In this document: in pieces, positions 1-64,000 of the stretch
Layout: every line of letters starts with the position of its first letter
How positions within the stretch are numbered: the first letter of the stretch is position 1
Assembly (NCBI GenBank): GCA_001805105.1
Contig: MHEE01000009.1
Span: 87,037 to 151,036 of the forward strand
Direction of reading: 5' to 3'
DNA length: 64,000 nucleotides
DNA from: Nitrospirae bacterium GWF2_44_13
GTDB lineage: Bacteria; Nitrospirota; Thermodesulfovibrionia; Thermodesulfovibrionales; UBA1546
Position numbers and translations under genes: made by a program
The notes under the pieces: model-generated
The model's input: the letters and a program-made list of their open reading frames with translations, nothing else
The model's database searches: none
Told to the model about the DNA's origin: nothing

Positions 1-258
1 CCGTGGCTCATCAATGCAGCGAGTGCTCTCTACGTCATAAATTTCATTGCCTTACCACTTAATGGGTGGCTGATTTGGGGGTGGATAGGTGCGTTGTTAT
101 TGCCTTTTTTTTGGTTTGTTGTTTCAAACCCGATTATCGGAGCCACCGTCTATCGTTTGGGCCGTTTCTCAGATTTAATATCAATACCGCTCATTCAGCT
201 TGCATTAGGTCTGCTCGCACTATTGGGGATTACAATTGGAAATATTATACTGAGATGA
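1..258 (+). CDS. C-terminal end of a membrane protein (5' truncated)
   Basis: Frame 1 is open from the first base to a TGA at 256-258 and encodes 85 residues. They are strongly hydrophobic, with about three membrane-spanning stretches (for example LIWGWIGALLLPFFWFVV and IQLALGLLALLGITIGNII). A short charged ORF in another frame of the same stretch has none of this character and is treated as a shadow. The start lies before the window. I do not recognise the family. Base composition is AT-rich like the next gene. Confidence 0.55.
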   Translation, partial: PWLINAASALYVINFIALPLNGWLIWGWIGALLLPFFWFVVSNPIIGATVYRLGRFSDLISIPLIQLALGLLALLGITIGNIILR

Positions 259-334
259 GGATATTTGCTCATCGAATAATAGCGAAGCTGTATGAGTCAA
301 ATCACCCTTGTTCCTATGATTGGAGAAAACTATA

Positions 335-808
335 ATGACAATTATTTGGTTTTTGATTTTAGGAATAATTGTTTTTTTCGTTTTTAAGCTTCTTTTGCCG
401 AGTATATTTCATACAATAAAAACTGCACATGTGAGGAAAGACCATGAGCTGTGGCTTATGTACGTGAAAGTAAATGAAATCTGGCGTGCATTAAAAGATA
501 ATTTCAATAATTCTTCAAGTTACAGAACTTGTGCCGCAGCAGTTATTTTTGCAGCATTGGAAAAATGTGTAGAAGATTATAATATCCCTCGGAATAAATT
601 AACAGAGATTGCGCCATACGTACTCGAACCATTTTTTCAAAAGCGAAATGATCGTCAGAAAATTATAGACTATTATTTACATGGCAATGTATCATCAGCC
701 TTCCATCAGTCGGTATTGCATGTTAAAGAATACTTACAGGGGAAGCCCTATTCAGAAAGGGTCTTGCACGACTTATCAATAACGAGTTGGGATATTACAG
801 GTGTATAA
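335..808 (+). CDS. hypothetical protein with one N-terminal membrane anchor
   Basis: The 157-residue product begins with one hydrophobic helix (about residues 3-25, IIWFLILGIIVFFVFKLLL) followed by a soluble, mostly helical cytoplasmic-type domain. I start it at ATG 335 because GGAGA at 322-326 gives a normal ribosome-binding spacing; an upstream TTG at 320 has no such site. It contains four Cys in unremarkable positions. No family is recognised. It follows the truncated membrane protein by 76 bases and may share its transcript. Confidence 0.6.
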   Translation: MTIIWFLILGIIVFFVFKLLLPSIFHTIKTAHVRKDHELWLMYVKVNEIWRALKDNFNNSSSYRTCAAAVIFAALEKCVEDYNIPRNKLTEIAPYVLEPFFQKRNDRQKIIDYYLHGNVSSAFHQSVLHVKEYLQGKPYSERVLHDLSITSWDITGV

Positions 809-815
809 ATATCAA

Positions 816-846
816 ATGGAAATGGGGAGACGATTCTAATTAAATG
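816..846. repeat. REP-like 'AAATGGGGA...TAATTAAAT' element
   Basis: An intergenic stretch with GGAAATGGGGAGACG followed by TAATTAAATG. The same vocabulary (AAATGG-GGA, TAATTAAAT, GTCTCC/GTCCCC) recurs at 38025-38056, 38524-38563 and 50829-50862. I read these as decayed copies of a small palindromic repeat of the kind mobilised by REP-associated transposases; no such transposase is in the window. Confidence 0.35.
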
Positions 847-905
847 AAAAAATTGCAAACAAGAAAATGGGAATAATAAATACAACCGTACCCTTTAAGA
901 ACCAC

Positions 906-1277
906 ATGAAAGACATATTATTGTCAGCGTTAATTCTTGTCGGTCTGGGCGGCTGTGTTCCGGTAGAAAAAGTGCCTGGATCCGGCGGTGAGCTTATCCA
1001 AATAAAACAGGGAAATGTCGGCAGGTTCCATGAACTCCAGATAGGTGTCATGAATATAATCGGCGCTGATTATGTTGATGAGGCCGGCACAAAAAAGCAG
1101 GGTTTAATAGCTGTATTGTCATTATTTGTTGAAGGGAATCCCCCGCAAGAAAAGGACTTTAAAGTTCATGCGGGGCAAAGGATAATAATGGATAAATACT
1201 CGGTGTATGTGGAAGAAATACGAGGAACGGTTAAAGGCTTAGTAACATTGCGGATAGAAGAGCTCGCTAAAAACTAA
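906..1277 (+). CDS. small lipoprotein of unknown function
   Basis: With the start at ATG 906 the 123-residue product has a textbook lipoprotein signal: MKD, a hydrophobic core (ILLSALILV) and the lipobox GLGGC. The mature part is a small beta-type domain with no recognised family. An in-frame ATG at 867 would add 13 residues before the signal and is less likely. It is probably anchored in the inner or outer membrane. The gene converges on recG with a 14-base gap and has AT-rich neighbours on its left. Confidence 0.6.
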   Translation: MKDILLSALILVGLGGCVPVEKVPGSGGELIQIKQGNVGRFHELQIGVMNIIGADYVDEAGTKKQGLIAVLSLFVEGNPPQEKDFKVHAGQRIIMDKYSVYVEEIRGTVKGLVTLRIEELAKN

Positions 1278-1291
1278 CAGCAGGCCACTAC

Positions 1292-3391
1292 TCAACTCGT
1301 CTTAAACAATTCAATCTTTCCCTTCCAGAACATTTCAAGCCCCTTTTTCAACTCAGGGAATGTATTTAGTTCAGCATCTTTATCAATCAATGCAAATGCC
1401 TCTTTTCTCGCAGTATCAAGAAGCCTTGCATCCCTTACAATATTTGCAAGCTTGAGGTCAGGCATTCCTGCCTGTCTTGTCCCGAAAAATTCTCCCGGCC
1501 CTCTTATATCAAGGTCTTCCTCTGCAATCCTGAATCCGTCATTAGTTTTTATCATTATATCAAGCCTTCTCCGTGCATCTTCGCTTACAGGCTCATACAT
1601 TAAAAGAAAACAATACGACTGGCTGCCTCCCCTTCCCACTCTTCCCCTTAACTGGTGAAGCTGGGAAAGCCCGAACCTCTCTGCATGGACTATGAGCATC
1701 ATTGCAGCGTTAGGCACATCCACTCCGACCTCTATAACCGTAGTGCTTACAAGGACATCAATCGCGCCCGCCTTGAACGACGCCATTATATTTTCCCTCT
1801 CCTGCGGTTTCAGCCTGCCGTGGATAAGCTCAACCTTCAGGTTTGGGAATATTTTCTCAAGCGCTTCCCTGCCAAGTATCGCAGATTTAAGATTGGTTTT
1901 CTCAGTCTCATCAATAACAGGATATACAACATATACCTGCCTGCCTTTTTTTGTTTCTTCAGCAATCGCCCTGTAAATGTATTCTTTCTGTCCTGCATTA
2001 AACAGGCGCGTTACAACAGGGCTTCTGCCCGGAGGAAGTTCATCTATAACTGAATAATCAAGGTCTCCGTAGAGCGTCATTGACAGAGTTCTCGGAATAG
2101 GCGTAGCTGTCATGACAAGGACGTCCGGATTCACGGCTTTTTTTCTGAGAAGCTGCCTCTGCATAACGCCGAATCTGTGCTGTTCGTCTATTATCGCAAG
2201 CCCGAGGTTTTTAAATTCCACGCCTTCCTGTATAAGCGCATGTGTTCCAATGATTATATTAGTCTTACCTGATGCAATATCACACCGCAGCGCCTCTCTC
2301 TCTTTTTTTTTGCTTCCTGTCATAAGGCATACCTTCAGCCCCATATCTTCTATCATCTTGTGTATGTTTATATAATGCTGTCCTGCAAGTATCTCGGTAG
2401 GCGCCATCAAAGCTGCCTGATAACCGCACTCAGCAGCGGTAAGCATTGCCATAACTGCAATAACAGTCTTGCCGCAGCCCACATCTCCCTGAAGAAGCCT
2501 GTTCATGGGGTGCTGGCTTCTCATGTCGTGAAGTATCTCCTCAAATACCCTCTGCTGCGCCGATGTGAGTTTGAATTTGAGAGTATCTATGAATTTCCTG
2601 ACAAGAACGCCGTTACAATCAAACGCAATCCCCCTCTCAACCTCTTTGCCCTTTTTAATTATTGAAAGCCCGAGTTCAAACTTAAACAGCTCCTCAAAAT
2701 AAAGCCTTTCCTGATAGATGCTTGAACAACTGTTAAGGCTGTCTATATCTATACCGCTTTCCGGAAAGTGGGAATTGAATATGCTTTCAGTGAGTCCATG
2801 AAAATTATTTCTCCTGAGTATCTCGTCAGGAATATAATCAGAGACGTCATTGATGCAGGTATTGATGAGATTGAACATTATCGTCCTTAACTGTCTTACG
2901 CTAAGGCCTGCGGTGGTCCTGTAAATCGGGACAATCCTTGCCGTGTGTATAAAGGCATCGGCGTCATCTGTGACAAATTCATACTCGGGATTATCAAATT
3001 CAAAGCCGATTCCCCGGTAGGGATTCCTCTTAACAATGCCGCTCAGGATTACTTCCTGCCCTGCTTCAAAGTTCTTTTTCAGAAAAGGCTGGTTAAACCA
3101 TTTTCCTTTGACAAGGCCGCTTCCGTCAGATACCGTCAACTCAAAAAGTTTCATATTTCGTCTTGGAAGCTTTATGACCTCGGCAGCAATAACCTTGCCG
3201 ATGACGGTCTCAAGCCGGCCGTATTCGAGAGCGCTTATCTTTTTGATATTTTTTCTGTCTTCGTATCTGTATGGAAGGTAGTAAAGGGCTTCTTCTGCTG
3301 TCTTGATTCCGAGGGTGTTAAGGAGCTTTGCGCGCCGGGGGCCGACGCCTTTGATATATTGTACAGGGAATTCTGAAAGGTTCTTACCCAT
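1292..3391 (-). CDS. recG: ATP-dependent DNA helicase RecG
   Basis: RecG remodels stalled replication forks and Holliday junctions by branch migration. The 699-residue product has the family length and order: HhH-like and wedge/OB region to about residue 180, Walker A GDVGCGKT near 303-310, the DEQHRFG box near 409, TATPIPRTL, and the C-terminal helicase motif GRVGRGGSQSYC. The ATG at 3391 is preferred over the in-frame TTG one codon upstream. The start overlaps the end of nusA by 8 bases, so rimP-nusA-recG is one transcription unit with translational coupling. Confidence 0.97.
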   Translation of the reverse strand: MGKNLSEFPVQYIKGVGPRRAKLLNTLGIKTAEEALYYLPYRYEDRKNIKKISALEYGRLETVIGKVIAAEVIKLPRRNMKLFELTVSDGSGLVKGKWFNQPFLKKNFEAGQEVILSGIVKRNPYRGIGFEFDNPEYEFVTDDADAFIHTARIVPIYRTTAGLSVRQLRTIMFNLINTCINDVSDYIPDEILRRNNFHGLTESIFNSHFPESGIDIDSLNSCSSIYQERLYFEELFKFELGLSIIKKGKEVERGIAFDCNGVLVRKFIDTLKFKLTSAQQRVFEEILHDMRSQHPMNRLLQGDVGCGKTVIAVMAMLTAAECGYQAALMAPTEILAGQHYINIHKMIEDMGLKVCLMTGSKKKEREALRCDIASGKTNIIIGTHALIQEGVEFKNLGLAIIDEQHRFGVMQRQLLRKKAVNPDVLVMTATPIPRTLSMTLYGDLDYSVIDELPPGRSPVVTRLFNAGQKEYIYRAIAEETKKGRQVYVVYPVIDETEKTNLKSAILGREALEKIFPNLKVELIHGRLKPQERENIMASFKAGAIDVLVSTTVIEVGVDVPNAAMMLIVHAERFGLSQLHQLRGRVGRGGSQSYCFLLMYEPVSEDARRRLDIMIKTNDGFRIAEEDLDIRGPGEFFGTRQAGMPDLKLANIVRDARLLDTARKEAFALIDKDAELNTFPELKKGLEMFWKGKIELFKTS

Positions 3392-4505
3392 CAACAGATG
3401 GTTTGTTTTTCTTCAGCGCTTCTTTGTCTATTGCCTCTTCTAATACTTTGTCTGCTTCTTCCATCTTAATCTTGGAGTACTCTGTGTCGCTCATTATGTC
3501 TATGTCCCATCCTGTAAGCTTCATGGCAAGCCTTACATTCTGCCCTTTCTTGCCTATTGCAAGCGAAAGCTGCTGGTCATTGACAACCACCATTGCAGTC
3601 TTGCTTTCTTCATTTATGCCAATCCTTTCAACGCTTGCGGGGCTCAGCGCACGGGCAATAAGCATCCTCGGGTCATCAGTCCATGGGATTATATCTATCC
3701 TCTCGCCTCTAAGCTCCCTCACAATAGACTGAACCCTCGTGCCTTTCATCCCGACACATGCGCCTACGGGATCTATGGACGCATTGGTAGAATAAACGGC
3801 AATCTTTGTCCTGTCGCCCGGCTCACGCACTATATCCTTTATCACCACAAGCCCCTCGCTTATTTCAGGAACTTCCATCTTGAACAATGCCCCGACAAAA
3901 CGCGGGTTCGTTCTTGAAACAAGCACAACAGGTTCCTTTGTGCTTATCTTCACTTCTTCTATCTGCGCCCTGACAGTATCTCCTCTTTTTAGATTTTCTC
4001 CGGGCAGCGCTTCGCTTTGAGGAAGAATAGCTTCGGTTTTGCCGATATTAATGTAGTAATTATTTTTTTCCTTCCTCATCACAGACCCGCTTACAACCTG
4101 CCCAACCTTATCTTTGAACTCGGCATAAATAACATCACGCTCAGCCTCACGGACTTTCTGAAAGATAACCTGCTTCGCTGTCTGGGCAGCTATCCTGCCG
4201 AAATCGTGAACATCAAGCGGCAGATCCACGCTTTCCGCCCCTGCTTTGTCAGAAAAAAGTTTTTTCACGTCAGACTTGGAAATCTCCATGTCTTTATCGG
4301 AAACCTTATCCACAATAATCTTTGTCTCATAAGCCGTGATATTGCAGGTTTTAGGGTCTATAGTAAGATGGACATTCGTTCTTCCGCCATACCGCTTCCT
4401 TGCGGCAGAAAGCAGTGCAGCTTCAAGCGCAGCAAGAAGAATTCCCCTCTCTATGCCTTTTTCCCTGCTCATCTGGTCTATTCCCTGACAGAGTTCTTTT
4501 GTCAT
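3384..4505 (-). CDS. nusA: transcription termination/antitermination factor NusA (short form)
   Basis: NusA binds RNA polymerase and nascent RNA and modulates pausing, termination and antitermination. The 373-residue protein shows the N-terminal polymerase-binding domain, an S1 domain (about 135-200) and two KH domains ending in IGKKGQNVRLAMKLTGWDIDIM. It stops soon after KH2 in a short acidic and lysine-rich tail, so it lacks the C-terminal acidic repeats of the 495-residue E. coli protein. Such short forms are common outside gammaproteobacteria. Its ATG overlaps the rimP stop (ATGA). Confidence 0.95.
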   Translation of the reverse strand: MTKELCQGIDQMSREKGIERGILLAALEAALLSAARKRYGGRTNVHLTIDPKTCNITAYETKIIVDKVSDKDMEISKSDVKKLFSDKAGAESVDLPLDVHDFGRIAAQTAKQVIFQKVREAERDVIYAEFKDKVGQVVSGSVMRKEKNNYYINIGKTEAILPQSEALPGENLKRGDTVRAQIEEVKISTKEPVVLVSRTNPRFVGALFKMEVPEISEGLVVIKDIVREPGDRTKIAVYSTNASIDPVGACVGMKGTRVQSIVRELRGERIDIIPWTDDPRMLIARALSPASVERIGINEESKTAMVVVNDQQLSLAIGKKGQNVRLAMKLTGWDIDIMSDTEYSKIKMEEADKVLEEAIDKEALKKNKPSVDG

Positions 4506-4972
4506 TTTATCTCTATCTCCAGTCTGGCCCTTGATATGTTGTCAAAAGGGATATTACGCTCTTCCCCGTTTATATCTAATTGTATAAAGTCCGCAGTTAT
4601 ATTGGTTATCCTGCCGAGAAAAAAATTCTGGTTATCTATCTTGTCCTTAGTAATTATCCTCACAAGTTTCCCTTTATGCCTTTCAAAATCCTTCAATGCA
4701 GTTAACGGCCTGTCAAGCCCCGGCGATGAGACCTCAAGATTGAAAGGCCCCTGCATAGAGTCTTCCGCATCAAGCAGTAACCCAAGGCTTCTGCTGAATC
4801 TCTCACAGTCGTCAAGAGTCACCCCGCCGCTTCTGTCTATCGTAACTCTCATCAAGGCCCCCTTCCCTCTGCCTGATAACCTTACTTCAAGCACCTCAAC
4901 GCTCTGGTCTTCAGCAACCTGACTTGCCAGCTTTAGCGCTGTTTCCTCAACAATTGACTGTTTTGTATCCAT
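4502..4972 (-). CDS. rimP: ribosome maturation factor RimP
   Basis: RimP helps late assembly of the 30S subunit. The 156-residue protein has the conserved N-terminal domain (VEVRLSGRG...LMRVTIDR.GGVTLDDCERFSR) and the family signature EVSSPGLDRPL, then a C-terminal SH3-like domain. The start at 4972 (MDTKQSIVEE) matches the family; a longer reading to 5005 would place the first codon inside a perfect hairpin. It is followed directly by nusA, the usual rimP-nusA pairing. The hairpin at 4983-5014 may regulate it. Confidence 0.92.
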   Translation of the reverse strand: MDTKQSIVEETALKLASQVAEDQSVEVLEVRLSGRGKGALMRVTIDRSGGVTLDDCERFSRSLGLLLDAEDSMQGPFNLEVSSPGLDRPLTALKDFERHKGKLVRIITKDKIDNQNFFLGRITNITADFIQLDINGEERNIPFDNISRARLEIEIK

Positions 4973-4982
4973 ATACCTATAA

Positions 4983-5014
4983 AACAAAAGAGTGGGAAAA
5001 CCCACTCTTTTGTT
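4983..5014 (-). terminator. intrinsic terminator or attenuator immediately before rimP
   Basis: A perfect 14-bp inverted repeat (4983-4996 and 5001-5014) with a 4-base loop. Read on the minus strand, the core GAGTGGG-TTTT-CCCACTC is followed by TTTTGTTTTA, a classic rho-independent form. It ends 10 bases before the rimP ATG. The lipoprotein gene upstream already has its own terminator at 5087-5126, so this one more likely acts in the rimP leader. Confidence 0.7.
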
Positions 5015-5086
5015 AAAATAATGCTGAAGCTGTTTAAAATATATAATATAACTGTTTTAATTTATCACTTTATCACCAAAAAAGCA

Positions 5087-5126
5087 ATCATTTTCAGGGG
5101 TGGTTTTTTCCACCCCTGAAAATGAT
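5087..5126 (-). terminator. rho-independent terminator of the small lipoprotein gene
   Basis: A perfect 17-bp inverted repeat (5087-5103 and 5110-5126) with a 6-base loop. It starts 6 bases after the lipoprotein stop codon and on the minus strand is followed by TGCTTTTTTGG. Stem length and T-run make this a strong terminator. Confidence 0.85.
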
Positions 5127-5132
5127 AAAAAC

Positions 5133-5300
5133 TTATTTGCCTGCTGGCGCTGTTGGCGCTGCTGGTGCTGCCGGTGCTGCTGGCGCTGTTGCAGGAGCCT
5201 CTGCCGGTTTCGGAGCCTCTGCCTTCTTGCAGCCTGCTACTGTAAGAGCAAATGCTACAATCAGCACTAATGAAAGGATTAAAGCTATAACTTTCTTCAC
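5133..5300 (-). CDS. 55-residue Ala/Pro-rich small lipoprotein
   Basis: A GTG start at 5300 with GGAGG eight bases upstream opens a 55-residue frame: MKK, a hydrophobic signal (VIALILSLVLIVAFALTV) and the lipobox VAGC, followed by KKAEAPKPAEAPA and a run of AP/AAP repeats ending in APAGK. It has its own consensus-like promoter (5345-5373) and terminator (5087-5126). Such peptides resemble short envelope-spacer lipoproteins, but I assign no function. Other-frame ORFs over this Ala-coding repeat are shadows. The repeat may vary in length between strains. Confidence 0.75.
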   Translation of the reverse strand: MKKVIALILSLVLIVAFALTVAGCKKAEAPKPAEAPATAPAAPAAPAAPTAPAGK

Positions 5301-5344
5301 TTGGGTCACCTCCTCTTCTCTGTAATGTAAAAACAGACCTTAAT

Positions 5345-5373
5345 TTGATAACATATATAATAAATATTGTCAA
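5345..5373 (-). promoter_or_regulatory. promoter of the small lipoprotein gene
   Basis: On the minus strand TTGACA (5373-5368), 17 bases, then TATCAA (5350-5345), about 45 bases before the GTG start. The -35 box overlaps the -35 box of the divergent gph promoter, so the two promoters may compete. Confidence 0.5.
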
Positions 5374-5394
5374 GATTTTTAAAAAACATATAAT
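5367..5394 (+). promoter_or_regulatory. promoter of the gph-trmN6-like unit
   Basis: TTGTCA (5367-5372), 16 bases, then a perfect TATAAT (5389-5394), 21 bases before the gph ATG, which has GGGAG as its ribosome-binding site. It is divergent from, and overlaps, the lipoprotein promoter. Confidence 0.55.
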
Positions 5395-5415
5395 AGAGAA
5401 CTTAGGGAGATTTCA

Positions 5416-6075
5416 ATGAAAGATTTTTATGGTATAGAACTTATCATCTTTGACCTTGACGGCACGCTCGTTGACTCCGGCATGGATATAACTAATGCAC
5501 TAAATTATGCTATAGCGCCATACGGGTTTAAGCCTCTTACTGTGGAGGACACCATTAAGATAGTCGGCGAAGGACTGACAAGGCTTATAGAAAAGATAGT
5601 TAAAGACAATAACACCCCCGTAAAGGACGCCGTGCTTGACAGGTTTATAAATTATTATTCGGCTCACCTCGCTGATTTTACAAGGCCGTACCCGGGAGTA
5701 ATAAAAACCCTTGAGATGCTCGGCAGATATAAAAAGGCGGTAATATCCAACAAGAGAGAATCGCTGTCAAAAAAACTTCTTGACCAACTGGGTCTCATGA
5801 AATTTTTTGATATAGTGCTCGGAGGCGACAGCGCCTCAGGGAAAAAGCCGTCCCCTGCGCCTGTTAAAAAAGTGCTCGAAACTCTCGGAATAGAGCCTCA
5901 TAGGGCAGTAATTGTGGGTGACAGTGACCTCGATATACAGGCAGGCAAAGGCGCTGGCGTAACAACCGTAGCTGTAACTTACGGATTCAGGGACAAAAAA
6001 TCGCTTAAAGATGCAGACTTTATTCTTGACAGCATGGATGAACTGTTAACCTTGATAGAGATACACGATTCATGA
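5416..6075 (+). CDS. gph: HAD-family phosphoglycolate phosphatase
   Basis: Cytosolic HAD-superfamily phosphatase that most likely removes 2-phosphoglycolate. The 219-residue protein has all HAD motifs: I, FDLDGTLVDSG (nucleophile and acid/base Asp, residues 12-22), II, VISNKRES (Ser), III, GKKPSPAPV (Lys), and IV, IVGDSDLDIQAGKGAG. A helical cap domain lies between I and II, as in Gph/PGP subclass IA. The substrate is inferred from family similarity; pyrophosphatase PpaX is an alternative. Its last codons and stop lie inside a short tandem repeat shared with the start of the next gene. Confidence 0.85.
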   Translation: MKDFYGIELIIFDLDGTLVDSGMDITNALNYAIAPYGFKPLTVEDTIKIVGEGLTRLIEKIVKDNNTPVKDAVLDRFINYYSAHLADFTRPYPGVIKTLEMLGRYKKAVISNKRESLSKKLLDQLGLMKFFDIVLGGDSASGKKPSPAPVKKVLETLGIEPHRAVIVGDSDLDIQAGKGAGVTTVAVTYGFRDKKSLKDADFILDSMDELLTLIEIHDS

Positions 6076-6098
6076 ATCGTGTATCATGTATCATGAAC
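6061..6098. repeat. heptamer repeat and 24-bp palindrome at the gph/methyltransferase junction
   Basis: Bases 6061-6084 form a perfect 24-bp palindrome (ATACACGATT, CATG, AATCGTGTAT), running into 7-base units of the type ATCATGT/ATCGTGT to 6098. It supplies the stop of gph and the start of the next gene. The same ATCATGT/ATCATGC vocabulary recurs at 31225-31252 and 34904-34931. Confidence 0.75.
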
Positions 6099-6815
6099 CT
6101 AACATTAGACACCATACGCGATATAGAACTTTATCAGAATAAGAAAGGCTACAGGTTTTCTGTAGATGCGCTCCTTCTTTACTCATTTGTAAACCTGCGC
6201 AGGGCATACAGGATTGCCGATCTTGGCGCGGGTTCAGGAATTATCGGTATTTTACTGGCAAAGCGCTATCCGGAAGCAGAGATTACATTGATTGAACTCC
6301 AAAAAAGCCTTGTAGAACTTGCAAAGAAAAATGTAGTTCTAAATAATCTCCAGGATAGGGTAACGGTTATTAGGAATGACATCAGGGATATAGATACCAT
6401 TCACCTATTCACCCATTCACCGCTTCACCGTTTTGATCTCGTTGTATCAAACCCTCCGTTCAGACGGCAGAAAACAGGACAGATAAGCCCTACAGATGAA
6501 AAGGCTATTGCAAGGCATGAAATAGAGCTAAAACTTGCAGATTTAATACAGGCAGCGTGCTCACTTCTGAGGTCAAAAGGCAGATTCTGCATTATTTATC
6601 ATCCGTCAAGGCTTGTGGAACTTATTGATGCCTTGAGGGAAAAACACATGGAACCGAAAAGACTGCGGTTCGTTCATTCAACGCTGACAACAGAGGCAAA
6701 GATGGCGCTCGTTGAGGCAATAAAAGACGGAAGAACAGAGATGAAAATTGAGAACCCCTTGTACATATATAAAGAAGACGGGACATACACAGATGAAATG
6801 AAGGCACTTTACTAA
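6072..6815 (+). CDS. TrmN6-like tRNA1(Val) adenine-N6 methyltransferase family protein
   Basis: Class I SAM-dependent N6-adenine methyltransferase, similar to TrmN6/YfiC, which modifies A37 of tRNA1(Val). Visible motifs are LDTIRDIELYQNKKGYRFSVDALLL (family N-terminus), the SAM site ADLGAGSGIIGILLAKR, the catalytic NPPF (VVSNPPFRR) and a C-terminal RLRFVHS...EAKMALVEA strand pair. Residues about 110-120 (IHLFTHSPLHRF) are encoded by an octamer repeat and look like an insertion between strand and NPPF motif. ATG 6072 overlaps the gph stop; ATG 6093 is an alternative start. Confidence 0.8.
   Translation: MNRVSCIMNLTLDTIRDIELYQNKKGYRFSVDALLLYSFVNLRRAYRIADLGAGSGIIGILLAKRYPEAEITLIELQKSLVELAKKNVVLNNLQDRVTVIRNDIRDIDTIHLFTHSPLHRFDLVVSNPPFRRQKTGQISPTDEKAIARHEIELKLADLIQAACSLLRSKGRFCIIYHPSRLVELIDALREKHMEPKRLRFVHSTLTTEAKMALVEAIKDGRTEMKIENPLYIYKEDGTYTDEMKALY
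6399..6430. repeat. four 8-bp ATTCACC[N] units inside the trmN6-like gene
   Basis: Four consecutive octamers (ATTCACCT, ATTCACCC, ATTCACCG, CTTCACCG). The same unit is present in four copies at 31347-31378 (hypF), 33953-33984 (hypE) and 48519-48551 (end of the MacA-like gene). Here it is translated in frame. Confidence 0.85.
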
Positions 6816-6829
6816 AAATCGCAGCAGTT

Positions 6830-7432
6830 TCAATCTTTGCCCTTTTTCGCCCTCCCTGTTTTCCTTCTTGATGTGATATGCCATATCCTGAAAAGCCTTT
6901 CAAGTTTGTCTTTATATGCCATTGATAAAAAAACAGCAACGACAGCAGCGCCCAGAAGTATAAAAAACCTGTAATACTGCTGGTTGTGAATATAACTTCC
7001 CCCAAGCGTCAGCAGGACAGTGCCGGCAAATCTGCCCACTGTGCTGATGACGAGGAATTCCTTTGTTGTCAGATGCCCCAGCCCGAGGATATAACACAGG
7101 GAATCTTTTGGAAAACCCGGGATAAGAAATAACAGAAAGACAAGGAAGGCGCCCTTGTGATGAAGAAGGTAATCATATCTCTCCATCGTTTTCTTTTTGA
7201 TAAATTTTTCAACAAACGGCCTTCCGAAAAATCTCGACAGGCTAAATGCCGCATATGAGCCGGTGGTCAGCCCTATCGTAGATAACAGTATACCAAGGGA
7301 TATACCATACAGATAACCACCGATAAAACCTGTGACTTCTCCTGGAATAGGAGCGGCAATAACCTGAATTGCCTGCAAGACTATAAACCCGAATAAAGAG
7401 AGGGGGCCTAACGAGTTGAGAAACTCGGTCAC
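6830..7432 (-). CDS. TVP38/TMEM64 (DedA/VTT-superfamily) membrane protein
   Basis: Inner-membrane protein of the VTT/DedA superfamily, implicated in lipid or membrane homeostasis. The motif IAAPIPGEVTGFIGGYLYG and the later FLLFLIPGFPKDSLCYILG are diagnostic. From GTG 7432 the product has 200 residues, but the reading frame continues upstream without a stop to 7573. That extension encodes the expected first helix (RIWLRLLILLVVIAGSTIILY), so the real start is probably near 7552, where the only start-like codon at proper distance from AAGGAG is ATA. The gene is convergent with the trmN6-like gene. Confidence 0.85.
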   Translation of the reverse strand: MTEFLNSLGPLSLFGFIVLQAIQVIAAPIPGEVTGFIGGYLYGISLGILLSTIGLTTGSYAAFSLSRFFGRPFVEKFIKKKTMERYDYLLHHKGAFLVFLLFLIPGFPKDSLCYILGLGHLTTKEFLVISTVGRFAGTVLLTLGGSYIHNQQYYRFFILLGAAVVAVFLSMAYKDKLERLFRIWHITSRRKTGRAKKGKD

Positions 7433-7573
7433 CCTCTCTTTATTCAGAAAAAACGAAACCGCCCCTGTCTGATAGAGGATTATCGTTGAACCTGCAATAA
7501 CTACCAGCAGAATTAGCAGCCTGAGCCATATCCTGTTCTTAATTTCTACTATTGCGCATCTCCTTGTGATCTA

Positions 7574-7691
7574 TAAATCGGTTATTCGGTTAATAGGTAA
7601 AACGGTGAAGCGGTTAACCGCTTCACCGTTTATTGAGAAATGGTTTTATCAGTCAGCTTTCCCCTTTTTATCGAGAAATGGTTTTATCAAG
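7574..7691. repeat. degenerate octamer array, 32-bp palindrome and a duplicated gene end
   Basis: Bases 7600-7631 are a perfect 32-bp palindrome with no spacer, built from GGTGAAG and CTTCACC units; degenerate units of the same type extend to about 7574. Immediately beside it, 7632-7653 repeats 7670-7691 with one or two mismatches. The second copy encodes the C-terminus of the stomatin-like protein, so the first is a partial duplication just past its stop codon. Confidence 0.7.
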
Positions 7692-8422
7692 TCTATAGGC
7701 ACAGGGAATATTATTGTCGAGTTTTTCTCTGTTGCAATCTCTGCAAGTGTCTGGAGAAATCTGAGTTGTAATGCTCCGGTTTCAGTTGCAATAATCTTTG
7801 CAGCATCTGCAAGCTTCTGGGACGCCTGAAATTCTCCCTCTGCGTGTATGACCTTTGCCCTTCTTTCACGCTCAGCCTCTGCCTGTTTTGCTATAGCCCT
7901 TTGCATCTCTACAGGTAGGTCCACATTCTTCACTTCAACTGCAGTAACCTTTACCCCCCAAGGCTCAGTCTGCTGGTCTATCACCTTCTGAAGCTCTGCA
8001 TTTATTTCCTCTCTTTTTGCCAAGAGGTCATCGAGCTGGCTCTGACCGAGAATGCTTCTCAGCGTCGTCTGGGACATCTGTGAGGTTGCGTAATAAAAGT
8101 CCTCCACAGCCGTTATAGCCTTTATAGGGTCCATGACCCTGAAGTATACAACAGCATTCACCTTGACCGAGATGTTGTCCCTCGTGATTACATCCTGAGG
8201 CGGGACATCAAAGGCAACTGTCCTGAGACTCACCCTCACAAGCTTGTCAATTACAGGAATTATAATAACAAGTCCCGGCCCTTTAACAGGTATGATTCTC
8301 CCAAGCCTGAAGACAACGCCCCTTTCGTATTCCCTCAATATCTTAATTGCGCTTGAGAAGAAATAGATTACTAAAAACATTACAATCAAAAATCCCATAA
8401 ACTGCGGCGGTATTCCTGTCAT
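7649..8422 (-). CDS. SPFH/band-7 stomatin-like protein (slipin)
   Basis: A membrane-anchored SPFH protein thought to organise lipid microdomains and to work with its NfeD partner. The 257 residues comprise an N-terminal membrane helix ([16 protein letters not shown]), the band-7 domain beginning [15 protein letters not shown], the signature [26 protein letters not shown], a charged coiled coil ([19 protein letters not shown]) and the C-terminal stretch ending in [13 protein letters not shown]. It lies 50 bases downstream of nfeD on the same strand, the classic operon pairing. Length and motifs are normal. Confidence 0.93.
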
Positions 8423-8472
8423 TTTGCCCTCCTTTTTTTATAGGAGAATAGGTCCAATAAGACTTATAAGAC

Positions 8473-9771
8473 CTATTCTCCCCTTGTCATTTTTTTAACT
8501 TTCACCTTCAACCCTGATACTGCTTCAACAACTATTTTTTCACCCTTTGATATCGTCTCATCAGAATATGCAGACCATATCTCTCCGTGCAATAAAACTA
8601 TGCCGCTGTCCTTCGTTATATCTGCATTTGCAATTCCCCCCATCCCGACAAGCCCCTCAGAACCTGTCACAGGTTTCCTTTTGTAGGCCCTGTATGCAAG
8701 GCCTACAACTACAGTAAAGAACAGAGCCGTTACAATTACGGCAGGAAGAATCAGAAACAGCGACAGCTTCATAAATGGCCCCGGTGATTCAAACAGCATT
8801 AACGAGCCGAGCAGCATTGCAATTACGCCGCCTATGGTTAAAACGCCATGCGAAATTATCTTTATCTCAAGTATAAAAAGTATTATTGCAAGAATAATCA
8901 GGAGAAGGCCCGCATAGTTCACAGGCAATGTCTGGAATGCATAGAATGCAAGTATAAGGCATATTCCTCCCATTACGCCCGGGAATATAGAACCGGGATT
9001 TGTCAGCTCAAAAAATAATCCGTAAAACCCGAGAAGCATGAGCATATAGGCGACATTCGGGTCTGTAATAACATTGAGAATCTTATGTCTCAGGCTCATT
9101 TCTTCCCTGACAACATTTACATGTGCAATCTTTAAAATCCTTTCTCCCGCAACTGTCTTTACCTTTTTCCCGTCTACGGTTGAAAGAAGAATATTAAGGT
9201 CATCGCTCACAAAGTCTATAATCTTTTCCTTTAATGCCTCTGCTTCCGTAGCAGACACGCTTTTCCTCACAGCATCCTCAGCCCACTTTGAGTTTCTGCC
9301 TGTTCTTTCTGCGAGTGATTTTATATAAGCGGCAGCGTCATTCGTGACTTTTTCCGACATTACCTTATCCATCTTCTCCCCTACTCCGACAGGATGCGCG
9401 GAACCGATGTTTGTGCCCGGAGACATGGCTGCTACATGCGCCGCAAGGGTTATAAAAACGCCTGCCGACGCTGCCCTTGCTCCGCTTGGCGAGACATAGA
9501 CAATCACGGGGACTTCGCTTCCGATTATATCCTTGACTATATCCCTCATTGATGTATCGAGGCCGCCCGGAGTATCAAGCTCTATGACAACAGCTTCAGC
9601 TTTTTGTTCGTTAGCCCTCTTAATGCTCTTGCCAATATATTCAGCAGATGCCGGATTTATAATGCCGTTGACTGTAAGGACCAGCACATCCTTTTTTTGC
9701 TCCTGAGAAAAAAGCGGTGCTGAGAGGAAAAAAGACAGGAAAGTTAAAAAGGCCAATGTTCTCTTTAACAT
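8473..9771 (-). CDS. NfeD-family membrane-bound serine protease (ClpP-class, NfeD1b)
   Basis: NfeD proteins pair with slipins; the N-terminal ClpP-like domain is a serine protease with a Ser-Lys dyad. From ATG 9771 the 432-residue protein has a signal peptide (MLKRTLAFLTFLSFFLSAPLFS), a protease domain with LDTPGGLDTSMRDIV and SPSGARAASAGVFI (candidate nucleophile Ser) and SPGTNIGSAHPVG, then four to five membrane helices (about 240-360), and a C-terminal OB-fold (GIVLLHGEIWSAYSDE). The frame is open another 100 codons upstream, but that part has no secretion signal and overlaps the divergent macro gene. Confidence 0.92.
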   Translation of the reverse strand: MLKRTLAFLTFLSFFLSAPLFSQEQKKDVLVLTVNGIINPASAEYIGKSIKRANEQKAEAVVIELDTPGGLDTSMRDIVKDIIGSEVPVIVYVSPSGARAASAGVFITLAAHVAAMSPGTNIGSAHPVGVGEKMDKVMSEKVTNDAAAYIKSLAERTGRNSKWAEDAVRKSVSATEAEALKEKIIDFVSDDLNILLSTVDGKKVKTVAGERILKIAHVNVVREEMSLRHKILNVITDPNVAYMLMLLGFYGLFFELTNPGSIFPGVMGGICLILAFYAFQTLPVNYAGLLLIILAIILFILEIKIISHGVLTIGGVIAMLLGSLMLFESPGPFMKLSLFLILPAVIVTALFFTVVVGLAYRAYKRKPVTGSEGLVGMGGIANADITKDSGIVLLHGEIWSAYSDETISKGEKIVVEAVSGLKVKVKKMTRGE

Positions 9772-9816
9772 AAAAGAATTATACCACAAAGCAATAAAGC
9801 ACTGTATAATATTGCC

Positions 9817-10359
9817 GTGAAATTCATAACAGAATACAAAATCAACGGCAAAAAACTGAGTCTTGTTCAGGGTGATATAACTGAAAGAGATATGGATGCC
9901 ATAGTTAATGCAGCTAACTCTCATCTCCGGCATGGAGGCGGAGTTGCAGGAGCGATTGTCAGAAAAGGCGGGCAGATTATTCAGGATGAAAGCGACAGCA
10001 TTGGTTATACCCCTGTCGGAACAGCGGTCATCACAGGCGCAGGCAAGCTTACTGCGAGATTTGTCATTCACACAGTAGGCCCAAAAATGGGGGAAGGCGA
10101 TGAGGACAACAAGTTAAGGAATGCTGTTTTAAACACATTAGGGCTTGCATCAGAAAAAGGATTAAAAAGCATTTCTATGCCTGCGATAAGCTCAGGAATT
10201 TTCGGATTTCCAAAAGACAGGTGCGCAAAGATTCTTGTTAATGAATCCGCAGATTATCTCAGGAAAAACCCTCAATCCTCGCTTGAAATCATTGAGTTCT
10301 GCGTGTATGACGATAACACAATGGAGCATTTCAAAAGGGAATTTGAGAGGCTTAAATAA
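9817..10359 (+). CDS. macro-domain protein (O-acetyl-ADP-ribose deacetylase family)
   Basis: A stand-alone macro domain of 180 residues, predicted to bind ADP-ribose and hydrolyse O-acetyl-ADP-ribose or remove ADP-ribose. Family motifs are VQGDITERDMDAIVNAANSHLRHGGGVAGAI (adenine-binding Asp and the catalytic loop), GTAVITGAG, FVIHTVGP and ISMPAISSGIFGFPKDR (phosphate loop). The start is GTG 9817, 45 bases from the divergent nfeD start. Its last 8 bases overlap the end of the convergent ABC gene. It is similar in type to YmdB. Confidence 0.92.
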   Translation: MKFITEYKINGKKLSLVQGDITERDMDAIVNAANSHLRHGGGVAGAIVRKGGQIIQDESDSIGYTPVGTAVITGAGKLTARFVIHTVGPKMGEGDEDNKLRNAVLNTLGLASEKGLKSISMPAISSGIFGFPKDRCAKILVNESADYLRKNPQSSLEIIEFCVYDDNTMEHFKREFERLK

Positions 10360-11995
10360 TTCCCGTATATTCTTGCAGTTTCTTTTTCCCAATCCTCATC
10401 GGAAAATAAAAAGCAGAGGCATTCATCAGCAGTATGAGAATAAAACTTGCCGCAATCTGTATCTTTCCTGAAAAATCTAACCCACCGACTGCCCCTGCCC
10501 TGAAATTATATACATAAAAAATCCACGCCTCAAGGGATAATGTGGCGATAACAACACTGAATGCAGTGAGCATGAAAGCCATGCCTCCAAGGCTCATGGA
10601 TACCGAAGCAATGTTTTCATATTTGAACTTTGGATACATTGCGCCAAATCCCGTTCCGAGTCCGCTTACAGAAATGCAAAGCATAACGACCGTCCCAAGC
10701 GACAGATACATGAGAATCCCTCCGACATTCATAGCAAGATTTGTGAGAAATACAAGGATAAGCATAAGCGCTGTCACAGGGATAAACCCATAAAAAAACT
10801 TTGACCATAGAAACTTTCTTATATCAACAGGAGAAGTCCTTATAATCCAGAATGCCTGGCCCTCAAGGCTCACGGATGCATAGATAAACCGCGCTGAAAC
10901 AGCAGACAGCACAAGCCCTGATAAGACCAGATTAACAAGAACCATTATCTCCTTTATGAAAGGAAATCCGGAAAGTGCCTTTATAGGAATTGACTTGAAA
11001 TTATAAACGTAAATCATTATGAGCACGCCTATTATGAACATCTGAGACCACTGGCCTGTGTCTCTGAAGAACGTTTTTATGTCCTTGTAAAACATTGCGG
11101 TATTCATTTCAGGGTAATATCTTCCTAAAATTCCCCTACCGACTCTTTCGCCTGACGGCTGAATCCTCTCTGTATTCACCCTGTAAAACCTTAATCCTGC
11201 AATTTCGGACAGAAGAAGAAAAAACAAGGCATTGCTCAGAAGAATTATCGGATAAAAAATACTAAAACTGCTTTTTTTCAGCACTGGGAAAATCGCCTCT
11301 GTGATCCAGTAGCTTGGAAGAATCGGGGATTCTGTTTTGAATGACATTATGGAATTTATGAAACCCTCAGGTGCGCTTATATCTTGCGGGATAAGCGCTT
11401 TTACTAAAAAATAAAGCATGAGAAAAAGCATTATGCCTATCCCAAGAAGCACATTCCTTGTCCTCTTTGCAGGAAAAATCCTTGTAAGTATATGCGCAAT
11501 TGTGATGCCAATGCCTGCTGTTATTAAGCTGAATAGAAGAAAACATCCAAGAATCAAAAGATAATAGCCTGCCGCCGCGCCGTAGCTGATACCGTACGCA
11601 ATAAATACCGGCGGCATGAATGAAAGCGCCATCCATGACGAATTCATGAAAGCCTCAAATGTCTTCAATCTCAATATATCCCTGATTTCAACGGGCTTTG
11701 AAAGGAGAAGCGGAATATCTTTTGATAGATAGAAAGAAGCAATTGCGGTGACTATGCTGCTCATGATAAGAAAACCAAGCAGGCTGAAAAATGTCATTGA
11801 GAAGAGTTTCCTTGCGAGTATCTCTCCGAAAAACTCGATTCCTCTGACATATGACAGGACTTTGTAAATCCCTATATAAAAAAGAACCCAGAAACCGACG
11901 CCGATTGCAATAAAAGGAAGCCTCCTGAGCACAATTCCGGCGTTGACAGAATTCTTAAACGAGAGAATTTTAGGTTTTAGAAGAAGCGCTAACAT
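10352..11995 (-). CDS. ABC exporter membrane protein (putative ABC-2-like permease)
   Basis: A 547-residue polytopic protein with about ten to twelve hydrophobic helices and short polar loops. It matches the large ABC-2-like exporter membrane subunits that pair with a single CcmA-type ATPase. No substrate motif can be read. It lies 9 bases downstream of the ATPase gene, so the two almost surely form one exporter. A cytoplasmic loop with GRYYPEMNTAMFYKDIKTFFRD (around residue 295), probably contacting the ATPase, is typical for the group. Confidence 0.75.
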   Translation of the reverse strand: MLALLLKPKILSFKNSVNAGIVLRRLPFIAIGVGFWVLFYIGIYKVLSYVRGIEFFGEILARKLFSMTFFSLLGFLIMSSIVTAIASFYLSKDIPLLLSKPVEIRDILRLKTFEAFMNSSWMALSFMPPVFIAYGISYGAAAGYYLLILGCFLLFSLITAGIGITIAHILTRIFPAKRTRNVLLGIGIMLFLMLYFLVKALIPQDISAPEGFINSIMSFKTESPILPSYWITEAIFPVLKKSSFSIFYPIILLSNALFFLLLSEIAGLRFYRVNTERIQPSGERVGRGILGRYYPEMNTAMFYKDIKTFFRDTGQWSQMFIIGVLIMIYVYNFKSIPIKALSGFPFIKEIMVLVNLVLSGLVLSAVSARFIYASVSLEGQAFWIIRTSPVDIRKFLWSKFFYGFIPVTALMLILVFLTNLAMNVGGILMYLSLGTVVMLCISVSGLGTGFGAMYPKFKYENIASVSMSLGGMAFMLTAFSVVIATLSLEAWIFYVYNFRAGAVGGLDFSGKIQIAASFILILLMNASAFYFPMRIGKKKLQEYTGII

Positions 11996-12004
11996 AGTCT
12001 CAAT

Positions 12005-12730
12005 TTAACAAAAATTATTTTCCTGCCCTCCCATTTTTAAAAAAAGTCCCTCTAATCCGCCTTCCATCCCCTTTATTTCCTCTTTTGTTTTTATTGAGAT
12101 TATAGAGCCTTTGTTAATGAACCCTACCCTGTGGCATAGCTCCTCGGCAATATGAAGACTGTGGGTTGCAAGGAATATCGTAACGCCTTTTGAGCTTAAA
12201 TCCTCCATAACGCCTTTGAGCATCCTTACGCCGAACGGGTCCAGCCCCATAAAGGGCTCATCTATGAGAAGCGCTTCAGGCCTATAAATAAGAGCAGATG
12301 CAAAGAGCAGCCTCTGCCTCATGCCCTGCGAAAAACTCTCTATAAGCTCATCCTCAATATCCTTAATCCCGAATAACTCAAGCATTTCATCTATTCTTGA
12401 CAATGCCTCGTTCCGTGGAATGCTGTATATTGATGATATGAATATAAGAAATTCCCTCGCAGTAAGTTTTTCATAAAGGAATGCCTTGTCAGGCACATAG
12501 CCAAGTATTGCTTTTGCCTTTATTGATTCATTAACAATGTCGTATTTCCCTATGAGTATCTTCCCCTCATCAGGTGTGAGGAGGCCTGTCATCATCCTTA
12601 TTGTCGTAGTCTTTCCTGCTCCGTTCGGGCCGACAATGCCAAAAATCTCACCGGCGCTTACAGTCAGGGAAATATTCTTAACAGCATGTGTGGCGTTAAA
12701 AGATTTGGAAATGTTATCAAGGGTTATCAT
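12005..12730 (-). CDS. ABC transporter ATP-binding protein (CcmA/NatA type)
   Basis: The nucleotide-binding subunit of the exporter encoded downstream. The 241 residues carry Walker A GPNGAGKTTTIRMM (34-47), a Q-loop region, the signature SFSQGMRQRLL, Walker B ALLIDEPFMGLDP and the switch His in FLATHSLHIAEELC. Its ATG overlaps the stop of the upstream M48 protease gene by 4 bases, so the protease, ATPase and permease are one unit. Confidence 0.93.
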   Translation of the reverse strand: MITLDNISKSFNATHAVKNISLTVSAGEIFGIVGPNGAGKTTTIRMMTGLLTPDEGKILIGKYDIVNESIKAKAILGYVPDKAFLYEKLTAREFLIFISSIYSIPRNEALSRIDEMLELFGIKDIEDELIESFSQGMRQRLLFASALIYRPEALLIDEPFMGLDPFGVRMLKGVMEDLSSKGVTIFLATHSLHIAEELCHRVGFINKGSIISIKTKEEIKGMEGGLEGLFLKMGGQENNFC

Positions 12731-13971
12731 GGCTTTCCTCTTATCTCCCTTATCCTTTGAACAACAGGAGGATGGGAATAGTAAAAGCTTGCATATAAGG
12801 GATGGGGATAAAGATTTGAGAGATTGTCTTTTGAGAGTTTTATCAACGATGTTGCCATTGCCTCACGGTTCTCTGTCATCTCAGCAGCAAACCTGTCAGC
12901 TTCCCTCTCATGCCTTCTTGAAAAATAGCTGAATATGGGCGTCAGCGGAAAAGACACTATTCCTCCGACAAAACCCAGTATGAGAAGGTTTGCAAAAACC
13001 GTGTCATTCTGAATATTGAAAATCCTTATAAGAATTCCTGATTTTATCATCATGAACGAAATATAAATGCCTATCAGGGACATTGCCTCTATAACAATAA
13101 TCATTTTAAGGACGTGCTTTTTCTTCCAGTGCCCTGCCTCATGCGCAAGAACAGAGAGAATCTCGCTCCTTTCCATCTTCTGTAAAAGCGTGTCATAAAG
13201 CACAATCCTTTTTACCTTTCCTATCCCTGTAAAATAGGCATTTGTATGCGAGCTTCTCTTCGACGCATCAATCTTGAATACCCTGCTTATCTTTATCCCT
13301 GCCTTTTTCATTAAGTCCCTTATTGAGCCTTCAATCTCCTCATCTTTTATCGGCGTAAATTTATTGAACAGCGGTTCAATTATATAAGGGGAGATATACA
13401 TCATGAAGATGCTGAATAAGAGGAAAAAGAGCCAGACAAATAGCCACCAAAAATCCGGGCTTGCCTTCATCAGATACAAAGCGGCGGCTGCCATGATGCC
13501 GGTAAATATTGTGGAGAGTATTATTGATTTTATGAAATCGGTTATCCAGAGTTTCCACGTCATTGTGTTAAAGCCGTACTTGTTTTCAATCCTGAATGTG
13601 CTGTAAAGGTCAAAGGGAATTGAGATAATCGTATTTGCATAGCTCAGAACAAGGAAGAACACAATGCCTGAAAGAATAAACGGCATATTGAAAGACGCAA
13701 TCCATGAGTTATACATATTCAGCAATCCGCCGAAGAAAAATGCGAGAACGAGGATATTACCAAAGATGGACTCTATAAACCCGAATTTGCTGTGTTCTAC
13801 GGTATAATCTCTCGTCTTCTTCAGCAAATCAGAATCTATATAATCTTTAAACTCCTCGGGAACAACATCGCCGTATTTTCTCAGATGGCGCAGATTGAGA
13901 GATTTAAGCCAATAGCCGAAGAGGGCAATAAGAATATAGCTTATCAGCAGAATAATTTGATAACCCTTCAT
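12727..13971 (-). CDS. M48 family zinc metalloprotease (CAAX protease Ste24-like)
   Basis: Integral-membrane zinc protease of the Ste24/HtpX clan. Starting at ATG 13971 the protein has 414 residues: several N-terminal helices, the zinc site HEAGH (SVLAHEAGHWKKKH), and downstream SRRHEREADRFAAEM, which supplies the third zinc-ligand Glu. The N-terminal M48_N-type region (IISIPFDLYSTFRIENKYGFN) is characteristic of Ste24-like enzymes. A longer start at 14055 adds 28 residues without family support. It probably acts in membrane-protein quality control. It overlaps the ATPase gene. Confidence 0.9.
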   Translation of the reverse strand: MKGYQIILLISYILIALFGYWLKSLNLRHLRKYGDVVPEEFKDYIDSDLLKKTRDYTVEHSKFGFIESIFGNILVLAFFFGGLLNMYNSWIASFNMPFILSGIVFFLVLSYANTIISIPFDLYSTFRIENKYGFNTMTWKLWITDFIKSIILSTIFTGIMAAAALYLMKASPDFWWLFVWLFFLLFSIFMMYISPYIIEPLFNKFTPIKDEEIEGSIRDLMKKAGIKISRVFKIDASKRSSHTNAYFTGIGKVKRIVLYDTLLQKMERSEILSVLAHEAGHWKKKHVLKMIIVIEAMSLIGIYISFMMIKSGILIRIFNIQNDTVFANLLILGFVGGIVSFPLTPIFSYFSRRHEREADRFAAEMTENREAMATSLIKLSKDNLSNLYPHPLYASFYYSHPPVVQRIREIRGKP

Positions 13972-14055
13972 AATAGTTTTTATCTTACGATATTTATAGG
14001 AATTTTTGTTGACACACCCTTCAAATTTACCTAAAATTATCACAGAAAGACACAT

Positions 14056-14367
14056 GTGACATAAAAAATAATGTTATGCTGAAAAAATAGCAATGCTACA
14101 CACTTTTTTGCCTTGAACGATACTTGCTCACTTGCAGGCTTCATGTGAAAATTACTATCTATCCAGCCCGTCAATCTTTATCTTGCCAAGCACAGTAAGC
14201 ATGTAGTGTCTTCAAGATAAAGAAAAAAGGTATAGTAGGAAAGAGAGCAGGCAGGAGAAGTTAAGCCTAATTAGACAAAGCAACCCGACATTGATAGATT
14301 TATATAACGATATTGCTGAAAGATTCCGGACAGGCAGGAATGACAGCAAAATGACACTAAAATAGCT
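14056..14367. other. intergenic region with an inverted repeat and a dispersed-repeat relic
   Basis: No gene is supported here. It holds an 11-bp inverted repeat (14175-14185 and 14213-14223) around a 27-base loop, and at about 14322-14346 a GATTCCGG...GGAATGACA stretch, the vocabulary of a repeat common in many environmental genomes. Divergent promoters for the M48 protease and folK must lie here, but none is convincing. Confidence 0.45.
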
Positions 14368-14826
14368 ATGGCAATTGCTTACATCAGCATAGGTTCAAAT
14401 CTCGGAAACAGGGAAGAGAACTGCAAACAGGCTCTCAGGCTTCTTCAAGCAAACAGTGTCCTTATAAAAAAACAGTCCTCCATGTATGAGACCGAGCCGT
14501 GGGGCATTAAAGACCAGCCGAAGTTTATCAATATGGCAGTTGAGGCAGAGACTGATAAAGAGCATGAGGAACTTCTCAGGATTCTAAAAGAGATAGAAAA
14601 AGAGATTGGACGGACAGAGACAGTCAAATGGGGCCCGCGTGTTATTGACCTTGATATTCTTTTTTACGATGATTTAATCCTTAAAATACCCGGCCTTGAA
14701 ATCCCCCACCCTCTTTTGCACGAAAGAGATTTTGTCCTGAAACCACTCTGTAAAATTGCTCCGTATAAAAAACATCCGGTTACAGGGAAGACAGTAAAGG
14801 AGATGCTTGAAAACCTTAAAGCATAA
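14368..14826 (+). CDS. folK: 2-amino-4-hydroxy-6-hydroxymethyldihydropteridine pyrophosphokinase
   Basis: Transfers pyrophosphate from ATP to 6-hydroxymethyl-7,8-dihydropterin in folate synthesis. The 152-residue protein has the full family pattern: AYISIGSNLGNRE at the N-terminus, YETEPWGIKDQPKFINMAVE, RTETVKWGPRVIDLDILFYDD (the two Asp that bind magnesium), and IPHPLLHERDFVLKPLCKIAP. It stands alone, not beside folP or folB. The start ATG 14368 is 2 residues from the conserved AYISIGSN motif. Confidence 0.96.
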   Translation: MAIAYISIGSNLGNREENCKQALRLLQANSVLIKKQSSMYETEPWGIKDQPKFINMAVEAETDKEHEELLRILKEIEKEIGRTETVKWGPRVIDLDILFYDDLILKIPGLEIPHPLLHERDFVLKPLCKIAPYKKHPVTGKTVKEMLENLKA

Positions 14827-14894
14827 TTTTCTTGACTCATCCCTCCGAATTCCACTAAAATCATCACAAAATATGCGTATAGATATAAAAAATA

Positions 14895-14901
14895 ATGTTA
14901 G
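14895..14901 (+). other. GTTAGGC core-like site (integron R' box pattern)
   Basis: GTTAGGC fits the GTTRRRY core of integron attC/attI recombination sites and sits 20 bases before the ATG of a secreted-protein gene, the usual position at the start of a gene cassette. No matching R'' partner is visible upstream between here and folK, so it could be chance. Confidence 0.3.
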
Positions 14902-14921
14902 GCGAAAGGAGAATACTTAAA

Positions 14922-15359
14922 ATGAGAGGACAGCGAATTATATTGATTTTATTTTTTGTTGCTATTTTGGCACTAATCGGCGGATGTGCCACAATGGGGG
15001 ATGTAGTGCGTGTTAAAGACGAAGGCACAGCAAAGGTTTATCCTGTGACATCTGAACAGGCATGGGAGATTGCCAAAACAGTTTTTAGATGGGAAGGAGC
15101 AGATGCCATAGAGGAGCATAAATCAGAAGGTTATATGTTAACAAGCAGTGGGATGAACATGGTCTCATGGGGTGCTGTCATGGGGGCATGGATACTCCCT
15201 GTTGATAAGGACAATACAAAAGTTATCGTTGTTACGAAACGCAGGATTTCCATAAATATAGCAACAACATTAACAGAAACTACTTTCCACAATCGGTTTG
15301 CACAGGCTGTAGAAATTGTAAAAAATGGTGGAAAGATTAGTGATATTGCACCTAAATAA
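14922..15359 (+). CDS. lipoprotein of unknown function
   Basis: From ATG 14922 (AGGAG ten bases upstream) the product has 145 residues: a lipoprotein signal MRGQRIILILFFVAILALIGGC with lipobox IGGC, then a compact alpha/beta domain starting KVYPVTSEQAWEIAKTVFRWEGAD. The pattern (value-binding strand, helix AWEIAKTVF, two central strands, C-terminal helix) resembles small envelope lipoproteins, but I cannot name a family. A longer start at 14895 would begin inside the GTTAGGC box. It lies between two integron-core-like sequences. Confidence 0.65.
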   Translation: MRGQRIILILFFVAILALIGGCATMGDVVRVKDEGTAKVYPVTSEQAWEIAKTVFRWEGADAIEEHKSEGYMLTSSGMNMVSWGAVMGAWILPVDKDNTKVIVVTKRRISINIATTLTETTFHNRFAQAVEIVKNGGKISDIAPK

Positions 15360-15373
15360 TGTATAAGATTATA

Positions 15374-15436
15374 TCGCCCAACAAGTCACTCCAGTGTACA
15401 GGATAAAACCGCGCTGCTGAATTTTGGTATTTACGA
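15374..15436 (+). other. decayed attC-like sequence after the lipoprotein gene
   Basis: Fifteen bases after the stop, GCCCAAC fits the RYYYAAC (R'') core, followed by AAGTCACTCCAG, then CCGCGCTGCTGA and TTTTGG, in the order and spacing seen in many attC sites. The expected closing GTTRRRY is replaced by GGTATTTACG. I read it as a possible degenerate attC; folding of the bottom strand was not computed. Confidence 0.3.
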
Positions 15437-15449
15437 AAGGAGGACTACA

Positions 15450-16037
15450 ATGAAGATATTGCGCTTTGGTTTATTATTTCTGCTGTTTGCCTGTATCACC
15501 CTTAGTGCTGAGGCACAAACAAATTCATACCGCCATCCGGCAACCGGACTGATATTCCCTGACAGCGTGGAAGGCATTATCAGGGGCAATGTGAAAGATT
15601 TTGAGGGGACGAATCCCGGACTGGGCGTAAGCGTAGCGTATGACAGGCCGGGTATTACGGTAACAGTATACGTCTACAATTTACGACTTAGGTCAATTCC
15701 CGCTGACCTGTCATCCCCTATCTTTAAAAACCACTTTGCCCAAGTCTTGCAAGACATTTATGAAATGGAAAAACGCGGATATTACAAGTTTGTAAAAAAG
15801 ACTGCGGAGGGAATTATTTTCCTTAGAGCAGACAAAACAGGGCCACAGGCCTTATCCGCATCTTTCAGCTATGTCCAGAATGGAGTAGAACGCTTGTCAA
15901 AGGTCTATCTACTGGGACACAAACAGCATTTTGTGAAGATACGGTTCACCTATGACAAAGCAGTGCAGGCGCAGACTGAAGAAAAACTGACTGCATTTCT
16001 TAATGCGATGGCTAATATGATTGAGGGGAACTTGTAG
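15450..16037 (+). CDS. secreted protein of unknown function
   Basis: 195 residues with a cleavable signal peptide (MKILRFGLLFLLFACITLSAEA) and a good ribosome-binding site (AAGGAGG). The mature part is predicted periplasmic and alpha/beta, with the sequence YRHPATGLIFPDSVEGIIRG near its start. No enzyme motif or Cys pair is seen; I do not recognise the family. It sits between the attC-like sequence and hisH, with which it converges stop to stop. It may belong with the lipoprotein gene upstream, from which it is separated by 90 bases. Confidence 0.6.
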   Translation: MKILRFGLLFLLFACITLSAEAQTNSYRHPATGLIFPDSVEGIIRGNVKDFEGTNPGLGVSVAYDRPGITVTVYVYNLRLRSIPADLSSPIFKNHFAQVLQDIYEMEKRGYYKFVKKTAEGIIFLRADKTGPQALSASFSYVQNGVERLSKVYLLGHKQHFVKIRFTYDKAVQAQTEEKLTAFLNAMANMIEGNL

Positions 16038-16652
16038 CTACGCCTTTTTTACAAAATCTCCGTAACCCTTCAGTACCTTCAAGCCAAGTTCCTGACTCTT
16101 TTCAGGATGGAACTGCATTGCAAAAATATTATCCTTCCAGACCATTGAGGTAAAGTTTATTCCGTAGTCTGTCGTAGCTGCGATTATGCCTTCATCTTCC
16201 GGCGCAACATAGAAGGAGTGCACAAAATAAAAATATGACTCGGCCCCTATTCCGTTAAATATCGGAGGTTTATTTTTGATGTTCAGCGTATTCCATCCCA
16301 TGTGAGGGACTTTTAATTCCATTTTTGGAAACCTCACAACCTTGCCCTTAAACACATTAAGTCCTTTGCATACTCCGAATTCCTCTGACTCTGTAAATAA
16401 AACCTGAAGTCCAAGACATATTCCGAGATACGGCTTGCCTTTCTGAATTGATTTTATAATCGCTTCAGTCAGTTTCATGTCAGTCAGGTTTTTTATGCAG
16501 TCAATAAATGCTCCGACGCCCGGAAGCACTACGGCATCGGCATTATCAATTGAAGCAGCATCGGTGACAATGCGCGCATCCACGCCGACTTTGAGGAAGC
16601 CTTTTTCAACGCTCCTTAAATTTCCCATTCCATAATCAACAATTGCAATCAT
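16038..16652 (-). CDS. hisH: imidazole glycerol phosphate synthase glutaminase subunit
   Basis: Class I glutamine amidotransferase that feeds ammonia to HisF in histidine synthesis. The 204-residue protein begins IAIVDYGMGNLRSVEKG, has the catalytic Cys in YLGICLGLQVLF and the His-Glu pair in MQFHPEKSQELG. Family length is normal. No hisF or hisA is in the window, so histidine genes are dispersed. It is divergent from the methyltransferase gene with 21 bases between starts. Confidence 0.95.
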   Translation of the reverse strand: MIAIVDYGMGNLRSVEKGFLKVGVDARIVTDAASIDNADAVVLPGVGAFIDCIKNLTDMKLTEAIIKSIQKGKPYLGICLGLQVLFTESEEFGVCKGLNVFKGKVVRFPKMELKVPHMGWNTLNIKNKPPIFNGIGAESYFYFVHSFYVAPEDEGIIAATTDYGINFTSMVWKDNIFAMQFHPEKSQELGLKVLKGYGDFVKKA

Positions 16653-16673
16653 GAATTTAGTATAATTCAGCTT

Positions 16674-17807
16674 ATGAATTTACTTCAACAAAAAATAATC
16701 AGGAGAATAAAATCCGAAGGCCCTGTTACATTCAAAACCTTTATGGAGATGGCTCTCTACGAACCTGAACTCGGCTATTACACCTCTCAAAAAACAAGGA
16801 TTGGAAGAAGCGGCGATTTTTACACAAGCTCTCATCTCCACCCGGCATTCGGCATGATGCTCGGAAAACAGATAGAAGAAATGTGGGAGATAATGAACAA
16901 ACCTTCTGCCTTTCAGATTGTTGAAATGGGCTCAGGCGCGGGCTATCTCTGCAAGGACATTCTTGATTACCTTAAAAATCGTGAACTATTTAATTCTTTG
17001 AATTACACAATTGTTGAACTCAACCCTGCTATGAAAACCAGCCAGCAGAATTTATTGACAGACTTTTCAGACAAGATACGCTGGGTATCATCCATCAGAG
17101 AGCTTAATAACATCAAAGGCTGCTTTCTCTCAAACGAGCTTCTTGACGCCTTCCCTGTGCACATTATAGAGATGAACGATGAAATCGAAGAGATATTCGT
17201 TTCCACAGACAATGAAAAACTAATTGAAATCAAAGGAGCGCCAAGCACAAATGGAATAGCGGATTACCTTAAAGAATTTTCCATAGGACTTGAGAAAGGA
17301 CACAGGTCAGAGATAAATCTTGAAATCAAAAACTGGCTCGGCGAAATAAACCGCGTTTTAACAGAGGGATTTATATTAACGATTGACTATGGCTATTCTT
17401 CCGAAGACTATTACAGTGAAGACAGAAACAGAGGGACACTTCTTTGCTATCATGAGCATCAAGTGACAGAAGACCCTTATCAAAATACAGGAGAGCAGGA
17501 TATCACAGCTCATGTCAATTTTTCATCTGTCAAAAAATGGGGTGATGAACTCGGCATAAATACAATAGGCTTCTGCCCTCAGGGGGCCTTTCTCGTGTCG
17601 CTCGGCATTGATGAGGTTATCGCTGAAATCCATAAAATCCATAAAAATTCTGATTACCCGTTTGAAGTCGCCAGAATCAAAAAATTAATTCTTCCGGGCA
17701 CCATGGGAGAAACACACAAGGCCATAATACAGCACAAGGGCGGCGGGAAGCCTGCATTAAGAGGATTCACTATAAAAAACCGGCTCATTTCCCTTCGATT
17801 GCCTTGA
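16674..17807 (+). CDS. MidA/NDUFAF7-family SAM-dependent methyltransferase
   Basis: A 377-residue class I methyltransferase of COG1565. In mitochondria NDUFAF7 methylates an arginine of the complex I subunit NDUFS2. Motifs: PVTFKTFMEMALYEPELGYYT, GRSGDFYTSSHLHPAFG, the SAM site VEMGSGAGYLCKDIL, and FLSNELLDAFPVHIIEM. Its 3' end overlaps the end of the HyfI-like gene by 23 bases on the opposite strand. The neighbour is a complex I-related operon whose large subunit is an NDUFS2 homologue, which makes that complex a tempting substrate, but this is inference. Confidence 0.9.
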   Translation: MNLLQQKIIRRIKSEGPVTFKTFMEMALYEPELGYYTSQKTRIGRSGDFYTSSHLHPAFGMMLGKQIEEMWEIMNKPSAFQIVEMGSGAGYLCKDILDYLKNRELFNSLNYTIVELNPAMKTSQQNLLTDFSDKIRWVSSIRELNNIKGCFLSNELLDAFPVHIIEMNDEIEEIFVSTDNEKLIEIKGAPSTNGIADYLKEFSIGLEKGHRSEINLEIKNWLGEINRVLTEGFILTIDYGYSSEDYYSEDRNRGTLLCYHEHQVTEDPYQNTGEQDITAHVNFSSVKKWGDELGINTIGFCPQGAFLVSLGIDEVIAEIHKIHKNSDYPFEVARIKKLILPGTMGETHKAIIQHKGGGKPALRGFTIKNRLISLRLP

Positions 17808-18297
17808 GTATTCCATTGAGCAAGGCTGCAGGTGTTGGAGGGCAGCCGTATATATAGGCATCAACAGGAATAACTTTATCAATGCCGCCGAGCGAAGCAT
17901 AGGTCTCGCCGAAGATGCCGCCGTTACAGCCGCAGTCTCCGACAGCAACCACAAGTTTCGGAGTTGGAGTCGCATCGTAAGTTCTTCTAAGCGCAATCTC
18001 CATGTTTCTTGATACAGGCCCTGTGACAAAGAGCATGTCTGCAAATCTCGGAGACGCGGTGAAATGTATACCGTAACGCTCGCAGTTATATATGGAATTG
18101 TTCAGTGCATGTATCTCAAGCTCGCACCCGTTGCATGAGCCCGCATCCACATGCCTTATAGCAAGGCTCCCGCGAAAAAGCTTTTTAACGGCTTCTTCAA
18201 GCCTGTCACCGGCTACTTTGATATTAGCTTCCTCCTGCCCCAAAACATCTTCGGTGACAATGCCTGTGCTGAATATCTGGCGAAGGATTCTTATCAT
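17785..18297 (-). CDS. HyfI/NuoB-like [4Fe-4S] subunit of an Ehr-type complex
   Basis: Small electron-transfer subunit related to HycG/HyfI, EchC and NuoB. The 170 residues hold the four ligands of the N2-type proximal cluster: SCNGCELE, GDCGC and YGCPPTP. It partners the HyfG-like subunit whose gene precedes and overlaps it (4 bases). No ferredoxin-type subunit (HyfH/HycF/NuoI) is encoded in the operon, so the natural electron donor is unknown. It is the last gene of a six-gene minus-strand unit starting at 24974. Confidence 0.9.
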   Translation of the reverse strand: MIRILRQIFSTGIVTEDVLGQEEANIKVAGDRLEEAVKKLFRGSLAIRHVDAGSCNGCELEIHALNNSIYNCERYGIHFTASPRFADMLFVTGPVSRNMEIALRRTYDATPTPKLVVAVGDCGCNGGIFGETYASLGGIDKVIPVDAYIYGCPPTPAALLNGILKAIEGK

Positions 18298-19868
18298 AGG
18301 TCATGCCCCGAATATGACTGATTAAAGCTTTTATTGCAGAGTGGAAAGTCAGGGACTATATTGCCGGGAATAGCCTGCTCAAGCCCCAGCCAGTTGACAC
18401 TGGAAGGGTCTCTGACCATACAGCGGTTTATCTCTCCGGCCGGCCCTGATTGAAGCCAATAGATAATCTCGCCTCTCCATCCCTCAACCGCTGCAAATCC
18501 CGCCTTTTCAGATGAAGGGGGCTCTATTGTTCCGTTGATATTTCCGTCAGGCATGTTGTCAAGAAGCCAGCGTATAACTCTGATAGACTCACGCACCTCA
18601 TGAACGCGAACCCATGTTCTGGCATGCACGTCTCCCGTAACGAGAACCGGCACATCCAACTCAATGCGGTCATACTGATCATAGGGAGGAAAAGGGTTGA
18701 ATATGCGGCAGTCAAGGTTCATGCCGCTCGCCCGCGCAACTATTCCCACAGCGCAGAGTTCTCTTGCCTTCTCAGGCAAAAGCACTCCGGTGTCCCTCAC
18801 CCTGTCTTCAAGGGAAGGATTTTCATCATAGATTGTGACAAGTTTTTCAAATTCTTTCTCAAGCCATTTTAATTCACTTAATATCTTTTCTTTGCCTTTT
18901 AAATCAATGTCAACAGCAACACCGCCCGGGATAATTCTGTCCATTATAAACCTGTGGCTGAAAAGTTCGCTGTTAGTGCGGAGAATCCCTTCTTTTAACC
19001 GCATCATTTGATAGAGCATAAAGGCGAATGCAGCGTCATTGCAGATAGCCCCTATATCTCCCAGATGGTTTGCAATGCGCTCACGCTCGAGAAAAAGCGC
19101 CCTAAGCCAGAATGCCCTTTCCGAAGGAACAAAGCCGGTCATGGACTCTAAGGCCATGCAGTATGCAAGGCTGTGGGCAACAGTGGTGTCTCCCGACACT
19201 CTTCCCGCAAGCCTGAAGCCGTCCACCCATCTCATGGACTCAAACCGTTTCTCTATGCCCTTATGCACATAACCAAGCCGTTCTTCAAGGTTGATAATCT
19301 GTTCGCCAATTGCCTGAAAACGAAAATGCCCCGGCTCAATAATGCCTGCATGAACCGGACCAACGGGTATTTCATAAACCCCTTCTCCTTCCGCCCGTGA
19401 CCATCTGTATTCGCCTTCCACCCTCGGCATGGGTTTTGAAGCATCAAAGGACTTTCTCAAAGGGTATGCGTCCTGAGGCCAGTCCTCAAACTTTATCCAG
19501 GGCCGCAAATCAGGATGTCCTTCAGGAACAACACCCATGAGGCTGTTCATCTGACGTTCAAACCTGTATGCAGGCAGATACTTTTTTGTGAGAGTTGGAA
19601 ATGCCGGATCATCCATTGTTGTTACGGTCTTGACAATCAGGTATTCCGAGCCCCACCTGTAACAGGCGAATATGCCGAACCACGGCGTCTCTTCCGTAGC
19701 CCATTCAGCGGCAAGCAGCGCGTATGACTTTTTCATGGCTTTTGCAGCCTCTGTGAACTTCGTCTTCGGCACAGTGCAAAATACCACAGACACGGGATAT
19801 TGATAATTTTCCCTGAACTTTACATCCTCTCCAAGTGCTGAGATTATGGCGTCCTTTAATAAACTCAT
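18294..19868 (-). CDS. HyfG-like catalytic-subunit homologue lacking [NiFe] ligands (NuoCD fusion)
   Basis: 524 residues: a NuoC-like domain (about 1-135) fused to a NuoD/HycE-like domain. In true group 4 hydrogenases four Cys bind nickel-iron. Here the first motif reads GRVSGDTTVAHS (residues 222-233), with Ser and Thr in place of both Cys. The C-terminal motif reads DFPLCNKSFNQSYSGHDL with a single Cys. The protein therefore cannot hold the normal [NiFe] centre. This matches the energy-converting hydrogenase-related (Ehr) complexes. The remaining fold, including the quinone/cluster-facing HAGIIEPGHFRF segment, is intact. Confidence 0.9.
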   Translation of the reverse strand: MSLLKDAIISALGEDVKFRENYQYPVSVVFCTVPKTKFTEAAKAMKKSYALLAAEWATEETPWFGIFACYRWGSEYLIVKTVTTMDDPAFPTLTKKYLPAYRFERQMNSLMGVVPEGHPDLRPWIKFEDWPQDAYPLRKSFDASKPMPRVEGEYRWSRAEGEGVYEIPVGPVHAGIIEPGHFRFQAIGEQIINLEERLGYVHKGIEKRFESMRWVDGFRLAGRVSGDTTVAHSLAYCMALESMTGFVPSERAFWLRALFLERERIANHLGDIGAICNDAAFAFMLYQMMRLKEGILRTNSELFSHRFIMDRIIPGGVAVDIDLKGKEKILSELKWLEKEFEKLVTIYDENPSLEDRVRDTGVLLPEKARELCAVGIVARASGMNLDCRIFNPFPPYDQYDRIELDVPVLVTGDVHARTWVRVHEVRESIRVIRWLLDNMPDGNINGTIEPPSSEKAGFAAVEGWRGEIIYWLQSGPAGEINRCMVRDPSSVNWLGLEQAIPGNIVPDFPLCNKSFNQSYSGHDL

Positions 19869-21313
19869 TTCAGTATCTGCACCGCCTTATGAAACCATTG
19901 ATTGAGAAAAACCGGCATATACAGCCCTACTGCCAGAACAATAGCCATATGCAGAAGCACAGGCAGATGCGCCACTTTCATGGATTTCTGATATGAAGGA
20001 ATCTCCCCCGCAACCATCGGCTGCACTTTTTTGAATACGGCGGCAAATGCAATAGCAAGCCCCAGAAGAAGAAACGGAGTCATAAGGGGCGCATCTTTTA
20101 TGGTAGCGGTCAGGATAAGGAATTCGCTCGTGAATATCCCGAAAGGAGGCATGCCGACAATAGCCATGGCCCCGAACATCATCCCCCAGCCGACAAGCGG
20201 ATTGCCCCTGATAAGCCCCTTTATTTTATCCATATCCTGAGTCCGGTGCATCTGTGATGCATGGCCGACTGTAAAGAATATGGAAGACTTTGCAAGGCTG
20301 TGAACAAGCATATGCAGAAGCGCGCCGTATGTAGCGATAGGGCCGCCCAAGCCGAAAGCAAAGGTGGCTATGCCCATATGTTCTATGGAGGAATAAGAGA
20401 ACATCCGTTTTATATCCTTTTGCCTGAGCAATGAGAAGGCTGCCACAAGTATGGAAATTATCCCGAAGCCCATCATAATATTGCCTGCATAATGTGTATG
20501 AGTTGAGCCGTCCACAATAGCCTTGCATCTTACAAGGGCATATAGTGCAACATTCAGCAGCAGGCCTGAAAGCACGGCAGAGATTGGAGTCGGCCCTTCG
20601 CTGTGCGCGTCAGGAAGCCAATTGTGAAGCGGAACAAGCCCTACCTTGGTCCCGTATCCGACCATCAGAAAGACAAAGGCAAGAGATAATATTGTAGGCT
20701 CCAGCTTGCCGCTTGACTGGATAAGATTTGTCCAGAGGAGCGCCTCCCCTCCTTCTCCGAGCACCTTTTCAGCGGCGAAATATAAAAGAACAGTTCCAAA
20801 AAGCGCCTGAGCTATGCCAACGCCGCAGAGGATAAAATATTTCCATGCAGCCTCAATAGCTGTCGGCGTCCGGTACAGCGATACAAGCAAGACAGTTGAT
20901 AATGTGGCAAGTTCCATAGCTATCCATAACACGCCTACATTATTGGTGAGAAGGCATAGGAGCATTGCGAATATAAAGAGCTGGAACATGGCATGGTAAA
21001 AACGCATTCCCCAGTGCCCGACCCTTCCGTGCTCGCGTTCACGCCTCATATAGCGCCTGCTGAATATGGCTGTCGTCATCGAGACAAAAGATGTAAGCAC
21101 GGCAAGATAGACATTAAACGCGTCAACAAAGAAAAACTTATTCCCTGCAAGCATGGGGCCATTGTTATAGACATCCAGCGCAAGGGCAATACCGGCAAGG
21201 AAGGTCGCGGCAGAACCGGTGATGTTTATCTCAGGGGCATATTTTCTATCTCCCACAAAAGCAAGAACAACAGCGGCAAAAAGCGGAACCACCAAAAGAA
21301 TAAGCAGCGGCAT
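19865..21313 (-). CDS. HyfF-like proton-pumping antiporter subunit
   Basis: A 482-residue Mrp/NuoL-NuoM-N type membrane protein with about 14 helices. Conserved elements include the transmembrane Glu and Lys regions IAMELATLSTVLLV, KVGLVPLHNWLPDAHSEGPTPISAVLSGLLL and FSYSSIEHMGIATFAFGLG. It should conduct protons or sodium ions across the inner membrane. Its start lies one base after the HyfE-like stop and its end overlaps the HyfG-like gene. Length and helix pattern match HyfF/HyfD rather than NuoL, which has a C-terminal piston helix. Confidence 0.9.
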   Translation of the reverse strand: MPLLILLVVPLFAAVVLAFVGDRKYAPEINITGSAATFLAGIALALDVYNNGPMLAGNKFFFVDAFNVYLAVLTSFVSMTTAIFSRRYMRREREHGRVGHWGMRFYHAMFQLFIFAMLLCLLTNNVGVLWIAMELATLSTVLLVSLYRTPTAIEAAWKYFILCGVGIAQALFGTVLLYFAAEKVLGEGGEALLWTNLIQSSGKLEPTILSLAFVFLMVGYGTKVGLVPLHNWLPDAHSEGPTPISAVLSGLLLNVALYALVRCKAIVDGSTHTHYAGNIMMGFGIISILVAAFSLLRQKDIKRMFSYSSIEHMGIATFAFGLGGPIATYGALLHMLVHSLAKSSIFFTVGHASQMHRTQDMDKIKGLIRGNPLVGWGMMFGAMAIVGMPPFGIFTSEFLILTATIKDAPLMTPFLLLGLAIAFAAVFKKVQPMVAGEIPSYQKSMKVAHLPVLLHMAIVLAVGLYMPVFLNQWFHKAVQILK

Positions 21314-21314
21314 A

Positions 21315-21980
21315 TCACTCCCCTTCCTTCAGCCTGGCCATCTGTTCCACATCAAGGCTGTCAAAGGTGGTATTTATATGGAAGAAGAATATGCCGAATA
21401 TGAACGCTGCAATCAATACGTCAATTGCCACGCCCAGTTCAACCACAAGGGGCATGCCGTAGGTTGCGCTCGTTGCGGCAAAGAACAGGCCGTTTTCCAT
21501 TGCAAGGAAACCGATTATCTGCGTGACTGCGTGCCTCCTTGTAATCATCATCAAAAGCCCTATCATAACCGTTGCAAGGGCAATGGCAAGTATGGAGCGC
21601 GTAACTAACGTTGACATCTCACGCACCGGAGCAGTCAGGCTGTATGAGAATATTACAAGGGCAATGCCAATGAGCATTGTAAGTGGGACATTTACCACTG
21701 TCTCTATCTCCTTGCGAATCTTCAGCTTATGGATAAGCGCATTCAGGATGTAGGGAAGCAGTATCACTTTCAGTGCGAGGGTTAATACCGATGATATGTA
21801 AAGGTGGTGCCTGCCTGCCGCATAGCCGACAATAGCTGTGCTGACCGAAAGGAAAAGCCCCTGCCATGCAAATAAATGAATGAGCCCGTAAATTCTTCTC
21901 TGAACGAGCATGCCGAAGGCAGTCAGAAGAACCATGGCCGCAAGAAAATTTATTATCTGCGCTGTTGTCTGAATATCCAT
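21315..21980 (-). CDS. HyfE-like membrane subunit (NuoK-related)
   Basis: 221 residues, predicted six helices. The second half resembles NuoK/MnhC: RHAVTQIIGFLAMENGLFFAATSATYGMPLVVELGVAIDVLIAAFIFGIFFFHINTTF, including the membrane Glu residues. HyfE-type subunits form part of the ion channel. ATG 21980 has GGAGTG five bases upstream and is preferred over an extension to 22013 that overlaps the previous gene. Confidence 0.87.
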   Translation of the reverse strand: MDIQTTAQIINFLAAMVLLTAFGMLVQRRIYGLIHLFAWQGLFLSVSTAIVGYAAGRHHLYISSVLTLALKVILLPYILNALIHKLKIRKEIETVVNVPLTMLIGIALVIFSYSLTAPVREMSTLVTRSILAIALATVMIGLLMMITRRHAVTQIIGFLAMENGLFFAATSATYGMPLVVELGVAIDVLIAAFIFGIFFFHINTTFDSLDVEQMARLKEGE

Positions 21981-21981
21981 A

Positions 21982-22932
21982 TCACTCCAATATAAAATGA
22001 GCCAGCATTCCAAGAGTTGCCAGCAGGAAGGCGGCGCCTAAAAATTCCGTCACGCGGAAAAGCCTCATCTTTGCAAGCCCGGTCTCAATGAGCACCAGCA
22101 CAACTCCTGCAAAAGTGAATTTTATTATCAGATAAATCAATGCAAGAGGTATTGCCGCCATATTCCCGGCTCCGGCAATCCCCCATGGGAAAAAAGCAGC
22201 AGCGCCCAATGACATAAAAAGAAAAAGCTTCATCATGCCCGCCCATTCAATAAGGGCAAGATGCCTTCCTGAATATTCGAGTATCATTGCCTCATGAATC
22301 ATTGTAAGTTCAAGATGTGTTTCAGGGTTGTCAACAGGAATCCTCCCCGTCTCTGCAATTGCGATCATAACAAAAGCAAGAAAGGCAAAGGCAAGGGACG
22401 GCCTCAGCGCCATATGAATATCGCTTTGCGAGATAGTCTGTGCAATGTGCGAAAGGGATGTGGACTTGCTCGCCAGCGACATTGTAAATACAGCCATGAG
22501 CATTGCAGGCTCTGCAAGCGAGGCAATCGTCATCTCACGGCTTGAGCCCATGCCGCCGAATGCGGTGCCGATGTCCATTCCGGCCAGCGCGGTAAAAAAA
22601 CGGGCAATGGCAAAAAGCGCAACAAGCGCAATAACATCCGCCGTGGCGGAAAGGGGCAGGTCAACCGACAGTATCGGGATAATCCCTCCTGCAAGAAGGG
22701 TTGCCCCGAAAACGATATACGGAGTAAAACGGAATATCCACGAGGCATTTTCCGCCAGCACCACATCCTTTGAAAAAAGCTTTGCGATATCCCTGTAGGG
22801 TTGCAGCAGGCTTGGTGAAGTCCTTCCCTGCGACCAGCACTTCACCATCTTTACCCATCCGGCAAAAAGCGGCGCCGCTGCAAGAAGCAGCAAAAGCTGC
22901 ATTATCTCCATAAGCAAAGGCAAAAATTTCAT
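21982..22932 (-). CDS. HyfC/NuoH-like membrane anchor subunit
   Basis: 316 residues, about eight helices, homologous to NuoH/HycD/HyfC, which connects the hydrophilic arm to the ion-translocating arm. Recognisable are PLFAGWVKMVKCWSQGRTSPSLLQPYRDIAKLFSKD and IPVDNPETHLELTMIHEAMILEYSG, a hallmark of the family. The start at ATG 22932 overlaps the HyfB-like stop (ATGA); a longer reading to 23064 is not supported. Confidence 0.92.
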   Translation of the reverse strand: MKFLPLLMEIMQLLLLLAAAPLFAGWVKMVKCWSQGRTSPSLLQPYRDIAKLFSKDVVLAENASWIFRFTPYIVFGATLLAGGIIPILSVDLPLSATADVIALVALFAIARFFTALAGMDIGTAFGGMGSSREMTIASLAEPAMLMAVFTMSLASKSTSLSHIAQTISQSDIHMALRPSLAFAFLAFVMIAIAETGRIPVDNPETHLELTMIHEAMILEYSGRHLALIEWAGMMKLFLFMSLGAAAFFPWGIAGAGNMAAIPLALIYLIIKFTFAGVVLVLIETGLAKMRLFRVTEFLGAAFLLATLGMLAHFILE

Positions 22933-24974
22933 ATCACAAACACCAGAAGCAGAATGATAGTTATAAACGAATAAATAAGATATGTCTGAATCCTGCCTTG
23001 CTGCAGCATCCCGACCTTGCGTGATAACCAGAAACTCGCCTCGGCAATTGGTTTGTAAAGCCATCCCCAGGCGCGGTCACGCACCTTGAGATAGTAATTG
23101 AGCCTCTTCGGGAATGCGCTGTGGGCGGACTGCTGAGCCAAATCTACCTGTTCTTTTATATTGAAAAGATAGCCGAATATTCTCCTTATAGGCATGGAAA
23201 AAGATGTGGCATTATACTGCATTCTCTCAGTTAACTTTTCAAATCCGCAGTCCCAGACATGGCCCCTGCGGATAGCTCCGGGTTTCACATGGAGCATGAT
23301 GTACGCCGCAGCTACAACTGCGAGAATTCCCAAAAACACAATAATTCCGGAATATGAGGCGCGTTCAGGAGCCACAGGTGTAAGCCAAAGCCAGCCATAT
23401 GTTCCGGCTGATGCGCTTATCGTAGAGCCCACTAACTGCACAGGTATCGTATCCATCCATCCGATAAACAGAGTCGGCAGGATTCCGAGGAGCAAACAGG
23501 TGGCGGCAGCCATCATCATCCCAATCCTCATAGGCCAGTTTACCTCCTGAATTGTGGGTTTATGGTGTCCGCGCCAGCGGCCTAAAAATGTTACTCCAAA
23601 AGCCTTTACAAAGCATGCCGCAGCAAGCGCGCCTGTAAGGGCAAGAATAGCCGCCCCTATCGGCATAAGCAGTTTCAATATAGGCGCGGGAAGAGACGGA
23701 GAGAGAAGAAATGCCTGAAAGGTAAGCCACTCGGATACAAACCCGTTGAATGGCGGCAAAGCTGATATTGACACGCACCCGATGAGAAAGAGTGCGGCAG
23801 TCCACGGCATTTTATGAATAAGCCCGCCCATCTCTTCCATATTGCGCTCATGCGTAGCATGAAGCACAGCCCCCGCTCCCATAAAGAGAAGTCCCTTGAA
23901 CATTGCGTGGTTCATAGTGTGATACACTCCTGCTGTAAGCGCAAGCGCAGCAATAAGCGGCATCTGAAATGACATAAATACCATGGAAAGCCCTATGCCT
24001 ATGAGTATGATCCCGATGTTCTCCACAGAGTGGTAGGCAAGAAGCCTTTTTAAATCATGCTGCATAAGCGCATAAAGAACGCCCATGACAGCAGAGACCA
24101 AACCAAACACCAGCACAACAGCTCCCCACCACCACGGAAACACCTTAATGATGTCGAGAGTTACACGGATAATGCCGTATATGGCGGTTTTCAGCATAAC
24201 ACCGCTCATGAGGGCAGATATATTAGAAGGCGCTACAGGATGGGCTTCCGGCAGCCATACATGCAAAGGAACTATACCCGCCTTTGCAGCGAAACCGAAA
24301 AATGAGAGAAAAAAAGCAGCCGTAGCCCATTCCACCGGAAACTGTGATGCGCGCATAGCGTCAAAGGTGTATCCGCTGAAGTCCTTGAAATCCGTGGCAA
24401 GCCCTGCCATCACACCGAATGACAGCAGAATAGCCACAGCGCCGATGTGCGCAATGACAAGATAAAGGAAAGCGGCCCGTTTGTTTTCCGCCTTTTCATC
24501 CTCATACATTACAAGGAAATATGAAGCGGCAGCCATAAATTCCCATGATATAAGAAAGAACAATGCATCATCGGCAAGCACCACCATTAACATGCCCGCT
24601 ATAAAAAAAGAATAGAAAATAACAAGCCGCATCACAGGCCTCTGTCCTATAAAACCCCTGACATAACCGATAGAATAAACCGACACATAGAATGCCAGAA
24701 GCCCAATAGTCGTGAGAAAAAAACCTGAAAGGGGATCAAGCCTCAGATGAAACGGAAGGTCAGGCAGTCCGAGAACAAGAATGGCCTTTTCTGTGGTCCC
24801 GTTTTCCACCGTCCATATCCCTGCTGCAACCGCAAGCAAAGAAGCTGCCGCTGCAAGGGAAAAGCAGATATGGACCATAGCTCTCTCGTTTTTTCTGAAT
24901 AATGGAGCAAGAAGAACCTGCAGCAAAAATAACAGAACAGATAAAGACGCAAGATCAAGAGGGCTGAAAATCAC
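22929..24974 (-). CDS. HyfB/NuoL-like antiporter subunit
   Basis: First gene of the Ehr-type operon: 681 residues, about 16 helices. Conserved parts include ISWEFMAAASYFLVMYEDE (membrane Glu), AAKAGIVPLHVWLPEAHPVAPSNISALMSGVMLK and LKRLLAYHSVENIGIILIGIGL, then NHAMFKGLLFMGAGAVLHATHERNMEEMGG. The C-terminal domain contains RGHVWDCGFEKLTERMQYNATSFSMPIRRIF, typical for HyfB/HycC. It starts with GTG and a strong GGAGGG site. A relic of a helix-turn-helix gene lies directly upstream. Confidence 0.93.
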   Translation of the reverse strand: MIFSPLDLASLSVLLFLLQVLLAPLFRKNERAMVHICFSLAAAASLLAVAAGIWTVENGTTEKAILVLGLPDLPFHLRLDPLSGFFLTTIGLLAFYVSVYSIGYVRGFIGQRPVMRLVIFYSFFIAGMLMVVLADDALFFLISWEFMAAASYFLVMYEDEKAENKRAAFLYLVIAHIGAVAILLSFGVMAGLATDFKDFSGYTFDAMRASQFPVEWATAAFFLSFFGFAAKAGIVPLHVWLPEAHPVAPSNISALMSGVMLKTAIYGIIRVTLDIIKVFPWWWGAVVLVFGLVSAVMGVLYALMQHDLKRLLAYHSVENIGIILIGIGLSMVFMSFQMPLIAALALTAGVYHTMNHAMFKGLLFMGAGAVLHATHERNMEEMGGLIHKMPWTAALFLIGCVSISALPPFNGFVSEWLTFQAFLLSPSLPAPILKLLMPIGAAILALTGALAAACFVKAFGVTFLGRWRGHHKPTIQEVNWPMRIGMMMAAATCLLLGILPTLFIGWMDTIPVQLVGSTISASAGTYGWLWLTPVAPERASYSGIIVFLGILAVVAAAYIMLHVKPGAIRRGHVWDCGFEKLTERMQYNATSFSMPIRRIFGYLFNIKEQVDLAQQSAHSAFPKRLNYYLKVRDRAWGWLYKPIAEASFWLSRKVGMLQQGRIQTYLIYSFITIILLLVFVI

Positions 24975-25025
24975 TTTCTCCCTCCTAACATCTCAGCCTC
25001 TTTTCCGGAAATTAAAGAATAGAAT

Positions 25026-25110
25026 TCAGAAGGCAAGGTAAACTGTCTTTTCTGATACATTTAAAAGCTCTGCCATATCTTTAACGCTTAGTTTTATTTT
25101 TGTTTATCAT
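25026..25110 (-). pseudogene. truncated, frameshifted excisionase-type helix-turn-helix gene
   Basis: On the minus strand, codons from about 25091 to a TGA at 25026 encode LSVKDMAELLNVSEKTVYLAF. This is a close match to the HTH_17/excisionase motif (S/T-V-K/E-E-V-A-E-L-L-N-V-S-E-K-T-V-Y) before it breaks off. An ATG at 25110 begins MINKNKTK in another frame, so one frameshift would join the two. The fragment sits in the promoter region of the Ehr operon. Confidence 0.5.
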
Positions 25111-25264
25111 GTCCTGGATTAGATAAACGTAAAATTATATTAAAAATAAAGCGCTTCCTTTGTCAAGGAAACAGCAAAAAAGCTCCATCCTGAAGATAAC
25201 TGCAAAAATATCGCAAAACTTTTTTAACCCGGCATTTATTGTGTGCGATGGGATAAAATAGGCA

Positions 25265-26437
25265 ATGCAAAAGATTCATCTGAAAAGGACCAAAAGAATT
25301 AATGACGGACATCTGTGGGTCTTTTCTAATGAGTTGCATGAAAATCCAAAAAAGTATGCTCCCGGCTCCATTGTTGACCTTTACGACATGAAGGACGCCT
25401 TTATCGGCATCGGATACATCAACCCGCAGAGCCTCATCTCTGTCAGGATACTCACAAGAGACCCCGATAATATCGGGGTTGATAAGGAATTCTTCAGGAG
25501 GCAGATAAAAGATGCGCTCATGTTGAGGGAAAAACTCTTAGGAGCAAGAGACGCCATGCGCTTGATTTACAGTGAAGGAGATTTTCTTCCCGGACTCATA
25601 GCAGATAAGTATAAAAACTGCCTCGTCCTTCAGTTTCTTACAGCAGGGATGGAAGCCATGAAAGAAACAATCATAAATCTGTTTGATGAGATGTTAATGC
25701 CTGATGTAATCATACTCAGAAACGACGGGCGTTCACGAACGCTTGAAGGGCTTGCGCTTAATAAAGAGATTGTAAAAGGTAATCTGGACATCCTGCCTAT
25801 GATAAACGAGGACGGGCTTCTCTTTGAAATCAATCCGTACGAAGGACAAAAAACAGGATTCTTTCTTGACCAGAGGGAAAACAGGCTTGCCCTGAAAAAT
25901 CTTATCAAAGGCGGCAAGGGGCTTGACCTTTTCTGCTACACAGGCGCATGGTCCATTCATCTTGCGTCAGCAGGAGCAGAGGCCACGGGAATTGATGAAT
26001 CGGAAAAAGCAGTTGCACAAGCCCTGAAAAATGCTGAAATAAATAACCTGCAGGACAAAGCAAAATTCATAAAGGATGATGTCTTTGCATTTTTGAAAAA
26101 TGAATCTCTGAAAAATGAACAGGGATATGATTTCATAGTCCTTGACCCTCCAGCATTCGTGAAAAGTTCATCCAAAATTAAAGAGGCGCTGAAGGCATAC
26201 AGAGCGTTAAACAGCATCTGTATGAAACTTATAAAAAAGGGCGGAATCCTTGCAACATCCTCATGTTCGTATCACATAAGCAGGGAGATGTTTATTGATA
26301 TGCTAAAGGATTCGGCAAAGGATTCGGGGAAAAGAATCAGGCTACTCAGCCTGCGCTCTCAGAGTCCTGACCACCCCATCCTCCTCTCAATGCCGGAGAC
26401 AGAATACCTTAAATGCGCTTTCTTATTGATTGAGTAG
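25265..26437 (+). CDS. rlmI: class I SAM-dependent rRNA methyltransferase, RlmI-like
   Basis: Methylates C5 of a cytidine in 23S rRNA (C1962 in E. coli) if the RlmI assignment is right. The 390 residues begin with a PUA domain (about 1-75, LKRTKRINDGHLWVFSNEL), followed by an EEHEE-like linker. The Rossmann methyltransferase domain carries GQKTGFFLDQRENR, the SAM motif GLDLFCYTGAWSIHLASAGA and the catalytic-loop LDPPAFVKS and SSCSYHIS. Both Cys-containing motifs of m5C enzymes are present. It stands alone, with start ATG 25265. Confidence 0.9.
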   Translation: MQKIHLKRTKRINDGHLWVFSNELHENPKKYAPGSIVDLYDMKDAFIGIGYINPQSLISVRILTRDPDNIGVDKEFFRRQIKDALMLREKLLGARDAMRLIYSEGDFLPGLIADKYKNCLVLQFLTAGMEAMKETIINLFDEMLMPDVIILRNDGRSRTLEGLALNKEIVKGNLDILPMINEDGLLFEINPYEGQKTGFFLDQRENRLALKNLIKGGKGLDLFCYTGAWSIHLASAGAEATGIDESEKAVAQALKNAEINNLQDKAKFIKDDVFAFLKNESLKNEQGYDFIVLDPPAFVKSSSKIKEALKAYRALNSICMKLIKKGGILATSSCSYHISREMFIDMLKDSAKDSGKRIRLLSLRSQSPDHPILLSMPETEYLKCAFLLIE

Positions 26438-26470
26438 GAAGATTGATGCGGGCTAAAGCAGAGAATTCAA

Positions 26471-27577
26471 TCAGACAAGAACAGCTTTTCCGGTTAACTC
26501 TGCCATCAGATCTTTGACTGACAGAATCCTGTCAACCCTGTGCGCATTCGTGCCCACAGTATAGAGAGGCTCTTCTTTATCGGCATTGTAGTCGGCTGAA
26601 CTCAGCAGGCCGTTGCATATGCAGAAATGGTGCTCGTTGCTTTCCTTTGCAGGGCAGAGACTGAATTTGCCTTCTTTGTCCTTAAGCAGAACATAACCTT
26701 TGTCGCATTTTGGCTTTCTCAGTTTCTGCAGCGTAGAGACATACATGGGCGATTGCTTTATGACCCTGAAAGGCATTCCGCATGGAGAGCCCGGATCGTA
26801 TGCAACAATAATATCGTTCTCCCCTGCATTAATAACAGCCTGTTTATATTCTGCAGTGGCGCTGCTCTCCTCAGTAGCAAGGAACCTGGTTCCCATTTGC
26901 ACACCATCAGCGCCCATTTTCAGGAATCTGACAATGTCGTCATAGGTATAAATACCTCCTGCGACAATGACAGGAAAACCTCCGTATTTATTAGCCATAT
27001 CTTTTACAGGCGGAAGCAGTGTTTCAAGCATGTTTTCATCGCTGTCAATCTCGTCCATCTTAAAGCCGAGATGCCCTCCGGCAAGCGGCCCCTCCAAAAC
27101 AACGGCATCAGGCCTGTAACCGCTCCTCTCCCATTTTTTGCAGATGATGTCAAGTGCTCTTGCAGATGAAACGATTGGAATAAGCGCAGTATCCTTTGGC
27201 GGTTGAATTGTAGGCAGTGAAATAGGCAGCCCTGCTCCTGAAATGATTGCATCTGCGTTTGCATCAAGAGCGCCCTTCACAGAATCGTCATAATCCCTGA
27301 CAAGCGCGCGCATAATGTTTATGCCTGCAAAACCGCCGCTTTCTTTAGCGCGGCAAACTTCTTCATATGTAGCTTCGTATGTATTGAGTTTTTTCCCTGT
27401 CCTCTTTGAGACAAGCCTGTCAAGAGCTGCGCTTGATACAATGCCCAGCCCGCCTTCCCTCGCAACAGCGCTTGCAAGAGGATAAAGGGAAACACCTACG
27501 CCCATACCGCCTTGAATAATAGGAAGCGAAATGGCTTTGCCTTTTATAATCAATGGAGAAAACATTTGAGAAATCAA
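26471..27577 (-). CDS. nitronate monooxygenase / FabK-like flavoprotein
   Basis: FMN-dependent TIM-barrel protein of the NMO/2-nitropropane dioxygenase family. 368 residues; motifs LPIIQGGMGVGVSLYPLASAVAREGGLGIVSS, VVLEGPLAGGHLGF, PVIVAGGIYTYDDIVRFLKMGADGVQMGTRFLATEES. The C-terminal 70 residues hold a Cys-containing segment (CPAK...HHFCICNGLLSSADYN) not found in classic NMOs, as in a clade that may be enoyl reductases or use other substrates. The TTG at 27577 is the longest start; ATG 27565 is equally possible. Convergent with rlmI. Confidence 0.85.
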   Translation of the reverse strand: MISQMFSPLIIKGKAISLPIIQGGMGVGVSLYPLASAVAREGGLGIVSSAALDRLVSKRTGKKLNTYEATYEEVCRAKESGGFAGINIMRALVRDYDDSVKGALDANADAIISGAGLPISLPTIQPPKDTALIPIVSSARALDIICKKWERSGYRPDAVVLEGPLAGGHLGFKMDEIDSDENMLETLLPPVKDMANKYGGFPVIVAGGIYTYDDIVRFLKMGADGVQMGTRFLATEESSATAEYKQAVINAGENDIIVAYDPGSPCGMPFRVIKQSPMYVSTLQKLRKPKCDKGYVLLKDKEGKFSLCPAKESNEHHFCICNGLLSSADYNADKEEPLYTVGTNAHRVDRILSVKDLMAELTGKAVLV

Positions 27578-27711
27578 TTCCCTTGTACTGTTTATTTTAC
27601 ACTATTTACAGTCATATAAGATATTATAGTATTTATTGCTTTGTCAATTACTACCAAAGGAAGATTGGCAATGACATGAAGGAACCGCCAGAAGCTACTG
27701 CCGCATAGAGG

Positions 27712-28383
27712 CTAACCTCTTATCACAACTTTCCTTACCCCGCTGATAGAGGAAAGTTCCTCAAGCATCGGCTTCATCGGCACATGATGCCTCAGAGAAA
27801 TTGTGATATCGTAAGTTATTTCTCCTTTAGAATTATCCTTTTCGTAATCTGTCTTACTGATATGCGAACCTTGTTTCCTGAGAATTGATTTGATTTTGTC
27901 ATCCTCAATCTTTTCATCAGCGGTTATCGTAATGAATTTAAACACAAGCCTTGACATCCGCCTTTCTATAACCCTGAGCACAAGCAGCGAGAAAAGAGTG
28001 AGAGCGCTTGCAGCCACACCCGCAACATAAAGCCCCGCGCCAACTGCAAGTCCTACCGCAGAGACCATCCAGAGGCATGCCGCTGTCGTAAGCCCCTGAA
28101 TCGTTATCCCCATCTTTAAGATGGCGCCTGCGCCTATAAACCCTATGCCTGTTATTGCGCCTGCTGCAATGCGCCCGGGATCCACCCTGACATAAGACGG
28201 ATTCATATAACTCAGATGGTGGTAATACTCGGATACTATCATTACGAGCACGGAGGCAACGCAGACGAGAAGCTGTGTCCTGAATCCTGCCTGCCTTCCG
28301 TGAATCTGCCTTTCAAACCCTATGACGCCGCCTAAAACAGCGCCAAGGAGCAGGCGGATGATTATCTCTGTTTCTGAAAGCAT
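27712..28383 (-). CDS. mgtC: MgtC/SapB family membrane protein
   Basis: 223 residues. The N-terminal half has four helices with the MgtC core LLGAVLGGVIGFERQIHGRQAGFRTQLLVC and DPGRIAAGAITGIGFIGAGAIL. The C-terminal 75 residues form the ACT-like cytoplasmic domain (FITITADEKIEDDKIKSILRKQG). Such proteins are linked to growth at low magnesium and to ATP synthase control in some pathogens; in environmental bacteria the role is open. No magnesium-sensing leader is evident upstream. Confidence 0.9.
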   Translation of the reverse strand: MLSETEIIIRLLLGAVLGGVIGFERQIHGRQAGFRTQLLVCVASVLVMIVSEYYHHLSYMNPSYVRVDPGRIAAGAITGIGFIGAGAILKMGITIQGLTTAACLWMVSAVGLAVGAGLYVAGVAASALTLFSLLVLRVIERRMSRLVFKFITITADEKIEDDKIKSILRKQGSHISKTDYEKDNSKGEITYDITISLRHHVPMKPMLEELSSISGVRKVVIRG

Positions 28384-28505
28384 AAAAAATTATAACAATT
28401 TTTCACGAATTAATGCTTTAATAAAATGCAGGCGTCTTTACGGTTGTATTTATGGCCATCGGGACAAAGAGACAGAGCCTCCGGAATAGCATTAATTTTC
28501 GGCCA

Positions 28506-28533
28506 TTGACCTTATTTATACTTGTGATATAAT
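28506..28533 (+). promoter_or_regulatory. promoter of the DUF948-YtxH-hyp unit
   Basis: TTGACC (28506-28511), 16 bases, and a perfect TATAAT (28528-28533), followed by GGAGGG and an ATG at 28551. The genes behind it to hypE are on one strand with short gaps, so this promoter could drive the whole hyp cluster. Confidence 0.6.
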
Positions 28534-28550
28534 TGATTTGAGGAGGGACG

Positions 28551-28943
28551 ATGAACCAGATATGGTTTGCGCTTATGACAATTGCTTTTTTAATAGTTGT
28601 ATGCTTTCTCGTATATGTGCTTCTTGAACTGAGGAAATCCGCAAGGGCGCTCACAGATTTCCTGAGGACAACAGAGGATTCCCTGAAACCCGCTCTGGAA
28701 GAACTCCAACTGACACTGAAAAGCATGAGAAAGGTCACTGATGATGTGAATTCTGTCACGGAGGACATAAGGCTGGTATCAGGCAGCGCAAGGGATATCG
28801 GACATAACTTAAAAAAAATAAGCGCGCTTTTAAATGAAGCCAGTTCGGACGCCATAATAAAAGTTTCGGGATTAAGGGTCGGGATAAGAACAGCGCTTGA
28901 AGTCTTAATAAAGAACTTTCTGACAAAAGGAGGCACCAAATGA
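28551..28943 (+). CDS. DUF948-family membrane-anchored coiled-coil protein
   Basis: 130 residues: one N-terminal helix (IWFALMTIAFLIVVCFLVYVLLEL) followed by an amphipathic coiled coil (RTTEDSLKPALEELQLTLKSMRKVTDDVNSVTEDIRLVS). This is the DUF948 layout, a general-stress-type protein family usually encoded beside YtxH proteins, as here. Its stop overlaps the start of the next gene. Function is unknown; envelope stress is inferred from the family. Confidence 0.8.
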   Translation: MNQIWFALMTIAFLIVVCFLVYVLLELRKSARALTDFLRTTEDSLKPALEELQLTLKSMRKVTDDVNSVTEDIRLVSGSARDIGHNLKKISALLNEASSDAIIKVSGLRVGIRTALEVLIKNFLTKGGTK

Positions 28944-29251
28944 GAGACAATGATGGACACAGCGCAGGCACGGTATTTCTTTCCTTTCTTTTTGGAGGGA
29001 TTGTAGGCGCAGGGCTTGCTATGCTTTTGGCGCCGCAGTCCGGAAGCGAGACCAGAAAAAGGATAAAGGAATTCGCGGATGACATGCGGGAAAAGGCGGA
29101 AGACTACGTTGAGGATATCAAAAAAGGCGTGACATCAACTGTGGAGGAAGGAAAAGACTTTTACGAAGAAAAGAAATCCGCCGTTACTGCGGCAGTTGAA
29201 GCAGGCAAAAAGGCATACGAGAAAGAAAAAGACAGGCTGTCCAAGGGTTAG
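28940..29251 (+). CDS. YtxH-domain protein
   Basis: 103 residues with an N-terminal glycine-rich membrane helix (TVFLSFLFGGIVGAGLAMLLAPQSGSETRKRI, the YtxH signature) and a long charged helix made of Lys/Glu/Ala stretches. It overlaps the DUF948 gene by 4 bases. These pairs are stress-related in Firmicutes. It lies 6 bases before hypA, so it appears to be part of the same transcript, although no functional link to hydrogenase is known. Confidence 0.85.
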   Translation: MRDNDGHSAGTVFLSFLFGGIVGAGLAMLLAPQSGSETRKRIKEFADDMREKAEDYVEDIKKGVTSTVEEGKDFYEEKKSAVTAAVEAGKKAYEKEKDRLSKG

Positions 29252-29257
29252 GCCTGA

Positions 29258-29602
29258 ATGCACGAGGCTTCTATTGCGCTGAGCGTGCTTGAGATTGCCG
29301 TTGACAGCTGCAGAAAAGCAGGTTATAACAGGATAGAATCAATACGGTTAAAGATTGGGAGGGCGTCGGGCATAATGATCGACGCCCTCCTTTTTGCATT
29401 CAATGCCGTCAAAGCGGACACAATTGCGGCAGAAGCAAGCGTTATAATAGACGAGATAGCCGTAAGCGGCTTGTGCAGCAGCTGCGACAAAGATTTTGTT
29501 ACAGAAGAAAAATATGTATTGTGCTGTCCTGAATGCAGCAGCGCCTCATTTAATATAAAAACAGGGCGTGAACTTGAAATTATAGATATGGAAGTATTTT
29601 GA
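29258..29602 (+). CDS. hypA: hydrogenase nickel incorporation protein HypA
   Basis: Zinc-stabilised nickel metallochaperone that with HypB loads nickel into [NiFe] hydrogenase. 114 residues; the N-terminal MHE gives the essential His2 nickel ligand. The zinc site is two Cys pairs, CSSC (near 73-76) and CPEC (near 91-94). First of five hyp genes in the order A-B-F-D-E. It has a clear family length and no unusual insertions. Confidence 0.96.
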   Translation: MHEASIALSVLEIAVDSCRKAGYNRIESIRLKIGRASGIMIDALLFAFNAVKADTIAAEASVIIDEIAVSGLCSSCDKDFVTEEKYVLCCPECSSASFNIKTGRELEIIDMEVF

Positions 29603-29647
29603 AGAACAAACTAACAGCATGCAAAAAATTATCAGGGGGCAAATAAA

Positions 29648-30295
29648 GTGAAAGTTGAAGTCGTGACAAGGATACTTGAGGCAAATGAGAGAATCGCAGC
29701 GGAAAACCGCAGGCTTTTTGACAAGGCAACGGTCTATGTCATTAACCTGATGAGTGGACCGGGAGCGGGCAAGACATCCCTGCTGGAAAGAACCATAAAA
29801 GAACTGAACGGAAAAATAAAAACCGCTGTTATAGAGGGAGACATCGCAGGCACATCTGACGCCGAAAGGATCGGCAGTCTCGGCGTGCCCGTTATACAGA
29901 TAAATACAGGCGGCGCATGTCATCTTGACGCTAATATGATTAACGAGGTTCTGGAATCTCTCCCTCTGAAGGAGACCGACCTGCTTTTTGTCGAAAACAT
30001 AGGAAATCTTGTATGCCCCGCGGAATTCAATATAGGCGAGGATATGAAGGCAATGGTTTTGAGCATAACTGAAGGCGATGACAAGCCGTTAAAATATCCC
30101 CTCATGTTTCAGGAATCATCAGCTTTGATATTGAACAAAATTGACCTTCTGCCATATACAAATGCAAGCGTGGAGAAAATCAGGAAAGACGCAATGTCCT
30201 TAAATCCTTCGCTGAAAATATTTGAGGTTTCATGCAAAACAGGCAAGGGAATCGCGGAATGGGCGGAATGGCTGACAGAGAAAGTTAAAAGTTAG
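29648..30295 (+). CDS. hypB: hydrogenase maturation GTPase HypB
   Basis: GTPase that powers nickel insertion. 215 residues from GTG 29648. P-loop SGPGAGKTSLL, Mg-binding EGDIAGTSDAER, the intersubunit metal site GGACHLDANM (Cys, His), and the guanine motif LILNKIDLLPY. It lacks the N-terminal Cys-rich or His-rich nickel-storage extension found in some HypB proteins. Its last codons fall in a heptamer repeat that continues into the hypF start. Confidence 0.96.
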   Translation: MKVEVVTRILEANERIAAENRRLFDKATVYVINLMSGPGAGKTSLLERTIKELNGKIKTAVIEGDIAGTSDAERIGSLGVPVIQINTGGACHLDANMINEVLESLPLKETDLLFVENIGNLVCPAEFNIGEDMKAMVLSITEGDDKPLKYPLMFQESSALILNKIDLLPYTNASVEKIRKDAMSLNPSLKIFEVSCKTGKGIAEWAEWLTEKVKS

Positions 30296-30311
30296 AAGTT
30301 AAAAGTTAATG
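30284..30311. repeat. four heptamer units (GTTAAAA type) at the hypB/hypF junction
   Basis: Four 7-base units (GTTAAAA, GTTAGAA, GTTAAAA, GTTAATG) span the TAG of hypB and the ATG of hypF. The stop and the start are both made of repeat sequence. Confidence 0.8.
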
Positions 30312-32750
30312 GATCGTGTCCTCATCAATATCAAAGGCATTGTGCAGGGAGTCGGCTTCAGGCCCTTTGTCTATAACCTCGCCAAATCTCTTAACCTGAA
30401 AGGCACAGTAACCAATACCACTGACGGGTTGACAATTGACATAGAGGGCGAAGACGTCACGTCATTTATAGACAGGCTTCCAAAAGAAGCCCCTCCATTA
30501 TCAGAGATAAACAAGATTGATATTTCGCCTATGCCTTTTTGCGGCTATGAGGATTTTAAGATAGTAAAAAGCAGAGACAACGGAAGTTTTACGCTTATAT
30601 CTTCTGACGTCTCTGTATGCGAGGACTGCCTTAAAGAGATGCTTGACAAGGACAACAGGCGTTATCTCTACCCTTTTATAAACTGCATCAACTGCGGGCC
30701 GCGGTATACCATCACAAATGCCGTTCCGTATGACAGGCACAACACCACCATGTCTGTTTTTAAAATGTGCAATGAATGCGAAAGCGAATACAACAACACT
30801 TCTGACAGGAGATTTCATGCCCAGCCTAATGCCTGCTCTAAATGCGGGCCGAACTTAGAGTTGAAAATTCATCCGCCGCGGCGGACAAAATTTAAAATTG
30901 ATGAAAAAGAAAATCCTATCAAAGCAACTATAAATATTTTAGAGCAAGGCGGTATCGTTGCAATAAAAGGGCTTGGCGGTTTTCACATCGCATGCGACGC
31001 CGCAAACAGAGATGCAGTTGAAAGATTAAGAGAAAGGAAAAGAAAGAGCAACAAGCCTTTTGCGCTTATGGCTCCTGACATAGAAACAATAAAAAAATAC
31101 TGCGAGGTTTCGGAGAAAGAGCAAGCACACCTGGCCTCCAATAAGAGGCCGGTTGTGCTCCTCAGGAAAAAGGATACAGGATTCAGGATACAGGATTCAG
31201 GATACAGGATTCAGGCTGAAGAAAATCATGCATCATGCATCATGCATCATGCATCAGTACTTCCTGATTCAATCAGCCCTAATAATCTGTACATCGGTTT
31301 CATGCTGCCGTACACGCCATTACATTATCTCTTGTTTTATTATCCTATTCACCGATTCACCGATTCACCGATTCACCATAACTTTGACGCGCTTGTAATG
31401 ACAAGTGGTAATATCTCAGAAGAGCCGATTGTTGTCAGCAATGATGAGGCAGCAGCAAAATTCTCCGATATGGTTGATGCGCTCCTGATCCATAACAGGG
31501 ACATCTTCATGCGTGTGGATGACTCAGTAGTACGAAATCATTTCATTGCTCATAGGACAAAACCTCTCTTTATCCGCCGTTCAAGGGGTTATGCGCCTGA
31601 ACCCATATCTCTGGACAATGACGGCCCCGAAGTGCTCGGCTGCGGAGCTGATATAAAAAACACATTTACCCTCACAAAAGGAAGCTATGCTATTCCAAGC
31701 CATCACATAGGAGATATGGAAAATTACGAGACTGTAAAATTTTTTGAAGAGAGCCTCAGCAATCTAAAAAAAGTTTACAGGGTGAACCCTGTTGCAATTG
31801 GATATGACCTGCATCCCAATTATCTTTCAACAAAATGGGCGCTGGCTCAACAGTCGGAATTAAACACAAACTCTACACTCTCGTTTTATGGAATCCAGCA
31901 TCATTATGCCCATATTGCATCTGTCATGGCGGAAAACGGAATAAAGAGAAAAGTCATAGGTGTGGCATTTGACGGCACAGGCTACGGAACGGACGGCAAT
32001 CTGTGGGGAAGTGAATTCCTGATTGCCGATACAGACGGCTTTAAAAGGGCAGGACACTTTAAATACATCCCCCTTCCGGGAGGAGAGACGGCAATCAAAG
32101 AGCCGTGGAGAGTTGCGGTCAGCTACATAAGATATATCACAGGTGATGAGGTCATGCACTATCTGGAGTCCATGGGCTTCATTAAAAAATACGGCAGTGA
32201 CAGGATAACCGCTGTTTTAGGAATCATTGACAACAGAGATTTCTCGCCTCTTTCATCAAGCGCGGGAAGGCTCTTTGATGCAGTCTCGGCAATACTCGGG
32301 ATATGCGGCACAAATACCTTTGAAGGCGAGGCAGCAATGGCGCTTGAATCTTATACAATAGACGGCATAGACGAAGACTACCCTGCTGACATCGGATTGA
32401 AAGACAGGATTGAAATAGACTTTTGCCTGACTCTGTTCAGGCTGATACAGGATATGGCGAAAGGCATCGGGAAAGATATTATCGCCACTAAGTTCCACAA
32501 CACCATAGTCACCATTATCGCCGGAGTCGTCCAGCGGCTCGGCATGATTCATAAGCTGCATGATGTGGTTTTAAGCGGCGGAGTTTTTCAAAATATGTAT
32601 CTTCTCAAAAATACTATAGACAGGCTGAAATCAATAGGAATGGATGTTTATACTAATGAAAAGGTGCCTGCAAATGATGCGGGCATATCGCTGGGGCAGG
32701 CATACATAGTGAGGGAAAGGATAAAACAGTCATCCCGGACTAAAGAATAA
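30309..32750 (+). CDS. hypF: carbamoyltransferase HypF with repeat-derived insertions
   Basis: HypF makes the thiocarbamate/cyanide precursor for the iron ligands of hydrogenase. 813 residues: acylphosphatase domain (1-90, VQGVGFRPFVYNLA), zinc-finger pairs (CEDC...CINCGPRY and CNEC...CSKCGP), a YrdC-like domain (about 200-390, GGFHIACDA, MLPYTPLHYLLF, LVMTSGNISEEP) and a Kae1-like domain (HHYAH, GVAFDGTGYG, LSGGVFQN). It is longer than usual because residues about 288-315 and 346-357 are encoded by tandem repeats inside the YrdC-like domain. No stop or frameshift results. A 14-bp palindrome at 30872-30885 lies in the segment before that domain. Confidence 0.95.
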   Translation: MDRVLINIKGIVQGVGFRPFVYNLAKSLNLKGTVTNTTDGLTIDIEGEDVTSFIDRLPKEAPPLSEINKIDISPMPFCGYEDFKIVKSRDNGSFTLISSDVSVCEDCLKEMLDKDNRRYLYPFINCINCGPRYTITNAVPYDRHNTTMSVFKMCNECESEYNNTSDRRFHAQPNACSKCGPNLELKIHPPRRTKFKIDEKENPIKATINILEQGGIVAIKGLGGFHIACDAANRDAVERLRERKRKSNKPFALMAPDIETIKKYCEVSEKEQAHLASNKRPVVLLRKKDTGFRIQDSGYRIQAEENHASCIMHHASVLPDSISPNNLYIGFMLPYTPLHYLLFYYPIHRFTDSPIHHNFDALVMTSGNISEEPIVVSNDEAAAKFSDMVDALLIHNRDIFMRVDDSVVRNHFIAHRTKPLFIRRSRGYAPEPISLDNDGPEVLGCGADIKNTFTLTKGSYAIPSHHIGDMENYETVKFFEESLSNLKKVYRVNPVAIGYDLHPNYLSTKWALAQQSELNTNSTLSFYGIQHHYAHIASVMAENGIKRKVIGVAFDGTGYGTDGNLWGSEFLIADTDGFKRAGHFKYIPLPGGETAIKEPWRVAVSYIRYITGDEVMHYLESMGFIKKYGSDRITAVLGIIDNRDFSPLSSSAGRLFDAVSAILGICGTNTFEGEAAMALESYTIDGIDEDYPADIGLKDRIEIDFCLTLFRLIQDMAKGIGKDIIATKFHNTIVTIIAGVVQRLGMIHKLHDVVLSGGVFQNMYLLKNTIDRLKSIGMDVYTNEKVPANDAGISLGQAYIVRERIKQSSRTKE
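31171..31252. repeat. heptamer repeats within hypF (AGGATWC x6, ATCATGC x4)
   Basis: Six 7-base units AGGATAC/AGGATTC (31171-31212) followed by a short spacer and four units ATCATGC (31225-31252). Translated in frame as a DTGFRIQDSGYRIQ-like stretch and HASCIMHHAS. Both unit types recur, degenerate, at 34855-34931. Confidence 0.9.
31347..31378. repeat. four 8-bp ATTCACCG units within hypF
   Basis: Four octamers, three identical (ATTCACCG) and one ATTCACCA, inserted between LLF and DALVMTSGN of HypF and read as PIHRFTDSPIHH. Confidence 0.92.
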
Positions 32751-32762
32751 AAGGAGTTATCA

Positions 32763-33836
32763 TTGAGCCTGGCAGTTGAAACATTAAAAAATCTTTTAAA
32801 GCAAATCGGAAAACCGGTAAAGCTGATGGAGGTTTGCGGCACCCATACCGTTGCAATATTCAGGCAGGGCGTAAGGGAACTGCTGCCTGAGGAGTTAAGC
32901 CTTATAAGCGGCCCCGGCTGCCCTGTGTGCGTCACCGCAGTTGAGGATATTGAGAAGGCAATGGAAATCGCAAGAAAAGAAAATGTTATATTTACGACTT
33001 TCGGCGACATGATGCGCGTGCCCGGCATCAAGAAAAATCTCTCTGAAGCCAAGGCAGAGGGCGCTGACATAAGGGTTCTATATTCTCCGATAGATGCGCT
33101 TAAGATTGCAGCGGAAAATAAAGACAAAAAGATTGTATTTTTTGCAACGGGTTTTGAGACAACATCTCCGTCTGTGGCTGCCACGCTGTTTGAGGCTGAT
33201 AAAAGAGGCATAAGCAACTTCTACATATATTCTGTTCACAAACTTGTTCCCCCTGCGCTGGACGCATTGCTGGGTTCAGGCGAAGTAAAAATTGACGGTT
33301 TTATACTTCCAGGGCATGTCAGCACTATTATAGGCAGCAAGCCGTACAACTTTATAACTGAGAAATATCATAAGCCGTCAGTGATAACAGGCTTTGAGGC
33401 AGGAGACATACTTCAGGGAATAAACATGCTTCTTGAACAGATTGCATCCAACAGGGCAGAGGTTGAAATACAATACAAGAAAGTTGTGAGGGAAGAAGGG
33501 AATCCCAAGGCAGTCGCGCTTATCAACGAATATTTTGAACCGTGTGACGCATACTGGAGAGGAATCGGAACCATACCATTGAGCGGTCTTAAACTCAGAG
33601 AAAAATACAAACACAGAGACATAAACTCAGTGGTTAAGATTGAAACCTCATTTATCTCAGGCCCTCAGGAACCAAAGGGATGCTCCTGCGGAGAAATTCT
33701 TAAAGGCATTAAAACACCTGACGAATGCCCGCTGTTTGCAGGCGTATGCACACCTGAGAACCCTATCGGAGCATGCATGGTAAGCACAGAAGGAAGCTGC
33801 GCCGCATATTACAAATACGGAGGATTCAGTGGATAA
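32763..33836 (+). CDS. hypD: hydrogenase formation protein HypD
   Basis: Iron-sulfur scaffold on which the Fe(CN)2CO unit is built together with HypC and HypE. 357 residues from TTG 32763 (AAGGAG upstream). All family Cys motifs are present: VCGTHT, GPGCPVCVT, the FATGFETTSPS loop and the C-terminal cluster ligands CSCGEI, CPLFAGVCTPENPIGACMVS...GSC. HypC, its obligate partner, is not encoded in the window. The stop overlaps the GTG of hypE. Confidence 0.97.
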   Translation: MSLAVETLKNLLKQIGKPVKLMEVCGTHTVAIFRQGVRELLPEELSLISGPGCPVCVTAVEDIEKAMEIARKENVIFTTFGDMMRVPGIKKNLSEAKAEGADIRVLYSPIDALKIAAENKDKKIVFFATGFETTSPSVAATLFEADKRGISNFYIYSVHKLVPPALDALLGSGEVKIDGFILPGHVSTIIGSKPYNFITEKYHKPSVITGFEAGDILQGINMLLEQIASNRAEVEIQYKKVVREEGNPKAVALINEYFEPCDAYWRGIGTIPLSGLKLREKYKHRDINSVVKIETSFISGPQEPKGCSCGEILKGIKTPDECPLFAGVCTPENPIGACMVSTEGSCAAYYKYGGFSG

Positions 33837-34851
33837 AATCCTTCTTGCGCACGGAAGTGGCGGAACTGCAATGCATAAACTGATAAGAGAGTATTTTGTC
33901 CCTGAGTTTGATATGAAAAGCCTCGGAGATTCGGCGATTGTTGATCTACCCGATTCACCCATTCACCCATTCACCCATTTACCGTTAAAACTTGCCTTTA
34001 CAACCGACTCTTATGTTGTCTCTCCTGTTTTTTTCCCGGGAGGAAATATCGGAGAGCTTGCGGTTTACGGCACGGTTAATGACCTCTCGATGGTCGGCGC
34101 AAAACCTCTTTGCATGAGCACAGGATTAATACTTGAAGAGGGATTTTTAATGAAGGACCTGAAAAAGATTTTAGCGTCAATGGCTGACGCCGCTAAAAGA
34201 TCAGGGGTAAAGATTATTGCAGGCGACACAAAGGTTGTCAACAGGGGAAAGGGAGACGGAATATTCATAAATACATCCGGCATCGGAATTCTTGAGGATG
34301 GAGTAAATATTTCACCCTCAAATATAAAATCAGGGGATAAAATCATCGTGAGCGGAACAATCGGCAACCACGGAGTTGCTGTCATGGCTGAAAGAAACGG
34401 GCTGAGCTTCAATCCTCCTGTCCTGAGCGACACAGCGCCGCTGAATCAGATGGTGGAGGAGATTATCGGATACGGCGGCGTGCACGCAATGAGAGACCCT
34501 ACACGAGGAGGACTGGCTACGACACTCAAGGAAATGGCTCTGGAATCAGGCCTATGTTTTTCCATACGAGAAGCGTCAATCCCTGTTCCGGACGGGGTGA
34601 GAGGCGCTTCTGAACTTTTAGGCATTGACCCTCTTTACATTGCAAACGAGGGCATTTTAATAGCTGTTGTCAGGAAAGATGCAGCTGAAAGCCTGCTTGC
34701 GATACTGAGGAAAAACCGTCTGGGAAAAGACGCTAATATTATCGGCGAAGTCTCTGAAGCACCCGAAGGAAAAGTCCTGCTTAAAACAAGAATCGGCGGA
34801 ACACGCGTAATAGATATGCTTTCAGGCGAACAGCTTCCGAGGATATGCTGA
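33829..34851 (+). CDS. hypE: hydrogenase maturation protein HypE with small repeat insertion
   Basis: PurM-like protein whose C-terminal Cys is carbamoylated by HypF and dehydrated to thiocyanate. 340 residues; begins LLAHGSGGTAMHKLI, contains FPGGNIGELAVYGTVNDLSMVGAKP, HGVAVM and MRDPTRGGLATTL, and ends in the required PRIC. Residues about 42-52 (PDSPIHPFTHLP) come from an octamer repeat placed between two N-terminal strands. GTG start overlaps hypD by 8 bases. Confidence 0.96.
   Translation: MDKILLAHGSGGTAMHKLIREYFVPEFDMKSLGDSAIVDLPDSPIHPFTHLPLKLAFTTDSYVVSPVFFPGGNIGELAVYGTVNDLSMVGAKPLCMSTGLILEEGFLMKDLKKILASMADAAKRSGVKIIAGDTKVVNRGKGDGIFINTSGIGILEDGVNISPSNIKSGDKIIVSGTIGNHGVAVMAERNGLSFNPPVLSDTAPLNQMVEEIIGYGGVHAMRDPTRGGLATTLKEMALESGLCFSIREASIPVPDGVRGASELLGIDPLYIANEGILIAVVRKDAAESLLAILRKNRLGKDANIIGEVSEAPEGKVLLKTRIGGTRVIDMLSGEQLPRIC
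33953..33984. repeat. four 8-bp ATTCACCC units within hypE
   Basis: Three identical ATTCACCC units and one ATTTACCG, read in frame in HypE. Copy number and unit length match the insertions in hypF and the trmN6-like gene. Confidence 0.92.
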
Positions 34852-34854
34852 AAC

Positions 34855-34955
34855 AGGATGCAAGGATACATGATGCAGGATGCAGGACTCAGAATAATGT
34901 TGTTTGTATCGTGTATCATGTATCATGCATCGGAAGCATGGTTATTGGGTGAAAG
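34855..34955. repeat. mixed heptamer/octamer repeat block between hypE and the patatin gene
   Basis: Five degenerate AGGATRC heptamers (34855-34890), four ATGTATC-type heptamers (34904-34931), then GGGTGAAAGGTGAATAG, the reverse complement of the ATTCACC octamer type, running into the next gene. The GTG start of the patatin gene lies in this last part. Confidence 0.8.
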
Positions 34956-35831
34956 GTGAATAGAATAAAGGCATCTATAGTAATTTTACTGCTTTGCTTA
35001 TCTTCATGCGCTCCAAAGGAAGAAGTCAAACCTGCTCTGCCGCCCGTAAAAATTGCGGTTGTCCTCGGTGCAGGAGCATCAAAGGGATTCGCGCATATCG
35101 GAGTTCTCAAGGTGCTTGAATCAAATAAGATTCCGGTGCATATGATAATCGGCACAAGCGCGGGGAGTTTCGTCGGCTCGCTTTATGCCTATGGATACAA
35201 TGCATTTGAACTCCAGAAACTTTCATTCTCCATAGAAAAAGGCGATGTCGTTGACCTTATGATACCTGACAATGGGTTTATAAAAGGAGAAAAACTTGAG
35301 GCATACATAAACCGCATATTGAAAAATACGCCTATGGAAAAGCTGAAAATACCATTTTATGCCGTTGCAACAGATATTCAAAGCGGCAAAGAGATTGTCT
35401 TCGGGTCAGGCAATACAGGAACTGCAGTGAGGGCAAGCTGTTCAATCCCGGGCATATTCAGGCCTGTAAATATTTCAGGAAAAATGTATGTTGACGGCGG
35501 CGTCGTCAGTCCAGTTGCAGTTGATGCTGCAAAGAGGCTCGGCGCTGACATAGTTATTGCAGTGGATATAGCAGGCGATGTTGACTCGTCACGGCCTGAA
35601 GGGACTATTGAAACTATTTTGCAGTCAATAACTATAATGTACTCCAAACTCGCTGCCATACAGCTTTCAAAAGCGGATGTTGTGATAAAACCAAAGGTCG
35701 GCTACATAAGCAGCGGTGATTTTTCAAAGAGGCACGAGGCTGTCCTTGAAGGAGAAAAAGCAACGCTTGAGGCTTTGCCGAAGATACAGGAGATAGTGAA
35801 TAAGCTGAAACAGGAAGGAAGATTAAACTAA
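34956..35831 (+). CDS. patatin-like phospholipase, lipoprotein (RssA-like)
   Basis: Serine acyl hydrolase with a Ser-Asp dyad. 291 residues: lipoprotein signal MNRIKASIVILLLCLSSC (lipobox LSSC), the oxyanion motif GAGASKGFAHIGVLKVLE, the nucleophile elbow IIGTSAGSFVGS and the Asp in YVDGGVVSPV. Being a lipoprotein, it should act on phospholipids at the membrane facing the periplasm. GTG 34956 lies within repeat sequence, and the spacing to GTGAAAGG-type purines is acceptable. No partner gene is evident. Confidence 0.92.
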   Translation: MNRIKASIVILLLCLSSCAPKEEVKPALPPVKIAVVLGAGASKGFAHIGVLKVLESNKIPVHMIIGTSAGSFVGSLYAYGYNAFELQKLSFSIEKGDVVDLMIPDNGFIKGEKLEAYINRILKNTPMEKLKIPFYAVATDIQSGKEIVFGSGNTGTAVRASCSIPGIFRPVNISGKMYVDGGVVSPVAVDAAKRLGADIVIAVDIAGDVDSSRPEGTIETILQSITIMYSKLAAIQLSKADVVIKPKVGYISSGDFSKRHEAVLEGEKATLEALPKIQEIVNKLKQEGRLN

Positions 35832-35850
35832 GATATTTAAACCCGAAAAT

Positions 35851-36029
35851 CAGGAGGCTGTGTTTGGATTAAGGCAAGATTCACGGGTCTGTCAGAATAG
35901 GGGCTGAAGTCGCAACGAAGTGGAGCGGATAGCCCCGCATAACAGATGGGAAGAACAAAATATATCGCACTAACATCTATACTTTTACATCTGTAGTTTA
36001 AGATTGCGAAAGACAGACACAGCCTACTG
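35851..36029. ncRNA. candidate structured RNA of about 179 nt
   Basis: Between the patatin gene and tRNA-Pro no ORF is present, but nested inverted repeats are. Ends 35851-35863 and 36017-36029 pair at 12 of 13 positions. CTGTC (35889-35893) pairs with GACAG (36012-36016), stacking on that helix. Inside are two hairpins: GGGGCT/AGCCCC (35900-35905, 35931-35936) and ACAGATG/CATCTGT (35942-35948, 35988-35994). This is a closed multibranch layout. It could be a 6S-like or novel RNA; strand and family are unknown. Confidence 0.35.
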
Positions 36030-36047
36030 AAAGGTATTAATTATTCT

Positions 36048-36124
36048 TGGTCGGGGCGAAAGGATTTGAACCTTCGGCCCCACGGTCCCGAACCGTGTGC
36101 GCTACCAGACTGCGCTACGCCCCG
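36048..36124 (-). tRNA. tRNA-Pro (anticodon CGG)
   Basis: Complete cloverleaf on the minus strand with encoded CCA (36048-36050). Acceptor stem CGGGGCG/CGCCCCG, D-arm GCGC...GCGC, anticodon stem CACGG/CCGTG with loop TTCGGGA giving anticodon CGG, and T-arm GAAGG TTCAAAT CCTTT. 77 nt including CCA. Confidence 0.96.
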
Positions 36125-36228
36125 ATAGAGAATAATAAAAACCTTTCCTCATAAAGTCAAGCGTGATTGACCGCAGTTCAATAATTCAGTTATATTAAAC
36201 GAGTTGTTTATCTCAGGAGGTTTGCAAA

Positions 36229-36537
36229 ATGCCAATATACGAATATGAGTGCATAGACTGCGGTGAGACGCACGAGGCGCTCCGGAAATTCAGCGATAAG
36301 CCGCTAAGTAAATGCCCGAAATGCGGCGGAACATTGAAAAAGCTTATCTCAAATACATCTTTTATTCTCAAAGGCACAGGTTGGTATAAGACAGATTATG
36401 CGTCAAAGCCTGCCGATTCAGGAAAAAAGCCTAATGCAAAGAAAGATTCAGGCGCTGAATCAAAAACAGAAACCAAGGCTGAAACTAAAGCAGAGAGCAA
36501 AACAGAATCTAAGGCAGAGGCATCAGTTAAAGCATAG
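36229..36537 (+). CDS. FmdB-family zinc-ribbon protein
   Basis: 102 residues beginning [41 protein letters not shown], the FmdB zinc ribbon with CIDC and CPKC. The middle ([13 protein letters not shown]) is also typical. The last 45 residues are a low-complexity tail of Lys/Glu/Thr/Ser/Ala repeats ([18 protein letters not shown]). The family was named from a putative regulator of formamidase; its molecular role is unknown. AGGAGG precedes the ATG. Its TAG shares one base with the GTG of the next gene. Confidence 0.92.
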
Positions 36538-37292
36538 TGATTGACCCGCAGATTCATATCCCCTATCACAAAATAGCAGAACACCTTCCGTTCATCAGGC
36601 AGGAAAAACTTAATCTTGAACTCTATATTGAATCAAGCGTCCTTGACTCAATAAGCAGAGAAGACATATTGCAGCTAAAAAATCAGCTTGATTATAACCT
36701 TTCCCTTACAATTCATGCGCCTTTTATGGATTTATCGCCGGGCGCAGTTGATTCAAAGATCAGGGCTGTAACAATGGAAAGGTTTTATCATGTGCTGGAC
36801 ATTGCGAAAGAATTAAAAGTGAAATGTGTTGTATTTCACTCAGGATATGAAAAATGGAAATATGCCCTGAACATAGGCCTCTGGCTTGAGCAAAGCCTCC
36901 TTACATGGAGGCCTTTGGTAAAAAAAGCAGAGGAGATTGGCGTTAAGATTGCGCTTGAAAACATCTTTGAGGACGAGCCTGAAAATCTCAGGCTATTGAT
37001 GGAAAAGATGGGAAATAAGAGCTTAGGAATTTGCTTTGATTCTGGGCACTTTAACCTTTTTTCTAAAGTAGCACTTGAAGACTGGCTTGGGCATCTGAAA
37101 CCCTATATTCTTGAGCTTCATCTGCACGACAACGACAAAACCTCTGACCAGCATCTTCCAATAGGCGAAGGGACATTTGATTTTGGGAAATTGTTTACAG
37201 CATTGAAAGGCAAAGACCTTATTTATACGCTTGAAGCCCACAATCCGGAGGACGCAAAAAAGAGTTTGGAGAGATTGAAGGGATATTTCTAA
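36537..37292 (+). CDS. sugar phosphate isomerase/epimerase-type TIM-barrel protein
   Basis: 251 residues of the AP endonuclease 2/xylose isomerase-like barrel. Metal-site residues are visible in sequence order: LTIHAPF (His), VVFHSGYEKW (His), IALENIFEDEPENL (Glu), GICFDSGHFNLF (Asp, His), ELHLHDND (His), HLPIGEGTFDFG and YTLEAHN (Glu). All expected metal ligands are there, so it should be an active metal-dependent enzyme; substrate unknown. GTG start, overlapping the FmdB stop by one base; the two are co-transcribed. Confidence 0.85.
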   Translation: MIDPQIHIPYHKIAEHLPFIRQEKLNLELYIESSVLDSISREDILQLKNQLDYNLSLTIHAPFMDLSPGAVDSKIRAVTMERFYHVLDIAKELKVKCVVFHSGYEKWKYALNIGLWLEQSLLTWRPLVKKAEEIGVKIALENIFEDEPENLRLLMEKMGNKSLGICFDSGHFNLFSKVALEDWLGHLKPYILELHLHDNDKTSDQHLPIGEGTFDFGKLFTALKGKDLIYTLEAHNPEDAKKSLERLKGYF

Positions 37293-37293
37293 C

Positions 37294-37584
37294 TCATCTT
37301 TTCAATTCTTTATAGTCCTCGTTTCTGTTCAATATCTTTCCTATCAATACTTGCTTGTTGTCTTCATCAACGGCATAAATAATCCTATATTCGCCCTGAT
37401 CAGCCCTATAACCAGACAGCCCTTTGTAATTGAAATTTTGCAGTTTCTTTGAATCTGACGGAAAGGGATTCCTGCGAAGAGAAAGTATTTTCATGAATAT
37501 CTGCCTGAGTCTTTTTGCATCAGATTGGCCGAGAGACTCAAGCTTGGAGAGTGATTCTTCAGAGAAGTCTAATTTATAGCCCAA
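37294..37584 (-). CDS. RelE/ParE-superfamily toxin
   Basis: 96 residues with the RelE/Txe-like fold pattern: MGYKLDFSEESLSKLESLGQSDAKRLRQIFMKIL, KKLQNFNYKGLSGYRADQGEYRIIYAVDEDNKQVLIGKILNRNEDYK. The central LSGYRADQGEYRIIY block is the classic RelE core with Arg and Tyr residues used for mRNA cleavage. It overlaps the antitoxin gene by 11 bases, a normal antitoxin-first type II pair. Confidence 0.88.
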   Translation of the reverse strand: MGYKLDFSEESLSKLESLGQSDAKRLRQIFMKILSLRRNPFPSDSKKLQNFNYKGLSGYRADQGEYRIIYAVDEDNKQVLIGKILNRNEDYKELKR

Positions 37585-37825
37585 TTTTTACCCTCTTGGC
37601 AACTTCTTCCAGTGAATAAAACTTTCCTTTTTTAATCGTCTCCTCGAGTAATTTTGATTCGTAAATGTCTTCTAATACTTCAAGTTTTTTGTATTCTCTA
37701 TATCCAATAACCACAGCCACAGGCTTGTTCCGTTTTTCAATCAGGATTCTCTCTTTTTTATGCTCTGCATCTGTGATGACTTCTGAGAATTTAGACTTAG
37801 CGTTTGCAAGACTTAATGCCTTCAT
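37574..37825 (-). CDS. Phd/YefM-family antitoxin
   Basis: 83 residues: N-terminal DNA-binding Phd/YefM fold (MKALSLANAKSKFSEVITDAEHKKERILIEKRNKPVAVVIGYREYKKLE) and a C-terminal toxin-wrapping tail (ESKLLEETIKKGKFYSLEEVAKRVKIGL). GGAGGTGAAGGG precedes the ATG. A 25-base dyad at 37850-37874, just upstream, is a likely operator for autorepression. Confidence 0.88.
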   Translation of the reverse strand: MKALSLANAKSKFSEVITDAEHKKERILIEKRNKPVAVVIGYREYKKLEVLEDIYESKLLEETIKKGKFYSLEEVAKRVKIGL

Positions 37826-37849
37826 GACCCTTCACCTCCATTTAGTAGT

Positions 37850-37874
37850 TAATATAACCAAATTGGTCATATTA
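37850..37874 (-). promoter_or_regulatory. operator dyad of the toxin-antitoxin operon
   Basis: A 25-base inverted repeat, 11 of 12 pairs matching, of the form TAATAT-A-ACCAA...TTGGT-C-ATATTA, 24 bases upstream of the antitoxin start. Position and symmetry fit autoregulation by the antitoxin. Confidence 0.6.
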
Positions 37875-37920
37875 GTCAAGAGCATTGTGGTGCGGCTTAT
37901 TCGCGTTTAACTCACCCCCT

Positions 37921-37976
37921 CTTCCTCTTTACAGCCAAATGTGCTATATTCGTCTCATAAACTCAGTAAATACCAC
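37921..37976. repeat. about 55-bp dispersed intergenic repeat, copy 1
   Basis: Shares most positions with 50620-50676: CCTCTTT, CAAA(A)TGTG(C/G)TATATTC, and CAGTAAATACCA. Each copy is followed by GTTA-containing sequence (GTTATAC here, GTTAGTTAGC at 50688) and then a small secreted or membrane protein gene. Confidence 0.55.
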
Positions 37977-38024
37977 CTTGGCATATAATGTTAAATGTTA
38001 TACGTAAAATGATAATAAAAAAGG

Positions 38025-38056
38025 ATGGAAATGGGGACGACAAGCTGTCCCCTTTT
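38025..38056. repeat. REP-like palindrome GGGGAC...GTCCCC
   Basis: GGAAATGGGGACG...GTCCCCTTTT: a 6-bp stem (38033-38038 and 38047-38052) with an 8-base loop, related to the elements at 816, 38524 and 50829. Confidence 0.5.
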
Positions 38057-38084
38057 AACTTTTTACATTGAGGAGGATAGAATA

Positions 38085-38480
38085 ATGAAAAGCAGGTTTA
38101 TATCTATGTTGTGCGTGACAACAGCTATCTTCGCTTCATCTGCTGTCTTGGCAGAGACTATCGTAGTAGAATGCCCAAAGGTCTACACAATAAATCCCTT
38201 TACATTGCTGCGGGTTGAAAATGGCGAGGGATGGGAAAAATCCGAATCGTCCGGTTATAACCTCTTCAACCGCTGCGGAGTTGATCCGCAGGGATACATG
38301 AAATGCTATTACGGGGCGGCGGCGCATGGGGCCTCTGATCTATATATGCTTAAAAAAATGCCTCCGGCAAATACAGTTTGTAAAGAGTCGAGTACTCCGA
38401 GTATTCCGTGCAAATTTGAGTGTACGCCTAAACAGTCATCGCAGCAGCCAATCAAGATTCAGCCTGTAAAAAAGCGCTGA
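38085..38480 (+). CDS. small secreted Cys-containing protein, unknown
   Basis: From ATG 38085 (GAGGAGG nine bases upstream) 131 residues with signal peptide MKSRFISMLCVTTAIFASSAVLA. The mature part has six Cys (ECPKV, FNRCGV, MKCYYGAA, TVCKES, IPCKFEC), which suggests disulfides in the periplasm, and a basic Gln-rich tail. No family recognised. A longer reading from 38025 would start in a REP-like repeat. The upstream region carries two repeat types. Confidence 0.65.
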   Translation: MKSRFISMLCVTTAIFASSAVLAETIVVECPKVYTINPFTLLRVENGEGWEKSESSGYNLFNRCGVDPQGYMKCYYGAAAHGASDLYMLKKMPPANTVCKESSTPSIPCKFECTPKQSSQQPIKIQPVKKR

Positions 38481-38523
38481 GTCCTGGAAGTAGGAAATTA
38501 ATTATGGGCACATTACATAAAAA

Positions 38524-38563
38524 CCAGAAATGGAGATGGGTGTAATTAAATACGTGTCTCCCT
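38524..38563. repeat. REP-like element overlapping a gene end
   Basis: AAATGGAGATGGG, TAATTAAATACG and TGTCTCCC: a GGAGA/TCTCC dyad with the TAATTAAAT core of the copy at 816-846. The last codons of the small membrane protein at 38546 lie inside it. Confidence 0.5.
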
Positions 38564-38731
38564 CCACAGCAAAACCGCAAGGACTCCTGCGGCAATAAAG
38601 CCTATTACGCTTACCCAGAATGGAATAATGACGCCGTCAATGACAACTTCCAAGCCGAAGACAAGTCTCAGCAGATGCAAAACGGCAACCAGAGAGAACA
38701 CGGCAATCGCAATTTTTGTAAAAGGCTTCAT
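38546..38731 (-). CDS. small two-helix membrane protein
   Basis: 61 residues with two predicted membrane helices (IAIAVFSLVAVLHLLRLVFG and VIIPFWVSVIGFIAAGVLAVLLW). GGGGGA lies a few bases before ATG 38731, and only 3 bases separate it from the apt stop, so it is expressed with apt. Its final residues (RETRI) and stop are encoded by the REP-like element. Function unknown; similar short proteins are widespread in environmental genomes, in my recollection. Confidence 0.65.
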   Translation of the reverse strand: MKPFTKIAIAVFSLVAVLHLLRLVFGLEVVIDGVIIPFWVSVIGFIAAGVLAVLLWRETRI

Positions 38732-38734
38732 ATC

Positions 38735-39268
38735 TTAATCCCCCTCAAACTCCGTCAGCGCAAAGACTTTATATCCCTTTGCCTCAACTTTTTTCCTACC
38801 GCCGACATCAGGAAGGTCAACGATAAAGCACATCTCAGCAACTGTGCCTCCGAGTTTTTCTATTAAGGCAGCGGCAGCAAGCGCGGTTCCTCCTGTTGCG
38901 AGCAGGTCATCTACAATAAGAACACGGTCGCCTTTTTTTATCGCATCCTTGTGAATCTCTATAATGTCAGTGCCGTATTCAAGCTCATATTCATGCTTTA
39001 TCGTCTCAGCGGGAAGTTTTCCCTTTTTCCTTATTGGAACAAATCCTCTGCCAAGGGTATAGGAAAGCGCGCCGCCTATTATAAATCCCCTTGATTCTAT
39101 TCCGACTATCACATCAAACTTTACATCTCCTGTTATATATCTCTGCGTCAGGCTGTCAATTACAAGCCTGAACCCGACGGGGTCTTTTATGAGTGTTGTT
39201 ATATCCCTGAACATTATTCCTTTCTTCGGATAATTTGGCACTGTTCTGATTTTTGATTTAATCGGCAT
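38735..39268 (-). CDS. apt: adenine phosphoribosyltransferase
   Basis: Converts adenine and PRPP to AMP. 177 residues with family landmarks IRTVPNYPKKGIMFRDITTLIKDP, VGIESRGFIIGGALSYTLGRGFVPIRKKGKLP, and the PRPP-binding motif VLIVDDLLATGGTALAAA. It follows the MTA phosphorylase gene by 20 bases: the phosphorylase releases adenine and Apt recycles it, a coherent methionine/purine salvage pair. Confidence 0.96.
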   Translation of the reverse strand: MPIKSKIRTVPNYPKKGIMFRDITTLIKDPVGFRLVIDSLTQRYITGDVKFDVIVGIESRGFIIGGALSYTLGRGFVPIRKKGKLPAETIKHEYELEYGTDIIEIHKDAIKKGDRVLIVDDLLATGGTALAAAALIEKLGGTVAEMCFIVDLPDVGGRKKVEAKGYKVFALTEFEGD

Positions 39269-39288
39269 TATTTCCTCCTTGGCTCTGC

Positions 39289-40059
39289 CTATGATTTACA
39301 GGTTTCGCAGTGTTCGTATTTTATCTTCCCTATTGTCTTAGCAAGAAGCTTCTTAACATTCTCTGAATTCTTATTCATTATCGCCACTATCATCTCCCAA
39401 GTAACAGGCTCCTCGCCCTCTTTCCAGCAGTCGTAGTCTGTTGACATGGCAATGGACTGATAACAGATGCCGAGTTCTCTTGCGAGTATGACCTCAGGCA
39501 CAGTGGACATATTAATCACGTCTGCGCCCCAGCCCCTGAACATATGGGATTCTGCCTTTGTGGAAAACCTTGGGCCTTCAATCGTTATCACTGTACCCTT
39601 TGAATGATGCCGGAGCTTAAGTTCTCTTGCGGATTTGACTAAAAGAGCTCTTAGTTCTTTGCAGAAAGGCTCAGCCATCGGCGTGTGTATCACCTTCTCA
39701 TCGTGGAATGTAAGGGCCCTGTGTTTTGTATGGTCAATGAACTGGTCCACAAATACGAGGTCTCCGGGCTTAATATTCTCTCTCAAAGAGCCGACTGCTG
39801 TTGTGGCAAGGATATGAGTGCAACCTTCTTTTTTAAGCGCGTATATATTCGCCCTGAAATTAACCCCTGTGGGATAAATGGAATGGCCTTTGCCGTGCCG
39901 CGCAAGTATAAACGTATCAACACCTTCTATCTTTCCGACTGTCAGAGCGGATGAAGGACTGCCGTAAGGCGTCTTTACCTTCTTTTCTTTCTTATTCTTC
40001 ATCAGGCGAGGGTCATCCATACCCGAGCCGCCGATGATGCCGACTTTTATCTTAGCCAT
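39289..40059 (-). CDS. mtnP: S-methyl-5'-thioadenosine phosphorylase
   Basis: Cleaves 5'-methylthioadenosine to adenine and methylthioribose-1-phosphate. 256 residues of the trimeric PNP/MTAP family: GIIGGSGMDDPRLM, FILARHGKGHSIYPTGVNFRANIYALK, DQFIDHTKHRALTFHDEKVIHTPMAEPFC, IEGPRFSTKAESHMFRGWGADVINMSTVPEVILARELGICY. The active-site MSTVPE and ST-D (MSTDYDCW) fit MTAP rather than guanosine PNP. Operon with apt. Confidence 0.93.
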   Translation of the reverse strand: MAKIKVGIIGGSGMDDPRLMKNKKEKKVKTPYGSPSSALTVGKIEGVDTFILARHGKGHSIYPTGVNFRANIYALKKEGCTHILATTAVGSLRENIKPGDLVFVDQFIDHTKHRALTFHDEKVIHTPMAEPFCKELRALLVKSARELKLRHHSKGTVITIEGPRFSTKAESHMFRGWGADVINMSTVPEVILARELGICYQSIAMSTDYDCWKEGEEPVTWEMIVAIMNKNSENVKKLLAKTIGKIKYEHCETCKS

Positions 40060-40173
40060 TATCGCTCCTTTGTGATGACATGAATTTGCTTAAACAAGAT
40101 AAAAGAATGCGGCAGTTAAAGTCAAGAGTCCAACGGAAAATGCGGGGATAGAACTCCATGCAGCACAGGTATT

Positions 40174-40944
40174 TTATCTGAGATATTCTTCTATGCCGGT
40201 CTGCGCTCTTAATCGCTGATAAATAACTTCAGCTATGCCGAATAAATTTACGGTATCCTCCCTGTTATAAAGCTTTAACAGGTCCAGAGCCTCAGAACTT
40301 CCGTTTTGAGCAGCTCCCCATAATTTCACTGCATCATACCCGCCCATGCCCTTGACAGCCTCATCTCTTTCAACTCCCATGCTGCTTTCAAGTTTTTTAA
40401 GTCCGCCCTGAAATCCGAGCTTTCTTGAACCGAAACATATATCAAAATGAGGGATGTCAAACTTCAGCCCGGGCATGGAACGAAAAAGAAAAGGTATGTC
40501 AAATACAGCACCGTAAAACGTTATAAGATATTTGTATCCTGAAAGCGCCTTATTAAGATTCTCCGGTGAAAGGCCGTTGCCTCTGACAAAGCACTTGTAA
40601 TCACAGCCGTCATACATGCCCACAACAGTTACATATCCGCCCTTGTCGGGCATCAGGCCGCTTGTCTCTATATCCAGGCATACTGCCTCGCCTTTGAATT
40701 TATCAAACAGCCTCCAGTGCTCTTTCCTCTTTACGGTGCCGGCAAAATATCTCGCATTTGAATTTTTCAGTTCCTGCAAAGCGGAACAAAGACTGTTGTC
40801 AAAAACAGCTTTTTTGTCTGAACTTATAGAATTCATCCCGGGGGTATTCAAGAAATCTTTCCATGTGAGAATTCCGTTTTCCCAAAGTCTTCTTTCCTGT
40901 TTCACGCCGATTCCATTTAATATGCTGAAAGTGTTTTGTATCAT
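40174..40944 (-). CDS. ribonuclease H-like DEDDy exonuclease (YprB family)
   Basis: 256 residues. An N-terminal helix-hairpin-helix-like segment (SILNGIGVKQERRLWENGI) precedes a 3'-5' exonuclease domain with motif I CLDIETSGL (Asp-x-Glu), motif II with Asp in ITFYGAVFDIPFL, and motif III YNREDTVNLFGI (Tyr...Asp). It is the YprB-type RNase H-like family, likely nucleic-acid processing; substrate unknown. Its start overlaps the end of the phosphohexomutase gene by 4 bases. Confidence 0.85.
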   Translation of the reverse strand: MIQNTFSILNGIGVKQERRLWENGILTWKDFLNTPGMNSISSDKKAVFDNSLCSALQELKNSNARYFAGTVKRKEHWRLFDKFKGEAVCLDIETSGLMPDKGGYVTVVGMYDGCDYKCFVRGNGLSPENLNKALSGYKYLITFYGAVFDIPFLFRSMPGLKFDIPHFDICFGSRKLGFQGGLKKLESSMGVERDEAVKGMGGYDAVKLWGAAQNGSSEALDLLKLYNREDTVNLFGIAEVIYQRLRAQTGIEEYLR

Positions 40945-42572
40945 ATTAGCCCAAGCGCCTCTTTCGTTATTTTTTCCGCTGCCTCAAAAACTGCCTTCTT
41001 TTCTTCTTCTGTTCTTGCCTCAATGTAAAACCTTACCTTCGGCTCCGTACCCGAAGGCCTTATCATTAACCAGGAACCATCGTCAAACACAAGTTTTGTT
41101 CCGTCAACTATAATAACATCACTGACGGTTCTTTTGTTTTCACCGATATCAAGTACGGCTCCAACCTTGTAATGTTCTCCAATAACTGAAAGCTTTTTAA
41201 TCAACTGCTCTCCGGCAAGAGAGCGGTCCACTGAAATGCCTGAGCGGTCCGGATAGTAATGCCCGAATTCATCCATTATGTCTTTCAAGTAGCCGCTCAG
41301 GTTTTTGCCTGTGACTGCCATCATCTCTATTGCAAGAAGAAGCCCGAAGATCGCATCCTTTTCAAGCGTATGATTGTATCCTGTCATCCCGTCTGATTCT
41401 TCAAAGGCAACCACGGCCCTTTCTGTTGAGGACCGGAGCATATACGGCCTGAAATTTTTAAAACCAACCTTTGTCTCTCTTACGCCTGTGCCGAGTTTTT
41501 TTGCTATGGCATTAACAAGATTGCTCGTGCCGGCAGATTTAACGCCTATTCCCTTAACCCCTTTATACACACTCAAGAAATGAAATGCCATTGCTCCGAA
41601 ATAATTCATCGGTATCTGCATATTTGCGTCAGCATGCCTTATGCGGTCGCCGTCAGGGTCTATGATAACTCCCATTCTAAACCTTGCATTGCTCTCGCGC
41701 AAAACCCTCTCAACGCCCTGCATGTTTTTCTCTGAAGGCTCGGGAGCCACGCCGCCGAAAAGAAAATCGTCTTCTGTCCTTAGGTATTTAATCTTGGCGC
41801 TTTCACCAAGAATCCTCTGTATGCGCCCCCTTGTCGCGCCGTGAACATTGTCAATGCAGATAATACAATCCTCTTTACTTATAAAATTCTTGATTTTTTC
41901 TATATCCAGAGTCTTTCTCTCATTTATGTATCTGATATAGAGTTCTGCAAGATCTATTTTTTCAATGTTCTCGGGTTTCACCGGTTCCAAAACTGCATTC
42001 TCTCTCATCATCCTGTCTGCTATCTCTTCTATTTTTACTGTAATACCGGCTCCCGCAGCCCCTCCGTCCGAGGGATTAAATTTGAGCCCGGCATAATTTG
42101 CGGGATTGTGCGAAGGAGTTAAATTAATCGAGCTCGCTGCGCCCAACATCTCTATCCCTGCTGAAAACTCAGGCGTGGCCGCTTCGCCTGCATACCATGT
42201 CTTAATCCCTTCTCTCTGAAGAATCCCTATTACTTCCATCGCAAAATCAGGGCCGAGGAATCTGTTGTCATGCCCGACAATAATGCCACGCTTTTTTACG
42301 TCTTCAAAACCTGAAACACCTATTGCCTGCATCACAGACTCGTCTTTGCTTTTAAGCATTTCTATAATTGCTGAAGCCACAATGCGCAGATTATTGAATG
42401 TAAAGTCCGTTCCTATCTCACCGCGCCAACCCGATGTGCCAAAAACTATTTTTGCCGGTGCAGTATTTTCTCTTGCAAACTTTTCTATGACAGAAAGCAG
42501 CCCCCTGTTTTTTGAAACATCTGACAGTATCTCTTTCCAGCACGAAGCCGCATCCCTGAAGTCCCGAGTCAT
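40941..42572 (-). CDS. phosphoglucomutase/phosphomannomutase
   Basis: Alpha-D-phosphohexomutase, 543 residues, four domains. Active-site phosphoserine loop [21 protein letters not shown], metal loop [11 protein letters not shown], sugar loop [14 protein letters not shown] and C-terminal phosphate loop [14 protein letters not shown]. Interconverts hexose 1- and 6-phosphates; which hexose cannot be told. The Arg in [17 protein letters not shown] is typical. Overlaps the transketolase end by 4 bases; with tkt this is a carbohydrate unit. Confidence 0.93.
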
Positions 42573-44614
42573 TTTCCTAAAAGCTCCTTTGCCTTATTTA
42601 TGACGTTCTCTGTTGTGAATCCAAATTTTTCAAGCACTATCTCTCCGGGCGCTGACGCTCCAAAATGGTCTACTCCTATTATCACTCCGTCCATTCCCAC
42701 ATACTTATACCAGCCGTGAGTTGCGCCTGCTTCTATAGCCACCCTCTTCCTGACTTGAGGCGGAAGCACTGCGTCCCTGTATTCTTTTGGCTGCTTCTCA
42801 AATAGCTCCCACGAAGGCATGCTCACAACACGCACATCAATATACTCGGCATTGAGTTTTTCATATGCGGCAAGGGCTATATGAACCTCCGAGCCGGTTG
42901 CTATTAAGATAATCTCAGGCATGCATGAAGAACAATCCGCAATAACATATGCGCCCATAGCCAGTTCCGAAGCTGATTTGTATTTTTGCCTGTCAATCAC
43001 AGGAACTTTTTGCCTTGTTAAAATCAGCGTAACAGGGCCATCCCTGTGCGCGATTGCAAGCTTCCATGCCTCAGCAGTCTCATTTGCATCGCACGGCCTG
43101 ATAACCGTGAGATTTGGCATGGCGCGCAGGCTTGCAAGCTGTTCCACAGGCTGATGAGTCGGCCCGTCCTCTCCAAGCGCTATGGAGTCATGCGTAAAAA
43201 CATAGATGACATGAAGCTTCATTAAAGCGGCAAGCCTGATGGCAGGCTTCATGTAATCCGAAAATATTAAAAAAGTGCTCGCAAAAGGAATCAAGCCTCC
43301 GTGAAGCGCAATCCCGTTTGATATTGCTCCCATTGCATGTTCGCGCACGCCATAGGCAATGTTTGCGCCCCCGTATCCCCATTCGCCCGATGCCGCGCCC
43401 TGCACCTTTTTGTCTGCTGTATAAGGAGACTGAAAATTGCCTTTTCCTTTAAGCTCGGTGTTTGTTGAAGGATTCAAATCAGCGGAGCCGCCTATCAAAA
43501 AAGGAATCTGATTCGCTATTTCATTCATTGCTTTTCCCGAAGCAGAGCGTGTAGCAATGCCCTTAGGGTCAGAAGGGAAAACGGGAATGTTCTTATCCCA
43601 AATATCAGGGAATTTGAAATTCATCATATTATTCCATTCAGATGCAAACTCAGGATATGTTTTGCTGTATGAATTAAATTTTTCCTTCCATTCTGATTCA
43701 AGCCTTGCGCCTTTATCTATCGCTTTTCTGAATTGTGCAAGAGCCTCCTCAGGTATATAAAATTTTGGTTCCAACGGCCAGCCGAGATTCTTTTTTGTGG
43801 CTGTCACCTCATCATGCCCGAGCGGAGAGCCATGCACTTCAAAAGTATCCTGCTTATGAGGGCTGCCATAGCCTATGTGCGTCCTTACTGAAATTAAGGA
43901 CGGACGTTCTGTTTCTTCCCGTGCTTTTTCTATTGCCTTTGAAACAGCCTTTATGTCATTGCCATCCTCAACATTCTGAACATGCCATCCGTATGCCTCA
44001 AACCTCTTGCATACGTCCTCGGTGAATGTAAGCCTTGTCTCTCCTGAGAGGGAAATATGGTTATCGTCGTATAGGTATATCAGCTTCCCAAGCTTAAAGT
44101 GCCCTGCAAGTGACGCTGCTTCCGAGGAAATTCCTTCCATCAGATCTCCGTCACTCACTATCGCATATGTGAAGTGATTTACTATCTCATGTCCCGGCTG
44201 ATTAAACTTTGCCGCAAAAAATCTTTCGGCAATTGCCATTCCCACAGCCATTCCGAACCCCTGACCCAGCGGGCCTGCCGTGCATTCAACTCCGGGCGTA
44301 TCTCCATACTCAATATGCCCGGGCGTCTTGCTTCCCCATTGCCTGAATCTCTTAATTTCTTCTATGGACAAATCGTATCCGGTTAAATGCAGAAGCGAAT
44401 AAAGAAGAGCGGAACCGTGGCCCGCAGAAAGCGCAAACCTGTCCCTGTCATGCCATTTTGGATTTTCAGGATTATGCTTAAGAAACCTTGTCCAGAGAAC
44501 ATACGCCATAGGAGCCGCGCCCATCGGCATTCCGGGATGCCCTGAATTTGCCTCCTCCACCATGTCGACAGAAAGCATCCTGATAGTGTTAATGCATAAC
44601 TCATCAATATTCAT
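42569..44614 (-). CDS. tkt: transketolase
   Basis: Thiamine-diphosphate enzyme of the pentose phosphate pathway. 681 residues, full length, single-chain: N-terminal PP domain ([64 protein letters not shown]...[10 protein letters not shown]), Pyr domain ([72 protein letters not shown]), and the C-terminal domain. A tRNA-Asn gene lies upstream on the same strand, 80 bases away. Confidence 0.97.
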
Positions 44615-44694
44615 AACGCATACCTATTCTTTAAGATTTGATAATAATTCATATTATCAGATTATGAAAAAAAGAGACAGGATTTTGGGGGATT

Positions 44695-44770
44695 TGGCTC
44701 CCGGGGAGGGATTCGAACCCCCGACAGGGTGGTTAACAGCCACCTGCTCTGCCAGCTGAGCTACCCGGGA
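44695..44770 (-). tRNA. tRNA-Asn (anticodon GTT)
   Basis: Cloverleaf on the minus strand with encoded CCA (44695-44697). Acceptor TCCCGGG/CCCGGGA, D-arm GCTC...GAGC, anticodon stem GGTGG/CCACC with loop CTGTTAA giving GTT, and T-loop TTCGAAT. 76 nt with CCA. Confidence 0.97.
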
Positions 44771-44829
44771 ATTTCTCGGTTAGAGGATTTTTATTATACA
44801 CCAAAAAAGCGCTGCCGTGTCAAACGCTT

Positions 44830-45594
44830 CTATCCTCTTCTCTCAAACGCCTTTGCTCCGGCAAAAACAAAAACTACGGATGTCACAATGATAACCGCAA
44901 GGTCAGCAGCAATGCTGAAATCAGGGCTCATCGGCCCGTGCGCAACCGGAGAAATTACATGCTTCAGCGCATCCACGCCGTAAGTGAGAGGATTAAGCTT
45001 GGCTGCAAACCTCAGAGCCTCAGGCAGAAGTTTTATGGGATACATCGCGCCTGAGAGAAAGAACATCGGCATGATGATGAAATTCATGATTGCGCTGAAA
45101 CTTTCATAACTTTCATAAAAAGTTGCTATCACTATCCCGAAGGCAGACACCGAGAAAGACACAAGCATACATATAAATACTGCGCTGATTATATCTGTAA
45201 CACCAAGCTTAAGCCCGAGAAGAGGGAAAAGCAAAAGCACAATCACAGCCTGAAGCGTTGATACAATGCTTCCGCTTAATGCCTTGCCTATGACTATTGT
45301 AAGCCTTGACACAGGAGCGACAAGTATCTCTTTCATAAAACCGAACTCTTTATCCCATATAATAGAGATTGAGGAGAACATTGAGCTGAACAGAATTGTC
45401 ATTCCCAATATGCCGGGGAATATGAACTGCATATATGAAACGCCGTCAACAGGAGGAACAAGCCTTGACATTCCCGCGCCGACAAGAAAAAGCCATACCA
45501 ATGGCCTTGCTATTGCAGAAACAAGCCTGGACCGTTCCCTGACAAACTTCTTGAACTCCCGCGCAACTATAACGTATATCGCATTAAATTCCAT
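44830..45594 (-). CDS. ABC-2 type transporter permease
   Basis: 254 residues, six predicted helices, of the ABC-2 family (DrrB/NodJ-like): IYVIVAREFKKFVRERSRLVSAIARPLVWLFLVGAG, YMQFIFPGILGMTILFSSMFSSISIIWDKEFGFMKEILVAPVSR, and FFLSGAMYPIKLLPEALRFAAKLNPLTYGVDALK. It is the membrane half of the exporter whose ATPase is encoded 44 bases upstream. Substrate unknown; drug or lipid export is usual for the group. Confidence 0.9.
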   Translation of the reverse strand: MEFNAIYVIVAREFKKFVRERSRLVSAIARPLVWLFLVGAGMSRLVPPVDGVSYMQFIFPGILGMTILFSSMFSSISIIWDKEFGFMKEILVAPVSRLTIVIGKALSGSIVSTLQAVIVLLLFPLLGLKLGVTDIISAVFICMLVSFSVSAFGIVIATFYESYESFSAIMNFIIMPMFFLSGAMYPIKLLPEALRFAAKLNPLTYGVDALKHVISPVAHGPMSPDFSIAADLAVIIVTSVVFVFAGAKAFERRG

Positions 45595-45638
45595 TTTCGT
45601 TTTTCACCCTCATAGAAACAGGATTGGCTTGAGCAGCA

Positions 45639-46619
45639 TTACTCATGCCTCCTCCTGTACGCCCTAACCTCCGCCTTTATCGTATCCGCATCAGCGCCCT
45701 CCTCGTCTCTTATCGCCTTCCCGGTCAGTTTTAAAAAAACATCATTCAGAGTCGGCCTCTGAAGCCTCACAGACAAAACACTGTCGCCAAGCGTTCTTAT
45801 AAGCTCAGGAATGCACGTATCTCCTTTGACTGCCGGAATAAAAAGCTCTCCGTCCCTTATTGATGCGTCAATGTCCAGCGCGCTCTTTATCTCATCCTCT
45901 GCCTTTGCATTATCCCTTGTCTTCAGATATATAACATCTCCGCCTATTACTTTTTTGAGCTCTTCCGGACTGTTCATTGCAATAATATTTCCATTGTCAA
46001 TAATGGCTATGTTATCGCAGACCTCTGCCTCATCCATGTAATGCGTTGTCATGAAGATTGTCACTCCGTATTTTCCGGGAAGCGCTGTTATAAACTCCCA
46101 TAGGCTTGACCTGCTCTGCGGGTCCAGCCCCAGTGTCGGTTCATCAAGAAACAGCACCTTGGGCCTGTGTATCAGCCCCCTTGCAACTTCAAGCCTTCTC
46201 TTCATGCCGCCGGAAAATTTCTTAACAAGGTCATCTTTCCTGCTGAATAAATCAACAAGCTTCAGGACATCATCAACTCTTTTTCTGCGCTCTGATTTTT
46301 CCACATTGTAAAGATACGCATGAAATAAGAGGTTCTCCTCTGCGGTGAGGTCCTTATCCAGAGTCGTGTCCTGAAACACTATGCCGATTGACTTTCTCAC
46401 CGATGAGGATTCCTTGGTGCAGTCATATCCGTTAACGCTGGCCTTTCCCGATGTCGGCGCAAGCAGAGTGCAGAGGATGCTTATTGTTGTTGTTTTCCCT
46501 GCGCCGTTAGGCCCGAGGAAACCGAATATCGTGCCCTCCTCAACATTAAAGGAGATGTTATTTACAGCGGTGATGCTGCCAAAGCTCTTTACTAAATTCT
46601 CAACCTTAATTATTGGCAT
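45639..46619 (-). CDS. ABC transporter ATP-binding protein (DrrA-like)
   Basis: 326 residues. Walker A GPNGAGKTTTISILC (near 36-50), signature FSGGMKRRLEVARGL, Walker B LFLDEPTLGLDPQ, and the His switch MTTHYMDEAEVC. The extra C-terminal domain of about 90 residues (VIYLKTRDNAKAEDEI...VLSVRLQRPTLNDVFLKLTG) is typical of DrrA-like daunorubicin-type exporters and ends in a charged tail. Pairs with the ABC-2 permease downstream. Confidence 0.93.
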   Translation of the reverse strand: MPIIKVENLVKSFGSITAVNNISFNVEEGTIFGFLGPNGAGKTTTISILCTLLAPTSGKASVNGYDCTKESSSVRKSIGIVFQDTTLDKDLTAEENLLFHAYLYNVEKSERRKRVDDVLKLVDLFSRKDDLVKKFSGGMKRRLEVARGLIHRPKVLFLDEPTLGLDPQSRSSLWEFITALPGKYGVTIFMTTHYMDEAEVCDNIAIIDNGNIIAMNSPEELKKVIGGDVIYLKTRDNAKAEDEIKSALDIDASIRDGELFIPAVKGDTCIPELIRTLGDSVLSVRLQRPTLNDVFLKLTGKAIRDEEGADADTIKAEVRAYRRRHE

Positions 46620-46625
46620 TTAATC

Positions 46626-47834
46626 TCACTCATACCTTAGCGCTTTTATAGGATCATACTGCGACGCCTTTCTTGCCGGATACACGCCGAAGAATATTCC
46701 GACTGCCGCTGAAAATAAAAAAGCGACAATAATAGACCACAGAGCAAGATGCGTCGGAAGAAATTCAACAAAATAAGGAATGACAAAAGAAAGCAAACCC
46801 GCAAACAGAATGCCTCCTGTTCCTCCTATAAGGCTCAAAGTAACGGACTCTATCAGAAACTGCAATAAAATGTCCTTGTTCTTTGCGCCAAGCGCCTTTC
46901 TTATCCCTATCTCCCGCGTCCTCTCTCTTACAGAAACAAGCATTATATTCATTATCCCTATCCCGCCGACAAGCAGAGAAATCGCGGCTATGCCCGCAAG
47001 CACGGCAGTCATGATATTCAATATCTTGCCCATCACGGCAACCATCTCATCCTGGCTCATTATAGTAAAGTCTTCCCTGTTGGCGTGCCTTTTCAACAGT
47101 ATCTGCCTTATATCCTCTTTTGCAGCCTCTATCTCCGATGCGCTTCTGACTTTAATGGTTATATTAAAAAGGCTGTCGGTATCAAACAATTCCTGCGCGG
47201 CGGTCGTCGGTATAAACACTATGTCATCAAAATCAATTCCAAGCGTAACGCCTTTCTTTTCCATCACGCCTATGACGCGGTATTTGCTGTCTCCTATCGC
47301 CACAAGCGTGCCAAGCGCATTCTTGTCTCCGAAAAGATCTTTTTTCACCGTCCTTCCGAGAATACATACCTTTCTTCCAGAATCAACATCAGACGAGCTT
47401 ATAAACCTGCCCGATTCAACTGACAGGTTTCTGATATCAAAATATGTCTCGGTAACTCCGGCTACAGAATTATCTCTGCTCTGGTTCAGATATTTAATCT
47501 TGGAGGAACCAAGAATCAGCGGAACTGCGTCTTGAATATGCCTTGAGCGTTTTTTAATTATTACAGCGTCATCATAGACAAGCTTTCTTACGGTAGTTGC
47601 GGCAGGTGGATGAAAGCCTCCCTTGGCAGAAGTTTTGCCCGGCACTACAATCAATATGTTCGTTCCGAGATTGCCAAGCTCTCTGCCTATGTAGGACCTT
47701 GCGCCCTCGCCTATTGAAACAAGCATAATGACGGACGCAACCCCGATAACAACGCCGAGCATTGTAAGGAACGACCTTACCCTGTTGCCCATAAGAGAGT
47801 CTCTTGAAACCCTTATAATTTCAATAACATCCAC
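46626..47834 (-). CDS. MacB-like/FtsX-domain ABC permease
   Basis: 402 residues with four helices in the MacB layout: one N-terminal (RSFLTMLGVVIGVASVIMLVSIGEGARSYI), a periplasmic MacB_PCD domain (about 50-270), then three C-terminal helices with MNIMLVSVRERTREIGIRKALGAKNKDILLQFLIESVTLSLIGG, the FtsX signature. Together with the ATPase (overlap 14 bases) and the adaptor upstream it forms a MacAB-type mechanotransmission exporter. No TolC gene is present here. Confidence 0.93.
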   Translation of the reverse strand: MDVIEIIRVSRDSLMGNRVRSFLTMLGVVIGVASVIMLVSIGEGARSYIGRELGNLGTNILIVVPGKTSAKGGFHPPAATTVRKLVYDDAVIIKKRSRHIQDAVPLILGSSKIKYLNQSRDNSVAGVTETYFDIRNLSVESGRFISSSDVDSGRKVCILGRTVKKDLFGDKNALGTLVAIGDSKYRVIGVMEKKGVTLGIDFDDIVFIPTTAAQELFDTDSLFNITIKVRSASEIEAAKEDIRQILLKRHANREDFTIMSQDEMVAVMGKILNIMTAVLAGIAAISLLVGGIGIMNIMLVSVRERTREIGIRKALGAKNKDILLQFLIESVTLSLIGGTGGILFAGLLSFVIPYFVEFLPTHLALWSIIVAFLFSAAVGIFFGVYPARKASQYDPIKALRYE

Positions 47835-48492
47835 TCTGGCAAACCCCGTCTCTTATTGTTATTATCTTCCCTGTCTCATCAGCAATATCTTTCTCATGGG
47901 TAACAACAACAATCGTTACTCCTTCCTTATTTAAACCTTTAAATATCTCTATGATCTCTTTTCCGGAACGGCTGTCAAGGTTTCCCGTGGGCTCATCCGC
48001 AAGTATTATCGCAGGGCCGTTTATCAGTGCCCTTGCAATTGCGACCCTCTGCTGTTCTCCGCCTGAAAGTTCGCTCGGAAAATGCTCTGCCCTGTGAGAA
48101 AGGCCGAGTTTCTCAAGCATCTCAAACGCTTTTTTTTTCCTTGTATTAGGCTCCACCCCGCCGTAAAGCAGAGGCAGTTCGACATTTTTCCATGCAATAA
48201 GTTTAGGAAGAAGATTAAAACTCTGAAATACGAAGCCGATTTTTCTGTTTCTTACCTCTGCAAGTTCGTTGTCTGTTTTGCGGCTGACGTCAACACCAAG
48301 GAGCAGATATTGCCCTGATGTCGGCCTGTCAAGGCAGCCGATAATATGAAGGAGCGTTGATTTCCCCGAGCCTGAAGGCCCCATTATTGCCACAAAATCC
48401 TTTTCAGCGACTTCCATGTCTATGCCCCTTAAGACATCAACTGTCACCTTTGGCAGCACATACGACCTCTTTATATCCTTTAGAACAATCAC
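47821..48492 (-). CDS. MacB/LolD-type ABC ATPase
   Basis: 223 residues: Walker A GPSGSGKSTLLHIIGCLD, Q-loop VFQSFNLLP, signature ELSGGEQQRVAIARAL, Walker B AIILADEPTGNLDSRSG and H-loop VVTHEKDIA. This is the MacB/LolD/FtsE group. Its 3' end overlaps the FtsX-like permease gene, its partner. A degenerate octamer repeat lies directly upstream. Confidence 0.95.
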   Translation of the reverse strand: MIVLKDIKRSYVLPKVTVDVLRGIDMEVAEKDFVAIMGPSGSGKSTLLHIIGCLDRPTSGQYLLLGVDVSRKTDNELAEVRNRKIGFVFQSFNLLPKLIAWKNVELPLLYGGVEPNTRKKKAFEMLEKLGLSHRAEHFPSELSGGEQQRVAIARALINGPAIILADEPTGNLDSRSGKEIIEIFKGLNKEGVTIVVVTHEKDIADETGKIITIRDGVCQSGCY

Positions 48493-48518
48493 TTTATCTT
48501 GCTATCTTCGTTTTCCCC

Positions 48519-48551
48519 ATTCACCGATTTACCCCCTTCACCTATTCACCG
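48519..48551. repeat. octamer ATTCACC-type repeat at the end of the MacA-like gene
   Basis: Four degenerate units (ATTCACCG, ATTTACCC, CCTTCACCT, ATTCACCG). On the minus strand they encode the last residues (VNR) and the stop of the adaptor protein. Confidence 0.75.
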
Positions 48552-49638
48552 TTTCTTTTACTCTCTTGCCGTCAGCAAGTCCCGTCGCATCCGGGTTTAT
48601 AATCACTGTATCTCCCTCTTTAACGCCTGACCTTATCTCGGTAAAATTCCAGTTGAACTGCCCTGTTTCAACAGGAATAAGTTTTGCTGTTGAACCTTTT
48701 TTGATAAATACAAATTTTTTGCCGTTTTTCTCCATAAGCGCATGGGATGGAACCACAAGCGAATTTTTAATGTTGTCCACAATAATCTCCACATCAGCAG
48801 ACATCCCCGGTTTTATAATGATTTGTTTTTCTTTAAGCCGTGTCCTCACCTCAAAGGTCCTTGTTTCCTGCTTGCCGCCGAGGACTACCGGCGATATAAG
48901 ATATATTTCACCTTTAAAAATCTTTCCCAGATACGCGTCCATTGTAATATTAACCTGCTGGCCCAGTCTAACCTTTGCAACATCAGCCTCATCTATAAAC
49001 GCCTCGATATAAAGGTCCTCCATAGAGACAACATGCGCCACCAAAGCGCCCGCTAAAGCGCCCGTTAAAGTTGTCTCGCCAACCTTGACAGGCCTTGATA
49101 TTACCACGCCTGATATCGGAGATCTTATAAACGAATATTGATAGTTAAGCCTTGCAAGGGAAAGCGAGTTCTCAGCCTCTTTAACACCGGCATAAGCGAC
49201 ATTGTATTCTTTCTGTACAGCATCGAAATCTATATGAGAGATATATCCCTTTTCCTTCAGGTCGGTAAATCTCTTTAATCTTGTCTCTGCTTCCTTCTGA
49301 ATTGATTTTGCCTTTTCCAGCGAGGCAAGCGCAATGTTAAGGCTCAGATGCGCCTCCTCAGGGTCAAGTTCGGCTATCATTGAACCGGGCTTGACTATGC
49401 TGCCCTCTTCAACATATAGTTTTGTAATCTTGCCTATCCTCTGCGCCGTGATCTTAACTTCTTTTTCTGATTTTATCGTGCCGGTTGATGTAGCAGTTAC
49501 GGTAATCGCAAGCTCCTGCCTGTTTACAGGCGTTGTTTTAACATCAACTGCGCTGAAGGTTCCCTTGAGGATAAAAAACATTACCAAAAAAATTATTGCC
49601 GAAAGAAACCAAAAAATACGTTTTCTGTAAAAAGGCAT
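48538..49638 (-). CDS. HlyD/MacA-like periplasmic adaptor protein
   Basis: 366 residues: an N-terminal membrane anchor (IFWFLSAIIFLVMFFILKG), lipoyl-like halves (VKITAQRIGKITKLYVEEGSIVKPGSMIAELDPEEAHLSL and SFIRSPISGVVISRPVKVGETT), a helical hairpin (about 95-165) and beta-barrel/MP domains. It should link the MacB-like exporter to an outer-membrane channel. Its C-terminus is built from a repeat. Confidence 0.92.
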   Translation of the reverse strand: MPFYRKRIFWFLSAIIFLVMFFILKGTFSAVDVKTTPVNRQELAITVTATSTGTIKSEKEVKITAQRIGKITKLYVEEGSIVKPGSMIAELDPEEAHLSLNIALASLEKAKSIQKEAETRLKRFTDLKEKGYISHIDFDAVQKEYNVAYAGVKEAENSLSLARLNYQYSFIRSPISGVVISRPVKVGETTLTGALAGALVAHVVSMEDLYIEAFIDEADVAKVRLGQQVNITMDAYLGKIFKGEIYLISPVVLGGKQETRTFEVRTRLKEKQIIIKPGMSADVEIIVDNIKNSLVVPSHALMEKNGKKFVFIKKGSTAKLIPVETGQFNWNFTEIRSGVKEGDTVIINPDATGLADGKRVKETVNR

Positions 49639-49699
49639 TATTTCCTCCCTAATAAAATCAAATCATTTAAAGTTTAACATAAAAAAAGACAGGATAAAC

Positions 49700-50557
49700 T
49701 CAAACAAGATAATCAAGAAGAGTAAACACAAACACTGTTATGCTTATATAGCCGTTCATATTGAAAAATGCCATATCAAGCCGGCTCAGGTCATTAGCGT
49801 TTACAAGGGAATGCTCATAAATGAAAAGCCCTCCCGCAACAGCCATGCCAATCCAGTAAAATATTCCAAGGTCAAAGATTATCCCTGTAACTGCAAGCAG
49901 TCCCCATGTGATGAGATGAAAGACCCTTGAAAAAAGCAGCGCATCCTTTATGCCGAACTTCGCAGGAATAGAATAAAGGCCCAAAGACCTGTCGAACTCA
50001 ACATCCTGAAGCGCGTAAAGCACGTCAAAACCCGCAAGCCAGAAAACAACGGCAAAGGCAACAGGCAGTATCTCAGCGTTAAACGTGCCTCTAACGGCAA
50101 TCCATGCGCCAACAGGAGCGGCAGAGATTGCAATGCCAAGGACAATATGCGAGAGCCACGTGAATCTCTTTGTGTATGAATAGATGAAAAGCACAGCGAT
50201 AGCCAGAGGAGAAAGTTTCAGGCAGAGGGGATTTAGCATATATGCGGCAAAGATAAGAACGGCAAATGAAATAACCGCAAATAAAATTGCGCTGGATGGC
50301 TTTATCTTGCCGGATGGAAGCTCCCGATTCGCTGTCCTTGGATTTGCAGCATCAATCTTTCTGTCAATAATCCTGTTCAAGCCCATTGCCCCTGACCGCG
50401 CAGCGACCATTGCGACAACAATCCAGAATATCTGTTTTGCTGAAGGGATTCCCGAAGCGGCAAGAAGTGCGCCTGTAAATGCGAACGGCAGCGCAAAAAT
50501 TGAGTGAGAAAACTTAATCATCTTCAGATACAGCGCTATCTTCTCAAACACAATCAA
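49700..50557 (-). CDS. UbiA-family prenyltransferase (UbiA/MqnP-like)
   Basis: 285 residues, about eight helices. Both Asp-rich motifs are present: NRIIDRKID and DVEFDRSLGLYSIPAKFG, as in 4-hydroxybenzoate polyprenyltransferase. It attaches a polyprenyl chain to an aromatic acid. In bacteria that make menaquinone by the futalosine route the same family member (MqnP) acts on 1,4-dihydroxy-6-naphthoate; I cannot separate the two from one gene, but the anaerobic setting favours MqnP. Confidence 0.88.
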   Translation of the reverse strand: MIVFEKIALYLKMIKFSHSIFALPFAFTGALLAASGIPSAKQIFWIVVAMVAARSGAMGLNRIIDRKIDAANPRTANRELPSGKIKPSSAILFAVISFAVLIFAAYMLNPLCLKLSPLAIAVLFIYSYTKRFTWLSHIVLGIAISAAPVGAWIAVRGTFNAEILPVAFAVVFWLAGFDVLYALQDVEFDRSLGLYSIPAKFGIKDALLFSRVFHLITWGLLAVTGIIFDLGIFYWIGMAVAGGLFIYEHSLVNANDLSRLDMAFFNMNGYISITVFVFTLLDYLV

Positions 50558-50619
50558 TTCTCCTTTTCAAAAGCTTCAAAATAATAACACAATTGACAGT
50601 AGATTCTGCGTTTATTTGT

Positions 50620-50676
50620 TTCCTCTTTTTTACCAAAATGTGGTATATTCTGTCCATGAAAGCAGTAAATACCAAC
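50620..50676. repeat. about 55-bp dispersed intergenic repeat, copy 2
   Basis: Matches 37921-37976 over CCTCTTT, CAAAATGTGGTATATTC and CAGTAAATACCA. An AACGCT/AGCGTT dyad (about 50673-50690) and GTTAGTTAGC follow, then AGGAGG of a small ORF. Confidence 0.55.
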
Positions 50677-50716
50677 GCTGGATAAGCGTTAGTTAGCTGC
50701 ATAGGAGGAAAGAGCT

Positions 50717-50884
50717 ATGGACCCATATATGAAAGGTATGGCAGGTTTTTTATGGGCAACGATAATCCTGTATTTCATATCCAAAAAAAAGGGCGGCAGA
50801 TGGACAACGGCATTTAGAATTGTGGGGGAGAAATGGGGGACACATCCCGTATTTCTTAACCGCACGTCTGATTTAGGCCGTTGA
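50717..50884 (+). CDS. possible 55-residue single-helix membrane protein
   Basis: An ATG with a perfect AGGAGG ribosome site opens a 55-codon frame: MDPYMKGMAGFLWATIILYFISKKKGG, one predicted membrane helix, then a polar tail. The tail from about codon 37 is encoded by REP-like sequence (GAAATGGGGGACACATCCC, 50829-50862), so the gene has probably been extended or truncated by a repeat. It is short and the call is moderate. Confidence 0.4.
   Translation: MDPYMKGMAGFLWATIILYFISKKKGGRWTTAFRIVGEKWGTHPVFLNRTSDLGR
50829..50862. repeat. REP-like element inside a small ORF
   Basis: GAGAAATGGGGGACA...CCCGTATTTCTT: outer AGAAAT/ATTTCT and inner GGG/CCC complementary arms. Same family as 816, 38025 and 38524. 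Confidence 0.45.
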
Positions 50885-50969
50885 CTGCAAAAACGACAGA
50901 TGATTTCAGATAAAAGGAAAGGGGCGCAGGCATGATAAAATTCATCGGCTCGAAAGGATGTAAATAGCT

Positions 50970-51458
50970 ATGGGTTGCCTGTTGGTTCTCGTCTTGGCCG
51001 GCGTGTCAACAGCCATGATATATTTTTTCGGATATCCTCTTTGGGTCATGGTGGCTTTAGGCTCGCTGTGGCTTGCCGCTGCTCTTTATTCTGCAATTTT
51101 TGGACATCGCGGTTTTGGCGGCGGACCGAGAACTGATCTTCTGATTGTGATTGCAGGAGCTGGCATTACAGCAGCAGTAATAATTCCGCAGTTTGAGGCG
51201 CAAAAACCCTGCAATCAGGCCAGAACAGCTCTGATGAAACTTGCCGATGCGGAAAATACATATTTTGCCGAACATAAAACTTATACCAAAGACCTCCAGC
51301 TCTTGCGCCTTTCTCTGAAACCGGAAGTCAATATTTCAATCGTTAAGTCTGATGGGCAGTCATTTATCGCTACGGCATCGCACAGGTTATGCGATAAAGA
51401 TAATGATGGGAAACCTGATGTGCTTATGTGGGATTCTGCCAAAGGCGGGCCTCAATAA
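50970..51458 (+). CDS. pilin-like membrane protein
   Basis: 162 residues. Two N-terminal helices (MGCLLVLVLAGVSTAMIYFF, LWVMVALGSLWLAAALYSAIF) and a third (LLIVIAGAGITAAVIIPQFEA) that runs into a periplasmic domain QARTALMKLADAENTYFAEHKTYTKDLQLLRL. This last part is the head-domain pattern of type IVa pilins (AxxAL..L..AE..YFA....YT.DL..L). There is no prepilin peptidase site, so it is a pilin-derived membrane protein rather than a true pilin. A calcium-loop-like DKDNDGKPD lies near the end. Confidence 0.65.
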   Translation: MGCLLVLVLAGVSTAMIYFFGYPLWVMVALGSLWLAAALYSAIFGHRGFGGGPRTDLLIVIAGAGITAAVIIPQFEAQKPCNQARTALMKLADAENTYFAEHKTYTKDLQLLRLSLKPEVNISIVKSDGQSFIATASHRLCDKDNDGKPDVLMWDSAKGGPQ

Positions 51459-51501
51459 CAGCGCCATGGGACTCACATACATAAGGGAATAGAAAATTAG
51501 C

Positions 51502-51783
51502 ATGGCAAATGCACGGGCGCATCTTTTAATCTCAGGCAGGGTTCAGGGAGTGTTCTACAGGTCATTCACCGAAGACGTCGCGCAATTGCTCGGGCTTAAG
51601 GGATGGGTTAAAAACAGAAGCGACGGAAATGTTGAGGCAGTCTTTGAAGGCAAAAAAGAAGATATAGAAAAGGCCATAAAATCATGTTACAAAGGCCCTC
51701 CTGCCGCAAAGGTAAACAATATTGACGTCAAATGGGAAATTTTCAAAGGCGAATTTGATACATTTTCAGTGCGATATTTCTAA
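51502..51783 (+). CDS. acyP: acylphosphatase
   Basis: 93 residues, complete acylphosphatase fold: RAHLLISGRVQGVFYRSFTEDVAQLLGLKGWVKNRSDGNVEAVFEGKKEDIEKAI. The catalytic Arg (GVFYR) and Asn (WVKNRSDG) are present. It hydrolyses acyl phosphates in the cytosol. Its stop is 10 bases from the convergent copper-ATPase stop. Confidence 0.95.
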   Translation: MANARAHLLISGRVQGVFYRSFTEDVAQLLGLKGWVKNRSDGNVEAVFEGKKEDIEKAIKSCYKGPPAAKVNNIDVKWEIFKGEFDTFSVRYF

Positions 51784-51792
51784 CCCGCGCAT

Positions 51793-54102
51793 TTATATCT
51801 TCACCCTCTTCAACAGGGCAGAGTTGCTCACTACCGACAATGAGCTTAATGCCATTGCTGCCGCGGCAATTATAGGATTCAAAAGCCCAAAGGCAGCAAT
51901 CGGGATACCTACAGTGTTGTAAATAAACGCCCAGAAAAGGTTCTGTTTTATCTTCCGCATTGTCTTCCTGCTGAGTTTTATGCTCTTGATTACGTCTCTC
52001 AGGTCGTCCCTTACCAGTATGATGCCGCCTGTCTCTTTTGCCACATCAGAGCCGCTGCCTATTGCTATGCCGATATCTGCCTGGGCAAGTGCAGGGGAAT
52101 CATTGATTCCGTCTCCCACCATTGCCACAACTTTTCCTTCAGCCTGAAGTTCTTTAATGACTTTAGACTTTTCACCGGGCAGGACATTTGCAACAATTCT
52201 TTCAATTCCGACTTTAGAGCCGATGGCCCTTGCGGTTTTTTCATTGTCTCCTGTCAGCATTACAACCTGAATACCTTCATCTTTAAGACCCTTCACTACA
52301 TCTTCTGCGTTTTCCTTTAAAGTATCTGCAACTGCAATCAATCCGATAAATTTCTTATCTGCTGCAACCAGCATTACTGTGTTGCCCTTTTCTTCAAGAC
52401 CTGATATTACAGACTCTTTATCCTGAATATCAATACCCATTTCTTTCATAAGCCTTCTGTTGCCTATCAGGATTTCTCTCTCCTGAGATTTTACTTTAAC
52501 GCCGTGCCCTGGAACGGCCTCAAATGCCTCTGCATGGGGTATTGCAAGTCCGGCCATATTCGCCCTTTTTAAAATTGCCTCAGCCAGAGGATGTTCAGAA
52601 CCTTTTTCCGCAATTGCTGCAAGTTGTATTATTTCACTTTCACTGACACTATTCACTGACACTATTTCTGTCACCTCAGGCTCACCTTTCGTGAGAGTAC
52701 CGGTCTTGTCAAACACCACCACATTTAGTTTTTCAGCCCTTTCGAGATATTCAGCGCCCCGTATAAGTATCCCAAGTTCGGCTCCCTTACCCACTCCGAC
52801 CATTAATGCCGCCGGCGTCGCTATGCCGAGGGCACAGGGACAGGCGATTATTAAAACCGCTACAAACGACAAAAGCGCCAAGGTGGTATTTCCAATAAGG
52901 ACCCATATAATAGCTGACAGAAACGCAACGCCGATAACAGCCGGGACAAAAAAGGATGCAACCTTGTCAGCGAGCCTCTGAATCTGCGATGATGATGCCT
53001 GTGCCTCCTCCACCAATTTAATTATCTGGCTCAATGTAGTATCAGCGCCAATTCTTGTTGCCCTGAATTTAAAAGAGCCGACTTTGTTTATCGTGCCGCC
53101 TATCACATCATCGCCTGTCTTTTTTTCGACAGGGACGCTTTCACCGGTCAGCATCTTTTCATCTACAGATGAGTGCCCTTCCGTGACAATTCCGTCGGTT
53201 GGAATTTTTTCCCCCGGCCTGACAACGACAATTTCATTTACCATAACCGATTCGGCGGGAATTTCAACCTCCACGCTATCTCTGACGACCCTCGCTGTCT
53301 GTGGTTTAAGGTCGAGGAGTTTTCTGATCGCTGCGGAACTTTTTTTCTTGATAATCTCTTCCATGTATTTCCCGAGGAGGACAAAGGCGATAATAATAGC
53401 AGACACGTCGAAATATACATTCTTTTCTTCAACAGGCAGAACACCGGGGAAAAAGACCACAAATGCGCTGTAAAGATATGCAGTTGATGTGCCGAGCGCT
53501 ATGAGAAGGTCCATATTCGCCACACGGTCTTTGATGGCATGATATGCGCCTATGAAAAAACCTTTTCCGCCGAATATCATAATGGGAGTTGTGATGATAA
53601 AGAGCCAGACACCTGCATTGAACCATGGTAGAAACGAAAAAGGAACCCAGGTGAGAACGGTTGCCCCTGCTGCAAGACCGAGAAATAAGGCCGCCCTGAA
53701 GATCGCCAGAAAAAGGACTCCCGTAAGGGCAATAGTCACCCGTCTCTTCATAGACTTAAGCTCTGCTTCAGGAGACTCGAATGTTCTTACACAGTCTTCG
53801 CTGCAAAAATAGTATGCCCTGCCTCTGGCTTCCCTCTTTATGGAGCGTTCCTTCGGGATTACCATACCGCATATCGGGTCCTTTGCCATCTCTGAGATTA
53901 CCTTTGAAGTGGCAGAAACCAATTCCTCCATCTTAGGCATCATCATAATGGTCTTCTTACCGAGGAAAGATTCAGGGTCTTTATCGAATTTTTCCTTGCA
54001 GTGTTTCGCGCAGAAATAATATTTCTTTCCTTTATATTCCGATACACCGGCAGCCCTTGCATCCTCAATTGTCATATTGCATACAGGATCCGTAACCTTC
54101 AT
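51793..54102 (-). CDS. copA: YHS-domain copper/heavy-metal P1B-type ATPase
   Basis: 769 residues. In place of heavy-metal-associated domains the N-terminus has two YHS-type (TRASH-like) zinc/copper modules: [11 protein letters not shown]...[17 protein letters not shown] (5-50) and [11 protein letters not shown]...[15 protein letters not shown] (75-115). Then come eight membrane helices, the A-domain TGES, the metal motif [13 protein letters not shown], the phosphorylation site DKTGTLTKG, the SEHPLAEAI motif and [21 protein letters not shown] predicts Cu(I) or Ag(I) export. The 13-bp tandem duplication at 52641-52666 encodes IVSVNSVS in frame. A Met-rich secreted protein is encoded upstream in the same region. 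Confidence 0.94.
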
Positions 54103-54159
54103 TCTAACTCCTTTCCATAACCTGCATATTTTAACTATTTTACAGGAGATTTTTAAAGT

Positions 54160-55284
54160 TTATTGCAGTTCCGCCCTCATCTGAACATATTTAGCTATAC
54201 CGTTTCTCGTTATCAAACCTGCAAGATTTCCTTTATCCATCACAACAAAACGGCCTTTATCCTCTCCTATCATCAGCTCCAGCACTTTCCACGCATCGTC
54301 ATTCTCAGCTAGTTCCCATCTAATGTCATGAGGAATGAAAATTTCCGATACCGGAACATCCTTCCACTTCTCTTGCGGAACATTCCTGATTTCCTTCAAG
54401 TTCAGAATTCCGAGGAACTTGCCGTCATCCACTACCGGAAATCCTCCGTACCCGAATTTGAGAAAAAAATCATTTACAGCAGTCTCTATTGTAATATCCG
54501 GAGAAACCGTCACAATGTCCCTTATCATTATGTCTTTTACCTTGATATCTTTGAGCAGTTCCTTAAGCCCTGCTTGTTGATAGCTAGCCTGCGCGGCAGA
54601 GTGCAGGAACCACCCTATGAGCATTAACCATAGGCCTCCAGGGACCCCCACGAATATGGAAAAAATTCCGAATACTATAAAAAAAATGGAAATCTTTTGC
54701 CCGTAACTTGCGGCTTTTTTTGTTGCATAAAAGAAATCGCCTGTCTTGTTCCACATTAATGCCCTCACAACCCTGCCCCCATCCATAGGAAAACCTGGGA
54801 TCAGATTAAATATCCCGAGTATGAGATTAACCTGATACAGGTAATGGAAAATGGCTTTTGTGACCTGATCGGCAACAAAGGCATGAATCATAAAGAACAA
54901 AAATGAGAGCATAAAACTTGAAAGCGGCCCCGCGATCGCCATCCTGAATTCTGCCTTGGGATGGGGAGGCTCGCTCTTCATCTGAGCCACTCCTCCGAAT
55001 ATGAATAAGGTTATGCCGGCTATCTGCATACCGTATCGCATAGCGATATATGAATGGGAAAGCTCATGCAGGGCAACCGATACGAAAAGCATAAGTGCGG
55101 CAACAGCGCCGCCAAACCAGTAGGACATTCCGGGAAGTTCAGGCGCAACCTTGGGGAAATAATATGTGGATAAGGACCACGTAATCAACCCGAAGACAAT
55201 AAGCCATGAAAAATGGACCCTTACAGGTATGCCCATGACTATAGCTATCCTTAATGAGCCGGACTGAAGAGAAGACGCATTCAT
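54160..55284 (-). CDS. M50 family site-2 type protease with tandem CBS domains
   Basis: 374 residues. Membrane metalloprotease core: [15 protein letters not shown] (HExxH), the third ligand in [21 protein letters not shown], and about six helices to residue 220. Two CBS domains follow ([27 protein letters not shown] and [27 protein letters not shown]), which usually sense adenine nucleotides. This is the Rip3/SpoIVFB-like group with CBS. Role probably regulated intramembrane proteolysis; no target gene is obvious. Confidence 0.94.
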
Positions 55285-55343
55285 GATAATTCAATCATCC
55301 CACATTATTATTTTCTTCACAAGTAAGGCCTGCACAGACTGAA

Positions 55344-56465
55344 TCAGCGAATTGCACAGTATCCTCCGGGAACCCCTTTCTTAGAAAAGACTACCTGCCA
55401 CACATGCATATACCTGGAACGGAAACCGCCTGAACAGCTCAAAAGATAGTATTTCCACATACGGTAGAACCTGTCGCTATATGTCGATCTCAATTGCTGC
55501 CAGTTGCGGTCAAAATTATGAAACCATGCCATCAGGGTTGGGTCATAATAGACGCCGAAATTGTGCCAGTCTTCTATGACAAATAACCCCTCGACAGAGG
55601 CGCTGATCTGCTTCATAGAGGGAATCATCGAATTCGGAAATATATATTTGGCAAGCCATGGATTAACAGCCGCATTCGAGCGAGCGTCCCCGATAGTGTG
55701 CAGTAAAAATAGCCCGCCGTCTTTTAAGCATTTATACACCGCCTCCATATAAGTCCGGTAGTTTTTGTGCCCGACATGCTCGAACATGCCGACGGAGACT
55801 ATATGAGCGAACTTTTCATTGACATCCCTGTAATCCTGCAATCTGATTTCGATCGGCAAATCTCTGCAGTGTTCCCTTGCGAGCGAAACCTGTTCTTTTG
55901 ATACTGTAATGCCGACTACACTTGCTCCGTATTTCTCGGCAGCGTATTTGGCGAATCCACCCCACCCGCAGCCGATGTCGAGCACCTTATCACCGGGCCG
56001 CAATCCTATTTTTCTACAGATTAAGTCGAGCTTTGCCTCTTGAGCAGAATCCAAATTCGCTGAGCCTTTCCAGTATCCGCAACTATAGATCATTCTCCTA
56101 TCCAGCATATGTCTATATAATTCGTTGCCGATATCATAGTGGCGCTCTCCGATCTGGAATGCTCTCGACTTTCTGCTCAGATTGAAGATAACGGAATTGA
56201 GATCCATGAGAATAAGCTTCAGCCCCCTCTTAACCTTCTCTTCCGGGTTTGACAAAAGAAGTTTATAAAAGAACTCATCAAGCCTTTCGCATTCCCACCA
56301 TCCATCCATATAGGACTCACCAAGCCCGAGGTTTCCTTCCTTTACGGCCCTTCTATAAAAACCGCCGGCCTTTATCCTGATGTCCCATGGATTATTGCCG
56401 TTGATGATTATGCCGGCATGAGACAGTATTGCTTCGACAAGACGCTTGTATTTATCGTTTCCCAT
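55344..56465 (-). CDS. cfa: cyclopropane-fatty-acyl-phospholipid synthase
   Basis: Adds a methylene group from SAM to double bonds of membrane lipids. From ATG 56465 (GGGGA site) 373 residues: N-terminal lipid-contact domain (GESYMDGWWECERLDEFFYKLL), then SAM domain VLDIGCGWGGFAKYAAEKYGASVVGITVSKEQV, and IVSVGMFEHVGHKNYRTYM with Glu/His used in bicarbonate-assisted chemistry. The C-terminal YDPTLMAWFHNFDRNWQ and FYRMWKYYLLSCSGGFRSR are family hallmarks. The next gene is another methyltransferase. Confidence 0.96.
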   Translation of the reverse strand: MGNDKYKRLVEAILSHAGIIINGNNPWDIRIKAGGFYRRAVKEGNLGLGESYMDGWWECERLDEFFYKLLLSNPEEKVKRGLKLILMDLNSVIFNLSRKSRAFQIGERHYDIGNELYRHMLDRRMIYSCGYWKGSANLDSAQEAKLDLICRKIGLRPGDKVLDIGCGWGGFAKYAAEKYGASVVGITVSKEQVSLAREHCRDLPIEIRLQDYRDVNEKFAHIVSVGMFEHVGHKNYRTYMEAVYKCLKDGGLFLLHTIGDARSNAAVNPWLAKYIFPNSMIPSMKQISASVEGLFVIEDWHNFGVYYDPTLMAWFHNFDRNWQQLRSTYSDRFYRMWKYYLLSCSGGFRSRYMHVWQVVFSKKGVPGGYCAIR

Positions 56466-56532
56466 ATCAAGTCCCCACACTAATGCACTGGCAACTCTTT
56501 TTGAGGCTTACTTTAATTTCGGTTTCTTCTCG

Positions 56533-57144
56533 TTATCGTCTCTTCCTCCCGACGCCGAATATAGCGATATTTCCGAAATGCTTTATACTAATTATATCCA
56601 CATTGTTATTCTTTAGCTCATCCTTAAACTCGTCAAAGCTGAACATCCCTCCGGCAGGATGTGTTGCAATTATACTTAACATAGAACCTTTTGTAAAAAT
56701 GCTTGTAAACTCCCTGAGCGGCTCTTCAAAAAATAATTCCCCTCCGTTTTTCAGAACCCTTGAAACCTCTTTTACCGCCTTTCTCCAGTCCTCCATGTGA
56801 TGGATAACACCGAAAGAAAAAACAGCATCAAACTTGTTATCAGGCTCATCAAGAGCCATTGCATCGGCAACCCTGAACTCAATCTTATCCTTAAATTCAG
56901 GACTGAGGTTCTTCTTTGCCCTTTCTATCTGTTCAGAATCTACGTCAGTCGCAATAACCCTTTGCGCGCCGAATTGCTCAACAATTATCTCTGCCCCAAC
57001 TCCCCTTCCGCAGCCAATCTCAAGGCAGAGCGGATAGCTTTCAAAACCAGCCATCCGCTTCAACATGGGGCCTTCTATGCGCCTCTGAATAAAAGCCCTG
57101 AGAGGGTTATTTGTTATAAGCCTCTCTCCAAGATTAAGCTTCAT
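56533..57144 (-). CDS. class I SAM-dependent methyltransferase, unknown substrate
   Basis: 203 residues with the UbiE/Methyltransf_11 pattern: CLEIGCGRGVGAEIIVEQFGAQRVIATDVDSEQIERA, DAMALDEPDNKFDAVFSFGVIHHMEDWRKAVKEVSRVLKNGGELFFEE. It resembles lipid or quinone methyltransferases, and the neighbouring cfa gene hints at membrane lipids; the substrate cannot be read. Lies 67 bases upstream of cfa on the same strand. Confidence 0.85.
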   Translation of the reverse strand: MKLNLGERLITNNPLRAFIQRRIEGPMLKRMAGFESYPLCLEIGCGRGVGAEIIVEQFGAQRVIATDVDSEQIERAKKNLSPEFKDKIEFRVADAMALDEPDNKFDAVFSFGVIHHMEDWRKAVKEVSRVLKNGGELFFEEPLREFTSIFTKGSMLSIIATHPAGGMFSFDEFKDELKNNNVDIISIKHFGNIAIFGVGRKRR

Positions 57145-57163
57145 ACCGTATATTCGTCATGAA

Positions 57164-57787
57164 TTAATGTCCGTGTTCGTCCTTCTTCTTTCCTTCCTCA
57201 GGATTCTTGGGCGGTGTCCCTCGCATTTCAGAACCTGCGCCTGTTATGCATTCATATGCTTTTTTCATCTGATCCATCATCTCCATTTGAGATGCCTCGG
57301 TTGCTGTCTTGGGGTCTTTAATGTGCACTTCATGAATATCTATTGCTTTCTTAAGCCACTCCTCCGCACATTTCACTTTTGGTATTCCTCCCATCATTTC
57401 CATGCGCTTTGACATCATCTTGTCCATCTTTTCATGCATCTTGTCCATTTCCATCATCATTTCTTTTTTCTCGGCAGGCTTTACGCCTTTCATCATCTTC
57501 TTCTGCATCTGCATCATGTTCATCATCATCTGCACCATTGCCTTGTGTTCCTTCATCATCTGCTGGCACATCGGCATCATCTGCATCATAGGCATCTGCT
57601 GTCCCTCGCCCATTTGCTGTTTCATCATCTCCTGACACATAGGCATCATCGGCATTTTGCCTTCGCCGCCCATCATGCCCTGCCCCATCGGCCCTTTCTG
57701 TTCAGGTTTCATGCCTTCACCCATCTGCGCATACGCCGAAACGCTGAAAACAAACAAAACTGCAAAAACAATCGCTAACCTTTTCAT
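57164..57787 (-). CDS. methionine-rich secreted protein (putative copper binding)
   Basis: 207 residues with signal peptide MKRLAIVFAVLFVFSVSAYA. The mature N-terminal half is extraordinarily rich in Met, with clusters such as MGQGMMGG, MPMMPMCQEMMKQQMG, MPMMQMMPMC and MVQMMMNMMQMQKKMM, and Met-Met-x-Met spacing typical of periplasmic Cu(I)/Ag(I) binding. The C-terminal half is helical with Cys (KVKCAEEW, AYECITG) and ends DEHGH. ATG 57787 has GGAGG seven bases upstream. A copper ATPase 3 kb away and the tiny Cys peptide gene just upstream support a metal role. The His-rich ORFs on the other strand are shadows. Confidence 0.8.
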   Translation of the reverse strand: MKRLAIVFAVLFVFSVSAYAQMGEGMKPEQKGPMGQGMMGGEGKMPMMPMCQEMMKQQMGEGQQMPMMQMMPMCQQMMKEHKAMVQMMMNMMQMQKKMMKGVKPAEKKEMMMEMDKMHEKMDKMMSKRMEMMGGIPKVKCAEEWLKKAIDIHEVHIKDPKTATEASQMEMMDQMKKAYECITGAGSEMRGTPPKNPEEGKKKDEHGH

Positions 57788-57798
57788 ATTCGTCCTCC

Positions 57799-57861
57799 TT
57801 AACAAGATTTATGACATTTACAAGACAACCCTTTCTTCTTCAATATCTTTTCTATCTTCAT
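57799..57861 (-). CDS. 20-residue Cys-rich peptide (CxCHxxC), possible small metal peptide
   Basis: A 20-codon frame with an excellent ribosome-binding site (AAGGAGG, spacing 6) encodes a basic helix MKIEKILKKKG followed by LSCKCHKSC, with three Cys and one His in the last seven residues. Its stop is 11 bases before the start of the Met-rich protein. The strong initiation signal and metal-ligand pattern suggest it is translated, either as a small metal-binding peptide or as a leader peptide. Confidence 0.5.
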   Translation of the reverse strand: MKIEKILKKKGLSCKCHKSC

Positions 57862-58015
57862 CTCTCACCTCCTTTTTTAGTAAAACAACAGATTCCCGTC
57901 AAAATCTCTTCGCTTTTTGCGAGTGCTACATAATCGCATATAAATTTGAAGGAATTATGAATATCTAAATCATCTCACATCTAAACTCATCCTGCAAGGG
58001 TCTGCATGAGATTCT

Positions 58016-58687
58016 TTATGCAGCTTTTTTCATGTCGTCATTCTCAAACCGAAGCGCCTTTTGGGGGCAGGCGGCAACGCAGGTTGAGCATTTGATGCAG
58101 TCGTTATCACCCATAATGCCGTCTTTTTTATATATGTGAGGACTTAATTGCATCGGACATACTTTTGAGCACAGCTTGCAGTCAACACATTTCTCATTGA
58201 CGCTTAGAGGGTGTTTGCCTTCTGACATATAATTGCTCAGCGTGCCTATGGGGCAGATATGGCACCAGATGCGCTGCTGATAGATAATGCCAAGGATGAT
58301 GCCGGCTGAAGTTGTAACACTCAACAGTTTTACCATGGCAAGCCCTATCTTGTCTATATCACCCCATGACATATAAATCTGCGAACCAAGGATGCCAAAC
58401 AGCAGGCTCAGCATGAAGATACGGAAGTGCTTTTTTCTGAAAAACGACGGGATTGTCCTTTTTGCGCTGAACTTTTGGAGAAAGAGGTCATAGAAGCTGC
58501 CTCGCGGGCACATCCAGTCGCACCACGCCCGCCCCTTATATAGCGCAATAGCAAGGGCCCCTGCCATGCATCCCAGGAGGAGAAATCCGAGCACCGGAAA
58601 AAACCAGCCGCCTATTACTACGAGAGGAAGTCCCAGCCACGTATATAATTGAAGTTTGGCTCTTTTTTTCTTAAACGCTACCGGCAT
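58016..58687 (-). CDS. NapH/YccM-type membrane 4Fe-4S protein
   Basis: 223 residues from ATG 58687 (AAGGAG site). Four to five helices with two cytoplasmic or membrane-facing Cys motifs, GRAWCDWMCPRGSFYDLF and RIWCHICPIGTLSNYM, then a ferredoxin domain with CVDCKLCSKVCPMQ and CIKCSTCVAACPQKA (two 4Fe-4S clusters). The layout is that of NapH/NosR/YccM-type quinol-oxidising electron-transfer proteins. It directly follows the ArsR gene (1 base gap), so the regulator should control it. The acceptor is unknown. Confidence 0.87.
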   Translation of the reverse strand: MPVAFKKKRAKLQLYTWLGLPLVVIGGWFFPVLGFLLLGCMAGALAIALYKGRAWCDWMCPRGSFYDLFLQKFSAKRTIPSFFRKKHFRIFMLSLLFGILGSQIYMSWGDIDKIGLAMVKLLSVTTSAGIILGIIYQQRIWCHICPIGTLSNYMSEGKHPLSVNEKCVDCKLCSKVCPMQLSPHIYKKDGIMGDNDCIKCSTCVAACPQKALRFENDDMKKAA

Positions 58688-58688
58688 A

Positions 58689-59096
58689 TTATCTCCTTTT
58701 CCGTCTCTGCCTTTTCTTTTTATCCATAAATTTGAGGAATGTCTCCATGTCGCATTTTCCTGTTTTTTTCTGAAACTCATGACAGTCAGACAGGGATTTC
58801 AGATCAGCTTTGAATGTTACGTCGCTTCTCAATTCTTCCTTGAGAATTTTTAATATGCGGGCCCAAGCAGGCTGCATGTTCTTCTTGATTGAGTAAAATA
58901 TCATCTTCCCTTCGCGTCTTTCAGAAAGAAAATCTGCGTTGCTGAGAAGCGACAGATTCCTTGATACAAGGGGCTGCGATATCCCAAGGACTCCCATTAT
59001 CTGGCATACGCACAGTTCTTTCCTCTGGAGGAGCAGAAGTATCCTCACCCTTGTCTCGTCGGACAGCAGTCCGAATATGTTCACAACATATTTCAT
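58689..59096 (-). CDS. ArsR-family metalloregulator with ELCVC motif
   Basis: 135 residues: winged helix-turn-helix ArsR fold (KYVVNIFGLLSDETRVRILLLLQRKELCVCQIMGVLGISQPLVSRNLSLLSNADFLSERREGKMIFYSI). The ELCVC box in helix alpha3 is the As(III)/Sb(III) site of ArsR (alpha3 family). Two more Cys lie in the C-terminal part (SDCHEF, GKCDME), and the tail is Lys/Arg-rich. It would repress its own operon, which continues into the 4Fe-4S membrane protein. A dyad overlapping the start is the likely operator. Confidence 0.9.
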   Translation of the reverse strand: MKYVVNIFGLLSDETRVRILLLLQRKELCVCQIMGVLGISQPLVSRNLSLLSNADFLSERREGKMIFYSIKKNMQPAWARILKILKEELRSDVTFKADLKSLSDCHEFQKKTGKCDMETFLKFMDKKKRQRRKRR

Positions 59097-59126
59097 ATAA
59101 ACATATTTATATATGATTATATGAAA
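59091..59126 (-). promoter_or_regulatory. probable ArsR operator
   Basis: Perfect 10-base inverted arms TTTCATATAA (59091-59100) and TTATATGAAA (59117-59126) with a 16-base AT-rich spacer, covering the ArsR start codon region and the sequence upstream. AT-rich dyads of this type are bound by ArsR/SmtB proteins. Confidence 0.55.
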
Positions 59127-59261
59127 AAAGTCAAGAAAAAAGTATCATACAACTGCCGCCGAAAAGGTGCTGGGACTTTCTGACGGTTTGATTGGCGGGT
59201 AGATTTTATGGCTGAAAATATTATAAACTGTAAGCACAAATTTCAAAATGGGCATTAAACA

Positions 59262-59510
59262 ATGGCAGAAGACATTAAAGCTGACAAGAAGATTAATATC
59301 AAAGGACTTGTGTGCCCGTACACGTTTGTAAAGGCAAAACTGGCTGTTGAGGATATGGAGGTCGGGCAGGTTCTTGAGATACTCCTTGATTATGAGGAAG
59401 CGTTAAGAAGCATCCCCAAATCAATGGAAGACCACGGGCAGAAGGTCTTAAAAGTTGAAAAAATAAATGATACTGATTGGATACTTGTTATAAGGAAGGA
59501 AAAGGAATGA
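59262..59510 (+). CDS. TusA-family sulfur-carrier protein
   Basis: 82 residues with the TusA/SirA fold: KINIKGLVCPYTFVKAKLAVEDMEVGQVLEILLDYEEALRSIPKSMEDHGQKVLKVEKINDTDWILVIRKE. The sulfur-carrying Cys sits in the CPxx motif, here CPYT rather than the usual CPxP. The overlapping MoeB/ThiF-like gene downstream (ATGA) suggests a sulfur-transfer or thio-carrier activation pair. Confidence 0.88.
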   Translation: MAEDIKADKKINIKGLVCPYTFVKAKLAVEDMEVGQVLEILLDYEEALRSIPKSMEDHGQKVLKVEKINDTDWILVIRKEKE

Positions 59511-60313
59511 GCGAATTCACGGAAGACCAGCTTCAGCGATACAGCCGTCATATAATTCTTCCCGAGGTTGGCGGAAAAGGACAGAAAAAACTGCTTAATG
59601 CAAAGGTTTTTATAATCGGAGCAGGAGGACTGGGATGCCCTGTCGGTTACTATCTTGCTGCTGCCGGCGTCGGGACAATAGCAATGATAGATAATGACGA
59701 GGTTGAGTTAAGCAATCTTCAGAGGCAGATTGCGCATAGCGTTAAGACACTCGGGAAACCTAAGGTTGAATCAGCAAAAAACACCTTTGAGTCCTTAAAT
59801 CCTGATGTGAATGTCATAGCGCTCAAGCAGAGAATTTCAAAAGACAACATTATGGATCTTATAAAAGATTACGATGTCGTAGTTGACGGAAGCGATAATT
59901 TCCCGACGCGGTATCTTGTTAACGATGCCTGTGTAATGGCAGGAAAGCCGCTTGTAAGCGGCGCAATCCTGAGATTTGAAGGGCAGGTTACAACGATTAT
60001 TCCCGGAGAGGGTCATTGCTATAGGTGCCTGTTTGAAGAAATGCCTCCTGCAGGCCTTGTCCCGTCATGCCAGGAAGCGGGCGTGCTCGGAGTGCTTCCC
60101 GGAGTTGTAGGCGGCCTTCAGGCAACAGAGGTATTGAAGCTTATACTCGGCAAAGGGGATGTTTTAAAAAATGAACTGCTGATTTATAACGCACTCAAGA
60201 CAACTTTCAGGAAAGTCAAAGTTCCTAAGAATCCTGACTGCCCTGTATGCGGCAGCAACCCTACCATCAAGAAACTTCTTGATTATGACGCTGAATACTG
60301 CACTATGCAGTAG
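59507..60313 (+). CDS. MoeB/ThiF-family adenylyltransferase (E1-like)
   Basis: 268 residues from ATG 59507. E1-type ATP-binding domain: YSRHIILPEVGGKGQKKLLNAKVFIIGAGGLGCPVGYYLAAAGVGTIAMIDNDEVELSNLQRQIAHSVKTLGKPK (Arg finger, Asp), DGSDNFPTRYLVNDA, two zinc Cys pairs, CYRC and CPVC. It activates a ubiquitin-like sulfur carrier (MoaD, ThiS) by adenylation. The ThiF/MoeB choice is open; there is no MoaD gene here. A 16-bp hairpin follows the stop. Confidence 0.92.
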   Translation: MSEFTEDQLQRYSRHIILPEVGGKGQKKLLNAKVFIIGAGGLGCPVGYYLAAAGVGTIAMIDNDEVELSNLQRQIAHSVKTLGKPKVESAKNTFESLNPDVNVIALKQRISKDNIMDLIKDYDVVVDGSDNFPTRYLVNDACVMAGKPLVSGAILRFEGQVTTIIPGEGHCYRCLFEEMPPAGLVPSCQEAGVLGVLPGVVGGLQATEVLKLILGKGDVLKNELLIYNALKTTFRKVKVPKNPDCPVCGSNPTIKKLLDYDAEYCTMQ

Positions 60314-60320
60314 TTTTCAG

Positions 60321-60358
60321 CATAGAGAGGAGGCAATAATCTTTGCCTCCTCTCTATG
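60321..60358 (+). terminator. strong hairpin after the MoeB-like gene
   Basis: Perfect 16-bp inverted repeat (60321-60336 and 60343-60358) with a 6-base loop, starting 8 bases after the stop. The T-run is absent, so it may work as an mRNA 3' end stabiliser or with Rho rather than as a full intrinsic terminator. Confidence 0.6.
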
Positions 60359-60372
60359 AGCCATTACCCTGA

Positions 60373-60401
60373 TTGAATTTATTAGAGCTTTTTGGTATTA
60401 T
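60373..60401 (+). promoter_or_regulatory. promoter of scpB
   Basis: TTGAAT (60373-60378), 17 bases, TATTAT (60396-60401), only 12 bases before the scpB ATG. The mRNA would have a leader of about 5 bases or none. Confidence 0.5.
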
Positions 60402-60413
60402 TTCATAATTTGT

Positions 60414-60944
60414 ATGGAAGACAGAGATAAGAAATATTTGCTTGAAGCAATGCTTTTTCTTTCGGGTGAGCCTGTAACACTGCCGTCTTTGAAGGATGTC
60501 ACAGAGATGCAGGAGACTGAACTGAAAAAATTTATGGACGAGCTTATGGCAGAGTACAGGGAGAGAAACGGCGGGGTACTGATCACCGAGATAGCCAACG
60601 GTTATCAGATGATAACAAACACTGCGTATGCTCCTTTTCTGAAAAAATTCAGGGCCAAGAGCGCCGTTGCAAAACTTTCGGCATCAGCCCTTGAGACACT
60701 TGCAATAATCGCATACAGGCAGCCAATCATCAAGGCTGAGATAGAACAATTAAGAAGCGTAAATTCAGACGGAGTTGTAAAGACGCTCCTTGACAGAAAA
60801 CTTGTAAAGATACTCGGGAGAAAAGAAGCTCCGGGCAGGCCCCTGCTTTACGGAACGACAAAAGAGTTTCTGCAGTATTTCGGGTTAAAAGACCTTACAG
60901 GGCTACCCACACTCAGAGACATAGAAAGGGAAGAGGCTGCTTGA
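60414..60944 (+). CDS. scpB: segregation and condensation protein ScpB
   Basis: 176 residues of winged-helix ScpB, which with ScpA and SMC condenses the chromosome. Motifs: LLEAMLFLSGEPVTLPSLKDVTEM, GYQMITNTAYAPFLKKF, LSASALETLAIIAYRQPIIKAEIEQLRSVNSDGVVKTLLDRKLVKILGRKEAPGRPLLYGTTKEFLQYFGLKDLTGLP. Length is normal. ScpA is not in the window. There is no ribosome-binding site before the ATG. Confidence 0.95.
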   Translation: MEDRDKKYLLEAMLFLSGEPVTLPSLKDVTEMQETELKKFMDELMAEYRERNGGVLITEIANGYQMITNTAYAPFLKKFRAKSAVAKLSASALETLAIIAYRQPIIKAEIEQLRSVNSDGVVKTLLDRKLVKILGRKEAPGRPLLYGTTKEFLQYFGLKDLTGLPTLRDIEREEAA

Positions 60945-60960
60945 TAACAGGAGGAAACAC

Positions 60961-61806
60961 ATGAAAAGATTTTGCCTTGCTGCCGCAATATTATTAATTT
61001 TTTCAACATATTCATATGCGGATGTGACATATAAAATAAAAAAAGGCGACACCCTTTCCGGAGTCTCAAAAAAATTCAAGGTCACCGCTAAGGAAATCCG
61101 CAGCCTTAACAATCTAAAAAAATCATCAAAGCTTAAAATAGGACAGGCCTTAATAGTCAGGAAGACCGGCCCAAAGACCTACACTGTCAGAAAAGGCGAC
61201 AGCATTAACAGGATTGCAAAAAAATTCAAAGTTGATGTTGTAGAACTGAAAGATATCAATCTTCTCGACTCTGATTCCTTGAGGCCAGGACAAAAACTCC
61301 TCCTTGAAGCTGAACCTGAAGTTGAAATTTCACAAATAAATTTGGAGGAAGAGATAAAGAATATCTCGGAATCAGAAGAAATAGCTCAGATGAATGCAAA
61401 AGACCGGCTCATATTATTCGCAAAAAAGTTTATTAACATCCCGTATAAATTCGGCGGGAACAGCATTATGGGCATTGACTGTTCAGCGTATGTTCAGAAA
61501 GTCTACAGCCTGATAGGAATAACCATCCCGCGTTCGGCAAGGCTTCAGTTCAAGGAAGGAGAAATCGTTGACAGGGATTCTCTCTCTATCGGCGACCTTG
61601 TGTTTTTCAGGACCTATGCCTCATTCCCTTCTCATGTAGGCATATATCTGGGGAACGACCTTTTCATACACGCATCTTCAAAGGGTAAAAAAGTCAGCAT
61701 AGACAGCCTTACAACTCCATACTACTTCAAGAGGTTTATAGGCGGGAAACGCTTCATCATGGACAATGCTGAAATAGAAATAACAAAACAGCTCCACGAA
61801 GGATAG
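60961..61806 (+). CDS. LysM-NlpC/P60 cell-wall hydrolase
   Basis: 281 residues: signal peptide MKRFCLAAAILLIFSTYSYA, two LysM peptidoglycan-binding repeats (YKIKKGDTLSGVSKKFKVTAKEIRSLNNL; YTVRKGDSINRIAKKFKVDVVELKDINLL), then an NlpC/P60 catalytic domain with the nucleophile in GIDCSAYVQKVY and the His in SHVGIYLGNDLFIHASS. A D,L- or L,D-type endopeptidase acting on peptidoglycan in the periplasm. It lies 16 bases after scpB and may share its transcript. Confidence 0.95.
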   Translation: MKRFCLAAAILLIFSTYSYADVTYKIKKGDTLSGVSKKFKVTAKEIRSLNNLKKSSKLKIGQALIVRKTGPKTYTVRKGDSINRIAKKFKVDVVELKDINLLDSDSLRPGQKLLLEAEPEVEISQINLEEEIKNISESEEIAQMNAKDRLILFAKKFINIPYKFGGNSIMGIDCSAYVQKVYSLIGITIPRSARLQFKEGEIVDRDSLSIGDLVFFRTYASFPSHVGIYLGNDLFIHASSKGKKVSIDSLTTPYYFKRFIGGKRFIMDNAEIEITKQLHEG

Positions 61807-61808
61807 CA

Positions 61809-63737
61809 TCAGCCATCATACATAACCTTGCCCATATCGCTTACGTCATAACCTCCGAGCTTTGCAACCATATCCCTGAATTCATTATCTTCCCTGATAA
61901 TGCTTAACAGAGCCCTTATCATATCTGTATTGTATAATTCAAACGGAATCGCAAGGTCATACCGTTCCTTTGCAACAGGAATAAAATCAAGCTCAAGCGC
62001 TTTCGCCGATGCAAGAATTGCAAGTCCCGTGTCTGCGATGCCGGTAAGCACCGCTGATGCAACACCCATGTGGGTATATTCCTCTCTTTCATATCCTTTC
62101 ACATCTTCAGGTTTTATTCTGAATTCCCGCAGGTGTTTGTCTGTCAATAACCTGGTCCCTGCACCTGCCTGCCGGTTTATAAAAACAACATCCTCCCTTG
62201 TCAGGTCTTTAAATCCTTTTATATTTTTCGGATTGCCTTTCAGCACAAGAAGCCCCTGCTCCCTGTAAACTAAATTTACGAGAACAATCCTTCTGTCAGA
62301 AAGAAGTCTTTTAATAGAAGATACATTATATTCTCCTGTCTCCTCGTCAAGCAGGTGTGTTCCTGCAATATGCGCCTCTCCTTTTTTTAAAGCCATCAAC
62401 CCGCCCATTGAACCGGCATGGGCTGACGAAAGCGAGAGTTTCGGATATTTCTTTTTCAGTGAATTTGCAAGCAGGTCAAGCGCATTATCATGGCTTCCAA
62501 TGCATACTATTGTATTTTCTATTTCGTTTTTTGTTCTAAGCAGTTCTACATTCACCTCTGAACCTGCGCCTATTCCCTCAGACATGGCAGGTATTCTTAC
62601 AAAACCATCCGCGCGCACAAGCGACATCAACACTCCCGCCCCGCGCGAAACAGGAGTGGCAATGAATTTATCTCCGACCTTCCCTATCTTGACCCTTAAA
62701 AATTCTTCCTGCCCGAGAGTTGAGGCAGCCTGTCTTGAAAGGACTGCCTGCAAAATCTCCGGGGGATCCATTTCTATCCCCTGCCATCTGTAAATCACAG
62801 GCTTTCCGAAAAGATTAAACGTTATGAATGCTGACACGGGATATCCCGGAATGCCGAGCACAGGCTTATTTCTAACAATCCCTGCCATCACAGGCTTGCC
62901 GGGCTTTATGCTTACACCGTGAAATATTATTTCACCGGTTTCGCTTATGGCTCTTGATGTAAAATCCTCAGAACCTGAAGATGCGCCCGCATTTACGACA
63001 ACCATGTCCCCTGCCTTATGCGCCTCTAAAATTGCTTCCTTTAACATGTCAATATTATCAGGGACAATTCTGAACCTGACAGGCTCTCCTCCCCATTCGG
63101 AAACAAGACCGCTGAGCATCCTTGAATTGTATTCAATAATATCTCCTCTTTTTAAATTGGTTCCGGGCTCTACGATTTCGGTGCCTGTCGGGATAATCAC
63201 CACCTTCGGTTTTCTCCTGACTTTAATATCTACATGACCTCCTGCAAGCATTGCGCCTACATCAACAGGCCTTATTCTATGATTTTCAGGAAGTATAAGC
63301 TCTGTGGCAACAATATCCTCGCCAATCACCCTTACATTCTGCCATGGAGTTGCAGGCTCGGTAATCTCAATGTGGCCTTCATGCACATTTACATCTTCTA
63401 TCATTATCACTGTATTAAAAACATCGGACATCGGGTCTCCTGTGTCAACATAAACCGCCTGCTCACCGAGTTTAAGTTTTTTGGGGGATGTCTCGGACGC
63501 GCCAAAGGTTTCCTGATATTTAACGGCATATCCGTCCATTGCAGATGAATGATAGAAAGGAGATGAGAGCCTTGCTGTCACCGGTTCTGCTGTTATCCTT
63601 CCGAGGGATTCCGAGACCATTACTCTTTCTCCGGGAAAAGCTATAAGAAAACCCTGTGATTCAAGCCTTCTGAGCCATTTTTCTATGGCCTCATTCAGCG
63701 GGGTTGTCTCAAGATAAATCTCACGCTTTAATTCCAC
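61809..63737 (-). CDS. moeA: MoeA fused to a periplasmic-binding-like (MoaBD/LysR substrate-type) domain
   Basis: 642 residues. The first 400 are MoeA, which inserts molybdate into molybdopterin: IPTGTEIVEPGTNLKRGDIIEYNSRML, VVNAGASSGSEDFTSRAI, HGVSIKPGKPVMAGIVRNKPVLGIPGYPVSAFITF. The C-terminal 220 residues resemble a type 2 periplasmic-binding domain (CIGSHDNALDLLANSL, GSMGGLMALKKGEAHIAGTHLLD, DVVFINRQAGAGTRLLTDKHL, SAVLTGIADTGLAI), probably sensing molybdate or a cofactor form. Such fusions are known in bacteria and archaea. The GTG at 63737 is the start. Confidence 0.9.
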   Translation of the reverse strand: MELKREIYLETTPLNEAIEKWLRRLESQGFLIAFPGERVMVSESLGRITAEPVTARLSSPFYHSSAMDGYAVKYQETFGASETSPKKLKLGEQAVYVDTGDPMSDVFNTVIMIEDVNVHEGHIEITEPATPWQNVRVIGEDIVATELILPENHRIRPVDVGAMLAGGHVDIKVRRKPKVVIIPTGTEIVEPGTNLKRGDIIEYNSRMLSGLVSEWGGEPVRFRIVPDNIDMLKEAILEAHKAGDMVVVNAGASSGSEDFTSRAISETGEIIFHGVSIKPGKPVMAGIVRNKPVLGIPGYPVSAFITFNLFGKPVIYRWQGIEMDPPEILQAVLSRQAASTLGQEEFLRVKIGKVGDKFIATPVSRGAGVLMSLVRADGFVRIPAMSEGIGAGSEVNVELLRTKNEIENTIVCIGSHDNALDLLANSLKKKYPKLSLSSAHAGSMGGLMALKKGEAHIAGTHLLDEETGEYNVSSIKRLLSDRRIVLVNLVYREQGLLVLKGNPKNIKGFKDLTREDVVFINRQAGAGTRLLTDKHLREFRIKPEDVKGYEREEYTHMGVASAVLTGIADTGLAILASAKALELDFIPVAKERYDLAIPFELYNTDMIRALLSIIREDNEFRDMVAKLGGYDVSDMGKVMYDG

Positions 63738-63802
63738 CTCTTTAATGTCTCCGGGTTTTTATTGATTGTATAGGTTCCAAAAGAAAGCTTTTCTAACAGG
63801 GT

Positions 63803-64000
63803 TAAAATCTCAAAAATGCTCCTATACCACCTGCGTCTGACAGCTCTTTATTCTCTGCTATCACTTCTATCTGCGAACCTTGTTCCACTGCTCTCTGCGC
63901 TGCGAGGTCAGTAAGATAATTGACTTCCTCCATCCCCCCCTTACAATAAGGGCAGACAGATACTTTCTGCTTTGAAAGATTCCTGCAGTTCCGGCATTCG
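63803..64000 (-). CDS. C-terminal end of an eRF1-like (baeRF) protein, partial
   Basis: A minus-strand frame entering from beyond the window ends near 63803 (position good to a base or so) and encodes a zinc-ribbon-like CRNC...CPYC followed by LTDLAAQRAVEQGSQIEVIAENKELSDAGGIGAFLRF. The Gly-Gly-Ile-Gly-x-x-Leu-Arg-Phe ending matches domain 3 of archaeal/eukaryotic release factor 1 and of the bacterial eRF1-like (baeRF) proteins. The catalytic domain is outside the window, so its role is open. Confidence 0.6.

Follow-up and report, generated by a model that had tools for sequence, protein, structure and literature searches.

The short tandem repeats inside the hypF gene of the analyzed window (64,000 nucleotides of a Nitrospirota contig) are, with an estimated probability of about 0.7, two representatives of a population of cassettes that are spread through the genome, built of 7- or 8-base units, and turned over at tolerant protein loops. 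The genome searched, denoted G000 below, is a Thermodesulfovibrionales (Nitrospirota) MAG of 1,986,041 bases in 18 contigs, and its host is an uncultured, groundwater-type bacterium. The HypF relatives come from uncultured Nitrospirota, mostly Thermodesulfovibrionales MAGs.

The hypF cassettes and their genome-wide families

The hypF gene (30309-32750, plus strand) is a single frame of 813 codons, open throughout, with hypB on one side and hypD and hypE on the other; phmmer relates its product to the HypF structures 3vth and 4g9i. Two cassettes were found in it, both on the plus strand. The left array of cassette 1, at HypF loop site 1, consists of six AGGATWC heptamers (31171-31215; called by TRF as 3.2 copies of AGGATACAGGATTC) and is followed by a 9-nt spacer (31216-31224) and by a right array of 4.6 ATCATGC units according to TRF (31225-31256). 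On the other strand ATCATGC is a rotation of ATGATGC and belongs to the same AKGATNC family as AGGATWC. Since the two families are thus reverse complements, these arrays form the left and right arms of a single inverted pair. Cassette 2, at loop site 2, contains 3.9 TRF units of ATTCACCG (31347-31377), that is, three full octamers and a 7-nt partial one. The numbers of matches to the hypF arrays in the window, 4-9, exceed the 0.01-0.04 expected from dinucleotide shuffles. The folding of the inverted pair in hypF is not clearly better than that of shuffled sequences (z -1.4), whereas another copy reaches z -5.0, so that hairpin formation is not common to all cassettes. No Rfam family matched the hyp region. 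A further heptamer array, of four RAAGTTA units, is situated at the hypB-hypF junction (30281-30309) and ends at the hypF start codon.

The first-pass annotation had described three tandem micro-repeats, placed in frame within the YrdC-like domain, between its conserved blocks. All three exist, are in frame in the open reading frame and lie where it placed them; the counts of six AGGATWC units and the ATCATGC array were reproduced. They are not three independent repeats, as two of them form one inverted-pair cassette, and the octamer array is real but falls short of the four full units reported. The gain of about 40 residues was overestimated, being roughly 30-35 relative to HypF of other phyla. 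At site 1 the net gain over congeners without a cassette there is about 21 residues; site 2 adds almost nothing, because the congeners hold other repeats at it.

In the AlphaFold model of HypF, built from 74 sequences (a run with 10 sequences, giving pLDDT 49, was replaced by it), the mean pLDDT is 92.6, and values fall below 50 in a single segment, residues 294-314, which corresponds to cassette 1. The sequence alignment to the solved HypF is broken at both cassettes. With the low pLDDT confined to these residues and the model fitting 3vth in Foldseek (TM-score 0.88/0.95), the prediction is that cassette 1 forms a floppy loop and that the enzyme carrying it is intact. The modelling of disorder concerned HypF; in other enzymes, intragenic cassettes apparently also sit in floppy loops.

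A search of the complete genome for the same words, as suggested with the original description, revealed a dispersed system, so that the view of hypF as a site of local repeats is incomplete. The AKGATNC tandem pair (AKGATNCAKGATNC) has 127 matches in the genome and the ATTCACC tandem pair (ATTCACCGATTCACC, at most one mismatch) has 63, with no matches for either reversed-pattern control. Both pairs occur across the genus and family and are sparser in the remaining order. A third word, AACTCNN, is common in genomes of the genus and family of G000 and also in G025, G037, G041, and G046, with some matches to its reversed control as well; several words (AKGATNC, ATTCACC, and AACTCNN) occur together in a genome. 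The cassettes are about 30-110 bp long, vary in word and unit number, and are often inverted pairs of arrays flanking an A-rich spacer. The typical coding cassette is (ARGATNC)n AGGATAAAAAAAATC (RTGCATC)n, encoding a peptide like RIQDAGYKIQDKKNHASCIMHHAS. Within the window, an intergenic inverted pair of heptamer arrays lies directly past the hypE stop codon (34855-34930, plus strand).

Several observations stand beside these families. An ATTCACC-type array was found near ABC-transporter-like genes (48519-48550), and three tandem AGGATNC units occur in 38 IMG/VR stretches (L262-L299). A tblastn search of plasmids with the cassette peptide gave no match. The idea that the word in a hypF loop is the commonest one of its genome was not supported: where hypF contains CAATCCC or CTCACTT, that word is rare across the genome, unlike AACTCNN, which is common genome-wide.

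Cassettes within genes

In the stretches fetched around the matches, 89 distinct elements were read. ORFs were called mechanically, and a few may be spurious; on this basis 39 elements lie within ORFs (at least 60 nt from each side), 27 at ORF edges, and 23 between genes. The genome is about 88% coding, and an intragenic share of 39/89 (p about 2e-23) therefore means a strong depletion of elements in genes. At least 27 host proteins were recognized by Pfam or NCBIfam. Multiple cassettes are present in CarB (two), a MiaB-like radical SAM enzyme (three), MurD (two), QueA (two), and RecJ (two). The other hosts include Alr, CobB/CbiA, KdsB, QueC, LpxK, WaaA, RsmE, MnmA, CbiG, HypE, HypF, a ThiL-like AIRS protein, an amidohydrolase/dihydroorotase, ferrochelatase, CoaE-RibF, cardiolipin synthase, a PhoR-like kinase, TatD-radical SAM, uracil-DNA glycosylase, a GH3 enzyme, PAP2-mannosyltransferase, and a BPL_N protein.

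The intragenic elements are biased in orientation. The stop-poor orientation is used by 28 of 32 heptamer elements (p 2e-5), and by all seven ATTCACC arrays; the reverse orientation of the coding cassette tends to contain TGA. Cassettes with a GGATAA core are all read in one frame (10/10; CAG GAT AAA, Q-D-K). One other frame is stop-free as well, so this single reading frame exceeds what stop avoidance alone would give.

The window itself contains further in-frame cases. In hypE (33829-34851, plus strand; AIRS/AIRS_C domains), the second gene of the hyp cluster with such an array, 3.4 units of ATTCACCC (33953-33979, plus strand) encode PDSPIHPFTHLPL. An ATTCACC array is located in a methyltransferase gene immediately before the NPPF motif (6399-6428, plus strand), and the gene of a P-type metal ATPase contains, between the stretches encoding KTGTLTKG and SEHPL, a heptamer-type array (52635-52666, minus strand). 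A word related to the latter (GTGTCAGTGAATA) was observed in the MiaB-like gene of G005.

Turnover of cassettes between species

The compared genomes are MAGs, that is, consensus assemblies, and the variation described here is that between assemblies. Within the genus, no cassette is present at hypF site 1 in G003, G004, G006, and G007. The empty allele, for instance KKTAQDNSALLPDS in G004, shows no obvious target duplication; clean empty sites are rare at carB, where nearly all relatives are occupied. G001 has a short version, and G005 has the cassette of G000 with exactly three AGGATWC units (21 nt) fewer, which agrees with the earlier expectation that copy number changes between relatives. 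In G002, the heptamer cassette at this site, like that of the MiaB-like gene, encloses a different palindromic repeat.

At hypF site 2 the word itself changes: it is ATTCACCG in G000, CAATCCC in G001 and G002, AACTCCT in G004, G006, and G007, AAACTCA in G008, GCTGACA in G015, CTCACTT in G046, and others elsewhere, and larger palindromic repeats are found in G005, G011, and G013. The CAATCCC arrays appear to resemble the cyanobacterial STRR word, CCCCART; the STRR heptamers, which belong to a different phylum, are not known to act as exchanged loop cassettes. The same species-to-species change of words in heptamer arrays is seen at sites 3 and 4, situated after the DDSV motif and before QHHYAH, so HypF has four variable loops with different words in different species. 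The lag-7 signal is concentrated in sequence windows overlapping these four loops, and windows elsewhere give 0-2 matches; the first control window nearly matched the loop's count, the offset windows with matches cover sites 3 and 4, and this interpretation was made after seeing the result, on related sequences whose counts are not independent tests. The hypE array of ATTCACCC is also present in G002 and is shorter in G001 and G007, and other repeats occupy this position in G013 and G003. Outside the phylum, repeat-like peptides were noticed at HypF site 2 in L170 (Anaerolineae; NPLSLNPLSLNPL) and L159 (Ratteibacteria; RNPKSEI), so that the site-2 loop may receive insertions far outside Nitrospirota as well.

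The first-pass annotation had named two circumstances that would speak against its reading, the same peptides in distant HypF proteins and an assembly error. The inserts of the relatives at the same sites mostly differ in peptide, and since independent MAGs show inserts of the same kind at identical sites, the hypF inserts are not an assembly error.

The CarB and MiaB-like loops were compared in 16 genomes of the family, using flanks free of neighboring cassettes. A repeat-derived peptide is present in many or most species at each cassette site, with differing words. Of the 47 species-site pairs whose flanks reach 92% identity or more, 27 have cassettes less than 62% identical, this cut-off being about the 95th percentile of identity between unrelated cassettes.

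Other pairs show the opposite relation of cassettes to flanks. At carB site A, the flanks of G013 are 92-94% identical to those of G011 and G015, and the tree groups these three genomes with support 1.0. The G013 cassette, however, is that of G005, G002, and G004 (90-91% identity over 102 nt, with flanks of 76-79%), and the type switch falls at the cassette edge on both sides. This composite was found at no other locus of its four genomes, and because of its single locus in all four, simple reinsertion from a pool of scattered copies does not account for it. Similarly, at carB site B the cassettes of G010, G013, and G014 are 90-96% identical with flanks of 79-85%, and at MiaB-like site 2 the cassette of G000 is 85-88% identical to those of G013 and G011 with flanks of 74-75%. 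The simplest reading of these sequences is that short-tract recombination between alleles may explain the shared cassettes; a chimeric assembly of G013, in one contig, is an unlikely cause of the pattern at carB site A.

We tentatively propose, with less confidence than for the cassette population itself, that cassettes are exchanged, both inside a genus and across genera, at fixed loops of housekeeping proteins, the junctions falling at the cassette edges, and that sequence change in these loops of essential enzymes is far more rapid than in the remainder of the proteins. The initial suggestion that the repeats are an active source of new protein segments is largely supported, except that expansion alone does not describe it. 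Cassettes also turn over at fixed loop sites: the main change between species is that an entire cassette gives way to another built of a different word, and cassettes are in addition shared across genera.

Origin of the cassettes and comparison with known systems

The observations can be combined in the following scheme. Cassettes would arrive or expand almost anywhere, in intergenic or intragenic positions, and selection would remove them from most coding positions. Within genes, they would survive only if the frame is kept, stops are absent, and the loop is a tolerant one at the surface. Because the surviving cassettes are in frame, stop-free, and in tolerant loops, the host enzyme would gain a disordered repeat peptide and still work; the peptide is likely translated and probably is a near-neutral passenger. 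Occupied loops could afterwards offer later cassettes a safe place to land and to be exchanged. Slippage would add or remove units, a step of three heptamers preserving the frame since it equals 21 nt, new repeats could land in old cassettes, as the nested repeat of G002 may have done, and whole cassettes would be swapped within and between species, leaving the flanks unchanged. The words would thus turn over and the flanks would not, because the array is at once a weak point for slippage, a target, and an exchange site. We suggest that this turnover is driven by recombination or slippage of arrays rather than by a dedicated transposase.

Local replication slippage alone, with each array grown in place from a chance seed in a tolerant loop, could produce the difference of exactly three heptamers between G000 and G005 at hypF site 1, and among long simple repeats, those of 7-base units rank first in many bacteria (Mrazek et al. 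2007, as described in PMC4679880). It cannot make identical words recur at dozens of unlinked loci, mostly as inverted pairs, or near-identical carB composites common to distant genera, and it is very unlikely to be the whole explanation. Dispersed copies with inverted arms, inserted in frame with a recurrent peptide as are the palindromic elements of Rickettsia (PMC10969869), would also be expected of a miniature transposon or a REP/RPE-like element moved into genes by a transposase. However, no mobilizing or recombining enzyme was identified; the Y1 (RAYT) transposase family PF01797 is absent from G000, with 5 of 14 control genomes positive. Moreover, neither fixed ends nor a target duplication were seen, the word, unit number, and length are all variable, and the carB composite is single-copy in its genomes. 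We consider this origin unlikely.

The cassettes could instead be selected sites of a DNA- or RNA-binding regulator, the intragenic copies being part of its network; such a role was proposed for heptamer arrays in Geobacter metallireducens (PMC2700814) and Beggiatoaceae (PMC4679880). A fixed binding site is incompatible with words that differ between species having flanks 92-99% identical and with functionally unrelated host proteins, which makes this role rather improbable. Finally, the inserts might escape translation through ribosome bypass or be removed from the RNA or protein, and some copies do form imperfect hairpins. Frame and orientation would be irrelevant to skipped inserts, whereas the intragenic copies preserve the frame and favor the stop-poor orientation; we regard this as extremely improbable. 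The reading as a population of cassettes turned over at tolerant loops is the one we retain.

Repeat DNA is thus present in dozens of essential proteins of environmental bacteria far from Rickettsia, and at a given loop it is replaced from one species to the next. Selfish or simple-repeat DNA as a routine source of protein segments, proposed for Rickettsia, becomes testable here with many orthologous loops in close species of one clade. Caution is needed when proteins of these genomes are aligned or modelled, as they include repeat peptides that are non-homologous between species. Heptamer arrays and in-frame palindromes are already known; loop-specific cassette turnover appears to be new. No report of same-loop cassette replacement with exchange between species was found in the open-access literature searched, outside which most subscription papers fall, so that this absence is not proof of novelty.

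The likeness to heptamer repeats of cyanobacteria and in-frame palindromes of Rickettsia, noted at the outset, holds. Rickettsia palindromic elements consist of inverted repeats scattered over the genome and placed in frame within unrelated housekeeping genes, where they yield a recurrent peptide (PMC10969869), and in G000, likewise, 39/89 elements lie within ORFs, in at least 27 recognizable proteins. The Rickettsia element is a defined conserved palindrome of about 100-150 bp, whereas the cassettes of G000 are shorter (about 30-110 bp), their arms are tandem 7-8-mers of many words, and one loop holds different cassettes in sister species. REP elements are dispersed palindromic repeats, some of them intragenic (PMC3733652); unlike the REP/RAYT systems, G000 lacks the Y1 transposase, and neither a fixed tagged palindrome nor a GTAG or CGTC tetranucleotide at the foot of a hairpin was noticed among the cassettes that were read.

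Tandem heptanucleotide units at many loci are shared by G000 with the TAACTGA, STRR, and Geobacter types of repeats. In G. metallireducens, four or five heptamers stand in tandem, some classes are paired on opposite strands, and one family of 49 copies is both intergenic and intragenic, sometimes with several copies per gene; these heptamers were interpreted as regulator sites or RNA elements. The available part of that account (PMC2700814) describes neither in-frame loop cassettes nor turnover between species, unlike what is found in the clade of G000. The TAACTGA arrays of Beggiatoaceae, cyanobacteria, and Bacteroidetes occupy more than 100 loci, mostly upstream of start codons, and the few in ORFs are in the stop-free orientation, mostly at protein ends (PMC4679880). 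Thus TAACTGA is one word in mainly intergenic positions, whereas G000 has many words, 39/89 elements intragenic, and cassettes in central loops of enzymes.
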